Assembly (NCBI GenBank): GCA_902774915.1
Contig: CACYKH010000014.1
Coordinates: forward strand, 16,101 to 80,100
Direction of reading: 5' to 3'
DNA: 64,000 nt
Source: an uncultured Lachnospiraceae bacterium
GTDB taxonomy: Bacteria; Bacillota; Clostridia; Lachnospirales; Lachnospiraceae
Shown: positions 1 through 64,000 of the stretch, piece by piece
How the letters are laid out: the number at the start of each line of letters is the position of its first letter
Position numbering within the stretch: the first letter of the stretch is position 1
The notes under the pieces: generated by a model
The model's input: the letters and a program-made list of their open reading frames with translations, nothing else
Database searches by the model: none
Told to the model about the DNA's origin: nothing
Translations under genes and position numbers: made by a program

Positions 1-1
1 T

Positions 2-409
2 AAACCAGCACAGTTTGGGGCGGTCACATCTAACCCACCTTATATGAAAGAGAATTCGGGGCTCAAGAATCCTAGTGATACTATTTATATTTCGAGGCAT
101 GAGGTTAGTGCCAGTCTTGAAGATGTTATCTCAGCGGCATCGTATCTGCTAAAGACAAATGGGACCTTTACTATGGTGCACCGTCCATCCAGGCTCCCTG
201 AAATTATGGAAATGATGGTTAAGTACAGGCTGGAGCCAAAGCGTATGCAGCTGGTTCAGCCTACTGTTGATAAAGAACCAAACCTCGTTCTTATAGAGGG
301 GGTTAAAGAGGCGGGAAGAGAGTGCAGAATCCTTCCTACTCTGGCTGTTTATGATGATGAGGGAAACTATACTGAGGAACTGCTTCGTTATTACGGTAAG
401 GAGAAGTAA
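2..409 (+). CDS. trmN6: tRNA1(Val) adenine-N6-methyltransferase, C-terminal part
   Basis: The reading frame enters from the left edge and ends at TAA 407-409. It holds the NPPY motif (32-43) of adenine-N6 methyltransferases, followed by the usual C-terminal part (LEDVISAASYLLK, VHRPSRLPEI). TrmN6/YabB-type enzymes methylate N6 of A37 in tRNA1(Val) using S-adenosylmethionine. The SAM-binding N-terminal half lies outside the window. It sits one base upstream of rsmI, the same neighbourhood as yabB-yabC(rsmI) in Bacillus, so the two are probably cotranscribed. The first internal ATG (44) follows NPPY directly and is not a start. Confidence 0.85.
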   Translation, partial: KPAQFGAVTSNPPYMKENSGLKNPSDTIYISRHEVSASLEDVISAASYLLKTNGTFTMVHRPSRLPEIMEMMVKYRLEPKRMQLVQPTVDKEPNLVLIEGVKEAGRECRILPTLAVYDDEGNYTEELLRYYGKEK

Positions 410-410
410 T

Positions 411-1268
411 ATGTCAGGAATATTATATTTGGTTGCAACTCCTATAGGTAATCTGGAAGATATGACTTATAGGGCTATCCGGATTCTTAAAGAGGCGGAC
501 CTTATAGCTGCTGAGGATACCAGGAATAGCATAAAGCTGCTAAACCATTTTGAAATAAAAACTCCAATGACCAGTTATCATGAATTTAACAGGTTTGATA
601 AGGCGGATTTTCTTATTGAGAAGCTTCGTCAGGGGCAGAATGTGGCTGTTATAACGGATGCGGGCACACCGGGTATATCTGATCCTGGTGAAGTCCTTGT
701 TAAGATGTGTCATGAAGAGGGAATTCAGGTGGTGCCTGTTCCGGGAGCGGTAGCCGGCGTTAATGCGCTTATAGCTTCGGGCCAGGATACAAGAAGGTTT
801 GCTTTTGAGGCATTTATTCCTACTGACAAGAAGGAATGTGCCAGAGTGATGGAGGAGCTGAGCAAAGAAACCAGAACCATGGTTATTTATGAGGCACCTC
901 ACAGATTAAGGAAAACACTGGAGCTACTGAGGAAGACACTGGGAGATGAGAGAAGCATCTCTATTTGTAAAGAAATAACCAAGAAGCACGAAAGCTTTAA
1001 AAAGACTACTATTGGTGAGGCAATTCAGTTTTATGAGGCTGAAGAAAACCAGCCGCGTGGTGAATATGTTCTCGTAATTGCGGGAAAGTCATATGCCGAG
1101 CAGGAAGCGGAGGAAAGAGCTAAATGGGAGGATATGAGCATAGAAGAACACATCAGGTATTATATAGAGCAGGGTGTTGATAAGAAAGAGGCCGTGAAGA
1201 AGGTCGCTTCAGACCGAGGTCTTAGCAAGAGAGATGTTTATTCGGTCAGCGTAGACATGGATATCTAG
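411..1268 (+). CDS. rsmI: 16S rRNA (cytidine-1402-2'-O)-methyltransferase
   Basis: A 285-aa tetrapyrrole-methylase-fold protein with the RsmI hallmarks: VATPIGNLEDM near the N-terminus, then AAEDTRNS, VITDAGTPGISDPG and VPVPGAVAGVNAL. RsmI methylates the 2'-OH of C1402 in 16S rRNA with SAM, fine-tuning decoding in the ribosomal P site. The start at 411 (MSGILYLV) is chosen because AAGGAG ends a few bases upstream and all family similarity begins there; the frame is open further upstream but that part overlaps trmN6. It is one base downstream of the trmN6 stop, consistent with translational coupling. The length is normal for the family. Confidence 0.95.
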   Translation: MSGILYLVATPIGNLEDMTYRAIRILKEADLIAAEDTRNSIKLLNHFEIKTPMTSYHEFNRFDKADFLIEKLRQGQNVAVITDAGTPGISDPGEVLVKMCHEEGIQVVPVPGAVAGVNALIASGQDTRRFAFEAFIPTDKKECARVMEELSKETRTMVIYEAPHRLRKTLELLRKTLGDERSISICKEITKKHESFKKTTIGEAIQFYEAEENQPRGEYVLVIAGKSYAEQEAEERAKWEDMSIEEHIRYYIEQGVDKKEAVKKVASDRGLSKRDVYSVSVDMDI

Positions 1269-1293
1269 AGGTATTTTGGAATTAAAGTTTGTG

Positions 1294-1323
1294 TTGGCTA
1301 ACCGAGTACTGCTGTAGTATACT
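1294..1323 (+). promoter_or_regulatory. probable promoter of the ferredoxin gene
   Basis: TTGGCT (1294-1299) and TATACT (1318-1323) are separated by 18 bp and lie about 40 bp before the ferredoxin start. This fits a SigA promoter that makes the gene a single-gene transcript with the terminator downstream. Confidence 0.45.
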
Positions 1324-1363
1324 TCGCTTAGCTTATTTATTTAATTAAAGGAGGATTATAGCT

Positions 1364-1534
1364 ATGGCATACGTAATCAATGATTCTTGTATCTCATGTG
1401 GAACATGTGCTGGCAACTGCCCAGTTGGTGCTATCTCTGAGGGAGATGGACAGTTCACAATCGATGCTGATTCATGTATCTCTTGTGGTGCTTGCGCTAG
1501 CAACTGCCCAGTTGGAGCTATAGAAGAAGGTTAA
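1364..1534 (+). CDS. 2[4Fe-4S] clostridial-type ferredoxin
   Basis: A 56-aa protein with two CxxCxxCxxxCP clusters (C9, C12, C15, C19 and C38, C41, C44, C48), each followed by VGAI. This is the classic clostridial ferredoxin, a soluble low-potential electron carrier for pyruvate:ferredoxin oxidoreductase, hydrogenase and Rnf-type enzymes. AAAGGAGGA lies at a good distance before the ATG. The gene has its own promoter and a strong terminator, and its codons are those of a highly expressed gene. The internal duplication of the protein is obvious at both protein and DNA level. The maturation genes of an [FeFe]-hydrogenase, a likely redox partner, lie about 48 kb downstream. Confidence 0.96.
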
Positions 1535-1558
1535 GTATTATCTTAATACAAAAAGTAA

Positions 1559-1589
1559 AACCATCCCAAATTAATGGGATGGTTTTTTT
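1559..1589 (+). terminator. rho-independent terminator after ferredoxin
   Basis: A perfect 10-bp stem AACCATCCCA (1559-1568) / TGGGATGGTT (1575-1584) with a 6-nt loop, followed by a run of seven T. Confidence 0.93.
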
Positions 1590-1726
1590 GTTCGTCAAAA
1601 ATATTACGCCGTCGAAAAATAATCTGTAACGTTTTTAAAAGTTTGATGTTCAAGAATCATCTTATCAAACGGTACTACTCATTGCAATATAAATTTTTGC
1701 TGATTCGTCGGTACATTAAATTTTCA

Positions 1727-1755
1727 CTGTAAAAATACAGAATATATGTTAGAAT
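1727..1755 (+). promoter_or_regulatory. possible mecA promoter with a small palindrome
   Basis: TG-T-TAGAAT (1747-1755) looks like an extended -10 box about 35 bp before mecA. Just upstream is CTGTA-N4-TACAG (1727-1740), a perfect inverted repeat that could be an operator. No good -35 box is visible. Apart from this and the terminator, the 256-bp gap before mecA shows nothing else. Confidence 0.3.
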
Positions 1756-1790
1756 ACTAATAATCAAAAAAGTCACTAAAGGATAATGAT

Positions 1791-2462
1791 ATGAAAATAG
1801 AGAAATTAAGTGACAACCAAATATCCTTTACTCTTTGGAAAAATGACCTAGAAGAGTACGATCTGACAATCACAGATCTGATTGGCAAAAGAAGTGATAA
1901 GGCTGAGGGATTCCTCAGAAAGCTCATGGAAGTTGCAAAGAATGACTATGACTTTGAGACGGATGATACATCCATCGTCATAGAAGCAATGCAGGTTGAT
2001 CAGGATTGTCTTGTTTTTGTTGTGACTAAACTGGCTGAGGGCGAGAACCTTGATCCTCGTTATGAGATGATGAGAAAGATTAAGGAAGGCCTTAAGAGAG
2101 AAGAAAAAGAAGAGGAATTTCCTTCCGTAGACGAACAGCCAAAGAAGGCTGAAGCCAAGGAATCCATTCCTCTTTATGGTATCTATACATTTGATAATAT
2201 GGACAAGCTTATAGAGGTTTCAAAGTTGTTTGAAAACTTCTATGACAGCGATAACTCCCTTTATAAAAATAAGGAAGATGGCCTCTATTATCTGGTATTT
2301 ACAAGAAATAGAAATACCGAAAATGAATTTTTACTGGTAGGAAGACAGCTCCGAGAATTTGGTACAGCCTTCAGACAGAGCTATGCTTCCAGATATTATA
2401 TAGAAGAGCATTTTGAGAAGATAATCTCTGATACAGCTCTTCAGACTCTTTCAGAGCTTTAA
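1791..2462 (+). CDS. mecA: MecA-type adaptor for ClpC
   Basis: A 223-aa protein with the two-part MecA layout: a basic/acidic N-terminal substrate-binding region (MKIEKLSDNQISFTL..., about residues 1-80), an acidic linker (100-120), and a C-terminal domain (about 125-223) of the type that docks on the ClpC ATPase. In Bacillus MecA delivers ComK and other proteins to ClpCP; the client here is unknown. An AAAGGA box precedes the ATG. It is transcribed alone and converges on rpiB with only 11 bp between the stop codons. Confidence 0.85.
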   Translation: MKIEKLSDNQISFTLWKNDLEEYDLTITDLIGKRSDKAEGFLRKLMEVAKNDYDFETDDTSIVIEAMQVDQDCLVFVVTKLAEGENLDPRYEMMRKIKEGLKREEKEEEFPSVDEQPKKAEAKESIPLYGIYTFDNMDKLIEVSKLFENFYDSDNSLYKNKEDGLYYLVFTRNRNTENEFLLVGRQLREFGTAFRQSYASRYYIEEHFEKIISDTALQTLSEL

Positions 2463-2473
2463 AACGGACTATC

Positions 2474-2902
2474 TTATGAATAATAGCTGATTCTTCGAAT
2501 GTGTCTTTCGTCGTTTGAGAAAGGTGTATCGATGAATGTATCGATTATCATAAGTGCAAGTCCAGGACCTACAACTCTAGCGCCCATGCAGAGTATATTT
2601 GCATTATTATGCTCTCTTGTGGCTTTTGCTGAAAAAGTATCATGGCACAGTGCTGCTCTGATACCTTTTTCTTTATTAGCCGCCATTGACATTCCAATTC
2701 CTGTTCCGCAGATCAGGATTCCCAGGTCTGCATCACCGTTTTGAATAGCCTCTGTTACAGGCTTTGCATATACAGGATAATCGCAGGATTCTGCGCTGTA
2801 GCATCCTACATCTACTACTTCAATTCCTCTTTTCTTCAGGTGGTCCATAACCTCCTGCTTAAGCTCGTATCCGCCGTGATCGCTTCCGATTACTATTTTC
2901 AT
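2474..2902 (-). CDS. rpiB: ribose-5-phosphate isomerase B
   Basis: A 142-aa RpiB/LacAB-family enzyme that interconverts ribose-5-phosphate and ribulose-5-phosphate in the cytosolic pentose-phosphate pathway. Visible active-site features are SDHGG (residues 7-11), the catalytic Cys in ILICGTGIGMS (C65), and H98 in REHNNAN. GGAGGAC precedes the ATG. It is last in the minus-strand operon murT-gatD-ywlC-rpiB, 11 bp behind ywlC. LacB and allose-phosphate isomerases share the fold, but the sequence and the housekeeping context favour RpiB. Confidence 0.93.
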   Translation of the reverse strand: MKIVIGSDHGGYELKQEVMDHLKKRGIEVVDVGCYSAESCDYPVYAKPVTEAIQNGDADLGILICGTGIGMSMAANKEKGIRAALCHDTFSAKATREHNNANILCMGARVVGPGLALMIIDTFIDTPFSNDERHIRRISYYS

Positions 2903-2913
2903 AATGTCCTCCT

Positions 2914-3948
2914 TTAAACATAAATAACTTTATGACCTGCCGCTTTTAGTAGACGGTTCATTATTGCGCCGCCTATTTCATAATCCTTAAAGCTTTCGCT
3001 ATAAATGTATTCTGCCCCGAGATCGTCGCATTCTCTAAGAGCGCTGTAAAGTCTTGCTGAAACTGTTATTCCGTCAGTAGTACTTCCTACTATTATAACG
3101 TCTTTATCATCATAATAGTGGGCATGCTCCTGTGGTGCAAGAATTTTAACTCTAAATCCTTCGAATTTTTTCTTTCTATATAATTCATTAATCTTTTCAG
3201 GGACATTATCAGCTTCTACTATATATAACTCGCCAGCAGGAGCGTAGTGAGTATATTTCATTCCAGGGGCCAGAGGTCTCATATTTGGATCTGGATGAGT
3301 GAGAGTAGGATCCACCTGAACCTTTCCTATTAAATGTTCCAGCATTTTCTTTGTTATAAATCCAGGTCTTAGTATAGTAGGAACCTTTCCGGTGAGGTCA
3401 ACAATAGTAGATTCTATTCCTATACCGACTGCGCCTCCATCTATTACCGCCTCTATCTTTCCATTCAGGTCCGTCATAACGTGCTCCGCCGTGGTAGGAG
3501 ATGGTCTGCCAGATGTATTCGCAGATGGTGCGGCAATATAAACACCGCTTTTCTTTATAAGCTCCAGTGCAGCAGGGTGGGAAGGCATACGAATAGCCAC
3601 GGTCTTAAGACCGCCGGTTGTTGCATCTGGTACTATTTCTTTCTTTGGGAGTATTATCGTGAGAGGTCCCGGCCAAAAGGCTTCCATAAGAGTCTTTGCT
3701 ATGTCCGGAACATTTTCTGCCAGCTCGTAAACAGCAGCAGTATCCGCAATATGAACTATAAGCGGATTGTCAGATGGGCGTCCCTTTGCTGCATAGATGT
3801 GCTGTGAAGCGGAAGGGTTCAGGGCGTTACCGCCCAGTCCATAAACCGTTTCGGTAGGAAATGCAACAAGACCGCCATTTTTAAGAATGTCAGCAGCTAT
3901 ATCTATATCCTGACTACTGTCAGATAGAAGTTTAGTTTCTGTTTCCAT
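2914..3948 (-). CDS. ywlC: L-threonylcarbamoyladenylate synthase (Sua5/YwlC type)
   Basis: A 344-aa long-form Sua5 protein. The YrdC domain (about residues 15-200) has the family signatures FPTETVYGLGG, KGRPSDNPL and SANTSGRPSPT; a separate Sua5 domain follows (about 215-344). The enzyme makes threonylcarbamoyl-AMP from threonine, bicarbonate and ATP for the universal t6A37 modification of ANN-decoding tRNAs. It begins 2 bp after the gatD stop, so it is part of the murT-gatD operon. In many Firmicutes ywlC also lies close to rpiB, as here. Confidence 0.95.
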   Translation of the reverse strand: METETKLLSDSSQDIDIAADILKNGGLVAFPTETVYGLGGNALNPSASQHIYAAKGRPSDNPLIVHIADTAAVYELAENVPDIAKTLMEAFWPGPLTIILPKKEIVPDATTGGLKTVAIRMPSHPAALELIKKSGVYIAAPSANTSGRPSPTTAEHVMTDLNGKIEAVIDGGAVGIGIESTIVDLTGKVPTILRPGFITKKMLEHLIGKVQVDPTLTHPDPNMRPLAPGMKYTHYAPAGELYIVEADNVPEKINELYRKKKFEGFRVKILAPQEHAHYYDDKDVIIVGSTTDGITVSARLYSALRECDDLGAEYIYSESFKDYEIGGAIMNRLLKAAGHKVIYV

Positions 3949-3950
3949 TA

Positions 3951-4709
3951 TCAGTCTCCACTCATGGTTCCATTAAGAACCTTTTCTAAGATGTGGTCAT
4001 GCGCTGCCTTCTCGTAGGCATCGGCCAGCGGCTCAAGTTCGCCTGAGCCATACTTGTGCTCAAGAGCCTTGCTGATAAGATGGTCAGCAAATTCAGGATT
4101 CTTTGGAAGAATAGGGCCGTGGCTGTAAGAACCATAAAGATTCTTATAATGTATTCCTTCGGTTTTATCCTCACCATTATTGCCATATCCGCTGAGAACT
4201 GTACCCAGTGGCTTTGTTCCTTCGCCCAGGTAAGTTCTTCCGCTATGGTTTTCGAATCCTACTATATCTGTACCTCCGGCTTCCTCAGGAAGACGGAAAG
4301 CGTAGTTTCCAATCATACGGACATCGCCGCCGATAGTATGAAAATCAACAGCGCCAAGGAATGACATGCGCTCACCTTCCTTGGTTTCATAATAATGTCC
4401 CATCATCTGATAACCACCGCAGATAACAAGGAAGGTCTTTCCATCCTCGATAGCGGCTTTGATGTTATCGCCTTTTCCTGCTTTCAGGTCGTTCAGGAGA
4501 ACCTCCTGCTCGAAATCTTGTCCGCCACCTATGAAAAATAGGTCATACTGAGTAAGGTCAGGCTGATCTCCCAGCTTAACCTCGTTTATTTCGCAGTCAA
4601 ATCCGCGCCATTCGAGACGCTTCTTAAGGCAGATTATATTTCCCCTGTCTCCGTAAAGGTTAAGGACCTCAGGAAACATATGTGCAATTTTAATCTTTCG
4701 TTCTGACAT
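3951..4709 (-). CDS. gatD: lipid II isoglutaminyl synthase, glutamine amidotransferase subunit GatD
   Basis: A 252-aa class-I glutaminase of the CobB/CobQ type. The nucleophile is C97 in FLVICGGYQMMG, the catalytic histidine is H197 in YSHGPILPKN, and GGGQDFEQ forms the oxyanion/substrate region. GatD releases ammonia from glutamine and passes it to MurT, which amidates the D-Glu of lipid II. The start at 4709 (MSERKIKIAH) is preferred over a start 21 bp upstream because its ATG overlaps the murT stop by one base with AGAAGG in front, which is translational coupling. The pair is normally co-encoded and works as a MurT-GatD complex. Confidence 0.95.
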   Translation of the reverse strand: MSERKIKIAHMFPEVLNLYGDRGNIICLKKRLEWRGFDCEINEVKLGDQPDLTQYDLFFIGGGQDFEQEVLLNDLKAGKGDNIKAAIEDGKTFLVICGGYQMMGHYYETKEGERMSFLGAVDFHTIGGDVRMIGNYAFRLPEEAGGTDIVGFENHSGRTYLGEGTKPLGTVLSGYGNNGEDKTEGIHYKNLYGSYSHGPILPKNPEFADHLISKALEHKYGSGELEPLADAYEKAAHDHILEKVLNGTMSGD

Positions 4710-6091
4710 TATACCTTCTGATCCTTCCAAAATTCTTTCTTTCCTGTGGCTGCGCTGACTACAGCTCTGAGACTAAGCATAGATGTGTAGTTAGGCAGTA
4801 TGAAAACAGGGAGATTATGGCTGGTCATTGCTTCTAGCAGCTTTTCATTATCTTCTATTAATGTAATCTTTTCTTCTTCGGCATCTGCATATTTCAGCCT
4901 TACCTGCATATCAGTAGCTCTGGTGCCGGAAACATATATCTTCTTGCAATGTGGATCCTGTGCCACCTTTTCATGGTCTGCATCCCAGATCCAGGATATA
5001 TCATGACCGTCTGCAGTCTTATCATTCAGACAGAATACTGCTACATAGTCCTCTCCAAGTGAAGAAAGATAGCTGAGAGACTGGTTGCATCCTGCTGGAT
5101 TTTTAACCAGTATCATCTGAATATCTACATTATTATATGTAAAGGTTTCCATTCGGCCGAAGCTGGAGCTTACATTTGCCAGAGAAGAGATTATATTCTT
5201 CTTGTCCCAGCCGGCGGCATCGTAGGCGCCTATAGCGGCTATTCCATTATAAACATTGTAGAGAGCAGGAAGGCCAATATGTATTTTTTCCTCATTAATA
5301 ACTATATCGCTTCCCTTGGCTGATATATCTATAGAAGAAACTTCTATATTAGGTTTAATTCTCTTGTATCCACACTTAGGACAGCTGAATCCACCCAGAT
5401 GCGCATATGTGTGGTAGGAGTATTCATACTCCGTGCCGCATTTAATACAATATTTAGCATCTGAAAGCTCGTCGTCGCTTGTTGCATCCTCGCAGGCTCC
5501 CTGTCCAATTCCGTAATAATAGACTTTATTTGGTACATCATTTGCAAGAGATGCAGTAAGGGAACAATCAGCATTGAGGCAGAGAGTTGTTTCAGGAACC
5601 AGCTTAACGCCTGTTCTAATCTCTTCCAATGTATGCATAACCTCACCGTATCTATCCAACTGATCTCTGAAAAGATTAGTTACTACTATTACTTTAGGCT
5701 TGATCAGAGGAACTACCTTTTTAAGGGCGCCCTCGTCACATTCAACTATTGCATATTTTCTTTTTGGTTTTCCGCCGAGAGTAGCAAGTGACGTGAATTC
5801 AGCAGTAACACCAGTAAGCAGGTTGGCACCGGAAATGTTTGAAAGAGGATTGATTCCGCTTTCCTGAAGGGCATTCCTCAGCATACTGCAGGTGGATGTC
5901 TTTCCGTTTGTACCTGTTACTACTATTATTTCCATATCTTTGGAAACAACCTCAAGAATCTTCTTATCGAAGAACATTGCTGCACGACCTGGAGTGGTAG
6001 TGCCACCGCGGTGCATTACTCTGAGACCCCATCTGGTCATTCTACAGGCTGCTACAGATAGAAATGTTGTTAGAAAATTATGATTTTTCAT
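4709..6091 (-). CDS. murT: lipid II isoglutaminyl synthase, Mur-ligase subunit MurT
   Basis: A 460-aa Mur-ligase-like ATPase. The P-loop TGTNGKTS is at residues 59-66, and a zinc ribbon inserted in the central domain carries C215, C218, C237 and C240. The C-terminal DUF1727 domain (about 320-455) follows. MurT activates the D-glutamate carboxylate of lipid II for amidation with ammonia from GatD, giving D-isoglutamine in peptidoglycan. It is the first gene of the four-gene minus-strand operon. The ribosome-binding site before its ATG is weak. TATAAT occurs on the minus strand about 35 bp upstream without a convincing -35. Confidence 0.95.
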   Translation of the reverse strand: MKNHNFLTTFLSVAACRMTRWGLRVMHRGGTTTPGRAAMFFDKKILEVVSKDMEIIVVTGTNGKTSTCSMLRNALQESGINPLSNISGANLLTGVTAEFTSLATLGGKPKRKYAIVECDEGALKKVVPLIKPKVIVVTNLFRDQLDRYGEVMHTLEEIRTGVKLVPETTLCLNADCSLTASLANDVPNKVYYYGIGQGACEDATSDDELSDAKYCIKCGTEYEYSYHTYAHLGGFSCPKCGYKRIKPNIEVSSIDISAKGSDIVINEEKIHIGLPALYNVYNGIAAIGAYDAAGWDKKNIISSLANVSSSFGRMETFTYNNVDIQMILVKNPAGCNQSLSYLSSLGEDYVAVFCLNDKTADGHDISWIWDADHEKVAQDPHCKKIYVSGTRATDMQVRLKYADAEEEKITLIEDNEKLLEAMTSHNLPVFILPNYTSMLSLRAVVSAATGKKEFWKDQKV

Positions 6092-6237
6092 AAGAGCTTT
6101 ACCGAGTTTCTTCCTATTATATATTTTTATAAAAGATTTAGGTTGATAATCTTGCCATAAAAGAGTATACTCTCGATAAGTATGGGCATATTACTAGGAA
6201 AGATTAGCACAAAATCCCTATGATTTCAATCTAAAGG

Positions 6238-6266
6238 TTGACAATCAGTGCCCATGGTGTTATTAT
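6238..6266 (+). promoter_or_regulatory. SigA promoter of the NlpC/P60 gene
   Basis: TTGACA (6238-6243), a 17-bp spacer and TATTAT (6261-6266) form a near-consensus promoter. The predicted start near 6273 gives a leader of about 90 nt before the coding region. Confidence 0.8.
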
Positions 6267-6272
6267 GTTTGC

Positions 6273-6289
6273 GTAACAATTTTGTAACA
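6273..6289 (-). promoter_or_regulatory. WalR-like direct-repeat box
   Basis: Read on the minus strand this is TGTTAC-AAAAT-TGTTAC, which fits the WalR consensus TGTWAH-N5-TGTWAH exactly. It sits directly on the predicted transcription start of a cell-wall hydrolase gene, the classic WalRK target class. A third GTAACA lies at 6315-6320. Binding is inferred, not shown. Confidence 0.45.
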
Positions 6290-6364
6290 AATTAATCGAA
6301 AATGTAAAAAAAACGTAACAAACCACAAGATATTGTGTGTTATATGACCATAGGAGGTTACATA

Positions 6365-7750
6365 ATGTATAAACCAACAAAGAGAGTTGTAGCTGCATTT
6401 CTTACAGCTGGCATACTTTTGTCGGTATCAGGAATATCTGCAAATGTAGAAGCTGGACAGGATTATGACTCTTCTAACGTCGGAATATCAATTAAAGTCG
6501 GAGAATATTTAGAGGAAAAGAAGTCAGAGGATCCGGTTTCAGATCTTACAGATGGAATCGTGACAATGGCTGATGTATATGCTGAGACAGAAGTAACTAC
6601 AGCATCAGATGCAGATGCTACTGCAACAGATGCAACTTCAACAGATGCTTCACCTACAGATGCTCATCTGTATCCACAGTTCCAGGATAGAGCTGTTGCT
6701 ACAGCAGAGGGCAAGGTAAACATCAGAACAGAAGCTAGTCCAGACGCTGAGGTTGTCGGCGTACTCGATAGAGGTGGTATCTGCCTCGTTGATGAGATTG
6801 GCGAAGAGTGGACAAAGATTGAATCTGGTACTTGCGTAGGATATATCGCAAATGAGTATCTTGCATACGGCGATGACGCAGGAACATGGTGTGAGAACAA
6901 CGGTATCGCAAGAACAGCCGTTATCAATACAGCTACTCTTAAGGTAAGAGAAGAAAAAGATGAATCCAGTGAGTGTGTAACTCTTGTACCAGAAGGTGAA
7001 GAGTACTATGTATACAGCGTTGGCGATGAGTGGACAGAGCTTTCAGTCGACGATGATGTTAGAGGATTCGTTAAGAGTGAATACGTTGATGTAACATTCG
7101 ATAACCCAAGAGCTGTTTCAGTTGAGGAACAGGCAGAGGCAGATAGAAAGGCTAAGGAAGAGGCTGACGCAGCTTGGCTTGCATATCTTGCATCACTTAA
7201 TACTCAGACAACAACAACTACAACTCAGCAGAATACAAACACAAATCAGACAACAACAACTACTACAACTCAGCAGACTGATAATACTCAGGCTGTAGAT
7301 AATACACAGCAGACACAGCAGACAGAAGTTGCTACAGAGGCAACAACACAGGCTACAACAGCTGCACCAGTTGCAGCACCAGCTGGTTCAACAGGAGTTG
7401 ATCTTGCAAACTATGCTTGCCAGTTCGTTGGTTACTCATATGTTTACGGTGGATCAAGTCTTACAGGTGGTACAGACTGTTCAGGATTTACAATGAGCGT
7501 TTACGCAGCATATGGATATTCACTTCCACATAATGCAGCTGCTCAGTCAGGATATGGTACAGAGGTTAGCTTATCTGACCTTCAGGCTGGAGACCTTCTC
7601 TTCTACAGCAATGGTGGTGGAATTGGTCACGTAGCAATCTACATCGGTGGTGGTTCAGTTGTACATGCATCTAATGCAAGAGATGGTATTAAGATCTCAT
7701 CATACAACTACAGAACACCTGTTAAGGCTGTTAGAATTATCAATAACTAA
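6365..7750 (+). CDS. secreted SH3 / NlpC-P60 peptidoglycan endopeptidase
   Basis: A 461-aa exported protein. A signal peptide (residues 1-31, KPTKR then a hydrophobic stretch) is followed by a Thr/Ala/Asp-rich spacer, two bacterial SH3 domains (about 110-175 and 185-245), a charged helix, a low-complexity Thr/Gln linker (about 285-345), and a C-terminal NlpC/P60 domain (about 350-461). The catalytic Cys is in TDCSGFT and the His in GHVAIYIGG. Such enzymes cut the gamma-D-Glu to diamino-acid bond of stem peptides during wall growth. The start at 6365 is chosen because AGGAGGT is 6 nt upstream; an in-frame ATG 30 bp earlier lacks one. The gene has its own promoter and terminator. Confidence 0.93.
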   Translation: MYKPTKRVVAAFLTAGILLSVSGISANVEAGQDYDSSNVGISIKVGEYLEEKKSEDPVSDLTDGIVTMADVYAETEVTTASDADATATDATSTDASPTDAHLYPQFQDRAVATAEGKVNIRTEASPDAEVVGVLDRGGICLVDEIGEEWTKIESGTCVGYIANEYLAYGDDAGTWCENNGIARTAVINTATLKVREEKDESSECVTLVPEGEEYYVYSVGDEWTELSVDDDVRGFVKSEYVDVTFDNPRAVSVEEQAEADRKAKEEADAAWLAYLASLNTQTTTTTTQQNTNTNQTTTTTTTQQTDNTQAVDNTQQTQQTEVATEATTQATTAAPVAAPAGSTGVDLANYACQFVGYSYVYGGSSLTGGTDCSGFTMSVYAAYGYSLPHNAAAQSGYGTEVSLSDLQAGDLLFYSNGGGIGHVAIYIGGGSVVHASNARDGIKISSYNYRTPVKAVRIINN

Positions 7751-7767
7751 TTAGAAAAGCTTATGAG

Positions 7768-7794
7768 CCCCGGAACGAAAGTTCCGGGGTTTTT
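7768..7794 (+). terminator. terminator after the NlpC/P60 gene
   Basis: A perfect 9-bp stem CCCCGGAAC / GTTCCGGGG with a GAAA loop, then TTTTT. Confidence 0.95.
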
Positions 7795-7809
7795 GTTTTA
7801 TTAACAACG

Positions 7810-7834
7810 TTTGATAATTAATTAGTTTATCAAA
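7810..7834. repeat. inverted repeat TTTGATAA-N9-TTATCAAA
   Basis: A perfect 8-bp inverted repeat in the 435-bp non-coding region before hpf. It lacks a T-tract, so it is more likely a protein-binding site than a terminator. Confidence 0.5.
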
Positions 7835-7862
7835 AGCGTAAAATGGGGAAAAATAGGCCTGT

Positions 7863-7881
7863 TTTGTGCAACATGCACAAA
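7863..7881. repeat. inverted repeat TTTGTGCA-ACA-TGCACAAA
   Basis: A perfect 8-bp inverted repeat with a 3-bp centre, of operator size, upstream of the DnaA-box cluster. The protein that would bind it is not evident. Confidence 0.5.
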
Positions 7882-7930
7882 GGATTGCTTTGGTGGTTGA
7901 CAATAATTAACATAATACGGTGTAAACCAG

Positions 7931-7997
7931 TGTGGATAACTACCCTCGGGAAGGCGCTAAAACGGTGTTATTAACAAATTTATCCACATTATCCACA
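7931..7997. promoter_or_regulatory. DnaA-box cluster (three perfect boxes)
   Basis: TTATCCACA occurs three times without mismatch: on the minus strand at 7931-7939 and twice head-to-tail on the plus strand at 7980-7988 and 7989-7997. A one-mismatch box TTATTAACA lies at 7968-7976. The region is non-coding and is followed by a very AT-rich stretch (about 8030-8100). No dnaA or dnaN gene is nearby, so this is either a DnaA titration/regulatory cluster or control of hpf/secA by DnaA. Confidence 0.7.
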
Positions 7998-8097
7998 TAA
8001 AAAGGGTAAACATAATCCGTGTGTTTTGGGCGGAATAAAAAAATAAATTTCGTGGTTTTTAACAAACTTTTAAAAAATTTCGGTTCTTAAACACTAA

Positions 8098-8126
8098 TTG
8101 AATGGAACTAGTCGATGTGATATAAT
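8098..8126 (+). promoter_or_regulatory. SigA promoter of hpf, extended -10
   Basis: TTGAAT (8098-8103), 17-bp spacer, then TG-A-TATAAT (8118-8126). The leader to the hpf start is about 55 nt. Confidence 0.8.
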
Positions 8127-8185
8127 CTAATAAACATGGAAATCCTATGGTTTTCGTGTATTTCTAGCGAGAAGGAGACAAAACT

Positions 8186-8716
8186 ATGAATTATATGATT
8201 AGTGGAAAAAACATCGATGTCACTGAGGGGTTAAAGCAGGCAATCTATGATAAGCTTGGAAGACTTGAGAAGTTTTTCGCTGAAGATGCTAATGCACAGG
8301 TTACTCTATCTGTAGAAAAGGAGAGACAGAAGATAGAGGTTACTATACCAATGAAGGGCCATATCATCAGAGCAGAGCAGGTTAGCGATGACATGTATGT
8401 TTCTATCGATATGGTAGCAGAGATAATCGAGAGACAGGTTATCAGATATAAAAAGAAGATTATAGATCAGAATCAGGATAAAGCTTACTTCCAGGATAGA
8501 TTCCTTGAGGAAGAAGATACAGAGGATTATGATGAGATTCAGATCATCAGAAGTAAGAGATTCGCTGTTAAGCCTATGTATCCAGAAGATGCATGCGTAC
8601 AGATGGAGCTTTTAGGACATAGTTTCTTCGTATTCCGTAATGCAGAGACAAACGAAGTAAACGTAGTTTACAAGAGAAAAGGTAATACATACGGACTTAT
8701 CGAACCTGAATTCTAA
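8186..8716 (+). CDS. hpf: long-form ribosome hibernation promoting factor
   Basis: A 176-aa protein with an N-terminal S30AE/YfiA domain (about 1-100, MNYMISGKNIDVTEGLK...) and the C-terminal dimerisation domain of long HPF (about 120-176, KRFAVKPMYPEDACVQMELLGHSFFVFRN). Long HPF joins two 70S ribosomes into inactive 100S dimers in stationary phase or stress. AGAAGGAGA precedes the ATG. It has its own promoter and terminator, directly upstream of secA, as in Bacillus. The DnaA-box cluster and two operator-size palindromes lie in its upstream region. Confidence 0.95.
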   Translation: MNYMISGKNIDVTEGLKQAIYDKLGRLEKFFAEDANAQVTLSVEKERQKIEVTIPMKGHIIRAEQVSDDMYVSIDMVAEIIERQVIRYKKKIIDQNQDKAYFQDRFLEEEDTEDYDEIQIIRSKRFAVKPMYPEDACVQMELLGHSFFVFRNAETNEVNVVYKRKGNTYGLIEPEF

Positions 8717-8745
8717 AAATTTATAGACGAATAATTCATTTGGGG

Positions 8746-8774
8746 CCTGGCAAATTATTGCCAGGTCCTTTTTT
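8746..8774 (+). terminator. terminator after hpf
   Basis: Perfect 8-bp stem CCTGGCAA / TTGCCAGG with a 4-nt loop, then TCC and six T. Confidence 0.9.
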
Positions 8775-8818
8775 GCTGAATCTTTTGTTAAAAAGGGGCA
8801 TAAGAATCGCTAAAATGC

Positions 8819-8847
8819 TTGATGAAATAAGGGTTTGGTGGTATAGT
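8819..8847 (+). promoter_or_regulatory. promoter of secA-prfB
   Basis: TTGATG (8819-8824), a 17-bp spacer and TATAGT (8842-8847) lie about 65 bp before secA. Confidence 0.6.
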
Positions 8848-8911
8848 AGAAAAGCGGTTTTTTATGCTGATATAGATATTAATCGAGTATTTTAACTACG
8901 GAGGAAAAATA

Positions 8912-11656
8912 ATGTCACTTGCGGACAAAATCTTTGGCACATATAGTGACCGAGAACTCAAGAAAATAGATGGCACAGTAAATGCGATTATGGATCTGGA
9001 GGAGAAGTATAGTGTTGAGAACTATACTGACGAACAGCTCAGAGCCAAGACAGAAGAATTCAAGGCTGCTCTTGCTGATGGTAAGACTCTGGATGATATC
9101 CTTGTAGATGCATTCGCTGTAGTTAGAGAGGCTGCATGGAGAGTACTTGGCATGCGCCCTTATAGAGTACAGGTTATAGGTGGTATCATTCTTCACATGG
9201 GACGTCTTGCAGAGATGCGTACTGGTGAAGGTAAAACTCTTGTATCAACTATGCCTGCATATTTAAATGCACTTGCTGGCAAGGGTGTTCATATCGTTAC
9301 AGTTAATGATTACCTGGCACAGCGTGACTCGGAGTGGATGGGAAGAGTACATGAGTTCTTAGGACTCAAGGTTGCCTGTGTACTTCAGAGCTACAGTAAA
9401 GAAGAGAGACAGGCTGCTTATAAAGCAGACATTACATATATCACAAACAATGAGCTTGGTTTCGATTATCTGAGAGATAACATGGTTACTTACAAGGAGC
9501 AGCTGGTTCAGCGTGGTCTCCACTATGCTATCATCGACGAGATTGACTCAATCCTTATTGATGAGGCAAGAACACCACTTATCATTTCTGGTAGAGGTGG
9601 AAAGCCAACAGAGCTTTACAAGATATGTGATAACCTTGCTAAGCGTATGAAGAGAGGTACAGCCTCAACTGAGATTACAAAGGCTCAGGCTATCATGGGC
9701 GAGCAGGTTCAGGAAGATGGAGATTACCTTGTAAATGAGAAGGACAACTTCATTGTATTCACTGAGCAGGGTGTTAAGCAGATAGAGAACTATCTGGATA
9801 TTACAAACCTTACAGAGCCAGAGCATATTGATGAATATCACTGTATGTTACAGGCAGTAAGAGCTCATGCTCTTATGCATAGAGATAAGGATTACATTGT
9901 CAAAGATAACGAAGTACTTATCGTAGATGAGTTTACTGGACGTGTTATGCCAGGTCGTCGTTTCAGCGATGGTCTGCATCAGGCACTGGAAGCTAAGGAA
10001 GGTGTTAAGGTTAATAGAGAGAACAAGACTCTCGCAACTATCACATTCCAGAACTTCTTCAACAAGTATGAGAAGAAGGCAGGTATGACAGGTACTGCTC
10101 AGACAGAGGAAACAGAGTTCCGTGAGATTTACGGAATGGACGTTGTAGTTATTCCTCCTAACAGACCAGTTGCGAGAATTGATATGGAAGACAGCCTTTA
10201 TGCTACAAAGGCAGATAAGTACAATGCAATCGTAAACGCAACTATCGAGGCTCATGAAAAGCAGCAGCCAGTACTTGTTGGTACAGCAAACATTGAGGTA
10301 TCTGAGACACTTAGTAAGATGCTCAAGAAGAAGGGCATTAAGCATAACGTACTGAATGCTAAGTTCCATGACAAGGAAGCAGAGATAGTAGCAGAGGCTG
10401 GACGTCTTGGTGCAGTTACAATCGCTACTAACATGGCTGGTCGTGGTACCGATATTGTTCTTGGTGGTAACCCAGAGAAGATGGCCGAGAAGATCCTTAA
10501 GGATGAGGGCATTGAATTTGAGTATGCTACTGATGAAGAGAGAAAGAATGCTCTTAAGAAGGCTAAGGAAATATCTGCTGAAGAAGCAGTTAAGGTTAAA
10601 GAAATTGGTGGACTTAAGGTTATCGGTAGTGAGAGACATGAGTCCAGACGTATAGATAATCAGCTCCGTGGACGTTCAGGACGTCAGGGAGACCCAGGTG
10701 AATCCAAGTTCTATCTTTCACTTGAGGATGATCTTCTCAGACTCTTTGGTGCTGAGAGAACCATGGAAACACTGAAGAGACTCAGTGGCGGAGATGGTGG
10801 CGAGATCGTTGAGAATAGAATGGTTTCTAAGGGTATAGAGACAGCTCAGAAGAGAATTGAATCTAACCACTATGGAATCAGAAAGAACCTGCTTGAATTC
10901 GACCAGGTAAACAACGAGCAGCGTGAGATTATCTACGAAGAGAGAAGAAGAGTTCTTGATGGCGAGAACATGCACGAGACAGTTCGTGATATGTTAAACG
11001 AGACCATCGGAAAGTACATTGATAGATTCATTTCAACAGAGATTGAGCCAGAAGAGTGGGATATTGCAAGTCTTAAGGAAGAGCTTGCTCAGACAATGCC
11101 ACCTCAGAGATCTGACAAGGTTATCGACATTAATCCTACTGAGGAAGAGCTTAATCGTGGAGATGCTGCTGGATATAAAGAACGTATTCAGACTTCTGCA
11201 CTTGAAGCCTTCGAGGAGTTCTGTAAGGCTGTTTACGAGAGTGATGAGCAGCTGCAGGAGTTCGAGCGTAAGATGATCATGCAGGCTGTTGATGAGAAGT
11301 GGATGGAGCAGATTGACGATATGGAGCAGCTCCGTCAGGGTATTGGACTTCAGGGTATGGCTGGTAAGGACCCAGTTGTTGAGTACAAGCTTGCTGGATT
11401 TGATATGTTCAATGAGATGATCGCTACTATCAGAGAGAGAGTAGCCTTCAATATGACTCATTACATTCCTAAGCCAAAGGAAGAGGCTGTCAGAGAGCAG
11501 GTAGCTAAGGTTACTGGAACAAACAAGGATGACAGCGTTAAGAAGGGTCCAAAGGTTAATAAGACTAAGAAGATCGGTAGAAACGACCTGTGTCCATGTG
11601 GCTCAGGAAAGAAATATAAGAATTGTCATCTGCCATTAGGTGGCTGGGAAGGATAA
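8912..11656 (+). CDS. secA: preprotein translocase ATPase SecA
   Basis: A 914-aa full-length SecA. Visible features are the DEAD-like motor with Walker A MRTGEGKT (about residue 104), Walker B IIDEIDSILIDEART, the preprotein cross-linking region, the second nucleotide fold (TNMAGRGTDI, ESRRIDNQLRGRSGRQGDPG), and a C-terminal SEC-C zinc motif CPCGSGKKYKNCH, which binds SecB-like partners or ribosomes. SecA drives export through SecYEG at the membrane. A GGAGG box precedes the ATG. prfB follows after 4 bp in the same transcript. Confidence 0.98.
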   Translation: MSLADKIFGTYSDRELKKIDGTVNAIMDLEEKYSVENYTDEQLRAKTEEFKAALADGKTLDDILVDAFAVVREAAWRVLGMRPYRVQVIGGIILHMGRLAEMRTGEGKTLVSTMPAYLNALAGKGVHIVTVNDYLAQRDSEWMGRVHEFLGLKVACVLQSYSKEERQAAYKADITYITNNELGFDYLRDNMVTYKEQLVQRGLHYAIIDEIDSILIDEARTPLIISGRGGKPTELYKICDNLAKRMKRGTASTEITKAQAIMGEQVQEDGDYLVNEKDNFIVFTEQGVKQIENYLDITNLTEPEHIDEYHCMLQAVRAHALMHRDKDYIVKDNEVLIVDEFTGRVMPGRRFSDGLHQALEAKEGVKVNRENKTLATITFQNFFNKYEKKAGMTGTAQTEETEFREIYGMDVVVIPPNRPVARIDMEDSLYATKADKYNAIVNATIEAHEKQQPVLVGTANIEVSETLSKMLKKKGIKHNVLNAKFHDKEAEIVAEAGRLGAVTIATNMAGRGTDIVLGGNPEKMAEKILKDEGIEFEYATDEERKNALKKAKEISAEEAVKVKEIGGLKVIGSERHESRRIDNQLRGRSGRQGDPGESKFYLSLEDDLLRLFGAERTMETLKRLSGGDGGEIVENRMVSKGIETAQKRIESNHYGIRKNLLEFDQVNNEQREIIYEERRRVLDGENMHETVRDMLNETIGKYIDRFISTEIEPEEWDIASLKEELAQTMPPQRSDKVIDINPTEEELNRGDAAGYKERIQTSALEAFEEFCKAVYESDEQLQEFERKMIMQAVDEKWMEQIDDMEQLRQGIGLQGMAGKDPVVEYKLAGFDMFNEMIATIRERVAFNMTHYIPKPKEEAVREQVAKVTGTNKDDSVKKGPKVNKTKKIGRNDLCPCGSGKKYKNCHLPLGGWEG

Positions 11657-11660
11657 TTTC

Positions 11661-12776
11661 GTGCTGGAACTTGATGAGTATAAGCTGGAGCTTCAGAAAT
11701 TCAGGAAGCCTCTTGAAGAGGTTAAGGCTTCGCTTGATATAGAAAGCAAGGAAAAAAGAATAGCAGAGCTGGACGAAGCAATGCAGCAGCCTGGCTTTTG
11801 GGATGATGCTCAGAAATCCGGACAGATCATGAAGGAGATTAAGGGACTCAAGAATACTATTGAGAGCTTTAACGAGATCAGTCAGGACTTCGAAGACCTT
11901 GAAACCATGATTGAGATGGCGGAAGAGGACGGAGATGAAGAGCTTGTTGTTGAAACAGGCGAACTACTGAAGAGCTTCACCAAGCGCTTTGAGGATTTCA
12001 GAATAGAAACCCTTCTTTCTGGCGAGTTCGATGCCAACGATGCTACAGTTAAGATTAATGCTGGTACAGGTGGAACAGAAGCCTGTGACTGGACAAGCAT
12101 GGTTTATAGAATGTATTCCAGATGGGCTGAGAAGCATGGCTTTCAGCTTACTCTGCTGGACCTGATAGATGGTGAAGAGGCTGGAATTAAGACGGTTACA
12201 TTTCAGGTCTCAGGATATCATGCATATGGATATCTTAAGTCGGAGCACGGGGTTCATCGTTTAGTAAGAATTTCTCCATTCAATGCGAATGGAAAGAGGC
12301 AGACATCCTTCTGTGCTGTGGAGGTTCTGCCGGTTATAGATGAGGCCATTGAAATAGAAGTGGCGGATGATGACATCCGAATAGATACATATAGAGCCAG
12401 TGGAGCGGGTGGACAGCACATCAACAAAACCTCCTCGGCTATAAGAATAACTCACATTCCTACAGGAATAGTTGTTCAGTGTCAGAATGAAAGAAGTCAG
12501 CATCAGAATAAGGATCAGGCCATGAAGATGCTGAAATCCAAGCTCTATCTCCTTAAGGAACAGGAGAATGCAGAGAAGATGTCCGGTATTAAGGGCGAGG
12601 CTTTTGAGAATGGATTTGGAAGTCATATCAGGTCCTATTTCTTACAGCCATATACTTTGGTAAAGGATTCTCGTACAGCCTGTGAAACAGGTGATGCATA
12701 TAGAGTTTTAGATGGTGATGTGGATCCATTCATGAATGCATATTTAGTATGGATGGCCGCAGGTGAAGAAAGTTAA
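11661..12776 (+). CDS. prfB: peptide chain release factor 2
   Basis: A 371-aa class-I release factor that recognises UGA and UAA stop codons. It has the tripeptide anticodon SPF (VRISPFNANGKRQTSF) and the catalytic GGQ (12408-12416). The start is taken as GTG 11661 because GGAAGGA lies 8 nt upstream and the protein then aligns from its first residue with Bacillus RF2; a GTG at 11640 inside secA lacks a site. Unusually, there is no programmed +1 frameshift: where most prfB genes read CTT-TGA-C, this one reads CTT-GAT in frame (ASLDIESKE), so RF2 would not autoregulate by that route. Confidence 0.95.
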   Translation: MLELDEYKLELQKFRKPLEEVKASLDIESKEKRIAELDEAMQQPGFWDDAQKSGQIMKEIKGLKNTIESFNEISQDFEDLETMIEMAEEDGDEELVVETGELLKSFTKRFEDFRIETLLSGEFDANDATVKINAGTGGTEACDWTSMVYRMYSRWAEKHGFQLTLLDLIDGEEAGIKTVTFQVSGYHAYGYLKSEHGVHRLVRISPFNANGKRQTSFCAVEVLPVIDEAIEIEVADDDIRIDTYRASGAGGQHINKTSSAIRITHIPTGIVVQCQNERSQHQNKDQAMKMLKSKLYLLKEQENAEKMSGIKGEAFENGFGSHIRSYFLQPYTLVKDSRTACETGDAYRVLDGDVDPFMNAYLVWMAAGEES

Positions 12777-12816
12777 TGATCAAAGCAAAAGACAGCTTTG
12801 GTGAAAGGATAAAGTT

Positions 12817-14016
12817 ATGAAAAATATAGCAATTCTTGGATACGGAACAGTTGGTTCTGGAGTATACAAAATAATCAATGACAACAACAGCCATGTTTCC
12901 CGTCGTGCAGGTGAGGAGATTAAGGTTAAGTATGTACTGGACCTTAGAGATTTTCCTGGAGATCCTGTAGAGGAAGTGCTGGTTCATGATGTAGATGTAA
13001 TCATTGAGGATGAGAGCGTTGATGTTGTTGTAGAGGTTATGGGCGGAGTTGAGCCTGCATATACCTTTGTGAAGAGAGCTCTTCAGGCAGGAAAGAGTGC
13101 CTGCACATCTAACAAAGAGCTTGTAGCAAAGCACGGCGCAGAGCTTATTTCCATTGCTCAGGAGAAGAATGTTAATTTCTTCTTTGAGGCATCAGTTGGT
13201 GGTGGTATTCCTATCATTAGACCTCTTATCGAGTGCATTACAGCTGATCATATTGAAGAGATTCAGGGTATCATGAATGGTACAACAAACTACATCCTCA
13301 CAAAGATGGAGGATGAGGGCGCTGACTTTGATACAGTACTTAAGGATGCTCAGGATAAGGGTTATGCTGAGAGAAATCCAGAAGCTGATATTGAAGGTCA
13401 TGATGCATGCCGTAAGATTGCTATTCTTTCATCACTCGCTTATGAGAAGCAGGTTGATTTCGAAGATATCTACACAGAAGGAATTACAAAGATCACAACA
13501 GATGATTTTGATTATATGAAGAAGATTGGCGCTTCTATTAAGCTTCTTGGTATTGCGAGAAAAGAAGGAAGTACAGTTTATTCAATGGTTGCTCCATTTG
13601 TCATCTATGCAGATAATCCTCTTTATAACGTAAAGGATGTATTTAATGCCATCCTTCTTAAGGGTGATATGCTTGGTGATGTAATGTTCTATGGAAAGGG
13701 AGCTGGTTCTCTTCCAACTGCCAGTGCAGTTGTTTCTGATGTAGTTGATGCAGTAAAGAGAACAGGTGCTACAGCTGAGATTCTTTGGGAAAGCACTAAG
13801 AGAGAAATTGGAAGTGCAGATGCATTCACAACTCCTTATTTCGTAAGAATTAAGGGCGGCGATAAAGCTGCAGTGGAGAATGCATTTGGCACTGTTGAAT
13901 ATATTGATGGTAAAGATGGCGAGACAGCATTTATTACTGGTGTAATGTCTGGTTCAGACTTTAATAAGGCGGCTGAGGGATTTGATGTTGTTAGCCGCAT
14001 TCGTGTAAGTAAATAA
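12817..14016 (+). CDS. hom: homoserine dehydrogenase
   Basis: A 399-aa enzyme reducing aspartate semialdehyde to homoserine with NAD(P)H, at the branch to threonine and methionine. The N-terminal Rossmann motif is GYGTVGSGV (residues 8-16); the catalytic domain shows SVGGGIPIIRPL, GIMNGTTNYIL and NPEADIEGHDACRKIAILS. The C-terminal part after residue 335 is only about 60 aa, shorter than the usual ACT domain of Bacillus Hom (about 80 aa), so threonine feedback may be altered. GAAAGGA precedes the ATG. lysC follows after 57 bp, forming an aspartate-pathway pair. Confidence 0.93.
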   Translation: MKNIAILGYGTVGSGVYKIINDNNSHVSRRAGEEIKVKYVLDLRDFPGDPVEEVLVHDVDVIIEDESVDVVVEVMGGVEPAYTFVKRALQAGKSACTSNKELVAKHGAELISIAQEKNVNFFFEASVGGGIPIIRPLIECITADHIEEIQGIMNGTTNYILTKMEDEGADFDTVLKDAQDKGYAERNPEADIEGHDACRKIAILSSLAYEKQVDFEDIYTEGITKITTDDFDYMKKIGASIKLLGIARKEGSTVYSMVAPFVIYADNPLYNVKDVFNAILLKGDMLGDVMFYGKGAGSLPTASAVVSDVVDAVKRTGATAEILWESTKREIGSADAFTTPYFVRIKGGDKAAVENAFGTVEYIDGKDGETAFITGVMSGSDFNKAAEGFDVVSRIRVSK

Positions 14017-14073
14017 ACCTTTCCTAACTAGAAAGGGTTTATCGGGGGAGTAATTATTCAGGAGGCATGAAAA

Positions 14074-15276
14074 ATGCTAATAGTTAAGAAATTCGGAGGT
14101 ACTTCGGTAGGTAACAGAGACCGTATTTTCAATGTTGCTAATCGATGTATCGAGGATTACAAAAATGGAAATGATGTGGTAGTAGTTCTGTCAGCTATGG
14201 GTAAATATACAGATGTGCTGATAGATATGGCAAAGGAGATCAATCCTAATCCTCCAAAGCGAGAGATGGACATGATCCTTACTACCGGTGAGCAGCAGTC
14301 AGTTGCCCTTATGGCAATGGCAATGGCTTCCATGGGTGTTCCAGCAGTTTCGCTGAACGCTTATCAGGTTGCAATGCACACTACCAGTACTTACAGCAAT
14401 GCGCGTGTTAAGAGAATCGATACAGAGCGCATTAGAGCAGAGCTGGAGCAGCACAAGATAGTTATCGTAACCGGTTTCCAGGGTGTAAACAAATTTGATG
14501 ATTACACAACTCTTGGAAGAGGTGGTTCTGATACTACAGCAGTTGCACTTGCAGCAGCGCTTCACGCAGACAAATGTGAAATTTACACTGACGTAGACGG
14601 TGTTTACACAGCAGATCCTAGAAAGGTTCCTGATGCTAGAAAGCTGAAGAATGTAACCTATGATGAGATGCTTGAGCTGGCAACTCTTGGAGCGGGAGTA
14701 CTTCACAACCGTTCAGTAGAGCTTGCAAAGAAGTATGGAGTAAGACTTGTAGTTCGTTCAAGTCTGAACACTAATGAAGGAACCGTCGTAAGGGAGGGAA
14801 GTAAAATGGAGAAAATGATAGTAAGCGGAGTTGCAGCTGATCCAGATGCAGCCAGAGTTGCAGTTATAGGACTTAAGGATGAGCCTGGTATAGCATTTAA
14901 GCTCTTTAATGCACTTGCTCAGCAGGGAATTAATATAGATATGATTCTTCAGTCAATTGGACGTCATGGAAAGAAGGATATTTCCTTCACATGTACAGAT
15001 GATGATGCAGATCTTGCAAAGCAGATCATCGACGATCTTATGGAGTTCGAGGAGATTGATGTAGATAAGGGAGTTTCAAAGGTATCTATCGTTGGTGCCG
15101 GAATGCAGACACATCCTGGTGTTGCTGCAAAGATGTTCGAAGCACTCTTTGATGCAAACATCAATATCAGAATGATCTCAACATCAGAGATCAGAGTTAC
15201 AGTTCTTATCAATGAGAAAAACACAGATAGAGCTATCAATGCTATCCATGAGAAGTTCAATCTTGGTGAGGAGTAA
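14074..15276 (+). CDS. lysC: aspartate kinase
   Basis: A 400-aa monofunctional aspartokinase phosphorylating aspartate, the first step to lysine, threonine and methionine. The kinase domain begins VKKFGGTSVG and contains TTGEQQSVALMA and GFQG...TTLGRGGSDTTAVALA. Two ACT domains follow (about 265-330 and 335-400), the usual allosteric sites. GGAGG precedes the ATG. It lies directly after hom with a strong terminator behind. The leader is too short for a lysine riboswitch, and none is visible upstream of hom. Confidence 0.95.
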   Translation: MLIVKKFGGTSVGNRDRIFNVANRCIEDYKNGNDVVVVLSAMGKYTDVLIDMAKEINPNPPKREMDMILTTGEQQSVALMAMAMASMGVPAVSLNAYQVAMHTTSTYSNARVKRIDTERIRAELEQHKIVIVTGFQGVNKFDDYTTLGRGGSDTTAVALAAALHADKCEIYTDVDGVYTADPRKVPDARKLKNVTYDEMLELATLGAGVLHNRSVELAKKYGVRLVVRSSLNTNEGTVVREGSKMEKMIVSGVAADPDAARVAVIGLKDEPGIAFKLFNALAQQGINIDMILQSIGRHGKKDISFTCTDDDADLAKQIIDDLMEFEEIDVDKGVSKVSIVGAGMQTHPGVAAKMFEALFDANINIRMISTSEIRVTVLINEKNTDRAINAIHEKFNLGEE

Positions 15277-15319
15277 ACTCGAGAATTAAATTCTGGAATA
15301 TAATACAGGAATAAATAAA

Positions 15320-15350
15320 GGCGTATCACTCAGGTGATACGCCTTGTTTT
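15320..15350. terminator. bidirectional terminator between lysC and the aminotransferase
   Basis: Perfect 10-bp stem GGCGTATCAC / GTGATACGCC with a TCAG loop. TTGTTTTT follows on the plus strand; on the minus strand the stem is followed by TTTATTTATT, so it can serve both converging genes. Confidence 0.92.
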
Positions 15351-15382
15351 TGCTTTGATTATGTTTTGTTTAGACTTCTATT

Positions 15383-16537
15383 CTACTTTGATACGAAGGC
15401 TTCGATTCTGTCCAGCGCCTCACGCAGCTGGTCGATTGAATAGGCATAAGAAATACGGATAAATCCTTCGCCCGAGTTTCCGAATGCATTTCCAGGAACA
15501 ACAGCAAGCTTCTGTTCCTGAAGAAGCTTTGTGGCAAATTCATCGGATGACATTCCGAATTTCTGGATGCTTGGGAAAATATAGAATGCACCAAGTGGTT
15601 CGAATGCTGGCATTCCAATATTTTCCAGTCTCTTTAATAAATAACGTCTGCGTTCATCGTAGGATTCTTTCATGTTCAGAACATCATTGTCACCATTTCT
15701 CAGGGCTTCTACAGCAGCGTACTGGCTGGTTGTAGGTGCACACATAATACAGAACTGGTGAATCTTGATCATAAGCTTTGCTATTTTTTCCGGTGCGAGG
15801 GCATAGCCCAGTCGCCATCCGGTCATGGCGAATGCCTTTGAAAATCCATTTATTACTATAGTTCTTTCCTTCATACCTGGAAGAGAAGCAATAGAAAAAT
15901 GAGGCTCCTCAGTATATGTCAGTTCAGAATAAATCTCATCCGAAATAACATAGAGGTCATTTTCTATAGCAAGACGGGCAATAGGCTCCAGATCCTCTTT
16001 GGTCATAATGGCTCCAGTTGGATTATTAGGATAGGAGAGAATGAGTACCTTTGTCTTATCAGTTATATGTTCAGCCAGCTCAGCCTCTGTAAGCTTAAAC
16101 TGGTTTTCATTTTTTAAATCAATAGTAACCGGAACGGCTCCTGTCAGGCTGGCACATGGAACGTAGGATACATAGCTGGGCTCTGGGATAATTACCTCGT
16201 CTCCTGGGTTTATAAGAGCACGGAGAGCCAGGTCTATTCCTTCGGAACCACCGACTGTAATAAGGCAGTTTTTGGCTGCTTCATAAGAGATGTTATATTT
16301 GCGTTCATACCAGTTGCATATTTCCTGACGGAGATCCATAAGTCCTGAATTAGATGTGTAGTAGGTTCTTCCCTGTTCAAGGGAATAGATGCCTTCATCC
16401 ACTACATGCCATGGAGTATCAAAATCAGGTTCGCCAACTCCAAGAGAGATGGCATCTGGCATTTCGCTTACTATATCAAAGAATTTTCTTATTCCAGATG
16501 GCTTAATCTCATCTGCAACTTTACTTACTGATTTCAT
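15383..16537 (-). CDS. class I pyridoxal-phosphate aminotransferase
   Basis: A 384-aa fold-type I aminotransferase. The PLP lysine is in INGFSKAFAMTGWRLGYALAP, with YPNNPTGAI and SDEIYSEL as cofactor-binding segments. The family includes aspartate, aromatic and acetyl-diaminopimelate (PatA-like) aminotransferases, and the substrate cannot be read from the sequence. It follows the Lrp-type regulator by 43 bp on the same strand, a pairing that suggests amino-acid-responsive control. It converges on hom-lysC. The length is normal. Confidence 0.9.
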   Translation of the reverse strand: MKSVSKVADEIKPSGIRKFFDIVSEMPDAISLGVGEPDFDTPWHVVDEGIYSLEQGRTYYTSNSGLMDLRQEICNWYERKYNISYEAAKNCLITVGGSEGIDLALRALINPGDEVIIPEPSYVSYVPCASLTGAVPVTIDLKNENQFKLTEAELAEHITDKTKVLILSYPNNPTGAIMTKEDLEPIARLAIENDLYVISDEIYSELTYTEEPHFSIASLPGMKERTIVINGFSKAFAMTGWRLGYALAPEKIAKLMIKIHQFCIMCAPTTSQYAAVEALRNGDNDVLNMKESYDERRRYLLKRLENIGMPAFEPLGAFYIFPSIQKFGMSSDEFATKLLQEQKLAVVPGNAFGNSGEGFIRISYAYSIDQLREALDRIEAFVSK

Positions 16538-16580
16538 AATTTATTCCTTAATGAAAATTTAATTCGAATATAGGTCAAAG

Positions 16581-17072
16581 CTATGGCATTATCTGAATTC
16601 TTTTGTCTTCGCCGTGACCTTCTGTCATATCAACATAGTGATTCTTATACTTCTTAAGAACAAAATAAGTTGCTGTGGAAACAACTGTGTCCATTGGGGC
16701 AATCTTGTTATATACGAAGTGGGAGATTTCTTTAAGTGAATCTCCTTCGATTGTGAGAATCAGGTCATTGCTGGAACCAGACATAAGATAAACAGATTTT
16801 ACTTCGTCGAATTTGCTGATCCTTGCAGAGATTCTGTCAAATCCCTCGCCTCTTACAGGGGAAATCTTAACTCCTATAAAAGCAGTAACTCTTTCCTGAT
16901 CATCCAGCTTGTCCCAGTCTACAAGTGCCTGGTAGCCACAGATTATATGGTCATTTTCAAGCTCTGTGATTGCGGCAGCAACGCTGGCCTCGTCAGAACC
17001 TATCATAGCTGCAATTTCTTCAGCTGTTAATTTACTGTTTTTCTCAAGTAACTCAAGTATTTTTCTTTTCAT
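16581..17072 (-). CDS. Lrp/AsnC-family transcriptional regulator
   Basis: A 163-aa protein with an N-terminal winged HTH (KLTAEEIAAMIGSDEASVAAAITELENDHIICGYQALVDWDKL) and a C-terminal RAM/AsnC ligand domain (about 65-145, VTAFIGVKISPVRGEGFDRIS...). Such proteins are octameric regulators sensing amino acids. The start at 17072 (MKRKILELL) is chosen for its TTGGAGG box; an ATG 21 bp upstream lacks one. The adjacent aminotransferase is the probable target. A basic tail follows the RAM domain. Confidence 0.9.
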   Translation of the reverse strand: MKRKILELLEKNSKLTAEEIAAMIGSDEASVAAAITELENDHIICGYQALVDWDKLDDQERVTAFIGVKISPVRGEGFDRISARISKFDEVKSVYLMSGSSNDLILTIEGDSLKEISHFVYNKIAPMDTVVSTATYFVLKKYKNHYVDMTEGHGEDKRIQIMP

Positions 17073-17107
17073 AAAATCCTCCAAAAGATTCATCGTGATG
17101 AAAGCAT

Positions 17108-18655
17108 TTAGCTTTCGTTTGCGTTTACGAGAATCTGAGTCTCGCCAGAATGAGTGGTCTCGTCATTTGCCTTCTTAAGTGTGAATACAAATTCGGAACC
17201 TTCTCCTTCTTTACTATATACATCTATAGTCTCGTTATGAGCCTTAATGATCTCCTTGGTTATAGCAAGTCCAAGACCGGTACCTCCCTTATCCTTACCA
17301 CGGCTGGTATCGTCCTTGTAGAATCTTGTCCAGATCTTCTTCTGAGTTTCCTCGCTCATTCCAATTCCCTCATCCTTAATGGAAATCTGAAGCTTATCAC
17401 CCTTCTCAACAATATTGATGTAGATATGCTTTCCTTCAGGAGTGAACTTAAGAGCATTATCCAGAAGATTATAAACAACCTGCTGTACCTTTGTTTTATC
17501 GGCAGTAACGACTGTTGCCTCTGCATGATTATTCAGATAAATGGCAACATTTTTGTCGATACATTTTATTTCAAATGTATTCAGTGTAGGCTTAATTATA
17601 TCGATGAAGTCAAAGTCTGTAAGGTTCAGATATGGACCATAAATCTCAAGACGGTTGAGATCTAGAAGTCCCTGAGTAAGCTTAGTCAGACGGTTTGTCT
17701 CATCAAGAACTATTCCAAGATATCTATCCTGTTTCTCAGGAGGGATTGTTCCATCCTGAATGGCTGTAACATATCCACGAATAGAAGTAAGTGGACTTCG
17801 GAAATCATGAGATATATTGGAAATGAATTCGTGCCTGTATTCCTCCAGCTTCGACAGCTCGGAAGCCATATACTCCATGGATTCCGCCAGCTGGCCAATC
17901 TCATCCTGGGAATTGATCTCAGTCTTTGTATCAAAATCACCCTTAGAATAATCCTGTGCCACTTCCGCCAGTTTCTTAATAGGTCTCAGGACCTTATGAG
18001 AGACAATCTGCAGAAGTGAGAATGCAATAACGATGATGACAAGACAAGGTATGAAGGTAATTCCATAAATGTTTTTCATCATGGAGTTAATGTCCTCGGT
18101 TGTGGAGTGAATGATAAGCGCTCCACAATCTAAGTCCTTTGATTTATCATCAATATAATAGGTCATGACCACAGGAATACTGACGGTTATCATGTTGGTA
18201 CTATAAACACCGTAGAAATCAGAAACCCCGTAGCTTGCCTCATGAATATCGTAATTCTTATCCAATGAATAGATTGAATTTGGAAGTCTTTTAAGAATGG
18301 CTACATCAGGCCTTCCCGAGGTGGCCACATCTTTATCATAATCATCTGCATCATTGAAATAACCGGAAGTCGCGACAATCTTTCCGTTTTCATCCACATA
18401 CCAAATGTCTGCCTCAAGTGTCTGAGAATAAACATTAAAGTAGTTGGAAAGCTCGGTTGGACTTAGGTTTCCGCTTATATATAAAGTTATAACCTGAGAG
18501 GATATAAGAGTTGCTTCATTCGCAAGGGTTGTCTGCTTTTCCTGGATAAGTGACCTTCTTGTAAATACAGAAATGAAGAAGATCAGAAATCCAAAAGACA
18601 CGATAAGTATCAAAAGGAATGCAATATATATCCTATCGAGTACGGAACGCTGCAT
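17108..18655 (-). CDS. membrane sensor histidine kinase
   Basis: A 515-aa PhoR/WalK-type kinase: TM1 (about 10-32), an extracytoplasmic domain of about 160 aa, TM2 (about 197-217), HAMP (about 220-270), HisKA with the phosphorylated His in FISNISHDFRSPLTS, and HATPase with DEGIGMSE and GGTGLGLAI. It begins 13 bp after the OmpR-type regulator in the same operon. The ligand is unknown. The regulator pair is placed between mutS2 and lrp, without WalHI-type accessory genes. Confidence 0.95.
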   Translation of the reverse strand: MQRSVLDRIYIAFLLILIVSFGFLIFFISVFTRRSLIQEKQTTLANEATLISSQVITLYISGNLSPTELSNYFNVYSQTLEADIWYVDENGKIVATSGYFNDADDYDKDVATSGRPDVAILKRLPNSIYSLDKNYDIHEASYGVSDFYGVYSTNMITVSIPVVMTYYIDDKSKDLDCGALIIHSTTEDINSMMKNIYGITFIPCLVIIVIAFSLLQIVSHKVLRPIKKLAEVAQDYSKGDFDTKTEINSQDEIGQLAESMEYMASELSKLEEYRHEFISNISHDFRSPLTSIRGYVTAIQDGTIPPEKQDRYLGIVLDETNRLTKLTQGLLDLNRLEIYGPYLNLTDFDFIDIIKPTLNTFEIKCIDKNVAIYLNNHAEATVVTADKTKVQQVVYNLLDNALKFTPEGKHIYINIVEKGDKLQISIKDEGIGMSEETQKKIWTRFYKDDTSRGKDKGGTGLGLAITKEIIKAHNETIDVYSKEGEGSEFVFTLKKANDETTHSGETQILVNANES

Positions 18656-18668
18656 AAATTAACCTCAT

Positions 18669-19388
18669 TTATCTTACTTCGAATTTATAGCCTATACGAT
18701 AAACTGTCTGGATAGACCAGTTGTACTTGCTTCCAAGCTTCTCGCGAAGACGCTTAATGTGAACGTCAACGGTTCTTGTATCACCTACAAAATCATAGCC
18801 CCAGAGCTGATTAAGCAGCTGATCACGGGTAAATACCTGATTAGGATGGGAAGCTATAAAGTAAAGAAGCTCAAGTTCCTTAGGTGGCATTTCAATACTC
18901 TGTCCTTCGAATGTAACTGAATAATTTGAAATGTTTACGATCAGGTTGTCGTATTCAATATAGTCGCCAGTATGCTCAAAATCTGATGCCGTAGCTGAAT
19001 CTGCTTCTTCAGATTTTGAGTTACCTGCACGACGAAGAACTGCGCTGACTCTGGCAACAAGCTCATTAGCATCGAATGGCTTTACCAGATAATCATCTGC
19101 ACCCATCTTAAGACCGAGAACCTTATCAAATACCTCACCCTTTGCTGAAAGCATGATGATAGGCACATCTCTGGTCTTACGAACCTGCTGACAAACCTCA
19201 TAGCCGTCAATGCCAGGAAGCATGATGTCCAGAAGAATAAGATCTGGATTATAAACATCTATTATCTGAAGTGCCTCCTCACCATCGTGAGCCATTTCTG
19301 TGTCGTATTGTTCTTTTGCAAGATAGAGTGATATCAGCTCTGCAATGTTTTCGTCATCATCAACGATTAATATCTTTTGTTTTAACAT
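18669..19388 (-). CDS. OmpR/PhoB-family response regulator
   Basis: A 239-aa regulator with a receiver domain (about 1-120; DDDE acidic pocket, phospho-Asp in LILLDIMLPG, SAKGE, K in LVKPF) and a C-terminal winged helix (about 140-237; RDQLLNQLWGYDFVGDTRTVDVHIKRLREKLG). It is the partner of the kinase 13 bp downstream. The AAAGG before the ATG is very close, so initiation may be modest or shifted slightly. Confidence 0.95.
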   Translation of the reverse strand: MLKQKILIVDDDENIAELISLYLAKEQYDTEMAHDGEEALQIIDVYNPDLILLDIMLPGIDGYEVCQQVRKTRDVPIIMLSAKGEVFDKVLGLKMGADDYLVKPFDANELVARVSAVLRRAGNSKSEEADSATASDFEHTGDYIEYDNLIVNISNYSVTFEGQSIEMPPKELELLYFIASHPNQVFTRDQLLNQLWGYDFVGDTRTVDVHIKRLREKLGSKYNWSIQTVYRIGYKFEVR

Positions 19389-19442
19389 CCTTTCACCATT
19401 TTTAACCTTCTGATAGATTTTTCATTTTCGTTTAGTATTTAA

Positions 19443-21824
19443 CTAAAATTTTACTATGGTTACGCCAGCGTCGCCTTCTCCGAACTCACCACTTCGGAAT
19501 TCTTTGACGAAGCTCTTTTTCTTTAGATATTCTGTGATTCCCTTTCTGAGTGCGCCGGTTCCTTTACCATGAATGATGGTAATCTGCTCAGCGTGTGTGA
19601 GAAGAGCATCGTCCAGATATTTATCTAGAATATTTATTGCATCATCTACTGTTTTACCTAGTAGATTTATTTCTGGTTTAAATGTCATGGCAGTGCTTGA
19701 ACTGTTGAGAGCAGCGGCTCTGTAAGCCTGTCCCTGGTTCTTCTTGTTCAGCTTTTCTTCGTCTATTATCAAAAGATCGCTGGCAGGGAATCTGGATGTG
19801 AGAATTCCCATCTCTACAAGGAACAGTCCCTTTGAATCTGCAAGTTCTATAATGTGTCCTTCTGTATCCAGGCTGAGAACAAGTACCTTATCTCCAATAT
19901 GGAAGTCTGAATTCTTATGTCCGGAGGTTTTCTTCTCCTTCTTTTCTTCCTTTACTTTGTAGGAATCCTTCTTGTTACGAAGGCGGGACCTTGTTTCCTC
20001 CATTGTTCGGGCATCTGCCTTATGAGGATTTTTCAGCCACTTATTATAATCTCTGATTGCTGAATCTGCAGTTTCCTTAGCGTCTTCAAGGATTTCTCTT
20101 GCTTCAGCTCTGGCTTTATCGAGAATCTCTTCCTTCTTTGTATCCAGCTTGGACTCTTTGTCAGCCAGTCTCTTTCTTAACTGCTTTTCTGTATTAACTT
20201 CAATCTCGAGTTCTGAACGAAGTCTGGACATTTCCTTTTCGGATTCTTCCAGTTCGGAAATAATACGCTCCATATTGATCTGGTTTTCGTTCATGCCACT
20301 CTGAGCAGCCTCGGTAATTTCCTTTGGCATGCCAAGCCTTGTGGCGATTGCGAATGCATTTGATGAACCAGGTATTCCGATCATCAGCTTGTAGGTTGGT
20401 CTGAGAGATTTCATGTCGAATTCGCAGGATGCATTTTCAACACCTTCTGTACCAATTGCATAGGTCTTAAGCTCGGTATAATGGGTTGTAGCCATTACTC
20501 TGGCTCCAAGATCCTTAAGATGATTCAGGATTGAAATGGCAAGAGCGGCACCTTCGGCAGGGTCCGTTCCGCCACCAGGCTCATCGAAAAGAACCAGTGA
20601 TTTATCTGTTGCATGCTTGATGATGTAGATGATATTGCTCATATGAGATGAGAAGGTGGAGAGACTGAGCTCAATACTCTGTTCATCACCAATATCTGCA
20701 TATACATCATCAAAAACTGTAAGCTGACTTCCTTCCAAAGCAGGCACATGAAGTCCGGATTGTCCCATAAGAGTAAGGAGTCCCAAAGTCTTAAGGGATA
20801 CGGTTTTACCACCTGTGTTTGGACCGGTGATTATCAGCAGATTATAATTATCTCCAAGGGTGATATCCACAGGAACTGCAGTGGCTGGGTCCAGAAGAGG
20901 ATGCACGGCCTGCTTCAGCTCCACTATTCCCTTGTTATTCCAGACGGGTTCTGTAGCACCAGTTTTCTTAGCATACTTAGCCTTGGCAAAACAGAAATCC
21001 AGTTCCACAAGAGTCTTATAGTTTTCGTGGATTTCTTCACGAACGGAAGCGGCCATACGACTGAGATCGTAGAGAATCTTTTCAATCTCAACATGTTCAT
21101 CGTTATGAAGCTCCTGAATTGTATTGTTTAGCTCGACAACCTGCATTGGCTCAATGAAAACTGTGGAGCCAGTTTGGGAGCGGTCATGTACCATTCCCGG
21201 AAATGCATTCTTGTATTCTATTTTAACAGGGATACAGTATCTGCCGTTTCTTGTTGTAACAAGGGCATCCATCAGCATATCTCTGTTGTTCGAATTCTTG
21301 ATTATTTTGTTCAGGGTGTTATGAAGACTTGCTTCGGATTCAACAATCTTTCTTCTTATGGAACGAAGATTTCCGGAAGCATCATCCGCTATCTCGTCAG
21401 AAGAAATGATACATCTTCTGATCTCGCTGGATATATCTTCAAAAACAACCAGATTATCAAAGAGTGGAGTAAGAGAATCATAAGCTTTTTCTTCTCCGCC
21501 CTGATCATCGTATTTCTTAACTTCAGCCGTTGCTTCAAGCAGGCTTGCTATATCTAAAAGCTCTGCTGCTGAAAGAGATGAATCTATTTCAAGAAGTCGC
21601 AGACTTTCATTTACATTCTTTACGCCAGAGAAGGAAACCTGTCCGTGTTTTTCGAGTCTCAGGAACGCGTCTCTTGTATTCTGCTGGAGCTCCTGGATGA
21701 CATTTATCTCATTAAATGGTTTTAAATGAGATATCTTATTTTTGGCCCCTTGAGTTACGGCGTGTTCACTAAGCTGTTCTAATATTTTATTGTATTCCAA
21801 AACTCTTATAGAGCGTTTGTTCAT
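19443..21824 (-). CDS. mutS2: endonuclease MutS2
   Basis: A 793-aa MutS2: clamp/lever regions, ABC-type ATPase with ITGPNTGGKTVSLKTLGLL, signature region and LVLFDEPGGGTDPAEG, a coiled coil (about 510-600), a KOW-like segment, and a C-terminal Smr domain (DALLTHAEQITIIHGKGTGALRKGI). MutS2 suppresses recombination in some bacteria and in Bacillus also acts on collided ribosomes. The start at 21824 (MNKRSIRV) follows GGAGAAAAGG; a TTG start 21 bp earlier has no better site. It heads the minus-strand run ending with the aminotransferase. Confidence 0.95.
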   Translation of the reverse strand: MNKRSIRVLEYNKILEQLSEHAVTQGAKNKISHLKPFNEINVIQELQQNTRDAFLRLEKHGQVSFSGVKNVNESLRLLEIDSSLSAAELLDIASLLEATAEVKKYDDQGGEEKAYDSLTPLFDNLVVFEDISSEIRRCIISSDEIADDASGNLRSIRRKIVESEASLHNTLNKIIKNSNNRDMLMDALVTTRNGRYCIPVKIEYKNAFPGMVHDRSQTGSTVFIEPMQVVELNNTIQELHNDEHVEIEKILYDLSRMAASVREEIHENYKTLVELDFCFAKAKYAKKTGATEPVWNNKGIVELKQAVHPLLDPATAVPVDITLGDNYNLLIITGPNTGGKTVSLKTLGLLTLMGQSGLHVPALEGSQLTVFDDVYADIGDEQSIELSLSTFSSHMSNIIYIIKHATDKSLVLFDEPGGGTDPAEGAALAISILNHLKDLGARVMATTHYTELKTYAIGTEGVENASCEFDMKSLRPTYKLMIGIPGSSNAFAIATRLGMPKEITEAAQSGMNENQINMERIISELEESEKEMSRLRSELEIEVNTEKQLRKRLADKESKLDTKKEEILDKARAEAREILEDAKETADSAIRDYNKWLKNPHKADARTMEETRSRLRNKKDSYKVKEEKKEKKTSGHKNSDFHIGDKVLVLSLDTEGHIIELADSKGLFLVEMGILTSRFPASDLLIIDEEKLNKKNQGQAYRAAALNSSSTAMTFKPEINLLGKTVDDAINILDKYLDDALLTHAEQITIIHGKGTGALRKGITEYLKKKSFVKEFRSGEFGEGDAGVTIVKF

Positions 21825-21926
21825 AACCTTTTCTCCAATAGACAATACCTCCCATAAATATACCTCAAATAGCGGAAAAATGGAAGAGTTTGCGCATTTT
21901 AAATAGTATATATTTTTATTTTCATG

Positions 21927-21935
21927 TGGTACAAT
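21927..21935 (+). promoter_or_regulatory. possible extended -10 of the DHH gene
   Basis: TG-G-TACAAT lies about 40 bp before the start of the DHH gene. No -35 box is clear. Confidence 0.35.
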
Positions 21936-21976
21936 GAAAAAGGTGATTGAAATCTGATTTTGGGGAGGAAGGGGTT

Positions 21977-23482
21977 ATGAAACTTCGTGACCTACTAAAA
22001 TATAATGATATAGTAATCCAGTGTCATGATAATCCGGATGCAGATGCGTTGGCATCGGGCTATGGATTATGGTGGTATCTGAAAAAGAATGGAAAAAGGC
22101 CAAGATTTATATATAGAGGAAAAAACAAAATACAGAAGAGTAATCTCGTGCTAATGCTTAGTTTTCTGGAGATTCCTGTAAAATACGAGCCTGATTTTTC
22201 TGATAATCCGGAGCTTCTTGTTACCGTTGACTGTCAGTACGGACAGAGAAATGTTACAAAGACCGAGGCTCAGGAAGTAGCTATAATAGACCATCACCAA
22301 AAAACTGTAGAGCTGCCTCCACTGTCAGAAGTGAAAAGTAATTTAGGCAGCTGCTCGACAATAATCTGGGACATGATTAGGCAGGAAGGTCTGGATGTTG
22401 TTTCAGATGTTAATTTATCCACTGCTTTATATTATGGCCTCTATACAGATACGAATCGTTTTTCTGAGATTTCCCATCCTCTTGACAGGGACATGATAGA
22501 CTGCCTTATTGTAAATAAAAGTATTATTACCGAGATGAGTAATTCCAATATTTCGCTGGATGAACTCAAGATTACAGGACGCGCCATACAGCATTATCAT
22601 TACAAGGAACAAAATAAATATATAGTTATGCATGCAGAAAAATGCGATCCTAATATTCTCGGAGTGATAAGTGATTTTTCTATGGAGACCGCCGGCATTA
22701 ATGTTTGCCTTGCATACTATACAAGTCCTGAGGAAGTGAAGTTTTCAGTGAGAAGCTGCGTAAGGGAAGTCCATGCAAATGAGCTGGCTGCATTTATTGC
22801 AGATGGTATTGGCGGTGGTGGAGGACATTTGTTTAAAGCAGGTGGAACCCTCAGACCTGAAAAGCTGCCTGAAACAAAGGATGAAAAAGAGTTTGATGCA
22901 ATGGTTTACTCACTTTTTATCGACAGGCTGAATCAGTATTTTGATATGTATGAGATCATTTATGCAAAAGAAATGGTTCTGGATACAACTGATATGGAGA
23001 AATACGAGAAGAAGCCTATGGAGCTTGGATATGTAAAAATGACAGATATCTTTCCTGTTGATTCTCTTGCGGAGATCAGAACTCTTGAGGGCGACATCAA
23101 TATCAGAGTTAAAGAAGATACATATCTTATGATCGGAATAGCTGGTGAAGTTTATCCTATAACAAAACAAAAGCTGGAGAGTAGTTATGAGCTTACAGGA
23201 AACAAATACTCTCACAGCTTTGAATACGATCCTTCGATCAGGAATATTGTTACTGGCGAAAAAATAAGTGTTCTTAATTTTGCAAATGGTGTAATAAGTA
23301 CAGGGAAGTCCCGAATTTTGGCTAAGAAGCTGGATCATCATGTGAAGCTTTTCACAGCCTGGGATGATGAAAAATACTATTCGGGTACTCCTGGTGATTA
23401 TATAGCGGTGCGTGAAGATGATGAACACGATATCTATATAATCAGTGGTGAACTTTTCGACGACCTGTACGAAAAGATTTAA
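21977..23482 (+). CDS. DHH/DHHA1 phosphoesterase with C-terminal extension
   Basis: A 501-aa protein. The N-terminal DHH domain has CHDNPDADALASG (residues 16-28) and the metal-binding IIDHHQ; the DHHA1 domain carries GGGGGHLFKAGG. This is the core of NrnA-type nano-RNases and cyclic-dinucleotide phosphodiesterases. The last 170 residues form an additional domain not part of NrnA, of unknown role. The start at 21977 follows GGGAGGAAGGGG; an in-frame start 30 bp earlier lacks a site. Its stop codon overlaps that of the converging TIR gene. Confidence 0.8.
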   Translation: MKLRDLLKYNDIVIQCHDNPDADALASGYGLWWYLKKNGKRPRFIYRGKNKIQKSNLVLMLSFLEIPVKYEPDFSDNPELLVTVDCQYGQRNVTKTEAQEVAIIDHHQKTVELPPLSEVKSNLGSCSTIIWDMIRQEGLDVVSDVNLSTALYYGLYTDTNRFSEISHPLDRDMIDCLIVNKSIITEMSNSNISLDELKITGRAIQHYHYKEQNKYIVMHAEKCDPNILGVISDFSMETAGINVCLAYYTSPEEVKFSVRSCVREVHANELAAFIADGIGGGGGHLFKAGGTLRPEKLPETKDEKEFDAMVYSLFIDRLNQYFDMYEIIYAKEMVLDTTDMEKYEKKPMELGYVKMTDIFPVDSLAEIRTLEGDINIRVKEDTYLMIGIAGEVYPITKQKLESSYELTGNKYSHSFEYDPSIRNIVTGEKISVLNFANGVISTGKSRILAKKLDHHVKLFTAWDDEKYYSGTPGDYIAVREDDEHDIYIISGELFDDLYEKI

Positions 23483-26400
23483 TCATCAATTCCATAAAGT
23501 GATTTCTGCTCCTCGGAGAGTTCTTCTCCGTGGAGCATTTCATTTCCTATCTTAATCAATTCTTTGTCGGAGAAATGCTCAAAATATCCGTGTCTCATAT
23601 CACTTGACAATGTATAAAATCTATCAGTGGAAACCTGATATCCACACACTTTTGGTATTGTAGCCGCTAGTTCCCAGGACTCGGTATCTAAGGCGTACAT
23701 ATTTTCAGATATGGAGTTAAGATAAACATAATTGTTATCCTTGCTAACATACCATTCTGTGTTATATGTATAATCATCAATTTCTATCTCAGAAATAGGT
23801 TTGAAGTCCTTTGCATCATATACTGAAATAGAATTGCTATAGCATACAAGTATATAATCCTCTGAGCCCTTTTTGTAATAGAAGGCATCTACAGGCACAC
23901 TTCCTGTTTTAGTTATTGTGGAAATAGTGTTCCCTTCGCAGTCGAGTATGATCGTTCTTTTAGAATCGGTTACAAGAATCTTATTATTCTCAATAAATCG
24001 CGCATTATTAGTACCAGCCCAATCTTCCGGAAGGGATAAAGGAGTGACCTCGCCGGTGGACATATCAATAAAATAATCTCCACCAGACGATGCGTAGTAT
24101 AGTAAATTTTCTTCAGAAGAGAAGACAGGTTTACTTGCAGGGATAGTTCCTTCTGGTACATCAAATGTTTTACTTGTTCCATTAGAAAGATCCATAGTAT
24201 TAATTTTATAATTATTGTTTTCATCTAAATTAAAATAAGCAAATATATTGTCGGAAGCATAGAGCAAGTGGCTGGAAGTGGAATGGCACTGGCCAACCGG
24301 TTCCAAGGTTCTTTCGCCTGTTTCTAAGGACATCTTTCCGAGATATAAATCGCTTATATCGTCATCAAATGGCAGATTTAGAGCAAAATAGTATAAATAG
24401 GAATCGTAGATAGTAATAAATTCCATCCAATAAGTTGCTTCAATGTCATCTGCATCGAATTTTACAATTTTATAAGTATCATCTTTCAGGTTATATATGA
24501 TAAAAGCTCGAGTGTCTTCGGTGTAACCATCTTCTACATAATAATTTTCATCCATATAGTTTAGATAAGAAAAATAAAAGTTTTCCTGCCCATTAAGTAT
24601 ATGCCAATAAGGATTGTTAAAACTCGTGGCATAGTGAGAAATTCTTGTACTTTCTTCTGAACATATATATATTCCATCATTATAAACGATATATGAGATG
24701 TTCTGATTTAGCTTTTTAGTTAAATTAAATTGTCCTTCATTAAGTGTTCCATTATAACCATCGTTTGTAATGACAGATAAAGACTCATCATCATAATACA
24801 AATAAACTATTGGACTATTTGCGTCATAGCTTTCTTTTATTTCTCCGGTCTTCCAGTCATAGATAGTGCATATGGAACCCCAATAATGAATGACACTTTT
24901 ATTATCTATAGAATCAAGGAAGCCTTCTTTTGCCCCGGCTTCATTATTGGTGAATTCACTTCTCCATGTTTCTTTGGTGGTTTTTACATCAATGCATCGA
25001 AGGGTCACATCTGTATTTGACAAGTATCTATTGTTTTTATATATCATACTAAAATTTTCAGAATACTTGTATCCACTTATCAAAAGATATTCTTCGTTAT
25101 TCCAAAAATATGAAGTGGTATGTAGGTTGCTTTGTTCTAGTTCAGTAACCTTGAGCGTGGATAAATCCATTATATAATTAGTAGGCTGTGAGTTACTATC
25201 TAAAGAACCCATAGCAAGAAGCTTTTCTTCAGGAGAAATAGAGAATGTACTTACTACCTCATCCTCAGGGAAGTCGGTTGGAAAGCTTTCCAGAAGGCTG
25301 CCATCCTTAGAACTGTATTTTCTAAGCTCCGCACCACCGAAGAAGGCATAAAAAGCATCTTCTTTTTCACTGTTAATTATGTTTGTGTTTATTTTGTAAT
25401 CTTCAGATTCAATGGTATATGCAATTTCCCCTGATTGGGCATCATAAGCTGTGATAGCATTTTCATTCCATACCAAAAGATAATTGTTCTTTGTAAATGT
25501 GATGTTATACATGTCCTCGATTGATAATGTAGTTTCAAAAGTTTGCTCGTGAGTTTCAGTATCCCATACCTGTACGGTTTCGTATATATTGATAGAGGCG
25601 AGGTACTTTCCATCTTCAGATATTGATAATCCGTTTATGTCCATCTTAGATGTGTAAGAATAATCAAAATGGAAATTCTCATCAGAAGTAGGCTCGTAAA
25701 CTCCGGTAGCATCTGTGAGTGCATTTATGGCGGCTGTTGTAACCGGCTGCTTTTTGTTTTTTTCACTTGGCAGACCCGCCAGAGCCAGCTGGATTGCGGT
25801 TATCTTCTCAGATTCATCTAAAAGCTGCTGGGATTCATGCGCCAGATATTCGGATTTATTAATGAGCGCATTTTTATAATTTTTATTAATGGAATAAATG
25901 CCGTATATAAGCTGCAAAACAAAAAGAAGAGCTACAACAGAAATAATGGCAATGACCTTTGTCAGGTGCTTGATGTAGTAGGCTCTTTGTCTGTTAATTA
26001 GCTCACTATAAGAACAGCCAATAATGGCGCTTACCAATCGTGGCAGTTCTATTTTTTCGGCGATTTTTCTGGCAAATCGAAAATCACAGGAGAGGGGTTC
26101 CACCAGAGTGTCGTCTTCGTATTGAAGAACTTCAGGTACTACCTCTGCAGGTTCGCCCTCAATTAGAACAGTTAATATATGATCGCGGGAATGCTTCTCA
26201 AGAAAATAATTAATCTCGCGAAGTACCCATTCTGATTCCTTGGTTTTCTTAGAACAAATAACTATTAAATAGTCGGTGTTATCGAGTGCATCTGTTATTG
26301 TGTCAGAGAGATTGGCTGTTAGAGAGAGCTCGTCAGTATCACGAAATACTCTCTCAATCTTTTTGAATCCTGTTTTTTCCTGTATTCGATCCGGAATACG

Positions 26401-26490
26401 ATAATGCTCAAGCTCTCGCTGAATCAGTTTTGCAATTTTAGTATCTTCTACCTCGTGCTTGTATGAAATGAATGCATTGTACTTACTCAT
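23479..26490 (-). CDS. TIR-domain membrane protein with extracellular propeller-like repeats
   Basis: A 1003-aa protein. The cytosolic TIR domain (about 3-130) begins YNAFISYKHE, has RVFRDTDEL and YLIVICSKKTKESEWVLREI; E92 after W88 matches the catalytic glutamate position of TIR NADases. A linker shared with other Lachnospiraceae TIR proteins (EPLSCDF...LVSAIIGCSYSELINRQ, 131-168) leads to one transmembrane helix (about 176-200). The remaining 800 aa contain repeated beta-strand units (WDTETHEQTFET, YDAQSGEIAYTI, YDWKTGEIKESY) that suggest one or two beta-propellers outside the cell. The gene stands alone with a good ribosome-binding site. The function is unknown; NAD cleavage on ligand sensing is an inference. 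Confidence 0.85.
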   Translation of the reverse strand: MSKYNAFISYKHEVEDTKIAKLIQRELEHYRIPDRIQEKTGFKKIERVFRDTDELSLTANLSDTITDALDNTDYLIVICSKKTKESEWVLREINYFLEKHSRDHILTVLIEGEPAEVVPEVLQYEDDTLVEPLSCDFRFARKIAEKIELPRLVSAIIGCSYSELINRQRAYYIKHLTKVIAIISVVALLFVLQLIYGIYSINKNYKNALINKSEYLAHESQQLLDESEKITAIQLALAGLPSEKNKKQPVTTAAINALTDATGVYEPTSDENFHFDYSYTSKMDINGLSISEDGKYLASINIYETVQVWDTETHEQTFETTLSIEDMYNITFTKNNYLLVWNENAITAYDAQSGEIAYTIESEDYKINTNIINSEKEDAFYAFFGGAELRKYSSKDGSLLESFPTDFPEDEVVSTFSISPEEKLLAMGSLDSNSQPTNYIMDLSTLKVTELEQSNLHTTSYFWNNEEYLLISGYKYSENFSMIYKNNRYLSNTDVTLRCIDVKTTKETWRSEFTNNEAGAKEGFLDSIDNKSVIHYWGSICTIYDWKTGEIKESYDANSPIVYLYYDDESLSVITNDGYNGTLNEGQFNLTKKLNQNISYIVYNDGIYICSEESTRISHYATSFNNPYWHILNGQENFYFSYLNYMDENYYVEDGYTEDTRAFIIYNLKDDTYKIVKFDADDIEATYWMEFITIYDSYLYYFALNLPFDDDISDLYLGKMSLETGERTLEPVGQCHSTSSHLLYASDNIFAYFNLDENNNYKINTMDLSNGTSKTFDVPEGTIPASKPVFSSEENLLYYASSGGDYFIDMSTGEVTPLSLPEDWAGTNNARFIENNKILVTDSKRTIILDCEGNTISTITKTGSVPVDAFYYKKGSEDYILVCYSNSISVYDAKDFKPISEIEIDDYTYNTEWYVSKDNNYVYLNSISENMYALDTESWELAATIPKVCGYQVSTDRFYTLSSDMRHGYFEHFSDKELIKIGNEMLHGEELSEEQKSLYGIDD

Positions 26491-26640
26491 TTACTATCCA
26501 CCTCAGATACTTTGATTTCTATATAATGATATTATAATCAAGAGGGTATGTAAAGTGTAGAAATGGCTATTTTTCTTGCTATATTCGATAAATAGTGATA
26601 ACCTACTGTCTTAGAATGAAACTGGAAATGAGGATGATTT

Positions 26641-27582
26641 ATGAACTATATCAACACCCTTAGAGAGGGCGAAAACATAACAGAAACTTACTTCTGTAAA
26701 GATAAGGTTGTAGCTCAGTCAAAAGCTGGAAAAACCTATTATAGCCTGAAGCTTCAGGATAAGACAGGAGTGATCGATGCAAAGATTTGGGACCTTTCAA
26801 ATGCCATCGAACATTTTGAGGCTATGGATTATATAAGAATAAGTGCGCAGGTAACTTCGTTCAATAATGCGCTGCAGTTAAATGTAAAACAGGTGAGAAA
26901 GGCGGAAGAGGGAACCTTTGATGTGGCCGACTATATGCCTGTTTCAGAGTTTAATATTGATGACATGTATAAGGAGCTTCTGGAACTCATCGATACAGTT
27001 CAGGATAAATATCTGAATCAGCTTCTTAAGCTGTTTTTTGTTGAAGATGCAAGCTTTATCAAGGGCTTCAAAAAAAGCAGTGCTGCGAAGAGCATGCATC
27101 ACTCATTTATAGGAGGACTTCTTCAGCACACACTATCAGTTGCAAAGATTTCAGACTTCCTTGCAAGTCAGTATCCAATAATGAATAGAGACCTTCTTGT
27201 GACGGCAGCTATCTGCCATGATATAGGTAAGGTTTATGAGCTGTCTGAGTTTCCTGAAAATGACTATACAGATGCAGGAAATCTTATGGGCCATATTGTA
27301 ATGGGCGCTATGATGATCAGAGATAAGGCAAAGAAGGTACCGGATATTCCGATTGATCTGCTAAATAAACTGGTTCATTGTATACTTGCTCATCACGGAA
27401 AGCTGGAATTTGGTTCTCCAGAAAAACCAAAGATCATAGAAGCTATGGCGCTTTCCTTTGCTGATGATACAGATGCAAAACTGGAGGCTTTTAAAGAGGC
27501 GGTAGAAGGAGACCAGAGTGGTGAGACCTGGCTTCCTTACAATAAGATGTTTGAAACATTTATAAGAAAAACGGACGGTTAA
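26641..27582 (+). CDS. yhaM: YhaM-type 3'-5' exoribonuclease (OB fold plus HD domain)
   Basis: A 313-aa protein with an N-terminal OB-fold (about 10-90; YYSLKLQDKTGVIDAKIWD) and an HD phosphohydrolase domain (about 150-300; HHSFIGGLLQHTLSVA, ICHDIGKVYEL, CILAHHGKLEFGSPE). This matches YhaM/CbfI, a metal-dependent 3'-5' exonuclease acting on RNA and single-stranded DNA. It is a single gene divergent from the TIR gene; the terminator stem begins in its last codons. Confidence 0.9.
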   Translation: MNYINTLREGENITETYFCKDKVVAQSKAGKTYYSLKLQDKTGVIDAKIWDLSNAIEHFEAMDYIRISAQVTSFNNALQLNVKQVRKAEEGTFDVADYMPVSEFNIDDMYKELLELIDTVQDKYLNQLLKLFFVEDASFIKGFKKSSAAKSMHHSFIGGLLQHTLSVAKISDFLASQYPIMNRDLLVTAAICHDIGKVYELSEFPENDYTDAGNLMGHIVMGAMMIRDKAKKVPDIPIDLLNKLVHCILAHHGKLEFGSPEKPKIIEAMALSFADDTDAKLEAFKEAVEGDQSGETWLPYNKMFETFIRKTDG

Positions 27583-27594
27583 TAAACCGTCCGT
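27571..27594. terminator. bidirectional terminator stem overlapping the yhaM stop codon
   Basis: Perfect 10-bp stem ACGGACGGTT / AACCGTCCGT with loop AATA. It contains the yhaM stop. The U-rich tract is best on the minus strand (TTTTCTTATA), so it mainly ends the converging small gene. Confidence 0.75.
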
Positions 27595-27610
27595 TCGTTA
27601 TTTCCAGATA

Positions 27611-28030
27611 TTATTTTCTACTTTGAATGTAGTCGTTAATTCTCTGAACAACTTCATCCTCTGATTCGTTAATTCCGTCAGATGCATTAACTACATTTTC
27701 AAGACCAGCCTGCATATTCTCAAGAGTTTCAACTGAGAGTACATCTAAATACTCTGTAACCTCTTCCCAGGTAATGCTGTGCTTCATGGATAATTCTGAA
27801 ACAGTTTTCATCAGCTCATCTGAAAGATGGAACTGTTTGTTGATTGTTGCAACATTCAGATCAGCTTCCATATACTCGTCAAGAGTAATAGTTCCGTCAC
27901 ATGCGGCAGCATATGTGGAAAGAGCAACTGTTGCAAGGCATACATCTGTAATTGCTCTCTTTTCTTCTAATGAATATTCATCCTTCTCTTTGATATCCAT
28001 TTTATCAATAACTGACTTAAGTAATCCCAT
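27611..28030 (-). CDS. small acidic helical protein, possibly TerB-like
   Basis: A 139-aa, mostly helical, acidic soluble protein with no signal peptide. The segment AAACDGTITLDEYMEADLNVATINKQFHLSDELMKTVSEL resembles the TerB/DjlA pattern (small residues, DG, an acidic residue, then a second helix), but this is a weak match and the role is unknown. GGGGAGG precedes the ATG. It is transcribed alone. Confidence 0.7.
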   Translation of the reverse strand: MGLLKSVIDKMDIKEKDEYSLEEKRAITDVCLATVALSTYAAACDGTITLDEYMEADLNVATINKQFHLSDELMKTVSELSMKHSITWEEVTEYLDVLSVETLENMQAGLENVVNASDGINESEDEVVQRINDYIQSRK

Positions 28031-28149
28031 ATTAACCTCCCCTTAAAAGATAACAATAAGTTGTTATTTTGATTCGTTGAAATATGTCAACGTTGAATAT
28101 ATAATAGAAATGATTTTTTTATCTGTCAAGGAATATAAGGAGAAAGACC

Positions 28150-28650
28150 ATGAAGAAGACTTTAATTGTAATAGATATGCAGAATGATTTTATTGATGGA
28201 AGCCTTGGAACTGCTGAGGCGGTTGCAATAGTAGATAATGTAAAGAAGAAAATTGAGGAGTATAAGGCGAATGGTGACGAAATAATCTTCACCAGAGATA
28301 CTCATCAGGAAAATTACATGGAAACAAATGAAGGAAAGCATTTGCCAGTTGTTCATTGTATAGAGGGAACTTCAGGCTGGGAGATCAGAGATGTTCTGGA
28401 TACAGAAGGCTGCGAGATCATCAACAAGCCTTCGTTTGGCTATACGGGTTGGAGCGGCTACAGCTTTGAAGAAGTTGAGCTTGTTGGACTTTGTACAGAT
28501 ATTTGTGTTGTTTCTAACGCACTTATCATCAAGGCGCTCTTCCCAGAGATTAGAGTGAGCGTAGACAGTTCATGCTGTGCAGGCGTTACTCCAGAGAGCC
28601 ATGAGGCAGCCCTTACAACCATGAAAATGTGCCAGATTGAAGTGATTTAG
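28150..28650 (+). CDS. nicotinamidase/isochorismatase-like cysteine hydrolase
   Basis: A 166-aa isochorismatase-fold enzyme with the full triad: D9 in VIDMQNDF, K93 in INKPSFGYT, and C119 in GLCTDICVVSNA. It is close to PncA-type nicotinamidases, which convert nicotinamide to nicotinate for NAD salvage, although other amidases share the fold. AAGGAGA precedes the ATG. It is a single gene. The TIR gene, a possible NAD-cleaving protein, lies 1.7 kb away on the other strand. Confidence 0.85.
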   Translation: MKKTLIVIDMQNDFIDGSLGTAEAVAIVDNVKKKIEEYKANGDEIIFTRDTHQENYMETNEGKHLPVVHCIEGTSGWEIRDVLDTEGCEIINKPSFGYTGWSGYSFEEVELVGLCTDICVVSNALIIKALFPEIRVSVDSSCCAGVTPESHEAALTTMKMCQIEVI

Positions 28651-28690
28651 AACAAAAATCTGCGTATTTAGAAAAAACCTAATAAAATGC

Positions 28691-28719
28691 TTGCATTTTT
28701 TAATATTGTTGTATATAAT
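28691..28719 (+). promoter_or_regulatory. promoter of tRNA-Gln
   Basis: TTGCAT (28691-28696), a 17-bp spacer and TATAAT (28714-28719). A perfect 9-bp hairpin CCCTTGCGC / GCGCAAGGG (28722-28750) spans the predicted start and the 5' leader of the tRNA. Confidence 0.85.
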
Positions 28720-28760
28720 AACCCTTGCGCTGTGAAAAATGGCGCAAGGGAATTAAATAT

Positions 28761-28832
28761 AGGGGTATCGCCAAATGGTAAGGCAACGGACTCTGACTCC
28801 GTCATTTCTAGGTTCGAATCCTAGTACCCCTG
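28761..28832 (+). tRNA. tRNA-Gln (anticodon CUG)
   Basis: A 72-nt cloverleaf: acceptor AGGGGTA / TACCCCT, D arm GCC...GGC, anticodon stem ACGGA / TCCGT around CTCTGAC (anticodon CTG), T arm CTAGG-TTCGAAT-CCTAG, discriminator G. CCA is not encoded. The 3' part is duplicated at the far end of the island downstream. Confidence 0.95.
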
Positions 28833-28877
28833 CTTGAAAGGTCTTAGTGGATAATTGAAACTAAGACCTTTTTTGTT
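28809..28877 (+). repeat. 69-bp direct repeat, left copy (attL-like)
   Basis: It runs from the T arm of tRNA-Gln through the tRNA terminator and is identical to 30873-30941 except for C28833 versus A30897. A repeat of a tRNA 3' end is the usual signature of site-specific integration. Confidence 0.93.
28838..28874 (+). terminator. tRNA-Gln terminator, part of the att repeat
   Basis: Stem AAGGTCTTAGT (28838-28848) / ACTAAGACCTT (28860-28870) ending in six T. The same hairpin is repeated at 30902-30938. Confidence 0.93.
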
Positions 28878-28904
28878 GACTTTAGCTGCCATATAGGATA
28901 AAAT
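28876..28904 (+). promoter_or_regulatory. promoter of the first island gene
   Basis: TTGACT (28876-28881), 17-bp spacer, TAAAAT (28899-28904). The first two bases of the -35 box belong to the att repeat, so the promoter spans the element boundary. Confidence 0.65.
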
Positions 28905-28919
28905 ACGAAAAAACGTATT
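28902..28919. promoter_or_regulatory. island operator copy 1, AATACG-N6-CGTATT
   Basis: A perfect inverted repeat overlapping the -10 box and start point of the first island gene. A near-identical site precedes the third island gene (29795). Confidence 0.6.
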
Positions 28920-28943
28920 AGAATTCGAAAAGGAGGCTATAAG

Positions 28944-29300
28944 ATGAGTTGTCATGATATAGGCGGAGGTATGAATTATGTATCGATTAAAGTGTTGGAG
29001 CTGTATAAAAGCGGGATGATCAGTAAGGAGGCTGCTATTCAATTAGTTCATGCTTGTCGAAAAGGGGTTCACTGGTGTGACGGAAATGAATATGAAGCTT
29101 TCGAGGGATTAATAGATGAGGGTATTTGTGGCTTGTGTTTTGAAAAATATGACGAGCTTACTAATATTTATGATAACGATATAGAGCATCCTGGTCGTTA
29201 TGAAGTGTTTAAAGATTATGATGATTCTGCGGCTCATTTTTTTCTATGTGATAAATGTAAAGCCAAGGTAATTGATGCATATCGCAAAAAGAATCAATAA
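28944..29300 (+). CDS. small CxxC protein of the 'MSCHDIG' type, unknown function
   Basis: A 118-aa soluble protein beginning MSCHDIGGGMNYVS. It has HWCDGNEYEAFEGL in the middle and two CxxC pairs (CGLC about residue 64 and CDKC about residue 103), which could form a zinc site. Related small proteins occur in Lachnospiraceae, but I know of no assigned function. AAAAGGAGG precedes the ATG. It is the first gene of the tRNA-Gln island and shares an operator motif with the third gene. Confidence 0.8.
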   Translation: MSCHDIGGGMNYVSIKVLELYKSGMISKEAAIQLVHACRKGVHWCDGNEYEAFEGLIDEGICGLCFEKYDELTNIYDNDIEHPGRYEVFKDYDDSAAHFFLCDKCKAKVIDAYRKKNQ

Positions 29301-29332
29301 TCAGTTTACGTCATAGGTAGTTATTGCGTTTA

Positions 29333-29397
29333 GTATTGAACTATTATATCAATACTTTTATAATGTACTTATTTATTTGATATGAGGATAAGTACAT
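29333..29397 (+). promoter_or_regulatory. promoter and double palindrome of the XRE gene
   Basis: TTGAAC (29336-29341), 17-bp spacer, TATAAT (29359-29364). One inverted repeat, GTATTGA-N9-TCAATAC (29333-29355), lies between -35 and -10. A second, ATGTACTTAT (29363-29372) with ATAAGTACAT (29388-29397), runs from the -10 box to the start codon. The layout suggests autorepression by the encoded HTH protein. Confidence 0.7.
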
Positions 29398-29755
29398 GGT
29401 TATTAGTGATAGAGTATTTGAATTATTAAAGGAAAAGGGGATGTCTCAAAAAGAGTTTTCTGAAAGAACGGGAATTCCTCAAAGTACGATAAGCGATTGG
29501 AAAAGAAAAAATGTCAATCCTGCTTCTGATAAAATAATGATTATATGTGAGGTTTTGGAAATAAGCCCAAGTGCGCTGTTATCTGGAATAGGTGATGATA
29601 CTTACGTTACTCCTGAGCATATGATAATTGATAAAGAGGGGGTTGAATATCAATTAGTCAATGGTTTTCGAGAACTGGATGAAAAAAGAAAAGAACGCCT
29701 TATAGGTTATTTGGAAGCCTTACAGGAGCATCTAAAGAATAAAGATAACACATAA
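29396..29755 (+). CDS. XRE/Cro-CI family repressor
   Basis: A 119-aa regulator with an N-terminal helix-turn-helix (about 5-62; MSQKEFSERTGIPQSTISDWKRKNVNPASDKIM) and a helical C-terminal part, perhaps for dimerisation. There is no peptidase domain. The start codon lies in the right arm of a palindrome, with GAGGA upstream. It has its own promoter and terminator in the middle of the island. The likely targets are its own promoter and the AATACG operators in front of the two flanking genes. Confidence 0.92.
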   Translation: MVISDRVFELLKEKGMSQKEFSERTGIPQSTISDWKRKNVNPASDKIMIICEVLEISPSALLSGIGDDTYVTPEHMIIDKEGVEYQLVNGFRELDEKRKERLIGYLEALQEHLKNKDNT

Positions 29756-29758
29756 TAG

Positions 29759-29786
29759 AACAGGTTTAAAAACCTGTTTTATTATT
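29759..29786 (+). terminator. terminator after the XRE gene
   Basis: Stem AACAGGTT / AACCTGTT with a 4-nt loop, then TTATTATT. Confidence 0.75.
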
Positions 29787-29794
29787 ACACACAC

Positions 29795-29820
29795 AATACG
29801 CATAATCGTATAATTATACG
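29795..29820. promoter_or_regulatory. island operator copy 2 with palindrome
   Basis: AATACG-N6-CGTATA (29795-29812) matches operator copy 1 in sequence and spacing, and it overlaps the perfect 14-bp palindrome CGTATAATTATACG (29807-29820). TATAAT at 29835-29840 is the probable -10 box of the next gene. Confidence 0.6.
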
Positions 29821-29860
29821 TTTATACAATAAGCTATAATTTGGAAAAGGAGGGAGAAGT

Positions 29861-30814
29861 ATGAAAGTGCAAAATGTATTAGCAAATAGAATAGATACAG
29901 CTGGAGAGATGATTTCTTATGATGAAGCATGTAAACAAGTTCTTGCAAATAAGATTATTCTTGCATGGATAATAAAAGGTTGCATTCAAGAGTATAATGA
30001 TTATAGTATTAAAGAAATAGCTGATAGATTTATTGAAGGGGACCCAGAAATATCTAAAGCGGCTGTACATATTGATGAAATAGCTGAATTTATTACTGGA
30101 ATGAATAATGAAAGCGCTACAATGAAAGAAGGCACGACTACATATGATATTAAATTTCGTGCTCTTTTGCCAGAAATGGATGAAGTGCTTGATATGATCA
30201 TTAATGTAGAGGCGCAGAATGACTTCTATCCCGGTTATCCTATTGTTAAAAGAGGAATATACTATGCTTGTAGAATGATTTCAGAACAGTATGGCACAGT
30301 ATTTACAAAGTCAGAATATAATAAGATAAAAAAGGTTGCAAGCATATGGATTTGTCCGAATCCGCCAGAATATAGAAGGAATACTATTACTGGTTATAAA
30401 ATGGGCGAACATGGGATAATCGGTTCAGTTCAGGAAAAAGAGAGTAATTATGATTTATTAAAAGTAATTATTGTATGTCTTGGGGGAGAAGATAAGGAAG
30501 GATATAATGGTGTGTTAAGGATGCTAGATGTTCTTCTGTCTCAAGATACAGAACCATCAACGAAGAAAAAGATATTGCAAGAAGAATTTGGCATTCCGAT
30601 GACTACAAAATTGGAAGGAGATGTAGATACTATGTGTAATTTAAGTAAAGGCGTATATGAAAAGGGAATAGATAAAGCAAGTGTTGAGTCTATCATTAAT
30701 CTTATGGATAGTACAGGGTGGGATGTTGATATGAGTATGGATAAATTAAAGATTCCATCAGAAAAAAGAGACCTATACAAAGCTGCTGTTGAAGCTGAGC
30801 TTCAACTGGCATAA
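29861..30814 (+). CDS. Rpn-like PD-(D/E)XK family protein
   Basis: A 317-aa protein of the family often annotated as Rpn/PD-(D/E)XK transposase-like, common in Lachnospiraceae. Typical segments are ISYDEACKQVLANKIILAWI near the start, GTTTYDIKFRALLP, and INVEAQNDFYPGYPIVKRGIYYACRMIS, where D (YDIKF) and E-x-Q (VEAQ) fit a PD-(D/E)XK nuclease core. SIWICPNPPEYRRNTI and CNLSKGVYEKGIDKA follow. Rpn proteins promote recombination through DNA cleavage in Escherichia coli; activity here is inferred. AAAAGGAGGGAG precedes the ATG. It is the last gene of the island. Confidence 0.85.
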   Translation: MKVQNVLANRIDTAGEMISYDEACKQVLANKIILAWIIKGCIQEYNDYSIKEIADRFIEGDPEISKAAVHIDEIAEFITGMNNESATMKEGTTTYDIKFRALLPEMDEVLDMIINVEAQNDFYPGYPIVKRGIYYACRMISEQYGTVFTKSEYNKIKKVASIWICPNPPEYRRNTITGYKMGEHGIIGSVQEKESNYDLLKVIIVCLGGEDKEGYNGVLRMLDVLLSQDTEPSTKKKILQEEFGIPMTTKLEGDVDTMCNLSKGVYEKGIDKASVESIINLMDSTGWDVDMSMDKLKIPSEKRDLYKAAVEAELQLA

Positions 30815-30872
30815 TTACAAATAATCGTATTACCACATAAATTAGCATAATAGTAAGGGATATTGGAAAGAA

Positions 30873-30941
30873 TAGGTTCGAATCCTAGTACCCCTGATTG
30901 AAAGGTCTTAGTGGATAATTGAAACTAAGACCTTTTTTGTT
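30873..30941 (+). repeat. 69-bp direct repeat, right copy (attR-like)
   Basis: 68 of 69 bases match 28809-28877. It carries only the T arm and acceptor 3' strand of the tRNA plus the terminator hairpin, so it cannot itself be a tRNA. It still provides a terminator behind the last island gene. Confidence 0.93.
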
Positions 30942-30980
30942 TATGTCGCAAAATTGTCACGAAAATTATACAATAATCGT

Positions 30981-31094
30981 GACAAAGTCGGATGGCATTA
31001 CCTTTTGAAAAATGACAAAGTTGGGTGATACTATCCTTTGAAAAATGACAATACTTACCGTGTTTACCCCTTGAAAAATGACAAAACTCTTCGT
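30981..31094 (+). repeat. 33-bp tandem repeats, three and a half units
   Basis: Units start at 30981, 31014, 31047 and 31080 (partial). The core TTGAAAAATGACAA recurs at 31005, 31038 and 31071 with exact 33-bp period; the middle of each unit varies (units 1 and 2 share 26 of 33 bases). In one frame the units read DKVGxxYPLKN-like peptides but with a stop and no start. The array fills most of the 306-bp gap between the island and the ATPase gene. Confidence 0.85.
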
Positions 31095-31099
31095 ATAAT
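31071..31099 (+). promoter_or_regulatory. promoter of the DUF4143 ATPase, -35 supplied by the repeat
   Basis: TTGAAA (31071-31076) is the beginning of the third repeat core; after 17 bp comes TATAAT (31094-31099). The start codon is only about 20 bp further on. Confidence 0.75.
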
Positions 31100-31120
31100 A
31101 TATGTACATGGAGGTGGAAA

Positions 31121-32527
31121 ATGCTTAAAAGAACTATTTGGAACAGCTTAATAGGCTGGAAAAGACGAGAACATCATCCATTGGTCATCAAGGGTCTAAG
31201 GCAGATAGGAAAAACATATATCGTCCGTCGATTCGGTGAGGAGTTTTACGACAACTGTGTATACATAGATTTAAGAGCCAATACCAATGTTCATTATGCA
31301 TTTGATGGCGATTTCGATGTTGATCAAATGGTTTTATCAATTTCTGCTGTTATTAGAGATGCAAGATTTATTCCCGGAAAGACATTAATCATTTTGGATG
31401 AAATACAGGATTGTCCTAATGCAAGAAGCTCGCTCAAATATTGGGATATAGATGGAAGATATGATGTAATAGCAACAGGCAGTTTTCTTGGGGTAAAGGG
31501 CTTTCGAACGCCGTATACACGAGGTATTCCTGTAGGATATGAGGAACAGATTACAATGTTCCCATTAACATTTAAGGAATTTATTATTAATTCCGGTCTC
31601 AATACTGAAGTTATTGAGTATGTTAAAAATTCACTAAAGGATTTAAAGCCAATTGACAAAACAATTCATGAGAGCATGCGTTCGTTGTATTTACAATACC
31701 TTATTGTAGGGGGGATGCCTGAGGTTGTAAATGTCTATTTAGAAACTCATGATCTAAATGCGGTGAGAACAATTCAGAGAACGGTATTAAGCTCAATAAA
31801 GGATGATTTTGGAAGATATAAGAATGCTCAAGGCAATGATGCTGTAAATGAAGTATTAAAATTAAGGGCTGAAGCCTGCTTGGAATCATTACCGACTCAG
31901 CTGGCGAAGAATTATAAGAAGTTTCAGTATAGTTTAGTAAATGTGAAGGGTCATTCTCCTGAAAAAGCAGACGGGTTGCAGTATATTGAAGATGTGGGGA
32001 TTGTAGTAAAGTCTTACAACACAAGAGAAATATCTTTTCCTTTGGAAGGTGTTAAGATACCATCGGAATTTAAGGTCTTTTATATTGATACGGGACTTCT
32101 CGTTTCTCAGTTGGGGGATGAGGTTCCACAAGAGATACTCAAAGGAAATATCAGTTCTTACAAGGGTGCCATTGCTGAAAATATGGTTGCATCTGCGTTT
32201 GCTGCTAACGGAATTGCTCTTTATTACTTTCATGCTCCAAGTGGGTCTCCTGAATTAGATTTTCTGTTTGAAAAAAACGGAGAAGTAAATATTGTTGAAT
32301 GCAAAGCATCTAATGATAGAGCTACAAGTATGAAATTCGTTATTGCAAATCAAAAGAAATACGGAAAACATTCTGCAGTAAAATTTGCTGATACAAATGT
32401 TGGTGGAGGAGAGGGATTCATCACTTTACCATTATATGCAGTAGGCTTGATTGAACTGAATAATGAACAAAGAATAGTTGACACGATTGATTTGAGTAAT
32501 CTAAAGGTGCCAACGGATGTTTCTTAA
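31121..32527 (+). CDS. AAA+ ATPase with DUF4143 domain
   Basis: A 468-aa AAA_14/DUF4143 protein. Walker A is IKGLRQIGKTYIV, Walker B TLIILDEIQDCPNA, followed by the arginine-sensor region IATGSFLGV. The C-terminal half carries a restriction-endonuclease-like fold (ENMVASAFAANG, ELDFLFEKNGEVNIVECKA, where E, D and E-x-K line up). These proteins are widespread in anaerobes and their job is not established. GGAGGTGG precedes the ATG. It lies just outside the tRNA-Gln island behind the repeat array and may be another acquired gene. Confidence 0.93.
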   Translation: MLKRTIWNSLIGWKRREHHPLVIKGLRQIGKTYIVRRFGEEFYDNCVYIDLRANTNVHYAFDGDFDVDQMVLSISAVIRDARFIPGKTLIILDEIQDCPNARSSLKYWDIDGRYDVIATGSFLGVKGFRTPYTRGIPVGYEEQITMFPLTFKEFIINSGLNTEVIEYVKNSLKDLKPIDKTIHESMRSLYLQYLIVGGMPEVVNVYLETHDLNAVRTIQRTVLSSIKDDFGRYKNAQGNDAVNEVLKLRAEACLESLPTQLAKNYKKFQYSLVNVKGHSPEKADGLQYIEDVGIVVKSYNTREISFPLEGVKIPSEFKVFYIDTGLLVSQLGDEVPQEILKGNISSYKGAIAENMVASAFAANGIALYYFHAPSGSPELDFLFEKNGEVNIVECKASNDRATSMKFVIANQKKYGKHSAVKFADTNVGGGEGFITLPLYAVGLIELNNEQRIVDTIDLSNLKVPTDVS

Positions 32528-32557
32528 TTTCATCGAAAGACAAAATCCCAGATAAAA

Positions 32558-32590
32558 AACCTCGGTAGTTTTAACTGCCGAGGTTTTTTG
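32558..32590 (+). terminator. terminator after the ATPase gene
   Basis: An 11-bp stem AACCTCGGTAG / CTGCCGAGGTT (one G-U pair) with a 6-nt loop, then a T run. Confidence 0.9.
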
Positions 32591-32689
32591 GTTTTTGCAT
32601 TTTCGTTTTCCATTGGTTCTATTTTAGCTATGCATAGTGGAATAATCAAGAAGATAAAATACAAAAGTAATATAGCGCTGAATGAATAA

Positions 32690-32756
32690 TGTGACTTTAG
32701 TCATATTCGAAAAGTGCCTTTATTCACTACAAAAGGAAAGTTGTGAATTATATAAT
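32690..32756 (+). promoter_or_regulatory. control region of the ABC-2 operon
   Basis: TATAAT (32751-32756) lies about 55 bp before the ATPase gene without a good -35 box, typical of activator-dependent promoters. Upstream, TGACT-TT-AGTCA (32692-32703) is an inverted repeat containing ACT-TT-AGT, like the sites of LiaR/VraR-type regulators. A regulator of that class is encoded at the end of the operon. Confidence 0.45.
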
Positions 32757-32811
32757 GAGCGTGTCAGATGGAGATAGGGTTCTCCGGAAAAAATAAAATG
32801 GAGAGAAAAAG

Positions 32812-33564
32812 ATGGGAACAATTTTAAAGACAAAAGATCTTACAAAGAAATATGACAACAAAGTGGTAGTTGATAATCTGAATATTGAAATTCAGGAAGG
32901 AGAAATCTTCGGACTCCTTGGTCCAAACGGAGCGGGCAAGAGTACAACGATGAATATGATTTGCGGAATTGTTCGTCCAACTCTTGGAGATGTAGAGTTT
33001 ATGGAAAAGGACTTCCTAAAGAATAGAAAGAAGCTGATTGAGAATCTGGGGTATATCCCACAGGAACTTGCAATCCACGGTAATCTGAAGGCCTGGGAAA
33101 ATGTAGAGCTTTTTACTTCTCTTTACGGAATCAAAGGTGCAGAGCTTAAAGAAAGAATTGATGAGTCTCTTGAATATGTAGGACTTCTGGATAAGAGAAA
33201 TGAATATGCAAAAACATTTTCCGGTGGTATGAAGAGAAGACTTAACATTGCATGTGCCATTGGTCATCATCCAAAGCTTCTTATCTTCGATGAGCCTACA
33301 GTTGGAATTGATCCACAGTCAAGAAACTTCATTCTGGATAAGATTAAAATGTCCAATAAAAATGGTGCAACAGTAATCTATACCAGCCATTACATGGAAG
33401 AGGTTGAGGCCATATGTACTCGAATCGCAATAATGGATAATGGAAAGGTTATAGCAACTGGAACAAGCGAAGAACTTAAGAAGATGGTTACTGATGATAC
33501 ATCATCAATCACACTTGAAGAAGTCTTCCTTACAATGACAGGAAAGAAACTGAGGGATTATTAA
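32812..33564 (+). CDS. ABC-2 type transporter, ATP-binding subunit
   Basis: A 250-aa ABC ATPase of the CcmA/NatA/drug-exporter class: Walker A GLLGPNGAGKSTTM, Q-loop YIPQELAIHG, signature FSGGMKRRL, Walker B LLIFDEPTVGID, H-loop IYTSHYMEE. It powers the two permeases that follow at +1 bp and with a 4-bp overlap. GGAGAGAAAAAG precedes the ATG. The operon ends with its own kinase and regulator, a layout often seen for exporters of membrane-active antibiotics; the substrate is not known. Confidence 0.95.
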   Translation: MGTILKTKDLTKKYDNKVVVDNLNIEIQEGEIFGLLGPNGAGKSTTMNMICGIVRPTLGDVEFMEKDFLKNRKKLIENLGYIPQELAIHGNLKAWENVELFTSLYGIKGAELKERIDESLEYVGLLDKRNEYAKTFSGGMKRRLNIACAIGHHPKLLIFDEPTVGIDPQSRNFILDKIKMSNKNGATVIYTSHYMEEVEAICTRIAIMDNGKVIATGTSEELKKMVTDDTSSITLEEVFLTMTGKKLRDY

Positions 33565-33565
33565 A

Positions 33566-34651
33566 ATGATCAGATATTTAATAAAAAACAATTTCAAGCT
33601 AATGGCCAGGAGTAAGACGAATTTCCTCCTGTTTGTCATAACTCCATTGATACTCATAGCACTGCTTTCTAGTGCATTTAATGATCTTATGAAGAAGTAT
33701 GAAGGTGATGTAAGTATTAGTGCAGGTTATAGAATAGATGATGATACTTCAACCGAGATTTTAGATGCACTTAAAGATGCGGCTGAAGAAGGAAATGTGG
33801 ATCTTAAGGAGTATTCAACCGGAGAACCTGAGGAACTAATTAAGGAAGAGGATCTGGGAGCCTTCGTGGTATTTAATGGCGACTCTTATAAAATTTATCA
33901 GAATGATAAAAATAAGGAAGAGGGTAAAGCTCTCGAGTATATGATAAATGCATTCTATGACAGAGTTGTTACGGCTACGGTCACACAGAAGACAGAACAG
34001 GGCGTTTCATCGAGTGATCTCAGAATAGAGAATCCTGATTACATGCCACCTATCGAATCCACGGATTATTATGGAATCATAGAGATTGTGTACTTCGGAT
34101 GGTGTGCCATAGTTTGTGGAGCTGGAGTTTTTATGAATGAGAAGAAATACCGAATCAGAAAGAAACTTCGTGTTTCATCTCTAAGCGAAACACAGCAGTA
34201 TATGGCAAAATACATTCCAATGGTTATGGTGGTTTCTATTGGAACACTTTTATCAACAGCATTATCAATTCTACTCTTTGGAGTACATTGGGGTAATCCA
34301 CTTTTATCAGCAGTTATAGTTGTTCTTTCAACAGCAGCTGCGACAGCACTGGGACTCATGGTTTACAGCATCACAGACAATATGGTAGTAACAATAATCT
34401 CAGTATTTTCATTAGTTTGGTTTGCCGGTTTCTTCGGAGGAAGCTTCGAGACCTATATGTTCTCGGCACATTCAATGTCAGTTAAAATGGCATCTCCTAT
34501 ATATCACATTAACAGAGCTTTGGTTGAGCTCTCATGTATGGGACACAGCGATTTCGTTGGAAGCGCAATTGGTTATTCATTAGCAATAATAGTGGTTTGT
34601 ACATTGATTGGTATCTTCGCAGGAACCATTAGAAAGAGAGGAAAAGCATGA
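33566..34651 (+). CDS. ABC-2 type transporter permease
   Basis: A 361-aa membrane protein: TM1 near residues 20-40, an extracytoplasmic acidic domain of about 150 aa, then five or six helices (about 180-355). This is the ABC-2 permease plan. The N-terminal RSKTNFLLFVITPL is typical. It follows the ATPase directly and overlaps the next permease by ATGA. Confidence 0.9.
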   Translation: MIRYLIKNNFKLMARSKTNFLLFVITPLILIALLSSAFNDLMKKYEGDVSISAGYRIDDDTSTEILDALKDAAEEGNVDLKEYSTGEPEELIKEEDLGAFVVFNGDSYKIYQNDKNKEEGKALEYMINAFYDRVVTATVTQKTEQGVSSSDLRIENPDYMPPIESTDYYGIIEIVYFGWCAIVCGAGVFMNEKKYRIRKKLRVSSLSETQQYMAKYIPMVMVVSIGTLLSTALSILLFGVHWGNPLLSAVIVVLSTAAATALGLMVYSITDNMVVTIISVFSLVWFAGFFGGSFETYMFSAHSMSVKMASPIYHINRALVELSCMGHSDFVGSAIGYSLAIIVVCTLIGIFAGTIRKRGKA

Positions 34652-35907
34652 AAACATTAGTAAAAACAAGCATAAAATTACTTTTCAGATCAAAAGCATT
34701 CTGGTTTTTCCTTGTGCTTATGCCTATTCTTTCTACATTCATCCTTACTCTTAAATTTGACTCATCTGCTGCTTTTGGAGATGGAAATGAGGAGAAAATA
34801 ATTGAACTGGCAAATGCGGATGAGAAGGTTGCTTACCGTGGCGGTAAGGGTGAATACCTTATAAAAGTATATGATGCATCCGGCAGTGATCTTTCAGAAT
34901 ATTTCCTTCAGAAAATCTGTGATTCAGGTATGTTCCTGGTTCATAGAGCAGACCTTACAAAAGATGATATAAAGGATCAGGTTAACGAAGAGTTTATTAC
35001 TGACCATATTGAAAAAGATGGTTACGAAGACAGAATGGGTGTTGCAATCTATCTTACACCTGATTTTGATGAGGCAGTATTAGATGGTGACTATAGAAAG
35101 GCTCTTACAATTTATGTTCTTTCTAAGGATTCAAGAACAGAAGTCCTTGAGGACGAGATGGCATTTCAGCTTTCAAGAATTAAGGATCTGGGTACTATAG
35201 ATGCGTTGGAAAAGGTGGATGAATACATACCAGAAAAGACTATTGAAACTGTTGCTGGTGGTGACGGAAGAAACCTGACTACAACACAGATCAATCAGAA
35301 AACACAGATGGGCTATGCATTCTCATTCCTTACACTTGGATTTGTATTCTGCGGTATATTCGTAGCGCATGCATCTATTAAGGAACAGAAGAATGGTGTT
35401 CTTACAAGAATCAACCTTACTAAGGCAAGCACACTTCAGTACTTTGTTTCTAAGTTTATAACAGGTTTCGTTATAGCAGTTATGTTTGCGGCTATTGAAT
35501 CTGTTTGCTCAATTATGCTGGACTTCGATGACCTTGGAATGAACAGATTTAAGTTTATAGGAATGATATTCTTAATGGGACTGATCTTCAGCTCATTGAG
35601 TATGCTTATTGGAATCCTTTTAGGAGATATAATGAGCTCCAACGTTGCAGCATTTACAATCTGGTGTATGTCAGCACTTCTCAGTGGTCTTTACTTCCCA
35701 CTTAACTATACATCAAATGCACTTAAGGTTCTTTCCTTCCTTATGCCACAGAAGTGGTTTGTGACAGGTGCTGAAATGATATTTGTTGGAGACAATAATG
35801 CATTTCCTATGTTAATATGTATAACAGCAGCATACCTGGCTGTTATCATCAGTCTTGGAAGTCTTGGACTGAAAATAAGAAGGACAGATTCATGGGGGAA
35901 TTCTTAA
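34648..35907 (+). CDS. ABC-2 type transporter permease, second subunit
   Basis: A 419-aa permease with the same plan as its neighbour: one N-terminal helix (RSKAFWFFLVLMPILSTFI), a large outside domain (about 40-220), and five or six C-terminal helices. Its start overlaps the preceding stop by ATGA. Two different permeases with one ATPase suggest a heterodimeric exporter. Its 3' end overlaps the start of the kinase gene by 16 bp. Confidence 0.9.
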   Translation: MKTLVKTSIKLLFRSKAFWFFLVLMPILSTFILTLKFDSSAAFGDGNEEKIIELANADEKVAYRGGKGEYLIKVYDASGSDLSEYFLQKICDSGMFLVHRADLTKDDIKDQVNEEFITDHIEKDGYEDRMGVAIYLTPDFDEAVLDGDYRKALTIYVLSKDSRTEVLEDEMAFQLSRIKDLGTIDALEKVDEYIPEKTIETVAGGDGRNLTTTQINQKTQMGYAFSFLTLGFVFCGIFVAHASIKEQKNGVLTRINLTKASTLQYFVSKFITGFVIAVMFAAIESVCSIMLDFDDLGMNRFKFIGMIFLMGLIFSSLSMLIGILLGDIMSSNVAAFTIWCMSALLSGLYFPLNYTSNALKVLSFLMPQKWFVTGAEMIFVGDNNAFPMLICITAAYLAVIISLGSLGLKIRRTDSWGNS

Positions 35908-37031
35908 AAGACAATTATTTTACTGGAGTTCGAATAATTCTGATGCTCGTTCTGAGCATATACGGAATTGCGATAAATGACAGTTATGAGTGGAACACAG
36001 GAGTATCTGTAAAGGTACTCCTGCTTGTTTCGTTATTTATATCCTTAATGGCACTTAAAGAACTTGTTGGAAAATCCATGAAAAGAGTTTTTATGATGGG
36101 TGCCATTATTGTTTTTGCATTTCTATTTAAGGTGGGCGGCTCAGGTTACATTTTACTTGGGGTATTTCTCATTCTGGAGATACTCTATTTACTGGAAGCT
36201 CCTCTTATCATGTTTATTTTCCCTTTTATTACGGTGTTTTATGAATCGCCGATAGATAGTCTTACTTTGCTTGTTGTTGTATTCGTTTTGACTGTTTGTT
36301 ATATCCAGCATATTTTTATCGTTACACCTTATAGAAAACAGGTGATGGAAGAGACAAAAACTCAGCAGGGTCTTAAGCGGGATATGGAAACTCAGGAAAA
36401 TGCGTCCCGAGAAGAGTTAAAGAAAAACCGGCTTCAGGCAGAGAACAAAATGTTGGAGGAAAGAGCAAACCTTTCCCAGACTCTTCACGATAAGCTGGGC
36501 CATAACATAAATGGTTCTATTTATCAGCTGGAAGCCAGCAAGGTTATTATGGATAAAGAGCCTGAAAAGGCAAGGGGCATGATACAGGCTGTTATAGATC
36601 AGCTCCGAACCGGAATGGACGAGATAAGAGCCATCCTCAGAAAGGAAAGACCAGAGAAGCAGCAAATGGCTATGCTTCAGCTGTACGAGCTTTGTGAAGA
36701 TTGCAATAAAAAAGGTGTTGAAGCAGAGTTTGAAAAAGAGGGAGATCTTTCTGCAATACCGGACAGCCTGTGGGAGATTATCCTGGACAATGCCTTCGAG
36801 GCCGTTACTAATTCTATGAAGTATTCTAAATGTAATTCCATTAATATTAAAATTATTGTGATGAATAAGATGGTAAGATGCGTAGTCAGGGATGACGGAA
36901 TAGGCTGTGACGAGATAGTAGATGGAATGGGCCTTTCCGGAATGAGAAAGAGAGTGAGAAGTGTGGGTGGAAATATAGATTTCAACACTCATCCTGGATT
37001 TGAGGTTAGCATGCTTCTCCCGTTAGAATAG
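35892..37031 (+). CDS. NarL-type (HisKA_3) sensor histidine kinase
   Basis: A 379-aa kinase with about five closely packed transmembrane helices (residues 10-150) and almost no outside domain, as in DesK/LiaS-like intramembrane sensors. A coiled coil follows, then the phospho-His in LSQTLHDKLGHNING and a C-terminal HATPase (ILDNAFEAVTNSMKYS, DDGIGCDEI, MGLSGMRKRV). The start at 35892 (MGEFLKDN) is chosen because the earlier in-frame start lies well inside the permease gene; AGGA is upstream. It pairs with the regulator at 37086. Confidence 0.93.
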   Translation: MGEFLKDNYFTGVRIILMLVLSIYGIAINDSYEWNTGVSVKVLLLVSLFISLMALKELVGKSMKRVFMMGAIIVFAFLFKVGGSGYILLGVFLILEILYLLEAPLIMFIFPFITVFYESPIDSLTLLVVVFVLTVCYIQHIFIVTPYRKQVMEETKTQQGLKRDMETQENASREELKKNRLQAENKMLEERANLSQTLHDKLGHNINGSIYQLEASKVIMDKEPEKARGMIQAVIDQLRTGMDEIRAILRKERPEKQQMAMLQLYELCEDCNKKGVEAEFEKEGDLSAIPDSLWEIILDNAFEAVTNSMKYSKCNSINIKIIVMNKMVRCVVRDDGIGCDEIVDGMGLSGMRKRVRSVGGNIDFNTHPGFEVSMLLPLE

Positions 37032-37085
37032 AGTGTTGTTTTGAGACCAATAGACCGAAGAATCATTTGAAAGAAAGAGGGAAAG

Positions 37086-37733
37086 ATGGAGAAAATAAAA
37101 GTAATAATTGCAGACGATAGTGATTTTGTCCGTGACGGAATGAAGATAATTTTGGATGTGGATGATGATTTTGATGTAATAGGCTGCGCGGCAAATGGTA
37201 AAGAAGCGATTGAGATTGCAGAGAAGAATAAGCCAGATGTTTTCCTGATGGATATTCAGATGCCTGAAATGGACGGAATAGAGGCGACTAAGTATATAGT
37301 AGAAAATGATCTGGGAAAGGTTCTTATTCTTACAACCTTTGATGATAATGACCTGGTGAAGCAGGCACTGCAGAATGGAGCGAAGGGTTATCTTATAAAG
37401 AACCATACACCTGACCACTTAAAGCAGATGATTAAATCTGTATATAATGGAACCGGAGTTATGGAGGAAAGCATCTTGGAATCTCTTGCTACCAGCGAGG
37501 TTTCTGGTGGCTCGTCAGGTGGTTCGGCCGAGGGCTTTGATGCATCTGATTATTCAGAAAGAGAGCTGGACATTGTGAAGGCTGTTGCGGAAGGCCTTTC
37601 AAATAAAGAGATTGCTGCAAAGCTTTTTATATCAGAGGGAACGGTTAAGAATTATATAACTAACATATTATCTAAAGAAAACCTTTCACATAGAACGGCA
37701 CTTGCGGTATACTACCTCACAGGGAAAAAATAA
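37086..37733 (+). CDS. NarL/LuxR-family response regulator (LiaR/VraR-like)
   Basis: A 215-aa regulator: receiver (about 1-120; DDSD, phospho-Asp in VFLMDIQMPEMDG, TTFDD, K in YLIKNH) and a LuxR-type helix-turn-helix (about 150-215; YSERELDIVKAVAEGLSNKEIAAKLFISEGTVKNYITNILSK). It works with the preceding kinase and probably controls the ABC-2 operon through the inverted repeat at 32692-32703. Confidence 0.95.
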   Translation: MEKIKVIIADDSDFVRDGMKIILDVDDDFDVIGCAANGKEAIEIAEKNKPDVFLMDIQMPEMDGIEATKYIVENDLGKVLILTTFDDNDLVKQALQNGAKGYLIKNHTPDHLKQMIKSVYNGTGVMEESILESLATSEVSGGSSGGSAEGFDASDYSERELDIVKAVAEGLSNKEIAAKLFISEGTVKNYITNILSKENLSHRTALAVYYLTGKK

Positions 37734-37769
37734 AGAAGAATTTACATGGGTGAAATTCAGGAGGAAACA

Positions 37770-40508
37770 ATGAAATACTATCTGGAAGAATTTGATAAGG
37801 TCCTTGCTGAAGTTAAGTCCGACGAAGATGGACTTAAGAAAAGCGAGGTCGAAAAAAGACTGGAAGAATACGGGCCTAATAAATTAGTAGAGAAAGAGAA
37901 GGAGAGTCTCATTCACAAATTCTTTAAAGAGATTTGTGAACCCATGACGATCGTTCTTATAATCGCGGCTATCATATCAGCTGTTACAGCGGTATTTTCG
38001 CATGAAGGCTTTGCAGATGTATTCATTATTCTGACGGTTGTAATAGTGAATGCTGTTCTTGGTGTTTATCAGGAATCAAAAGCAGAGTCAGCTATTGCGG
38101 CGCTTCAGGAAATAGCAGCTGCACAGTCTAAGGTTATCAGAGACGGCGAAGTAATGGTCATCCCTTCAGTAGACCTTGTGCCAGGAGATATCATTACACT
38201 TGAGGCTGGAGATGCAGTCCCAGCAGATGCCAGAGTTATAGAGGCCGCATCTCTCAAGGTTGAGGAAGCTGCCCTTACAGGTGAATCGGTTCCTTCAGAT
38301 AAGACCGCAAATGTTCTTGATCTTAACGGAGCAACAGATGTTCCACTTGGTGACAGAGCAAACATGCTATATATGGGTTCTTCTGTTCAGTATGGCCGTG
38401 CTAAGGCTGTTGTTGTTGGAACTGGAATGAATACCGAGATGGGTAAGATTGCAGATCAGCTTTCACAGGCAGGTGATGAGGAGACACCTCTTCAGATAAA
38501 ACTGAAGGAATTATCAAAGATACTTTCAATCATGGTTCTTGTAATCTGTGCAGTTATCTTTGGTATAAATATAGTTAGAAATCTTGTTACAGGCGCAGGC
38601 CTTACCGGTGAGTTCTTTATTAATACATTTATGATAGCTATCTCACTTGCAGTTGCTGCTATCCCAGAAGGTCTTGCGGCAGTAGTTACAGTTCTTCTTT
38701 CAATCGGCGTAACACATATGTCAAAGAATCACGCCATTATCAGAAGGCTTACAGCAGTTGAGACTCTTGGTTGTACAGAAATAATTTGTTCAGATAAAAC
38801 AGGAACACTTACTCAGAATAAGATGACAGTTGTTGAGCATGTAACTATTTCTGATGGAAGTGTTGAAGTTGAAAGTGATGAGAATGGAAAACTTCTTCCA
38901 GACGATAACCTTTCTGATGATGGAAGAATTCTTATTCTTGGAATGGCTCTTTGCTCAGATGCTGAGTGGGAGACAGATAAGGCTGTTGGTGAGGCTACAG
39001 AATGCGCTCTTGTAACAGATGCAGCTAAGAATGGAATGGAGAAGGCTAAGCTTAAGGAAACATATCCAAGAGTTGGTGAGGCTCCTTTCGATTCACTTAG
39101 AAAGATGATGAGTACTATTCATCAGGATCCAGAGGGTGGATACACTCAGTTCACAAAGGGTGCGCCTGACTGCGTTCTTGATGCTTGTAATTATTACCTA
39201 ATGGATGGTCAGGTTCATGAGATGACACCAGAGGTGCTAAAGAAGATACAGCAGGCCAACAAGGGAATGGCTGATAGAGCTCTCAGAGTATTGGCGCTTG
39301 CTTATCACAAGATGGAGAAGGTTCCTTCTGATCTTTCTCCTGAGAAGATAGAGAATGACCTGATTTATGTTGGTCTTTGCGGAATGATAGATCCTATCAG
39401 ACCAGAGGTTAAGGTCGCAATCGGTGAATGCCGCAAGGCAGGAATTCGTCCTGTTATGATTACAGGTGATCACAAGGATACAGCTGTTGCTATTGCAAAA
39501 CAACTTGGAATTCTTGATGGCGTTGACGAGAATGGAGAGGCAACAACATTTGAAGCTATTACTGGTGCAGAGCTGGAAGAACTTTCAGATGAATACTTCA
39601 TGGAGCATGTTGGAGATTATTCAGTTTATGCCAGAGTTCAGCCTGAGCATAAGGTTAGAATAGTTAATGCATGGAAGGAAAAAGGCAAGGTTACTGCCAT
39701 GACTGGTGACGGTGTAAACGATGCTCCTTCTATTAAGTCAGCTGATATCGGTGTAGGAATGGGAATTACTGGAACCGATGTTACAAAGAATGTTGCAGAT
39801 ATGATCCTGACAGATGATAACTTTGCAACCATCGTTGCTGCAGTTGCTGAGGGACGAAGAATTTACGATAACATTCGTAAGGCAATCCAGTTCCTTCTTT
39901 CCTCTAACCTAGCAGAGGTTATTGCAATCTTCATTGCGACTATTATGAACTTTACAATCCTTAAGCCAGCACATCTGCTTTGGATTAATCTTATTACTGA
40001 CTGCTTCCCAGCAATCGGACTTGGTATGGAAGAAGCAGAGGCAAATACAATGACACAGCCACCAAGGAAAAAGACAGATGGCATTTTCTCTGGTGGACTT
40101 GGGGTAGATGTAATCCTTCAGGGTACGGTGATTGCTGTGCTTACAGTTGTTTCTTATATTATTGGTCATTATCTGGAAAGTGGAAGCTGGGCAGTTCAGA
40201 CTTCTCCTGACGGAATGACAATGGCCTTCCTTACACTTTCGCTTATGGAGATTTTCCATAGCTTTAATATGAGATCCAGAAGGGCATCTCTCTTCACACT
40301 TAAGAAGCAGAACGTTACACTTTGGGGAACTCTTGTTTTCTCACTTGTGCTGACGGTGACAATACTTTATGTGCCAGCTCTTAGAAGAATTTTCTCTTTC
40401 AGCTTTATTGACGGAAAAGAGTTTGGTATAGCTGTTGGGCTTGCATTCCTCATTATTCCTATAGTGGAGATTTCAAAGCTTATTCAAAGAGCGGTTGAAA
40501 AGAAGTAA
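37770..40508 (+). CDS. calcium-type P-ATPase (P2 cation pump)
   Basis: A 912-aa P-type ATPase: N-terminal cation ATPase domain, TGES actuator motif, phosphorylation site CSDKTGTLT, KGAPD nucleotide site, MITGDHKDTA, MTGDGVNDAPS, and ten transmembrane helices. The ion motif VAAIPEGL in TM4 and a C-terminal domain with NLITD are those of SERCA/PMCA-like pumps, so Ca2+ export is likely, with Mn2+ possible. The start at 37770 (MKYYLEEF) has AGGAGG 6 nt upstream; the ATG 24 bp earlier does not. It follows the regulator by 36 bp and may be in the same transcript. Confidence 0.92.
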   Translation: MKYYLEEFDKVLAEVKSDEDGLKKSEVEKRLEEYGPNKLVEKEKESLIHKFFKEICEPMTIVLIIAAIISAVTAVFSHEGFADVFIILTVVIVNAVLGVYQESKAESAIAALQEIAAAQSKVIRDGEVMVIPSVDLVPGDIITLEAGDAVPADARVIEAASLKVEEAALTGESVPSDKTANVLDLNGATDVPLGDRANMLYMGSSVQYGRAKAVVVGTGMNTEMGKIADQLSQAGDEETPLQIKLKELSKILSIMVLVICAVIFGINIVRNLVTGAGLTGEFFINTFMIAISLAVAAIPEGLAAVVTVLLSIGVTHMSKNHAIIRRLTAVETLGCTEIICSDKTGTLTQNKMTVVEHVTISDGSVEVESDENGKLLPDDNLSDDGRILILGMALCSDAEWETDKAVGEATECALVTDAAKNGMEKAKLKETYPRVGEAPFDSLRKMMSTIHQDPEGGYTQFTKGAPDCVLDACNYYLMDGQVHEMTPEVLKKIQQANKGMADRALRVLALAYHKMEKVPSDLSPEKIENDLIYVGLCGMIDPIRPEVKVAIGECRKAGIRPVMITGDHKDTAVAIAKQLGILDGVDENGEATTFEAITGAELEELSDEYFMEHVGDYSVYARVQPEHKVRIVNAWKEKGKVTAMTGDGVNDAPSIKSADIGVGMGITGTDVTKNVADMILTDDNFATIVAAVAEGRRIYDNIRKAIQFLLSSNLAEVIAIFIATIMNFTILKPAHLLWINLITDCFPAIGLGMEEAEANTMTQPPRKKTDGIFSGGLGVDVILQGTVIAVLTVVSYIIGHYLESGSWAVQTSPDGMTMAFLTLSLMEIFHSFNMRSRRASLFTLKKQNVTLWGTLVFSLVLTVTILYVPALRRIFSFSFIDGKEFGIAVGLAFLIIPIVEISKLIQRAVEKK

Positions 40509-40577
40509 AATAGCCAATTAATAAACGAATAATACTGATTAAGAAACAGTTAAGAATTAAAGAAGAAACAGGTTAAG

Positions 40578-40633
40578 ACTTCCGTGATGGGTTGTTGTAT
40601 ATTAACATCAACAAGCCAACACGGAAGTTTTTT
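40578..40633 (+). terminator. long-stem terminator after the P-ATPase
   Basis: A 20-bp stem with two mismatches (40578-40597 with 40609-40628) beginning ACTTCCGTG and ending CACGGAAGT, then six T. Confidence 0.9.
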
Positions 40634-40683
40634 GATGAAGCATTTAGTGAAGGATATTCAAATAAAGAATAGGAGAATTAAAA

Positions 40684-41489
40684 ATGAGTAAAGAAACAGT
40701 ATTAACAGCTAAGGATTTATCTAAGACATTTTCAAATGAGTCAGTTCAGCAGCATGTACTGAAGAATCTTAACTTAGAAATATATAAAGGAGATTTCACA
40801 GTAATCATGCACTTAGCGGTATGGATAGACCGACACTCGGAACTATTACATATAACGTTAAGGATAAGCTGGAGAAGAAATGCAAGAAGACAAATGGTGG
40901 GAGCGGGGTTGAGATTTCAAAGTTCAGCAATGACTGCCTGGCAATGTTCAGAAGAAACCATTGCGGATTTGTTTTCCAGCAGAATTACTTAAATGACAGC
41001 ATGAGCGCTCTCGACAACATAATGGTATGTGGACTCCTTAAGACAAAGGATAGAAAAGCTCTTGCAGAGAAAAGTAAGGAGCTGTTGGAAAAGGTTGAGA
41101 TAACTTCTAAGGATTGGAACAAGTTCCCAACTCAGCTATCCGGTGGGCAGCAACAGAGAGTTGCGGTAGTAAGAGGAGTTATCAATCAGCCGGAGGTTCT
41201 CTTCGCAGATGAGCCAACGGGAGCTCTTAACTCTCAGAATACAACAAATGTTCTGGACATTCTTTCAGACCTGAATGATCAGGGACAGAGCATTGTTATG
41301 GTCACACATACAGTAAAGGCGGCAGAGAGAGCTAACAGAGTTATCTACCTGGCCGACGGAGTTATTACAGACGAAATAGACCTTGGCCCATACCTTGGGG
41401 ATTATAAAGACGAAAGTAATCCAAACAAAGAGCAGGCAATAGAAAGACACAGAAAACTCAAAGATTTCTTATCGGAAATGGGATGGTAA
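40684..41489 (+). pseudogene. ABC transporter ATPase, frame-broken, P-loop deleted
   Basis: The reading frame is a normal MacB/SalX-type ATPase up to GDFTVIM (ends 40809) and resumes in another frame as ALSGMDRPTLGTITY. Family comparison says about 12 residues with the Walker A motif (GSSGSGKST) are missing; reading offsets fit a 37-bp deletion, probably at ATG microhomology. The later motifs are intact: Q-loop FVFQQNYL, signature LSGGQQQRV, Walker B VLFADEPTGAL, H-loop VMVTHT. A protein started at 40821 would have no P-loop and could not hydrolyse ATP. A sequencing or assembly error cannot be excluded. Confidence 0.88.
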
Positions 41490-41490
41490 A

Positions 41491-41575
41491 GGTATCGATT
41501 TGCTTTGCAAATCGATGCCGGAGCGAAGCGACCAGCAAGCCGCAGTGCCTTGCAGGCACATGGGTGCCTGTAAGG
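41491..41575. repeat. two strong hairpins between ATPase and permease, REP-like
   Basis: Hairpin 1 is a 13-bp stem (41491-41503 with 41507-41519; core ATCGATTTGC / GCAAATCGAT) with a TTT loop. Hairpin 2 pairs CCTTGCAGGCAC (41548-41559) with GTGCCTGTAAGG (41564-41575). The 117-bp spacer is more GC-rich than its surroundings. It looks like an inserted palindromic repeat; an in-frame reading through it into the permease is unlikely to be used. Confidence 0.6.
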
Positions 41576-41605
41576 GCAGGCGGCGTTAAGCTAAAGGAGA
41601 AAACA

Positions 41606-43961
41606 ATGAATAGATTATTTATGATAGCTAAAAATAATATGAAAAAGCAACGTGGCGACATGATTACATTTTTCTTACTCACCATGATTGCTGTATTCCT
41701 TGTCTTTGACTCTGTGTCTGCACTTGCAGGAGCAAAGAATGTTATAAAGGATAGATTTACTGAAATTAAGGGAACAGATACACTCTTTGCGGTTGATGAT
41801 AGTAAGGAGTCTATGGAATGTCTTGAAAAAGCCCTTGAAAAGAATGGTGTTATAGAATATGAGCATACACCATTTCTCTTAATGAATGCTGATTATAAGA
41901 ATAAGAAGGATAAAGATTATACTTCTTCACAAATGATTGCAGAAAACTATAATAACAAAAATAAGTTTTGTGATGTTGTATCTGGTTTTTCTAATCTTAA
42001 GAAGGATGATGTTATTATTCCACTTTATATGAAGAATGCATTTGCAATCGGGGATACGCTTCAGATCAAGATAAGGGATGATGTATACGATCTCAGAGTT
42101 GCTGGATATCATGAGACACCATACTTTTGTTCGACTCTTATGATATCTATTGGATACTACTATGTTTCTGACGAAATGATGGAGGCATTTTCCGAGCATG
42201 CAACAGGAAACGTTAGTGCAGATGTTTTGGAAGAACAGCTATATAAGGCTAATTTCCAGTCGGTGCCTGGAAGTGATGAGAAAGATCTTGAAAAAATAGA
42301 GATGGCTGTTGCAGATGAGTTTAATGAACTTATAGCTCCTGTAAAAGAGGCTGATCCAATGGCTAGAAATAACCTTGATCTTACTGCAAACTGGAGCCTC
42401 TTCGAATGGGGTGACATGATGCTTCCAAGTGTAGTTCTTGGTGTTATCCTTCTCTTTGCTGTAATAACACTTGTTATAGCTCTTGTTATTACATCCTTCA
42501 GTATTAAGAACTTCATCCAGAGAAATATGAAGAATACCGGAATACTTGAGGCGAGTGGATATACTGTAAAGGAGCTTAGATGGGCTCTTACAATTCAGCT
42601 TCTCTTTGTGACTGTGCTGGGAATCATTTTTGGAGAAATACTTGCATTCCTTTCAGTTGGAAGCTTTGGAAGCCTTCTGGATATGCTGATCGGTATTTCC
42701 TGGAATCAGCCAATTAATGTAGTAGTAGCAATAGGTACAGCATTTTTCTTCTTTGTTACTATCTTTATAACAGTAAGACTTCTCAGTAGAAGATATAAGA
42801 AGATTGCAGTTCTGGATGCTCTAAGGGGCGGAATTAGTACTCATAACTTTAAGACTTTCTCTTAAGGATACATTTGGTGGTATAGGAAGAAATATTGCAA
42901 TGTCAGTTATTATAGCAATCCTTACTATTGTATCTCTTGTAGGAGTTGGATCGGTTGAAAACTTTAGTAATGATCCTGAGGGACTTATCGGTATCATGGG
43001 CTTTGAGTTTGGAGATATGGGAGTTACTGGTGAGTCAGGATATGCTGATGAGATGAGAGAGCTTTCCGGAGTAAAAAATGTACTCGTGGAAAACAGTATT
43101 GAGCCTACATATAGCTATAATGGCAAGACAAGTAAAATCTATACTATTGTAAATGATGATGGTAAATATGCTATTAATAAGGTTATGATCGAAGGAAGAT
43201 TTCCAGAAAATGATAACGAAGTAATGCTTACGGGTTCTGTTGCGAAAGAACTGGGCTGCAAAGTAGGAGATGTTATAACTGCAAAGATTGGTGATAAGAA
43301 AGAAGACTATATAGTTACTGGAATCAATCAGAGACTGATGCAGGCTGGTAGAACAGCGACTATGGTTAAGTCAGGAGCTGAAAGACTTGGTGCTAATATG
43401 CCATACGATAATTATTATGTGACGGCTGAGGATGGAGTTTCATATGATGAATTAAAGAAAACATTTGAAGATTATGCTGAGAAGGAGAAGCTTGATTTCT
43501 CATACTCTAAAATGGATGATATGATTTCGAGTGTTACAGATACATTAACAGTTACTATATCAGCTGTATGTGTTCTTCTTTCCATCATTACTGTTCTGAT
43601 CGTTGTATTTGTAGAATCACTTGTTATAAGAGCAAAGGTTACTCGTGAGTGGAGAGGAATGGGTATCAGCAAGGCACTTGGAATGAGTTCAGGCGAGCTA
43701 TTAACCCAGATAATGCTTTCCAACATCCCAGCCATAATAGTTGGATGTATAATAGGAGCACTTCTCTCAAGTCAGGCAGGTAAGGCTGTTGTGGAGATGG
43801 CATTTTCCTACATGGGTGTTCAGAATGTTCACTTTAATATATCATTCATCTGGATGGTGGTTGTGTTCGTAGGAATAGTCCTGGTAGCGATGATGACCTC
43901 AGGCCTCGCAGGAAGAAAAGTTAAGAAGATCAATCCAATCGAGATGATCACCGAAGAGTAG
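41606..43961 (+). pseudogene. FtsX-type ABC permease, split by a frameshift
   Basis: The N-terminal half (41606-42865) is a FtsX/MacB-like permease with TM1, an outside domain and three helices (about 270-410), then stops after LDALRGGISTHNFK. The other half continues in the next frame from about 42855 (LSLKDTFGGIGRNIAMSVIIAIL) to 43961, with a second outside domain and three more helices ending in GRKVKKINPIEMITEE. Together they make a single permease of about 785 aa. The offset needs loss of 2 (mod 3) bases or gain of one. GGAGAAAACA precedes the first ATG. The partner of the broken ATPase just upstream. Confidence 0.88.
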
Positions 43962-44025
43962 ACCATAGAAAAAATTTAATATTTAGTGTACAATAAGACC
44001 GATATTCTTTTTGGGAGGGTTTTAG

Positions 44026-45173
44026 ATGAGATATCCTAAACCATTACAACCAGGAGGCACTATCGGTTTTATTGCGCCTTCCTTTTTCGTGAGATGGGTT
44101 ATAAGACTTATCTGGGTCCTAACTGCTATGAGGGAAGTGGCATAGGGATCAGCAATACTCCGGAGAAGTGCGGTGAGGAATTGACGGATGTCATGACCAC
44201 AGGCGTTTCCGGATATGATGCTGAGTCAGGTGAGAAGGCAGATGCAATCATCACCTGCGGTGGCGGCGAGCTGATGTGTGAGGTTGTTCCATTTATTGAT
44301 TTTGAGAAGATTCGAAGCAGTGAACCTAAGTGGTACATGGGTTATTCTGATAATACAAATTATACATTTCTTTCTACTATTCTGGCAGATACAGCGGCTA
44401 TCTATGGGCCTTGTGCTCCGGCTTTTGGAAGAGAGCCTTGGCATGAATCGATTGCAGATGCAATGAAGTTAATAACTGGCGAGAAGACAGAATTCACTAG
44501 TTATGACCTATGGGAGAAGGATGATTATTCTTTCGAGGACGAATCTGGTGAAGCCGGTTCCGAAGATAGTCCTGTAGAAATAAGTGCAGAAGAGGAAGCA
44601 AGAAGGGCGCTTCTTCCGTATAATGTGACCGAACCCGCAAAGTATTTCTATTATCTGCCTCAAGAAGAGGGTAAAGCATATAGCGGGAAACTTTTATCAG
44701 GTGATGAATTAACTAGTGGTATTTCAGAATCTGAAGATATAAGAAATGGAATAAATATCAGGGGACGACTCCTCGGAGGATGTGTCGACATCCTGACTCT
44801 CCACGTTGGTACAAAGACCGACAAGGTTGCGGAGTTCCTTGAAAAATATAAGGACGACGGCTTCATATGGTTCCTTGAGTGCTGCGATCTTGATCCTCTA
44901 TCCATGAGAAGAGCTTTTTGGCAAATGCGTGAGGCTGGCTGGTTTAAATACGTGAAGGGATTTATGATCGGCAGACCACTTCATTTTGGAGAAGAGGCTC
45001 TGGGTGTTGATCAGTATAACGCGGTGACAGACATTCTTGGAGGTCTCGGTGCTCCAATCATCATGGACCTCGATATAGGTCATGTGCCACCAATGATGCC
45101 AATTGTTTCCGGTAGTTTGACAGAGGTTAAGGCTTCAGGAAACAAGATAAATATGAAATACATTTTTGCGTAA
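44026..45173 (+). pseudogene. LD-carboxypeptidase (S66/MccF family), frame-broken
   Basis: It starts normally after GGGAGGG as MRYPKPLQPGGTIGFIAPSF, then the frame is lost near 44085 and resumes as FREMGYKTYLGPNCYEG. About 20 residues usually found between these points are missing (offset 1 mod 3), consistent with a deletion at a run of T. Downstream the catalytic residues are intact: Ser in MGYSDNTN, Glu in LECCDLD, His in DIGHVPPM. S66 enzymes cut the LD bond of murein tetrapeptides or inactivate microcin C-like peptides. Confidence 0.85.
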
Positions 45174-45219
45174 AGCATAGCAAAATCGAAATAAAGGTTA
45201 TTAGTAAAAGGGGAAGAAA

Positions 45220-45914
45220 ATGAGAATAGCAGTTTGTGACGATGAGGAAAAGTTCAGAAATCAGGCGCGTGATATGGTAGATAAGCTTGCGGGCAGTCTG
45301 GATGTGGTGGTTGATGCCTATTCAGATGGAAATCAGCTCAGAAACCATATGACGTGCTTTTTCTTGATATTGAAATGCCAGCTATGGACGGAATTACGCT
45401 GGCAAAGAAACTTCGTGAGCGTAGCGACAGCATATACATCGTATTCCTTACGGGCCATGTTGAGTATGCCCTTGAGGGTTACGAGGTAAATGCACTCCGT
45501 TATCTGACTAAGCCGGTTCAGGAGGAGAAGCTTCGCGAGGTTCTGAGATTCGTTATGGATCAGAGCACCAGCAAAAAACAGCTTATGATCAAGGAAGATG
45601 GAGAAGAACTACTCCTTAATATCGCGGACATCGTATACTTCGAGGCTCAGAACCAGTACGTAATGATATATACAACAGATGGAGAGCATCTCGTTAGATA
45701 TAATATTGGTGACTTCGAGGAACAGCTGAAGGCGGATGGTTTTTTCAGAGTCCACAGAGGATATCTGGTATCTCTGGCAAAGGTTAAGAAGCTTGTTAAG
45801 TCAGAGGTGATCATGGATGGCGAAGATGGAGAAGTAAGTGTTCCAGTAAGCCGAAGCAATGTGAAACCACTTAAAGAAGCGCTATATGCCTATGTAGAAA
45901 ATACGGCTATGTAG
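45220..45914 (+). pseudogene. LytTR-family response regulator, single-base frameshift
   Basis: The frame begins MRIAVCDDEEKFRNQARDMV and is lost near 45349 (NQLRNH); it continues one frame over as YDVLFLDIEMPAMDG. Insertion of a single T after AACCAT would restore a normal receiver (phospho-Asp in FLDIEMP, K in TKPV) with a C-terminal LytTR domain (about 135-232; VYFEAQNQYVMIYT, FFRVHRGYLV). Its kinase partner, the next gene, is intact. The lesion could be real or a sequencing error. Confidence 0.85.
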
Positions 45915-45956
45915 CAAAACTTTTATTACGACAGTATATAAAACACGGAGATTTAT

Positions 45957-47432
45957 ATGGATAAACAAGAAATATTTGGATATATTGTTACAGGCATTTC
46001 GGATATCAATTTCATGTTACTTATGATTATCATTATCTTGGTGGCGGCATGCTTCTTTGGAAGATACGTTAATATATCGCGCAAAATGATAATTGCAACC
46101 ATAGGAATACTCGTTCTTCAGATAGTTATTTTGTTAGCGGGTGATTTCTTACTACTAAAAATCAATCCCGAGCTATACCACACCATGGAGAACTTAGATG
46201 CGTCTGAAGGCGTTTCGCTAATGGATGAAGGATATGAAGGGTATTATGCATTCGTTAGCATTTTTCAAGCAGTTCTCAATATATCTGTTTTTGTATACGC
46301 ATTTATTTTTTATCTTGTCTGTTATAAAGAGAAAAAGTTCCTCCGTGCGATTGAATCTACTTTAGTTCTTTTCCTGTTAAATCAATATGAAGGCATGATT
46401 GTTCAGTTTTTTTTGCTTTATATAAAAGGAGGAGAGCCAGATTATTTACAAAACTTATATAGCACGGTAGGTGGGCCTGATGTGATGTGGTTCAATTCGT
46501 TATACGTTGCTATATCTCTAATAACAAATATTATTTTATTCTTAACTGTTTATTTTGGATATTATAAAAAGAAAAAAGTATATGTTGTCAGGGTTAGAGA
46601 CAGAGTGCTTTTTGTTGTATGGCTGGTGATTTTTTACATCATCCCATCTATACCATTAGCGGTGTATGAACTAGATTTACGCTACAAAGTTATAAGTGCA
46701 ATCTTTGCATTTTTACTACCTGTTTTAGGTATTTTAGCTCCGGTTCTCATCGTAATGAATGCAGCGGATAAGAGCCTGAAGGAAAAGAACGAATATCAGG
46801 AAACCTATCTGAATGCTGAGCTGGAATACATAGAGCGTTACAAGAATGCGCAGACCGAGACCAGAGCTTTCAGGCATGATATCATCAACAATCTTTCACT
46901 TACCAATATGATGTTGGATGAAGGAAAGGTTGAAGAGGCTAGTCAGCACCTGAAAGAATTATTAGGAAACGTGCGCGCCCTATCTCCTTCGATCATAACA
47001 GGCGATGAAATGCTTGACTGCATAGTGGCAATGAAGGCGGATAAGATGAAGGAACTTAATATCAGCTTTACATCCGATGGCGTTGTTGATGGCGGCCTTC
47101 GTATGAAACCTATGGATGTCTGCAGCATCTTTGCGAATGCTCTGGACAATGCTATCGAAGCCGCGAGAAAAGTTGAAAAAGATTCATGGGTTGATCTAAA
47201 GATAAAGAGAACTGAAAAGTTTTTTGTTATAAATATTTCCAATGCCGCTGAAGGTAAGGTTGATGTAGAGAAGCTGTTTATGAGTGACGGTTATACCTCA
47301 AAAAAGGACAAAGAACATCATGGCTTTGGCCTTAGAAATATCAGGAACGCGGTTGAGGATTACGACGGATTGGTTAAGGCACAGTCCGAGGAGAATACAT
47401 TTGGCTTATCAATTATGATACCTAGGAAGTGA
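45957..47432 (+). CDS. GHKL (AgrC-like) sensor histidine kinase
   Basis: A 491-aa membrane kinase with six or seven helices (residues 10-265), a Spo0B-like dimerisation segment with the phospho-His in ETRAFRHDIINNLS, and a GHKL ATPase domain (CSIFANALDNAIEAARK, HHGFGLRNIRNAVEDYDG). This pattern is that of AgrC/NatK kinases that pair with LytTR regulators, here the frame-broken gene just upstream. GGAG precedes the ATG. It is intact, which makes the damage upstream stand out. Confidence 0.92.
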   Translation: MDKQEIFGYIVTGISDINFMLLMIIIILVAACFFGRYVNISRKMIIATIGILVLQIVILLAGDFLLLKINPELYHTMENLDASEGVSLMDEGYEGYYAFVSIFQAVLNISVFVYAFIFYLVCYKEKKFLRAIESTLVLFLLNQYEGMIVQFFLLYIKGGEPDYLQNLYSTVGGPDVMWFNSLYVAISLITNIILFLTVYFGYYKKKKVYVVRVRDRVLFVVWLVIFYIIPSIPLAVYELDLRYKVISAIFAFLLPVLGILAPVLIVMNAADKSLKEKNEYQETYLNAELEYIERYKNAQTETRAFRHDIINNLSLTNMMLDEGKVEEASQHLKELLGNVRALSPSIITGDEMLDCIVAMKADKMKELNISFTSDGVVDGGLRMKPMDVCSIFANALDNAIEAARKVEKDSWVDLKIKRTEKFFVINISNAAEGKVDVEKLFMSDGYTSKKDKEHHGFGLRNIRNAVEDYDGLVKAQSEENTFGLSIMIPRK

Positions 47433-47468
47433 TACAGATTTTGGAAGCTTTAGAAAGGAAGTTTGATC

Positions 47469-48191
47469 ATGCATTATAATTGTCTGATCGTTGATGACGA
47501 AATTGAACTTGCGAAAATGACAGCTGAATATTTTCAGATGTTTGATATAAGCACTGAGTACGTTGACAGTGCCGCTGCCTGTTATGATTTTCTGGAGAAG
47601 AATGATATTGACCTCCTCCTGCTGGATATAAATCTGGGCGATGGTTCAGGCTTCGAGGTATGTAAGAAGATCAGAGAAGAATACCAGCTTCCAATTCTTT
47701 TTATAAGTGCAAGGCAGAGCGATGATGATGTGCTGGTTGCGCTTAGTATTGGCGGCGATGATTACATTAAAAAGCCTTACAGCCTTTCTGTTCTCCTTGC
47801 GAAGGTTAAGGTTAATCTTAAAAGAGTTGAGCAGCTGAAAAATGCAAACGCAGGTCAAAGCACAGTCGACGAGGATGATGGTAAAGAAACTGAAGACTTT
47901 GTGCTTGAGGACTCTACAATGTCAGTTGTAATTTGCGGCCAGAGAACCGCGCTGAAGGCGAAGGAATATGCGCTTCTAAAATGCCTTTATAGTCATAAGA
48001 ATACTATCGTCACAAAAGATAACCTGTTTGATGAGGTTTGGGGAGATGCATTCTATTCTGATGGTACTCTGAATGTTCATATCAGAAAGCTTCGCGAAAA
48101 GCTGGAAAAAGATCCTAATAATCCTGAATACATTAAAACAATTTGGGGAACGGGATATATGCTGGAGATAAAGGATAAGACGGAGAATTAG
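47469..48191 (+). CDS. OmpR-family response regulator
   Basis: A 240-aa regulator: receiver (about 1-118; DDEIEL, phospho-Asp in LLLLDINLGDGSG, K in YIKKPY), an acidic linker, and a winged helix (about 140-235; VTKDNLFDEVWGDAFYSDGTLNVHIRKLREKL). The start at 47469 has AAAGGAAG 8 nt upstream; a TTG two codons earlier is less likely. It lies 36 bp after the GHKL kinase and 3 bp before its own kinase. Confidence 0.93.
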   Translation: MHYNCLIVDDEIELAKMTAEYFQMFDISTEYVDSAAACYDFLEKNDIDLLLLDINLGDGSGFEVCKKIREEYQLPILFISARQSDDDVLVALSIGGDDYIKKPYSLSVLLAKVKVNLKRVEQLKNANAGQSTVDEDDGKETEDFVLEDSTMSVVICGQRTALKAKEYALLKCLYSHKNTIVTKDNLFDEVWGDAFYSDGTLNVHIRKLREKLEKDPNNPEYIKTIWGTGYMLEIKDKTEN

Positions 48192-48194
48192 AAG

Positions 48195-49349
48195 TTGAAA
48201 AGATTTAGAAACCTTGTAATTTTTTATACTGTTTTTATGCTTCTGGCCCTTGGTGCATTTATAATCTATATCAATAAGTTTCATCTGAATCTGACTCCTG
48301 GTTCCTATAATGAAAGTGAAATGGAAGTATATAAGAAGGTTTGGAGTGATATAAATTCCGGTATGGATATTTATAGAAGCGGTATTAATAAGTGTGCTCT
48401 GATCTTCTGGGCTGCTTTGCTTTTGCTGGGTTATGCATTGCTATTTCTTGTTTATTACTTTGATATAAAACCTGTTAAGGATATCAAGGATTACGCTGAC
48501 GAAATAGCCAGAGGCAACCTGGACATTCCTCTTGATGTTAATAGAAGAAGTATTTTTGTGGATTTTAATGAAAGCTTCGACATTATGAGAGAGGAACTAA
48601 AGGGCTCTAAACTGAGGGAGATGGAAGCGGAAAATAAGAAGCGTGAAATGCTAGCTGAGCTGAGCCACGATCTAAAAACTCCGGTGGCAACCATCCAGGC
48701 AACCTGCGAAGTTCTTGAACTTCAGAAAAAAAAGAAACGGGAAAAGCTGGAGCAGGAAGGCACGTCTGATCTAAAAGAAATAGATGGTGAACTTGAGAAG
48801 ATTGGCTACATCTCTCAGAAAACAGAAACAATAAATGAACTGGTTAAGAACCTGCTACGCGCTAATCTGGACGATATGGAAGAGATTGAAGTTAACATCA
48901 TAGAGAATTCTTCGGTTTATATAGAAGACTATTTCAGGAGCATGAAGGAATACGGAAATGTAATCCTGGATAATCATATTCCAGAGTGCCTGGTATATAT
49001 CGACAAGCTTAGAATAAAACAGGTTATCGATAACATAGTTGGAAACTCATACAAATATGCCGGCACTGATATTCATGTCAGATTTGACGAGGTACAGTCA
49101 GCTTCTGATAACAGAAGTGGAGTAGATAATTTTATTAAAATTACTGTTCGCGACGCTGGTCCTGGTGTTCCAGAAAGCGACCTTCCTCTTATTATTGAAA
49201 AATACTATAGAGGAAAAGATGTAAAAGATAAAACAGGTTATGGACTGGGACTCTACCTCGTAAAGTGGTATATGGAAAAGATGGGCGGCGGCATGGAATA
49301 CTATAATGATAATGGATTTGTCGTTGAACTCATGGTCAAAAAAACCTGA
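48195..49349 (+). CDS. sensor histidine kinase with two membrane helices
   Basis: A 384-aa kinase starting at TTG 48195 behind GGAG: TM1 (about 7-28), an outside loop of about 45 aa, TM2 (about 73-95), HAMP, HisKA with phospho-His in LAELSHDLKTPVATI, and HATPase (NIVGNSYKYAG, DAGPGVPESD, GYGLGLYL). It partners with the OmpR-type regulator directly upstream. The dimerisation domain carries a Lys/Glu-rich insertion (KKKKREKLEQEGTS) longer than usual. Confidence 0.93.
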   Translation: MKRFRNLVIFYTVFMLLALGAFIIYINKFHLNLTPGSYNESEMEVYKKVWSDINSGMDIYRSGINKCALIFWAALLLLGYALLFLVYYFDIKPVKDIKDYADEIARGNLDIPLDVNRRSIFVDFNESFDIMREELKGSKLREMEAENKKREMLAELSHDLKTPVATIQATCEVLELQKKKKREKLEQEGTSDLKEIDGELEKIGYISQKTETINELVKNLLRANLDDMEEIEVNIIENSSVYIEDYFRSMKEYGNVILDNHIPECLVYIDKLRIKQVIDNIVGNSYKYAGTDIHVRFDEVQSASDNRSGVDNFIKITVRDAGPGVPESDLPLIIEKYYRGKDVKDKTGYGLGLYLVKWYMEKMGGGMEYYNDNGFVVELMVKKT

Positions 49350-49385
49350 TGCCAGACAGTAACACTTTTTTGATATAAATATCGT

Positions 49386-49414
49386 TTGAAATACTGCGGC
49401 TATGGTGTTACACT
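49386..49414 (+). promoter_or_regulatory. possible promoter of the leader RNA before tm1266
   Basis: TTGAAA (49386-49391), 17-bp spacer, TACACT (49409-49414). An inverted repeat GTAACAC / GTGTTAC (49359-49365 and 49405-49411) brackets it. Confidence 0.45.
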
Positions 49415-49420
49415 TAGTTC

Positions 49421-49546
49421 ACGTACTGACGCGGAAGGGTTCGTCCCAACCGGAAAGGCGATGGAATAAGAGGATGCCCAGGGGTGTCTACGCTTTGATT
49501 CGAATTTTAGGGAAGTACGTAATGTGCTTCCCTTTATTTTTTGTCT
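49421..49546 (+). ncRNA. candidate structured leader RNA or sRNA upstream of the hydrogenase-maturation genes
   Basis: Between a possible promoter and the terminator-like hairpin GGGAAGTAC-N5-GTGCTTCCC (about 49510-49532, then a T-rich tract) lies a G-rich non-coding stretch of about 90 nt with several local pairings, including GGTT-CGTCCC-AACC (49438-49451). The start of tm1266 follows 45 bp later. The layout fits a riboswitch/attenuator or a short sRNA. I cannot match it to a known riboswitch class. Confidence 0.4.
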
Positions 49547-49590
49547 AGAAAATTCCATCCCCTACATAAGTTACTTAGGAGGTGAAACTA

Positions 49591-49842
49591 GTGGAAAACA
49601 GGATAGCACTTATCGGAATAGTTGTTGAAAATGAAGAATCCATTGAGGATGTTAACAAGATTCTCCATGACGCAAGAGAATATGTTATCGGCCGAATGGG
49701 TATTCCGTATAGAGAGAAAAAGATTTGCATTATTAATGTAAGCCTGGATGCGCCGGAGAAGATAATCAGTTCATTAGGAGGCAAACTGGGTATGCTGGAC
49801 GGGGTAACAACAAATACTGTCTACGCAAAAAAGAGGTATTAA
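49591..49842 (+). CDS. TM1266-type iron-only hydrogenase system regulator
   Basis: An 83-aa ACT/ferredoxin-like fold protein (ENRIALIGIVVENEESIEDVNKILH...IINVSLDAPEKIISSLGGKLGMLDGV). Proteins of this small family lie next to the [FeFe]-hydrogenase maturation genes and are thought to regulate that system. The start is GTG 49591, with AGGAGGTGA 6 nt upstream; a GTG inside that site (49582) is rejected. hydE begins at the next base after its stop. Confidence 0.9.
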   Translation: MENRIALIGIVVENEESIEDVNKILHDAREYVIGRMGIPYREKKICIINVSLDAPEKIISSLGGKLGMLDGVTTNTVYAKKRY

Positions 49843-50940
49843 ATGAGTCTAGAAGTTTTAGATGAATATAAATTAATAGATAAGCTGGAGGCTACTCAGG
49901 AACTGGAAAAGGATGAGTGGATTTATCTTCTTGAGCACCAGACGAAGGAACTGTCAGAATATCTGTTTGAGAAGTCGGACCGTATTCGACGTGAGAACTA
50001 TGGAACGGACGTTTATGTTCGTGGCCTGATAGAATTTTCAAACTACTGCAAAAGGGATTGTTATTACTGCGGAATAAGATGCGGCAATCCGAAAGCTGAT
50101 AGATACAGACTGACTGAAGAACAGATACTCAGCTGCTGCAAAGAAGGATATGAACTTGGATTTAGAACATTCGTTCTTCAGAGCGGTGAGGATCCATATT
50201 ATTCGGATGATGACATCTGCAGGATCATAAAGTCCATTAAGTCGCAGTATCCTGACTGTGCCGTAACTCTTTCTCTGGGTGAAAAAACCTACGAGAGTTA
50301 TAAGAAGTATTATGATGCGGGCGCAGATAGATATCTTCTTCGACATGAGACAGCGAATGATGAGCATTATAGGAAGCTACATCCGGATAACATGTCCCTG
50401 GAAAACAGAAAAAAATGTTTGTTTATGCTTAAGGAAATAGGATACCAGGTTGGAGCGGGCTTCATGGTAGGTTCGCCGTACCAGACAAAAGAATGTCTTG
50501 CTGATGATATGCTGTTTCTTCATGAACTACAGCCGCATATGGTGGGGATTGGTCCGTTTATTACGCACCATGATACCCCATTTAAAGATAAAGAAAATGG
50601 CACTATGGAGGAGACACTTTTTATGCTGGGCCTTGTAAGGCTTATGCTTCCGAATGTTCTTCTTCCATCAACAACTGCTCTTGGAACCATTAATCCTGCG
50701 GGACGAGAATATGGCATCAAGGTGGGAGCGAATGTTGTTATGCCAAACCTTTCTCCGGTGGGAGTGAGAGATAAGTATCTGCTATATGATGACAAGATTT
50801 GTACTGGCGATGAATCCGCCCAGTGTAAGATCTGTCTGCAGCAGAGAATGCAGTCTATAGGTTTTAATGTGGTGACCTCGCGAGGTGACCATAAAGATTA
50901 TAAAAATGACATCCCAAACAGGGATACTAAGGAGGAATAA
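49843..50940 (+). CDS. hydE: [FeFe]-hydrogenase maturase HydE (radical SAM)
   Basis: A 365-aa radical SAM protein with the cluster motif FSNYCKRDCYYCGIRCGN (CxxxCxxC), a TIM barrel, and QSGEDPYY, RHETAND and NLSPVGVRDKY segments typical of HydE. HydE helps build the dithiomethylamine bridge of the H-cluster. Its ATG follows the tm1266 stop without a gap, with AGAGG upstream. hydG starts at once after it, so the genes are one operon. Confidence 0.95.
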   Translation: MSLEVLDEYKLIDKLEATQELEKDEWIYLLEHQTKELSEYLFEKSDRIRRENYGTDVYVRGLIEFSNYCKRDCYYCGIRCGNPKADRYRLTEEQILSCCKEGYELGFRTFVLQSGEDPYYSDDDICRIIKSIKSQYPDCAVTLSLGEKTYESYKKYYDAGADRYLLRHETANDEHYRKLHPDNMSLENRKKCLFMLKEIGYQVGAGFMVGSPYQTKECLADDMLFLHELQPHMVGIGPFITHHDTPFKDKENGTMEETLFMLGLVRLMLPNVLLPSTTALGTINPAGREYGIKVGANVVMPNLSPVGVRDKYLLYDDKICTGDESAQCKICLQQRMQSIGFNVVTSRGDHKDYKNDIPNRDTKEE

Positions 50941-50941
50941 A

Positions 50942-52360
50942 ATGTACAATCCAAAATCACTTAAGGCAGAGGAATTCATTGATCATGACGAGATCATGGA
51001 ATCCATAAAATATGCTGATGAAAACAAAAGTAATGTAAAGGTAATCGATGAGATTCTGAAGAAGGCAAGAGAGTCAAAAGGACTTGACCACAGAGAAGCT
51101 TCTGTTCTTCTTGCCTGCGATATACCTGAAAAGAATGAAGAGATTTACAAGCTGGCAAATGAGATTAAGCTGGAATACTACGGTAACAGAATCGTTCTTT
51201 TTGCTCCGCTTTATCTTTCCAACTATTGCATCAATGGATGTACTTACTGTCCATATCATGCAAAGAACAGAACTATACCAAGAATCAAGCTTACTCAGGA
51301 TCAGATCCGCGATGAGGTTATAGCACTTCAGGATATGGGTCACAAGAGACTTGCACTTGAGACAGGAGAGGATCCAATTCACAATCCAATCGAGTACGTT
51401 CTTGAAAGTATAGATACCATCTATTCTATTAAGCATAGAAATGGTGCAATCAGACGTGTTAATGTAAACATCGCTGCTACTACAGTTGAGAATTATCAGA
51501 AACTACATGAGGCAGGAATTGGAACATACATCCTGTTCCAGGAGACATATCACAAGGATTCTTACAAAGAGCTTCATCCAACAGGACCTAAGAGTGATTA
51601 TGCTTATCATACAGAGGCTATGGATAGAGCTATGCAGGGTGGAATTGATGATGTAGGTCTTGGAGTTCTTTTCGGACTTGATAAGTTCCGTTATGAGTTT
51701 GCCGGAATCCTCATGCATGCAGAGCACCTTGAAGCAGTACACGGAGTTGGACCACATACAATTTCTGTTCCACGTATCTGCCCAGCTGATGATATTGATG
51801 TAGGAGATTTCTCAAATGCAATCGATGACGATACATTTGCTAAGATCGTAGCATGTATCCGTATAGCTGTTCCTTACACAGGAATGATCATTTCTACAAG
51901 AGAGTCACAGAAGGTAAGAGAAAGAGTGCTTCATCTTGGTGTATCTCAGATATCAGGTGGATCACGTACTTCAGTTGGTGGATATACACAGGAAGAACGT
52001 CCAGAGGATACAACTCAGTTTGAGGTTTCAGATACAAGAACACTTGATGAGGTTATTAAGTGGCTTATGGAGATGGACTATGTACCATCATTCTGTACAG
52101 CTTGCTACCGCGAAGGAAGAACAGGTGATAGATTCATGGCTCTTTGCAAAGCTAAGCAGATTCAGAACTGCTGTCTGCCAAATGCCCTCATGACTCTTGA
52201 GGAGTATCTGGTTGACTATGCTGCTCCTGAAACAAGAGCTCTTGGAGAGAAGATCATCGCTGATAACTTCAAGGACATAAATAATCCAAAGGTTCTTGAG
52301 ATCATGAAGGAAAGACTTGAGCTGATTAAGAATGGCGGCGAGAGAGATTTCAGATTCTAG
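50942..52360 (+). CDS. hydG: [FeFe]-hydrogenase maturase HydG (radical SAM tyrosine lyase)
   Basis: A 472-aa protein with the radical SAM motif LSNYCINGCTYCPYHAKN (CxxxCxxC) and a C-terminal cluster motif CTACYREGRTGDRFM with CxxC and a later cysteine. HydG cleaves tyrosine to p-cresol and produces the CO and CN ligands of the H-cluster. The start at 50942 (MYNPKSLKAEEF) has AAGGAGG upstream; in-frame sequence before it belongs to hydE. ThiH is related but lacks the C-terminal cluster region. Confidence 0.96.
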   Translation: MYNPKSLKAEEFIDHDEIMESIKYADENKSNVKVIDEILKKARESKGLDHREASVLLACDIPEKNEEIYKLANEIKLEYYGNRIVLFAPLYLSNYCINGCTYCPYHAKNRTIPRIKLTQDQIRDEVIALQDMGHKRLALETGEDPIHNPIEYVLESIDTIYSIKHRNGAIRRVNVNIAATTVENYQKLHEAGIGTYILFQETYHKDSYKELHPTGPKSDYAYHTEAMDRAMQGGIDDVGLGVLFGLDKFRYEFAGILMHAEHLEAVHGVGPHTISVPRICPADDIDVGDFSNAIDDDTFAKIVACIRIAVPYTGMIISTRESQKVRERVLHLGVSQISGGSRTSVGGYTQEERPEDTTQFEVSDTRTLDEVIKWLMEMDYVPSFCTACYREGRTGDRFMALCKAKQIQNCCLPNALMTLEEYLVDYAAPETRALGEKIIADNFKDINNPKVLEIMKERLELIKNGGERDFRF

Positions 52361-52396
52361 TTCCATTCTTGTTGAAGTTTTAAATGGAGAAAACAA

Positions 52397-53629
52397 ATGA
52401 GTTTAAATAGTGTCCCTTCAGGGGAAAGAAAACATATAGCATTCTTTGGATGTCGTAATGCTGGAAAGTCAAGCCTGGTGAATGCATTTACCGGGCAGAA
52501 CCTTTCCATTGTTTCGGATACAAAGGGCACAACTACAGATCCGGTAAATAAGAGCATGGAGCTTCTGCCTCTTGGTCCGGTTGTGATCATTGATACACCG
52601 GGTATTGATGATGAGGGAGAGCTGGGTGCGCTTCGTGTTGAGAAGGCAAAGCAGGTTCTTAGAAAAACTGATATAGCTATTCTTGTTGTTGATGCGAGGA
52701 TGGGACTTTCTCAGGCGGATGATGAACTGATTACTTTGTTTAGGGGCCGTAACATTCCTTATATATTGGTTTACAACAAGGTTGATCTGCTTCCTGTTTT
52801 AAAGAAAGAGGATTACGAAGAAAAGCTTTCTACAGGTGAGAATGGAATTGTAACGGCTCAGCTTTATGTTAGTGCCAAGCAGGGAGATAACATTCAGAAA
52901 TTGAAAGAGCTTACTGCACGACTTATTAAGGAGAGTGGTGGTGAAACAGAGCTGATAGGCGACCTGGTTTCCGAGGGAGATATCATTGTACTCGTTATTC
53001 CTATTGATAAGGCTGCGCCAAAGGGACGTCTTATTCTGCCTCAACAGCAGGTTATAAGAGATGCTCTCGATCATGGTGCTATTCCGCTTATGTGCAGGGA
53101 TTCGGAGCTTGTTGAAACACTTAACTCGCTGAGCAAAAAACCTCGTATGGTAATCACGGATTCCCAGGCATTTAAGGTTGTAAGTGAGATTGTTCCAGAG
53201 GACATTCCGCTGACTTCTTTCTCAATTCTGATGGCGAGATACAAGGGTAATCTTATTCCTTCTGTTCTCGGGGCTACTCAGATTGATGAGCTGCAGGATG
53301 GAGATAGGATTCTGATAAGTGAGGGATGCACTCATCACAGACAGTGCGGTGATATTGGTTCTGTGAAGCTTCCTAATCTGATAAAGAAGTATACGGGAAT
53401 TAATCCGAAGATTGATCTTAGTTCTGGAACAGAGTTTCCTTCTAACTTAGAGCAGTACAAGCTTGTGATCCACTGCGGCGCATGTATGCTGAATCCGGCA
53501 GAGGCACAGTCGAGATATCGAATTGCAGAAGAACAGGGAGTTCCGATTACGAACTACGGAACGGCTATTGCGTATATGAACGGAATACTAAAGAGAAGTC
53601 TGGAGGTTATTCCAGAGGTGGAGATATAA
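52397..53629 (+). CDS. hydF: [FeFe]-hydrogenase maturation GTPase HydF
   Basis: A 410-aa protein: N-terminal GTPase (GCRNAGKSSLVNA, DTPGIDD, YNKVDLL; about 1-170), a dimerisation domain, and a C-terminal [4Fe-4S] domain with CTHHRQC and HCGAC (HCxxC). HydF is the scaffold that carries the two-iron precursor to HydA. It closes the operon tm1266-hydE-hydG-hydF. The hydrogenase itself is not in the window. Confidence 0.96.
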   Translation: MSLNSVPSGERKHIAFFGCRNAGKSSLVNAFTGQNLSIVSDTKGTTTDPVNKSMELLPLGPVVIIDTPGIDDEGELGALRVEKAKQVLRKTDIAILVVDARMGLSQADDELITLFRGRNIPYILVYNKVDLLPVLKKEDYEEKLSTGENGIVTAQLYVSAKQGDNIQKLKELTARLIKESGGETELIGDLVSEGDIIVLVIPIDKAAPKGRLILPQQQVIRDALDHGAIPLMCRDSELVETLNSLSKKPRMVITDSQAFKVVSEIVPEDIPLTSFSILMARYKGNLIPSVLGATQIDELQDGDRILISEGCTHHRQCGDIGSVKLPNLIKKYTGINPKIDLSSGTEFPSNLEQYKLVIHCGACMLNPAEAQSRYRIAEEQGVPITNYGTAIAYMNGILKRSLEVIPEVEI

Positions 53630-53674
53630 AAATAAAGCACTGGGTACATATCAGTTTGTCCCAGTGCTTTATTT
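53630..53674. terminator. bidirectional terminator between hydF and the symporter
   Basis: A perfect 15-bp stem, AAATAAAGCACTGGG / CCCAGTGCTTTATTT, with a 15-nt loop and T-rich flanks on both strands. Confidence 0.92.
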
Positions 53675-53693
53675 TTATATGTTCTTTTAATTC

Positions 53694-55268
53694 TTATAAT
53701 GACTCACCAAGGTTTTCTGTTTCTTTAACAGTAACTGTTTTGTCATAGCATGTAAATATCTCATCAACCTTTTCCTGATCAGGCTTTGGAGTGATAAGAC
53801 TTACGATAGGAACTATTATAAGTCCAGCAATCATTGTAGCAGCACCTGCATTGATAGGTGAAGCGATGATTGGCTTTCCTGCTTGTGTAGCGAAGATGTT
53901 AGCAAGAGTAAAGCCAACACCCACGATGTAGCTTGCCCATACAGAAGCCTTTGTGATCTTCTTGCTGTAAAGACCATACATAAATGGAGCAAGGAATGCG
54001 CCTGCAAGAGCTCCCCATGAAACACCCATCAGCTGAGCAATGAATGTAGGTGGGTTAAATGCAATCACAACTGAAAGTACAATGAAGCACATAACGAACA
54101 GCTGCATAAGTCTAAGCTGAGTCTTTTCTTTCATGTCCTTCTTAAGAAGTGGCTTGATAAGATCGAGTGTAAGTGTTGAACTTGATGTAAGAACCAGTGA
54201 TGAAAGAGTTGACATTGAAGCTGAGAATACAAGAACTACTACGATACCAATAAGGATATCAGGAAGTGTTGAAAGCATTGTAGGAACAATGTTATCAAAT
54301 GCAACCTTTGTAGTTCCATCTTCTGCTAAAATGATGATTCCTTCATGATCTGCGAAGAGACGACCGAAACCTCCAAGGAAGTAGCAACCACCAGCAATTA
54401 CGATAGCGAAGAATGTTGAAACAACAGTACCAGTCTTAACTGCCTTCTCGTCCTTGATAGCATAGAACTTATGAACCATCTGAGGAAGTCCCCAGGTACC
54501 AAGAGATGTAAGAATAACAACACCGAGAAGACTGAGTGGGTCAGGTCCAAAGAAACTTGCGAAGAGTCCCTGGCTGTCTGCAAGAGCTGGGGTAGTAACT
54601 GCAGGATCAGTAGCGATCTTCGAAAGTTCCTGGATTGCATTTAGGAATCCGCCCTGACCATTAAGTACTGCACCAATTACTGCGCAGATACCTATCAGCA
54701 TGATGATACCCTGAACGAAATCGTTAAGTGCTGTTGCCATGTATCCACCGATAACAACATATGCTCCTGTAAGAAGAGCCATGATAATTACACAAATACG
54801 ATAATCTATTGAGAAGGCCATACCAAATAATCTTGAAAGACCATTATATACACCGGCTGTATAAGGTACCAGGAATACGAATGCAATGATGGAACCAACG
54901 ACTCTGAGTGATTTGGAATTAAATCTCTTACCAAAATATTCAGGCATTGTCTTTGCATCCAGCTGCTGTGTCATAAGTCTTGTACGACGTCCAAGAACGA
55001 GCCATGCAAGAAGACTTCCGATGAATGCATTTCCAAGTCCAATCCATGTTGATGCAAGACCGAATTTCCAACCGAACTGTCCGGCATATCCGATGAATAC
55101 AACGGATGAGAAGTAGGAAGTACCAAATGCGAAAGCTGAGATCCAAGGACCTACTGTACGTCCGCCGAGTACATAGTCATTTACGTTCTTTGCTTTGTTT
55201 CTGGAATAGATACCAATTCCAATCATAGTAGCAAAGAAAACTACTAATAAGATAACTTTGATAGCCAT
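53694..55268 (-). CDS. sodium:solute symporter (SSS family)
   Basis: A 524-aa integral membrane protein with about 13 helices. The first third carries the SSS pattern NDYVLGGRTVGPWISAFAFGTSYFSSVVFIGYAGQFGWKFG and WLVLGRRTRLM; later IGGYMATALNDFVQGIIM is the family signature. These carriers use Na+ for uptake of proline, pantothenate or other organic anions; the substrate cannot be read here. AAAAGGAGA precedes the ATG. It is a single gene with a strong promoter and an operator-like palindrome in its leader. Confidence 0.92.
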   Translation of the reverse strand: MAIKVILLVVFFATMIGIGIYSRNKAKNVNDYVLGGRTVGPWISAFAFGTSYFSSVVFIGYAGQFGWKFGLASTWIGLGNAFIGSLLAWLVLGRRTRLMTQQLDAKTMPEYFGKRFNSKSLRVVGSIIAFVFLVPYTAGVYNGLSRLFGMAFSIDYRICVIIMALLTGAYVVIGGYMATALNDFVQGIIMLIGICAVIGAVLNGQGGFLNAIQELSKIATDPAVTTPALADSQGLFASFFGPDPLSLLGVVILTSLGTWGLPQMVHKFYAIKDEKAVKTGTVVSTFFAIVIAGGCYFLGGFGRLFADHEGIIILAEDGTTKVAFDNIVPTMLSTLPDILIGIVVVLVFSASMSTLSSLVLTSSSTLTLDLIKPLLKKDMKEKTQLRLMQLFVMCFIVLSVVIAFNPPTFIAQLMGVSWGALAGAFLAPFMYGLYSKKITKASVWASYIVGVGFTLANIFATQAGKPIIASPINAGAATMIAGLIIVPIVSLITPKPDQEKVDEIFTCYDKTVTVKETENLGESL

Positions 55269-55303
55269 TTGTCTATCTCCTTTTAGAAAAAAATACGCGT
55301 CTG

Positions 55304-55366
55304 CTTTATCGCGCTAACGATTTAACGCGCTAAAGTGTATTATACAACTATCACTATTAAAGTCAA
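55304..55366 (-). promoter_or_regulatory. promoter and palindrome of the symporter gene
   Basis: On the minus strand TTGACT (55366-55361), 16 bp, TATAAT (55344-55339). Just downstream is the inverted repeat CTTTATCGCG (55304-55313) / CGCGCTAAAG (55326-55335), with 9 of 10 pairs. The half CGCGCTAA also forms a 16-bp-spaced direct repeat. A repressor site is likely. Confidence 0.65.
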
Positions 55367-55374
55367 GAGGAAAA

Positions 55375-55383
55375 TGTTATAAT
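55375..55383 (+). promoter_or_regulatory. extended -10 of the response-regulator gene
   Basis: TG-T-TATAAT lies about 38 bp before the start at 55422, divergent from the symporter promoter. Confidence 0.5.
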
Positions 55384-55421
55384 TCTACTTGTTGATGCAT
55401 TTAATTTTGAAGGAAATATAA

Positions 55422-56114
55422 ATGAAACGAATCTTACTAGTCGAGGATGATCATGCCCTCGCCATGGGAACTACATATACTCTTAAAGCAGAGGGATACG
55501 AAGTCGAGCATGCTAAGAATTTGGCGCAGGCCAGGGAGAAAATTGCATCCTCTGATTTTGCCCTAATCCTTTTGGATGTCATGCTACCTGATGGAGATGG
55601 ATTTTCCTATCTGGAAGAATTATCCAGCAAAGGAAATACCATACCTGTAATCTTCTGTACCGCAGTTGGGGATGAGTCCAACATTGTACGTGGCCTGGAT
55701 TTAGGGGCTGACGATTATGTGACAAAGCCTTACCGGGTTAAGGAACTTCTTTCGAGAATTGCTGCCGTTCTTAGAAGACAGGAACGCGCAATGCAATCTG
55801 TAGCAAATAATACGGAAGAAACAGAGGTTGTTTTCGGAACTCATAAGTTTAATATAGATAGCTTTAGATTATACGATGGAGAGACCCTGGTGGACTGCAC
55901 TCCTGCTGAGCTTAGACTTCTTAGAGAGTTTGTACGTAATAAAGGAATAGTCATTACCAGAGATCAGCTTCTTCAAAGGTTATATGATACAGAGAATACA
56001 TATATAGATGATAATACTCTTTCTGTTTATATAAAGAGACTTCGTGATAAGCTTGGCGAGGATGCTGAGTATATAAAAACTGTAAAAGGAATAGGATATC
56101 GATTCGAGGATTAA
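55422..56114 (+). CDS. OmpR-family response regulator
   Basis: A 230-aa regulator: receiver (about 1-118; EDDHALA, phospho-Asp in LILLDVMLPDGDG, K in YVTKPY) and winged helix (about 135-228; ITRDQLLQRLYDTENTYIDDNTLSVYIKRLRDKLG). AAGGAAAT precedes the ATG. Its kinase starts 2 bp after its stop. This regulator type often controls adjacent ABC exporters, but none is next to it here. Confidence 0.94.
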   Translation: MKRILLVEDDHALAMGTTYTLKAEGYEVEHAKNLAQAREKIASSDFALILLDVMLPDGDGFSYLEELSSKGNTIPVIFCTAVGDESNIVRGLDLGADDYVTKPYRVKELLSRIAAVLRRQERAMQSVANNTEETEVVFGTHKFNIDSFRLYDGETLVDCTPAELRLLREFVRNKGIVITRDQLLQRLYDTENTYIDDNTLSVYIKRLRDKLGEDAEYIKTVKGIGYRFED

Positions 56115-56116
56115 CT

Positions 56117-57193
56117 ATGAAGAGTAGTTATGAAAGAGACAATTTCAAAATGATGTTCTGGCTGGTGGCAGGAATTCTTCTTGTCGTCAGCTTTGTTTTG
56201 CTGTTTTATCTTGGAATGACGCTGGACAAAGTGGGCAGATTGATCCTGGGGCTGGTCGGAATGACAGAGATTATATTGGTTGTGTTGATGTACATCTTTT
56301 CGAAAAAGTACTTGGATATGGCATATGATTCCGTTGATGATGCCTCCGACTTAATGTTTTCTATTATAGAGGAAAGTAAAGAGAAGGATGATATGACCGA
56401 CAGCCTGAAAAAGCTTGAGGAATATAAAGCCTCTGAGCTGAAAGAAGGAAGCATTGGAATCTTTTATGACAGTTTTGAAAAACTGGTCAATATGTTCCAG
56501 GAAGGAAAACGAAAAGAGAAAAGTGAGAAGGAATATCTGAGAGATGTTATGTCAGATATTTCGCATCAGCTAAAAACTCCACTTGCTTCTATGGATTTAT
56601 TTTTGGATCTTATAGTAAATGATAAGGTTGATAATGAAGAAGAACGAAAGATGATCCTCGGCGAAGCGACAAATCAGATCAGCCGAATGGAATGGATGGT
56701 CCTTTCTATGCTGAAACTTGCTCGTATTGAGGCCGGTGCAATAGAGTTTGAAATGGGGGATGTTGATGTATCTGCCATACTAAGTGAGGTGGCAGGAAGT
56801 GTCAAATATCTGACTGACTCCAGAAAACAAAAGCTCAGAGTAAGATGCGAAGAAGGCATATCCATAAAGGCTGATGGTCAGTGGCTTACAGAGGCTATAA
56901 TAAATATAGTAAAGAATGCATCTGATTATTCAAAAGAAGGTTCGGATATTGATATACATGTTGAAAAGAATTCTGTATTTACGCGTATATACATATCTGA
57001 CCATGGTATTGGTATGTCTGAAGAAACTATAACTCATATCTTTGATAGATTCTACAGAGCAAGCAACGAAGTGAATCCAAACAGCGTTGGAATAGGCCTT
57101 TCCCTTTCTAAGTCCATTGTTGAAGGGATGGGCGGAAGGATTACGGTCGATAGCAAAGAAGGAGAGGGAAGTACATTCAAACTTCAGTTTTAA
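56117..57193 (+). CDS. intramembrane-sensing histidine kinase
   Basis: A 358-aa kinase with two transmembrane helices close together (about 12-32 and 40-61) and no outside domain, as in BceS/VncS-like kinases. HisKA has the phospho-His in MSDISHQLKTPLASM; the HATPase shows NIVKNASDYSKEG, DHGIGMSEE and VGIGLSLSK. GAGGATT precedes the ATG. It forms an operon with the preceding regulator. Confidence 0.93.
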   Translation: MKSSYERDNFKMMFWLVAGILLVVSFVLLFYLGMTLDKVGRLILGLVGMTEIILVVLMYIFSKKYLDMAYDSVDDASDLMFSIIEESKEKDDMTDSLKKLEEYKASELKEGSIGIFYDSFEKLVNMFQEGKRKEKSEKEYLRDVMSDISHQLKTPLASMDLFLDLIVNDKVDNEEERKMILGEATNQISRMEWMVLSMLKLARIEAGAIEFEMGDVDVSAILSEVAGSVKYLTDSRKQKLRVRCEEGISIKADGQWLTEAIINIVKNASDYSKEGSDIDIHVEKNSVFTRIYISDHGIGMSEETITHIFDRFYRASNEVNPNSVGIGLSLSKSIVEGMGGRITVDSKEGEGSTFKLQF

Positions 57194-57229
57194 AAAGCTT
57201 CAAGCAGTTTCAATCTTTGTTCCTTTTCT

Positions 57230-58252
57230 CTAAACAACCACCTGATTCTTGCCGCCGTATTTGCCGGCATATAGCTTCTTGTCAGCTGTATTTATCCATT
57301 CAGTCATAGATAAATCTGGTTTAAATGCCGCTAGGCCGATTGTGATCGTAAGGTTAACGTCGATGCCATCATTTGAAAATGTATAAGCTTCTATAGATTT
57401 GCGAAATGCATCTAGTATTTTGTAAGCAATATCTGTATCATGTCCTTTTCCTATTATCAGGAACTCTTCGCCTCCCCATCGGCATATCTCACAATCGGAT
57501 AGATTCTTTTGCATGAGCTCGGCGAGGGTTATCAAAACATAGTCGCCATAGTTATGGCCATAGGTATCGTTTATTTTCTTAAAATCATCTATATCTGCAA
57601 GTGCAATCCACCTATCATCTGATAAATAATCATTTTCAAATTTTGTTATATGATATCTGTTTGGAAGGTTTGTAAGCTTATCCTTGGTCGCAGCAATCGA
57701 TAGTAGCCTTTCCGAATGAAATGATAGAAGAGTAAAAAGTTGAAGGCATGCAATTAGTATAATGAAGACTACGAGAGCCCAAAGTAATTGCAGGATAAAT
57801 GATGTTTGATTAGTTAATGGATAAACAACTCCGTATTTATTTGTGAGAATAAAGGATGCAATATAGAATATCATTCCAAGTATTCCCAGTGGAGCGGCAG
57901 GAACATATTTATCTTGTATACTTCTTCCTAAATATTCAGCAAAGAATGCAAGTGAATTTATTCCAATCAGGGTTATTTGGAATCCATGGTCCCATCCTGT
58001 ATATATGATAGCGAGAGTCATATGGAGAAGTATTTCCAGATAGGTAGATACAACGAAAAACCTAAAGAATCCAAAATATATAATAACTAGGGATATAACG
58101 TAAAAAATAATACTAAAAATATTAAACTGCACCATTGGGGTAACGTTATTTTCAGTAAAAATGTAGATCATAAAAAAGTGGATGATCAAAAAACAAAAAT
58201 TAAGGACATAGCAAATCAGCTTTGCCTTTGAACGATTGAATAATTGATTCAT
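57230..58252 (-). CDS. membrane diguanylate cyclase (GGDEF)
   Basis: A 340-aa protein with about six transmembrane helices (residues 8-175) and a C-terminal GGDEF domain (about 185-340): TNLPNRYHITKFE, DIDDFKKINDTYGHNYGDYVL, and the active-site loop RWGGEEFLIIG. GGEEF is a functional variant making c-di-GMP. No RxxD inhibitory site precedes it. The start is uncertain: ATG 58252 or an ATG four codons earlier, neither with a clear ribosome-binding site. Confidence 0.88.
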   Translation of the reverse strand: MNQLFNRSKAKLICYVLNFCFLIIHFFMIYIFTENNVTPMVQFNIFSIIFYVISLVIIYFGFFRFFVVSTYLEILLHMTLAIIYTGWDHGFQITLIGINSLAFFAEYLGRSIQDKYVPAAPLGILGMIFYIASFILTNKYGVVYPLTNQTSFILQLLWALVVFIILIACLQLFTLLSFHSERLLSIAATKDKLTNLPNRYHITKFENDYLSDDRWIALADIDDFKKINDTYGHNYGDYVLITLAELMQKNLSDCEICRWGGEEFLIIGKGHDTDIAYKILDAFRKSIEAYTFSNDGIDVNLTITIGLAAFKPDLSMTEWINTADKKLYAGKYGGKNQVVV

Positions 58253-58379
58253 AACAAATACCATACAAACAATAAACGAAATGTTACTGCTCTTATTTTA
58301 CATTGATAATGATGGAAATACAACTTAAATACAAAATGCACTCTGAATAATATAATGTCACCCTAAAAATCGGATTCGG

Positions 58380-58408
58380 TTGACAATCGAATTGTTGTGT
58401 GATAATAA
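58380..58408 (+). promoter_or_regulatory. possible promoter of the second symporter
   Basis: TTGACA (58380-58385), 17 bp, TAATAA (58403-58408). The -35 box is embedded in ATTCG-N9-CGAAT (58374-58392). Nothing else is seen in the 215-bp gap between the divergent genes. Confidence 0.45.
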
Positions 58409-58467
58409 TTATATGCTCAAAAAAAGATGCTGCCTAGAGTGGTTTATTACTAGTTTTGGAGGAAGAG

Positions 58468-59838
58468 ATGAACGCTGTATTTTTATTAGTTTTAGGACTA
58501 TATTTGTTGGTATTTGTTATTATCAGTATATTGGATTTTCGTTCGGTGAAGACCTTTGAGGATTATGCTGTTGCCGGCCGAGTTCAAGGAACCTTTGCTG
58601 TTACCATGACACTGCTGGCTACAGTGATAGGTGCTTCAACAACAATAGGCATAACAGATACAGTTTATACAATAGGATTTCCTGGGATTTGGTGGCTGGC
58701 TTTCGGTGCGATAGGACTTGTGCTACAGTCTTTCTTAATATCGAAGAAGGTTAGAGCTACAGGTGCAGCGACACTTCCTGATCTAGCGAATATTACAGTA
58801 GGCAGGGCGGCGGAAATGATAATCGCCCTTATCATTGTTATTGCGTGGATAGGCGTTGTAGCAGGTCAGCTTGTTGCAATGAATTCACTTGTCAGCTTCG
58901 CAACGGGAAGAAATGATAAGTGGTTATTTATAATAATGTCACTTGTTATAATCGTTTATACATTATTTGGCGGTCAGTCTTCGGTTGTAAAAACAGATAA
59001 GATACAGTTTATTGTAATAGTTATCGGCGTTGTTCTTTGCTGTCTTTATCTGTATCTTGTTCGTGGAGGTGATACAACTAGTGTTGCTCAGAATGTCGAA
59101 CTACTGAATCAGAGCTACAGACCAATGAATCTTCTGAATCAGCTCTTTGTTATAGGCGGAGTTTATTTTCTTGGTCCTGATATTATCTCCCGAAACTTCA
59201 TATCTAAAGATGAATCCATTGCAAAAAAATCAGCCCTCATCGCGGGAATTGGACTGTTCGTATTCTCAATATTTATAACCTTGATTGGTATGTGGGCGAA
59301 GTATAACATTACTCCAGAGGAACTGGGAGAATCAAAGACACTTATGTATGTTGTGAGTATTCTTCCGAAGGCGGTAAGTATACCTCTGATATTTGGACTT
59401 CTGTCGGCCATACTTTCTTCTACAGATACATGCCTTATAAATGCATCTTCCATTTTCGTAAAGGATATTCTAAGAAAAGAAAGTGTGATGGGCATAAGAA
59501 TTGCGGTTGGAGTTATTGGCATTCTTGCAACAGCGCTTGCTGTTCTTGGAAGGGGAGATATAATGTCTCTTCTGACGGGAGCGTATTCAATATATACCCC
59601 TGGAATAATTTTCCCATTACTTATTGCCATTCTTTGCCAGAAGAAGAAAGAAATAAGACAACCTATATGGGTTGCCGCAGTAGTTGTTGGTGGATTCTTT
59701 GGACTGGTCGGCACCTATTTCGCTCCGCTGCTGGAGAAGTTATCTCTACCTGCACCGGTCATGGCAAACCTAAGTCTCATTGGAATGGGACTGTCACTAA
59801 TCATTGCACTATTATCAGTCAAGTGGGATGAGGTGTAA
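58468..59838 (+). CDS. sodium:solute symporter (SSS family), second type
   Basis: A 456-aa protein with about 12 to 13 helices; segments KTFEDYAVAGRVQGTFAVTMTLLATVIGASTTIG and FGGQSSVVKTDKIQFIVIVIGV place it in the SSS family, in a branch different from the symporter at 53.7 kb. The start at 58468 follows GGAGGAAGAG; a TTG 12 bp earlier lies within that site. It converges with birA, whose last codon is next to its stop. The substrate is unknown; biotin or another vitamin is only a guess from the neighbour. Confidence 0.88.
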   Translation: MNAVFLLVLGLYLLVFVIISILDFRSVKTFEDYAVAGRVQGTFAVTMTLLATVIGASTTIGITDTVYTIGFPGIWWLAFGAIGLVLQSFLISKKVRATGAATLPDLANITVGRAAEMIIALIIVIAWIGVVAGQLVAMNSLVSFATGRNDKWLFIIMSLVIIVYTLFGGQSSVVKTDKIQFIVIVIGVVLCCLYLYLVRGGDTTSVAQNVELLNQSYRPMNLLNQLFVIGGVYFLGPDIISRNFISKDESIAKKSALIAGIGLFVFSIFITLIGMWAKYNITPEELGESKTLMYVVSILPKAVSIPLIFGLLSAILSSTDTCLINASSIFVKDILRKESVMGIRIAVGVIGILATALAVLGRGDIMSLLTGAYSIYTPGIIFPLLIAILCQKKKEIRQPIWVAAVVVGGFFGLVGTYFAPLLEKLSLPAPVMANLSLIGMGLSLIIALLSVKWDEV

Positions 59839-60618
59839 TTAGTTGTGTAACGAATTGTATAAATCAAGAAGAACCCTTGCAACAATTTCATTCTTAGGAA
59901 TGCTGATATTCTTGATCCCAATTCCAATTACATAACCATTAACAGTGTTGGTTTCCATATCTGCGAAGTACTCTGTGAGTATTCCGCAGATATTTTTATT
60001 TCCTATAGAAATTCGATTTAGTTTCTTGTCGAGAGTCACGTCCTTACCAGTAAGCTCTTCAATATTTTTCTTAACAATAGCCCCAATGGAGCTGGATTTG
60101 AAGCTCTTCTTGTTGTTTATACTTATAACATCTTGATCATCAAGAATGATACTCAGATAGATACCGCCTTCAGGAGAGCTAAATGCTTTCTTGTTGTGTC
60201 CTTTTCCGGCGGACTGCTTCTTAGCAATGATTATCTTCTTATCAAGAGCTCCTGTGATAAGCTCCATCTTTGCCAGCTGATTCGTTGAATCTACTTCATC
60301 ATAAATAATAATGCTATCTACAATATGATTGATCTTTGACTTACTAATCGAAAATTCGTTCTTTGTGTTTTTGCTAGCTTTAACAAGCGCTAACATCTCT
60401 TCTTTGATGGCTGCAACAGAAAGGATATCGCTGGATTCATCAAGAGCGTAGCCTCTGTTGTTAACAGAGTAGATGTCGTAGCCATCCTTCTTTAGTTCAT
60501 TTATAGCTTTCCAGATTGCATTTCGTGATACTCCAAGTTCACTGGCAAGTTCCATGCCAGTTACGAAGTATCCTTTATTTTCCTCTAGAGTTTTGAGAAC
60601 ATATTCTTTGGTCGTCAT
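59839..60618 (-). CDS. birA: BirA-like biotin protein ligase/repressor, divergent
   Basis: A 259-aa protein with an N-terminal winged HTH (about 1-60; GYFVTGMELASELGVSRNAIWKAINELKKDGYDIYSVNNRGYAL) and a ligase domain (about 85-250; YDEVDSTNQLAK, SPEGGIYLSIIL, CGILTEYFADMETNTVNGYVIGIGI). The ATP/biotin loop, normally GRGRRGR, reads GKGHNKK, and the GIGINV motif reads GIGIKN. It could therefore have weak or altered ligase activity. The start at 60618 is chosen for the AGAGAG 7 nt upstream. It ends one base after the symporter stop and lies close behind the ABC-F gene. Confidence 0.85.
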   Translation of the reverse strand: MTTKEYVLKTLEENKGYFVTGMELASELGVSRNAIWKAINELKKDGYDIYSVNNRGYALDESSDILSVAAIKEEMLALVKASKNTKNEFSISKSKINHIVDSIIIYDEVDSTNQLAKMELITGALDKKIIIAKKQSAGKGHNKKAFSSPEGGIYLSIILDDQDVISINNKKSFKSSSIGAIVKKNIEELTGKDVTLDKKLNRISIGNKNICGILTEYFADMETNTVNGYVIGIGIKNISIPKNEIVARVLLDLYNSLHN

Positions 60619-60640
60619 TTGCATACTCTCTTTTCTAAAA

Positions 60641-62188
60641 CTAAAGTTTGATTTCCTTTGTCGCGAGCTTCTCTCGGAAACGAGTGTCGTGTTCAACTAC
60701 TATCATAGTCGGTTTGTAGGTTTCTATCAACTGTTCTATTTGCATTCTCGAAAAAATATCAATATAGTTCAGCGGTTCGTCCCATATATAGATATGTGCT
60801 GGGGTGAGAAGGCTGGCTGCCAGGAGTACTTTCTTTTTTTGACCTTCTGAGTAGTCCTCGATATTCTTCTCGAATTGAACCCGGTTCATATCCAGCTTTT
60901 TGAGCAGTGTGAGAAATAGGCTGTAGTCAAGTTTGTGATTCTCTGCATATTTCTTGAGGGAACCCGTTAGCTTTGAGGCATCCTGATTTACATATGATAT
61001 GGTTAGCTCACTGGCCAGCTCCATAGAACCGCTTGTAACCATGTTGGTGTCCTTATCATTTTTGGTTTCTATTATGTTTCCGTGTTCCGCTGCTGAGTGT
61101 ATAGCTTTAATAAGTGTAGACTTACCACATCCGTTTTCACCACTGAGAAAAAGAATATCGCCTTGCATTAACTGGAAAGAGAGGTTACTCAGAGTGTTCT
61201 CGCTGGAGTCTGAGTAGCGAAGAGAGAAGTCCCTACATTCCACGAGGCATTTCTTGTGATGCTTGAGGGGTGTGAGCTTCAGATCATCAACGCTTTCGAT
61301 ATCCTTAAGGAGCCCTTCCTTTTCTTCGATTTCTCGCTCGATTCGCTTCTCAAAGTTTTTTACTCTGGATTGCATTTTCTTGGTCTTGGCTCCGATATAG
61401 GCTCTAGTTGAAATGTTTCTATCGTGCTCCTTTATAGGATCAAAACCAATCTTGGTATTCTCATTTTTATCCGCCCATCTGCCAGCTCGGTCGGCAGAAG
61501 AGCGAAGCTTTCCTATTTCCTTTAGATGCTTCTCGTTTTCGGATCTGGCGAATGCATCGGCCTTTTCCTTGTTCTCCCACCATGTGCTGAAGTTGCCTGA
61601 AACAACCTCGATAGATGAACGGTTAAGAACCAGGCAGTGGTCGGTCACGGCGTCAAGCAGGTCTCTGTCGTGTGATACAAGAATAAAGCCCTGCTTCTCG
61701 CTGAGATATTTTTTGATGATCTCGCGGCCGTCCTTATCCAGATGATTAGTTGGCTCATCTATCAGAAGGAATTCATTTTCACCGGAGAAGAGGACGGCGA
61801 GCATTACCTTTGTTCGCTCTCCGAAACTTAGCGTACTGATGGGACGATATAAAAGCTCACAGTCGACATCCATCTTGTTCAGCTCACAGATTACCTTCCA
61901 GCTCTCAACGCCTGGTTTCCAGGTTTCTGCCAGCTCATCCGCGGTCAAGTTCATTTCGCTATCAGAAAGCTTGTAAGGGAAATAATCAAAATGTTGATCC
62001 GTTGAAATGCTCCCAGTGTATTCGTGTTTGCCGAGTAAAAGATTTAAAAATGTAGTCTTGCCTTTTCCGTTCCTTCCGATAAAACCCAGCTTCCAGTTTG
62101 TATCGATAGAAAAGGAGACCTCTTCGAATATATTGTCGAAACTTCCTTCATAACAGAAGGTTAGATTTGATACTTGTAATAATGACAT
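60641..62188 (-). CDS. ABC-F protein, Lsa-like (antibiotic-resistance type)
   Basis: A 515-aa soluble protein with two ABC domains and no membrane part. First: GRNGKGKTTFLNLLL, LSFGERTKV, LIDEPTNHLD. Second: GENGCGKSTLIKA, YSEGQKKKV, IWDEPLNYID. The start MSLLQVSNLTFCYEGSFDNIF and stretches such as TNWKLGFIGRNG and the final EHD closely follow Lsa(A)-type proteins, which bind the ribosomal E site and dislodge lincosamides, streptogramins A and pleuromutilins. Resistance is inferred, not shown. GGAGGTG precedes the ATG, and a leader peptide with attenuator lies upstream. Confidence 0.9.
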   Translation of the reverse strand: MSLLQVSNLTFCYEGSFDNIFEEVSFSIDTNWKLGFIGRNGKGKTTFLNLLLGKHEYTGSISTDQHFDYFPYKLSDSEMNLTADELAETWKPGVESWKVICELNKMDVDCELLYRPISTLSFGERTKVMLAVLFSGENEFLLIDEPTNHLDKDGREIIKKYLSEKQGFILVSHDRDLLDAVTDHCLVLNRSSIEVVSGNFSTWWENKEKADAFARSENEKHLKEIGKLRSSADRAGRWADKNENTKIGFDPIKEHDRNISTRAYIGAKTKKMQSRVKNFEKRIEREIEEKEGLLKDIESVDDLKLTPLKHHKKCLVECRDFSLRYSDSSENTLSNLSFQLMQGDILFLSGENGCGKSTLIKAIHSAAEHGNIIETKNDKDTNMVTSGSMELASELTISYVNQDASKLTGSLKKYAENHKLDYSLFLTLLKKLDMNRVQFEKNIEDYSEGQKKKVLLAASLLTPAHIYIWDEPLNYIDIFSRMQIEQLIETYKPTMIVVEHDTRFREKLATKEIKL

Positions 62189-62200
62189 ATAGCACCTCCG

Positions 62201-62236
62201 TAAAAAAATACACCACAAGAAAAAATTCCTGCGGTG
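62201..62236 (-). terminator. attenuator hairpin in front of the ABC-F gene
   Basis: On the minus strand CACCGCAGGAA (62236-62226) pairs with TTCTTGTGGTG (62221-62211), followed by TATTTTTTT, directly before the ribosome-binding site GGAGGTG (about 62198-62192). The site itself can pair with GCAC-containing sequence upstream (TAGCAC, 62246-62241). This fits transcription attenuation. Confidence 0.75.
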
Positions 62237-62252
62237 CAAAGTGCTAAAAAAA

Positions 62253-62276
62253 CTATTTGCAAGAAATATTTTTCAT
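62253..62276 (-). CDS. leader peptide MKNISCK upstream of ABC-F
   Basis: A 7-codon frame (MKNISCK, stop TAG) with GGAGGAG 4 nt upstream. It lies just before the attenuator hairpin. Many ABC-F and erm genes are controlled by ribosomes stalling on such short leader frames in the presence of drug. It is too short to be supported by similarity; the position and the ribosome-binding site are the evidence. Confidence 0.65.
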   Translation of the reverse strand: MKNISCK

Positions 62277-62310
62277 CGGTCTCCTCCGTTTCTTCTTTTA
62301 TTTCTTCCAG

Positions 62311-62339
62311 AGTATAACAACTATCCCTTAGAAATGCAA
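62311..62339 (-). promoter_or_regulatory. promoter of the ABC-F leader
   Basis: On the minus strand TTGCAT (62339-62334), 17 bp, TATACT (62316-62311). Transcription would start about 28 nt before the leader peptide. Confidence 0.7.
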
Positions 62340-62451
62340 GAGTATATCGAGTCTGTGCCTTAATCAAAAGAACATCTGTCCGAAAAACTAATCTTGCAAA
62401 ATTGTAAGATACGCCTTCTCATTTTGTCACGTAGTTGTAAGTCACACACAC

Positions 62452-62500
62452 TATAATAAGTCAGTAGGGACAGACCTACCAGTCGGTAGGGTCAGGTCCC
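62452..62500 (+). promoter_or_regulatory. -10 box and palindromic operator before the ABC exporter
   Basis: TATAAT (62452-62457) is followed by an imperfect palindrome at 62467-62500: GGGAC and GTCCC outside, GACCTACC and GGTAGGGTC inside, around AGTC. The centre CTACC-AGTC-GGTAG resembles TetR-family operators. The remaining part of the 340-bp gap is the ABC-F leader on the other strand. Confidence 0.55.
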
Positions 62501-62527
62501 GTTGACTTGTTTTAAGGAGGAGTGGAG

Positions 62528-63202
62528 ATGAATATCGTTGAGATGAGGAATGTTACAAAGATTTATGGAGAGAAGGAGAATCAGGTGCTGGCTCTTCATA
62601 ATGTGAATCTTGATATAGAGAAGGGTAGCGTGGTTTCCGTGGTCGGTGCATCCGGTAGTGGAAAATCCACGCTTCTTAATATTATGGGAGGCGTTGATAC
62701 TCCATCGGATGGAACCATCTTCGTGGATGGAAAGGACATAACAAAGTATAACGATGATGAGCTCAGCATATTTCGTAGAAGAAAGGTCGGCTTTATCTTC
62801 CAGGCTTATCATCTTATTCCTGTTCTCACCGTTGAGGAAAATATCAAGATGCCGGTTCTTCTGGATCACAGAAAACCGGACAAGGAATATATAGATCATA
62901 TCATCGAACTTCTCGGTCTCTCTGAGAGAAGAAGACATCTTCCTAATCAGCTCTCTGGTGGACAGCAGCAGAGAACGGCCATCGCAAGAGCGCTGGCAAA
63001 TAATCCAACGCTTGTTCTTGCGGATGAGCCAACTGGAGCTCTTGATTCTAAGAATGGCCAGGAGGTTATGGACCTCCTTATGAAGTCAGTGCATGACATC
63101 GGACAGACTCTTGTGATAATCACTCACAACATGGATCTCGCCCGAGAGGCAGATAGAATTGTTAAGATCAAAGACGGAGAAATAGTTGATGGAAACATAT
63201 AA
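62528..63202 (+). CDS. MacB/LolD-type ABC transporter ATPase
   Basis: A 224-aa ABC ATPase: Walker A GASGSGKSTLL, Q-loop FIFQAYHLI, signature LSGGQQQRT, Walker B LVLADEPTGALD, H-loop IITHN. It pairs with the FtsX-type permease that overlaps its 3' end by 14 bp. AAGGAGG lies before the ATG at 62528. The same family as the broken ATPase at 40.7 kb, but intact. The substrate is unknown; export of antimicrobial peptides or lipoprotein handling is typical. Confidence 0.94.
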   Translation: MNIVEMRNVTKIYGEKENQVLALHNVNLDIEKGSVVSVVGASGSGKSTLLNIMGGVDTPSDGTIFVDGKDITKYNDDELSIFRRRKVGFIFQAYHLIPVLTVEENIKMPVLLDHRKPDKEYIDHIIELLGLSERRRHLPNQLSGGQQQRTAIARALANNPTLVLADEPTGALDSKNGQEVMDLLMKSVHDIGQTLVIITHNMDLAREADRIVKIKDGEIVDGNI

Positions 63203-64000
63203 AGATTTAGGAAGTAAGTATTTAAAACAGAATAGACGTCGTTCCTTCATCACAGTACTTGGGTGTTTCATCGTGTCTACGGTTCTCTTCATGTTTCTTA
63301 ACTCTATGGTTTGCTGGGTTGAAAACTGCAGAGAGGAAGCAAGGGAAGAGGATGATTTCGAGATTCTGGTTCTCACGGATGATAAGGATACAATCGAAGC
63401 AATAGTGAATGAAGATTTTGTTTCTTCGGCATATCTTGGGAAAGCATATTCCTATCAGACTGAAGAGGAGGCTTCAGGAGTATATGCAAATGCGCTCCAT
63501 ATAAATGTTAAACAGAAGCTTCTGATAAATCATTACTCGAAATATATCAAGAAGACCTACAACGTGGATGTAGAGCTAAATGACCTCCTGGCCTGGACCT
63601 ATTGTCAGGATAATGATGGGGTAGGTTATCTGATGCTGTTGGGTGGTCTTCTTATCTCATTTATCCTCGCAATCATAGGAGTTGGAGTTCTTAGAAATAA
63701 TATCTCTATCTCTGCTATGGAAAGAGTGAAGGACTACGGAAATCTTAGATGCATCGGAGCTACAAAGAAACAAATAAGAGCCATCGTATATCGTGAATCA
63801 GTCGCTCTTGAAACACTCGGAATTGTAGCGGGTGTTGTGGCAGGTTTTCTGCTTAGTATTTTGATATGCAATTCTGCGAAGAGACAGTATCCTATAGGCT
63901 TTCATATTATACCGATAATACTCTTACTAATCGCTTTTTACGGTGATATGTATTTTGCTGTTGGTGATGGACTGAAGAAGGTTCTTGCGGTTAGCCCTGC
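63189..64000 (+). CDS. FtsX/MacB-type ABC permease, N-terminal part
   Basis: The frame opens at ATG 63189 (METYKDLGSKYLKQNRRRSFITVLG) and is still open at the right edge, 270 codons on. TM1 is about residues 20-42, an outside domain of about 100 aa follows, then helices near 150-172, 205-225 and 240-262, with the FtsX-type ERVKDYGNLRCIGATKKQI. It overlaps the ATPase gene by 14 bp, so the two are translationally coupled. Confidence 0.88.
   Translation, partial: METYKDLGSKYLKQNRRRSFITVLGCFIVSTVLFMFLNSMVCWVENCREEAREEDDFEILVLTDDKDTIEAIVNEDFVSSAYLGKAYSYQTEEEASGVYANALHINVKQKLLINHYSKYIKKTYNVDVELNDLLAWTYCQDNDGVGYLMLLGGLLISFILAIIGVGVLRNNISISAMERVKDYGNLRCIGATKKQIRAIVYRESVALETLGIVAGVVAGFLLSILICNSAKRQYPIGFHIIPIILLLIAFYGDMYFAVGDGLKKVLAVSP

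Follow-up and report, generated by a model that had tools for sequence, protein, structure and literature searches.

The window, a 64,000-nt stretch of contig CACYKH010000014.1 from an uncultured Lachnospiraceae bacterium, contains a tRNA-Gln(CTG) gene followed by a short unit bounded by two 69-bp direct repeats (Table 1). The repeats start 2064 bp apart, leave 1,995 bp between them and are identical at 68 of 69 positions, the sole mismatch being a C at 28833 against an A at 30897. This confirmed the 69-bp repeat with one mismatch reported in an earlier note on this DNA, and no copies other than these two were found. Three ORFs of 118, 119 and 317 aa lie inside the unit, as that note had also described, and family profile searches matched none of them to a recombinase family.

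Table 1. Features at the tRNA-Gln(CTG) locus, with positions in the window
Feature	Position	Strand	Basis
tRNA-Gln(CTG), insertion target	28761..28833	+	ARAGORN
Left 69-bp repeat: tRNA T-arm and acceptor 3′ strand, then terminator	28809..28877	+	Repeat comparison; hairpin fold
Promoter-like site of first gene	28876..28904	+	Consensus scan only
118-aa protein with CxxC pairs	28944..29300	+	ORF; no family; Pfam only below cut-off
XRE/Cro-CI type HTH regulator, 119 aa	29396..29755	+	Pfam HTH_3, 3.5e-12
Hairpin after XRE gene, probable terminator	29752..29785	+	-16 kcal/mol, z -7.1
Palindrome before Rpn gene, possible XRE operator	29802..29825	.	Partly conserved beside the XRE gene of G070
Rpn-type PD-(D/E)XK nuclease, 317 aa (RpnL); core D96, E117, Q119	29861..30814	+	Alignment and family profiles
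Probable internal start Met258, C-terminal RpnS-like antitoxin	30632..30814	+	Start-codon conservation
Right 69-bp repeat: displaced T-arm fragment and terminator	30873..30941	+	Repeat comparison
AAA_14/DUF4143 ATPase outside the repeats, candidate defence gene PDC-S01	31121..32527	+	E 7.1e-128

The GC content between the repeats was 0.331, compared with 0.398 for the window. GC3 ranged from 0.23 to 0.28 in the three unit genes and was 0.41 in the isochorismatase gene upstream, 0.33 in the two ABC genes on the right and 0.29 in the DUF4143 gene. Foreign composition, flanking repeats, a set of three genes without a recombinase and an insertion hotspot shared with other elements characterize the unit. 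The earlier proposal of a foreign, integrase-less unit at a tRNA gene is backed by its low GC, by the confinement of its first gene to one of 146 genomes (the host itself) and by the recurrence of its left neighbourhood, without the unit, in the relative G070. Searches of the whole host genome returned 11 matches to the tyrosine recombinase family and none to the serine recombinase/resolvase family. The window's contig has a single tyrosine recombinase match, which lies beyond the window, ~39 kb upstream of the tRNA, and no recombinase was matched on the remainder of the contig downstream of the unit. The unit has the att-like flanks without recombination or transfer genes that are expected of a cis-mobilizable element (CIME), and it lacks the internal integrase gene for which Islander filters.

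The Islander signature, an intact tDNA with a displaced 3′ fragment downstream in the same orientation, is present in the window. The repeat begins 4 nt before the 7-nt T-loop, its arms TAGG and CCTA surrounding TTCGAAT, and identity between the copies stops exactly at the end of the terminator. The terminator hairpin reached -16.6 kcal/mol in both copies (z -5.1 and -6.4), with none of 200 shuffles equally good; it was absent from the list of a simple terminator scan because its 11-nt loop exceeds the limit of 8 set there. Allowing up to 7 mismatches, the 24-nt tRNA part of the repeat occurred only twice in the window. The earlier note had held that its reading would fall if the right repeat were a common dispersed sequence; this was ruled out, because the host genome (67 contigs, 2.61 Mb) contained the 22-nt tRNA core at just two places at up to one mismatch. 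The right copy could also be what is left of a second, decayed tRNA-Gln, the three genes then merely lying between two tRNA genes, and complete, close-set tRNA-Gln genes do occur elsewhere in the family. Outside the genus, however, the close pairs or triples at 15 of 15 loci fetched, among the matches listed, consisted of complete tRNA genes, and the sequence upstream of the right copy showed no significant similarity to the tRNA 5′ half (P 0.105), against 68 of 69 positions in the 3′ part. We consider a decayed tRNA very improbable, and it was set aside on the basis of the 5′-half comparison.

The tRNA-Gln(CTG) gene is an integration hotspot in the host's genus of Lachnospiraceae. A search of 61 genomes of the genus with two forms of the tRNA 3′ end gave 21 genomes for one form at up to one mismatch and 20 for the other form with exact matches. 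We read 46 stretches at the tRNA from 41 genomes; many were too short to hold both ends, and the absence of a second copy means little since many contigs end near the tRNA. Eight tRNA-to-fragment intervals, in seven genomes, were readable. Three of them carried a tyrosine integrase (13 kb in G001, 9.4 kb in G015 and 10.4 kb for the first interval of G071), and five, of 1.2–3.6 kb, had no tyrosine or serine recombinase match in family searches that covered whole genomes (the window, G005, G031, G002 and the second interval of G071). Three of these five carried genes of toxin, antitoxin or defence type, namely the window, G005 (1.2 kb; a RelB-type antitoxin and a partner gene that is RelE-like by look and matches no family) and G031 (1.3 kb; a zeta-toxin-like gene, with the fragment broken by N). 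The 2.4-kb interval of G002 encodes a tyrosine-phosphatase-like protein and the 3.6-kb second interval of G071 holds one large ORF. The integrase-less unit of G005 has its right arm in common with G016 and with the integrase-bearing G001 (0 of 200 shuffles each), and that of G002 likewise has its right arm in common with G011, whose fragment has an integrase match 180 bp away (0 of 200 shuffles). At least some of the integrase-less units at this tRNA thus derive from integrase-bearing elements or borrow their site.

Of the 14 partial copies outside the window, 10 start plainly at the anticodon loop (CTCTGAC). The remaining four comprise one cut by the contig end exactly at the anticodon loop (G036), one masked by N (G031) and two in G071 that are altered just before the T-arm and keep part of the anticodon arm. 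Between its first and third copies, G071 shows 91% identity along 146 bp that run from the T-arm past the terminator; this resembles the state in the window and is what a tandem of two related elements would leave. By eye, the left-copy terminator is unlike the right-copy one in G001, G002, G005 and G015, which would be expected if an element brings its own terminator. Fourteen loci on viral contigs carried the tRNA core; seven had other tRNA genes upstream (by eye), and at the other seven ARAGORN found no tRNA. At four of the latter (L104, L109, L111 and L113) the fragment is preceded by anticodon-arm sequence and lies no more than ~200 bp from an ORF resembling a tyrosine integrase by eye (no profile run), which indicates that unrelated phages also use this tRNA end for attachment; two more of these loci (L116 and L117) had no visible integrase. 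Among the best 20 of 157 phage records with the tRNA end, 15 were annotated tRNA-Gln genes and five were without annotation.

Compared with the other elements at this tRNA, the window shows a different attachment structure. The right copy begins at the T-arm, without the anticodon-loop start typical of the genus, and a search of both strands from 28835 to 31200 revealed no trace of the anticodon-arm piece. The upstream arm matched none of 11 other arms (23 of 200 shuffles were as good as the best), so that the attachment arms shared with an integrase-bearing element that are expected of a CIME were not found here. The two terminators are nearly identical, unlike those of G001, G002, G005 and G015. 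Sequences related to this terminator lie after the tRNA in G070 and G063 and after the fragment in G083. The att-like repeat of the earlier note is consequently not the site of the other elements at the tRNA, as it has no anticodon-loop start and its arms differ. The repeat may represent either a site of the T-loop type or an eroded site within a former tandem. As described in the available part of the Islander report, 2083 of 3919 islands have anticodon-centred sites and 1836 have sites in the T-stem region, a class that also takes in the T/acceptor junction (PMC4383910).

A T-loop type site made up of T-arm and terminator would suit a minimal satellite that is still moved in trans by the integrase of another element. 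The start of the repeat just ahead of the T-loop and its flanking arms are consistent with such a site, in the counts given above T-stem region sites come close to anticodon sites in number, the near identity of the repeats suggests a recent event, and the host genome does have its tyrosine recombinase matches. No other untouched T-arm-only copy occurred among the 14 partial copies in the genus, however, and no integrase of T-arm specificity was identified. The unit had no match in plasmids and only one of 75 bp at 76% in a single phage record, and neither of its two edge sequences was present in the viral contigs. The 11 tyrosine recombinase matches of the host were at most ~27% identical to the integrases of G001 and G015 over the longer alignments, with 31% in one 92-residue stretch, and no close relative of either integrase was found in the host genome. 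Movement of the unit in trans is possible; the earlier suggestion of a satellite mobilized in this way went unsupported, and we regard it as quite unlikely. It is also unlikely that no site-specific event took place and that ordinary or illegitimate recombination, such as single-crossover insertion of a circle carrying the 69-bp stretch, duplicated the tRNA end and its terminator. The limits of the repeat, which differ from the site of the known elements, and the end of identity at the end of the terminator would agree with this, but site-specific insertion accounts better for the position at the tRNA 3′ end, the orientation and the hotspot seen across the genus. The Rpn nuclease as maker of the repeats was likewise unsupported: 28 other Rpn stretches, from 27 distinct loci and with less than 600 nt of flank on one side in six cases, showed no flanking repeats, and the nuclease is therefore apparently not their source.

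Comparison of the flanks showed that the left neighbours of the unit recur in G070, the OB-HD protein at 78% and the isochorismatase at 88% identity. In that genome they are followed by just one tRNA, whose terminator is related, and the three unit genes are absent from that place. The right flank of G070 is different from the window's, and its contig ends ~4 kb further on; because of this difference it is not a perfect empty site. The search for an empty site called for in the earlier note thus yielded a left neighbourhood without the unit, but no clean empty site in which the right flank was shared too. To the right of the unit, the DUF4143 ATPase is 91% identical in G013, where the neighbouring ABC permease gene reaches 62%, and the ATPase is probably itself a recent arrival. 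Four of five comparisons of the flanks with their counterparts in G070 and G083 gave no significant likeness. An AT-rich promoter-like stretch is common to the left inner edge and G070 (P 0.001). Among isochorismatase loci (80 of 363), tRNA-Gln was in reach at two.

Relatives of the Rpn protein were found in 26 of 146 genomes, including the host. In an alignment of 26 sequences D96 and E117 were invariant and Q119 nearly so, and we assign them as putative PD-(D/E)XK-type catalytic residues. TIGR01784 (Rpn family recombination-promoting nuclease/putative transposase) matched 15 of the 26 and PDDEXK_2 matched 17 (E 0.01). The window protein itself gave no NCBIfam hit and scored 18.9 bits (E 0.0013) with Pfam PDDEXK_2, below the curated cut-off of 27.4. 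The words "putative transposase" are part of Rpn-type family names. The predicted fold (pLDDT 81) had no match in the PDB at E 0.001, and the one profile hit, a CAP repeat chain, was confined to profile positions 284–321. A start codon occupies the column of Met258, which is nearly invariant, in 26 of 29 homologues (25 ATG, one GTG), the other three being fragments or different there. These codons are mostly preceded by a purine-rich stretch, and in many homologues four-residue repeats of the GIEK/GIEQ kind follow directly. In the window a ribosome-binding site lies 11 nt ahead of Met258, a long spacing. In the accessible part of the report on Rpn genes, these are described as antiphage toxin-antitoxin systems, in which RpnL contains an internally started RpnS, and as encoding no conventional transposases and not being autonomously mobile (PMC10327210). 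The window gene resembles those systems, as presented there, in its conserved, probable internal start before the C-terminal domain, the variable four-residue repeats of its homologues, its PD-(D/E)XK-type core and its horizontal spread. Unlike them, the protein is distant in sequence from the named models, and the gene stands beside an XRE regulator and a CxxC protein between attachment-like repeats. The largest gene of the unit thus probably encodes a self-controlled nuclease of a virus-protective family.

Taken as a whole, we think it probable, though well short of certain, that the unit is an acquired, integrase-less mini-island that resembles a CIME and persists as a passive passenger with an Rpn cargo. 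It would have entered tRNA-Gln by site-specific recombination, either alone or within a larger or tandem element, and would now leave only with a suitable integrase from another element. The cargo would be an Rpn toxin-antitoxin gene, with a full-length RpnL nuclease and an internal RpnS antitoxin, beside the XRE regulator, and it may protect against phages or cause addiction to the locus. Since the repeat would rebuild both the tRNA 3′ end and the terminator, the tRNA should be transcribed and terminated as before. This fits the earlier argument that a repeat carrying the terminator keeps tRNA expression intact, and a terminator-like hairpin also follows the rebuilt tRNA in integrase-bearing relatives (by eye).

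The unit represents a type of passenger DNA that is already known, though at an unusually small size, and its attachment structure is unlike that of the other elements at the site. CIMEs were proposed for integrase-less ssrA islands of Dehalococcoides, which, in the available text of that report, share with the unit attL/attR-like repeats at a tRNA/tmRNA 3′ end, the lack of integration and transfer genes and a site that is also used by integrase-bearing relatives (PMC3146451). Compared with those islands, the unit is only 2 kb long with three genes, its attachment core is unlike the one used by other elements there, and no recombinase was matched for ~39 kb upstream or anywhere downstream on the contig; the Dehalococcoides integrase, moreover, is a serine recombinase (PMC3146451). 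The phage-defence islands I23, I44 and I55 of Pseudomonas are similar, as far as the accessible part of their description goes, in their insertion just downstream of a tRNA-like gene, direct repeats, defence cargo and lack of transfer genes, but have a tyrosine integrase, of which the unit has none (PMC12595487). It is a rather doubtful, tentative suggestion that such units form a class of minimal defence passengers, in which one or a few genes for toxins, toxin-antitoxin systems or defence, set between tRNA-end repeats, are mobilized in trans through the integrases that other elements at that tRNA encode. If it holds, the repeats of such passengers may include the terminator, and the class would be missed by island finders that require an integrase; Islander, according to the portion of its report available, drops tRNA intervals that are shorter than 2 kb or have no integrase (PMC4383910). 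If the units are mobilized by integrase-bearing neighbours, defence genes would travel in pieces far smaller than those usually counted, and if they are only remains, the site would show addiction or defence genes outliving the decay of larger elements.

The first gene of the unit is preceded by a promoter-like site whose -35 element (TTGACT) takes its first two bases from the end of the repeat, in a consensus scan that found 16 sites against 12.6 expected by shuffling. No relatives of the CxxC protein were found in phages, plasmids, viral contigs or, the host aside, the 146 genomes, and its predicted fold (pLDDT 48.8) was too poor for use. The XRE regulator has a lone copy in G070 with 85% identity, where the downstream hairpin and part of the palindrome are also conserved; the palindrome is possibly an operator of the regulator. 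Among 17 homologous XRE loci inspected, one (G092) adjoins an Rpn relative and another (G086) has a neighbour gene that is Rpn-like by eye, and six adjoin genes that we take to resemble REP-type transposases.

The DUF4143/AAA_14 ATPase gene, which lies to the right of the mini-island and outside its 69-bp repeats, seems from sequence comparison to be mobile by itself, since the gene and part of the 33-bp repeats that precede it were found at a different place in another genome (G013), with 84% DNA identity. A second gene in the window, encoding a 1003-aa protein, is a possible further defence gene candidate.

Features of the window beside the mini-island
Feature	Position	Strand	Remarks
1003-aa protein	23479-26490	minus	TIR-like N-terminus by look, from reading of the ORF translation
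Three 33-bp tandem repeats	30980-31100		TTTGAAAAATGACAAA core; before the DUF4143/AAA_14 gene
DUF4143/AAA_14 ATPase gene (PDC-S01)	31121-32527

Relatives of the mini-island's XRE regulator were located directly upstream of putative REP-type (Y1) transposase genes in 6 of 17 loci (L188, L196, L197, L198, L199, and L201); these downstream genes were named by their look. Three consecutive tyrosine recombinase matches were found in the host genome (G000:C39:1330-3749).

In four viral contigs (L104, L109, L111, and L113), an integrase-like ORF was seen by eye at most about 200 bp from a tRNA fragment sharing the tRNA-Gln 3′ end, and these fragments appear attP-like on visual inspection. In genome G071, 75 nt that contain inverted repeats (L284 5699-5773, on the minus strand) split one attachment fragment directly before the T-arm; at this point a second fragment (L284 about 2076-2089) showed last bases similar to those of the first. 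In the integrase-less toxin-antitoxin unit of genome G005, no gene was evident in the roughly 430 bp that precede the antitoxin gene (L021 5230-5665), and near-repeats were visible by eye within this stretch.
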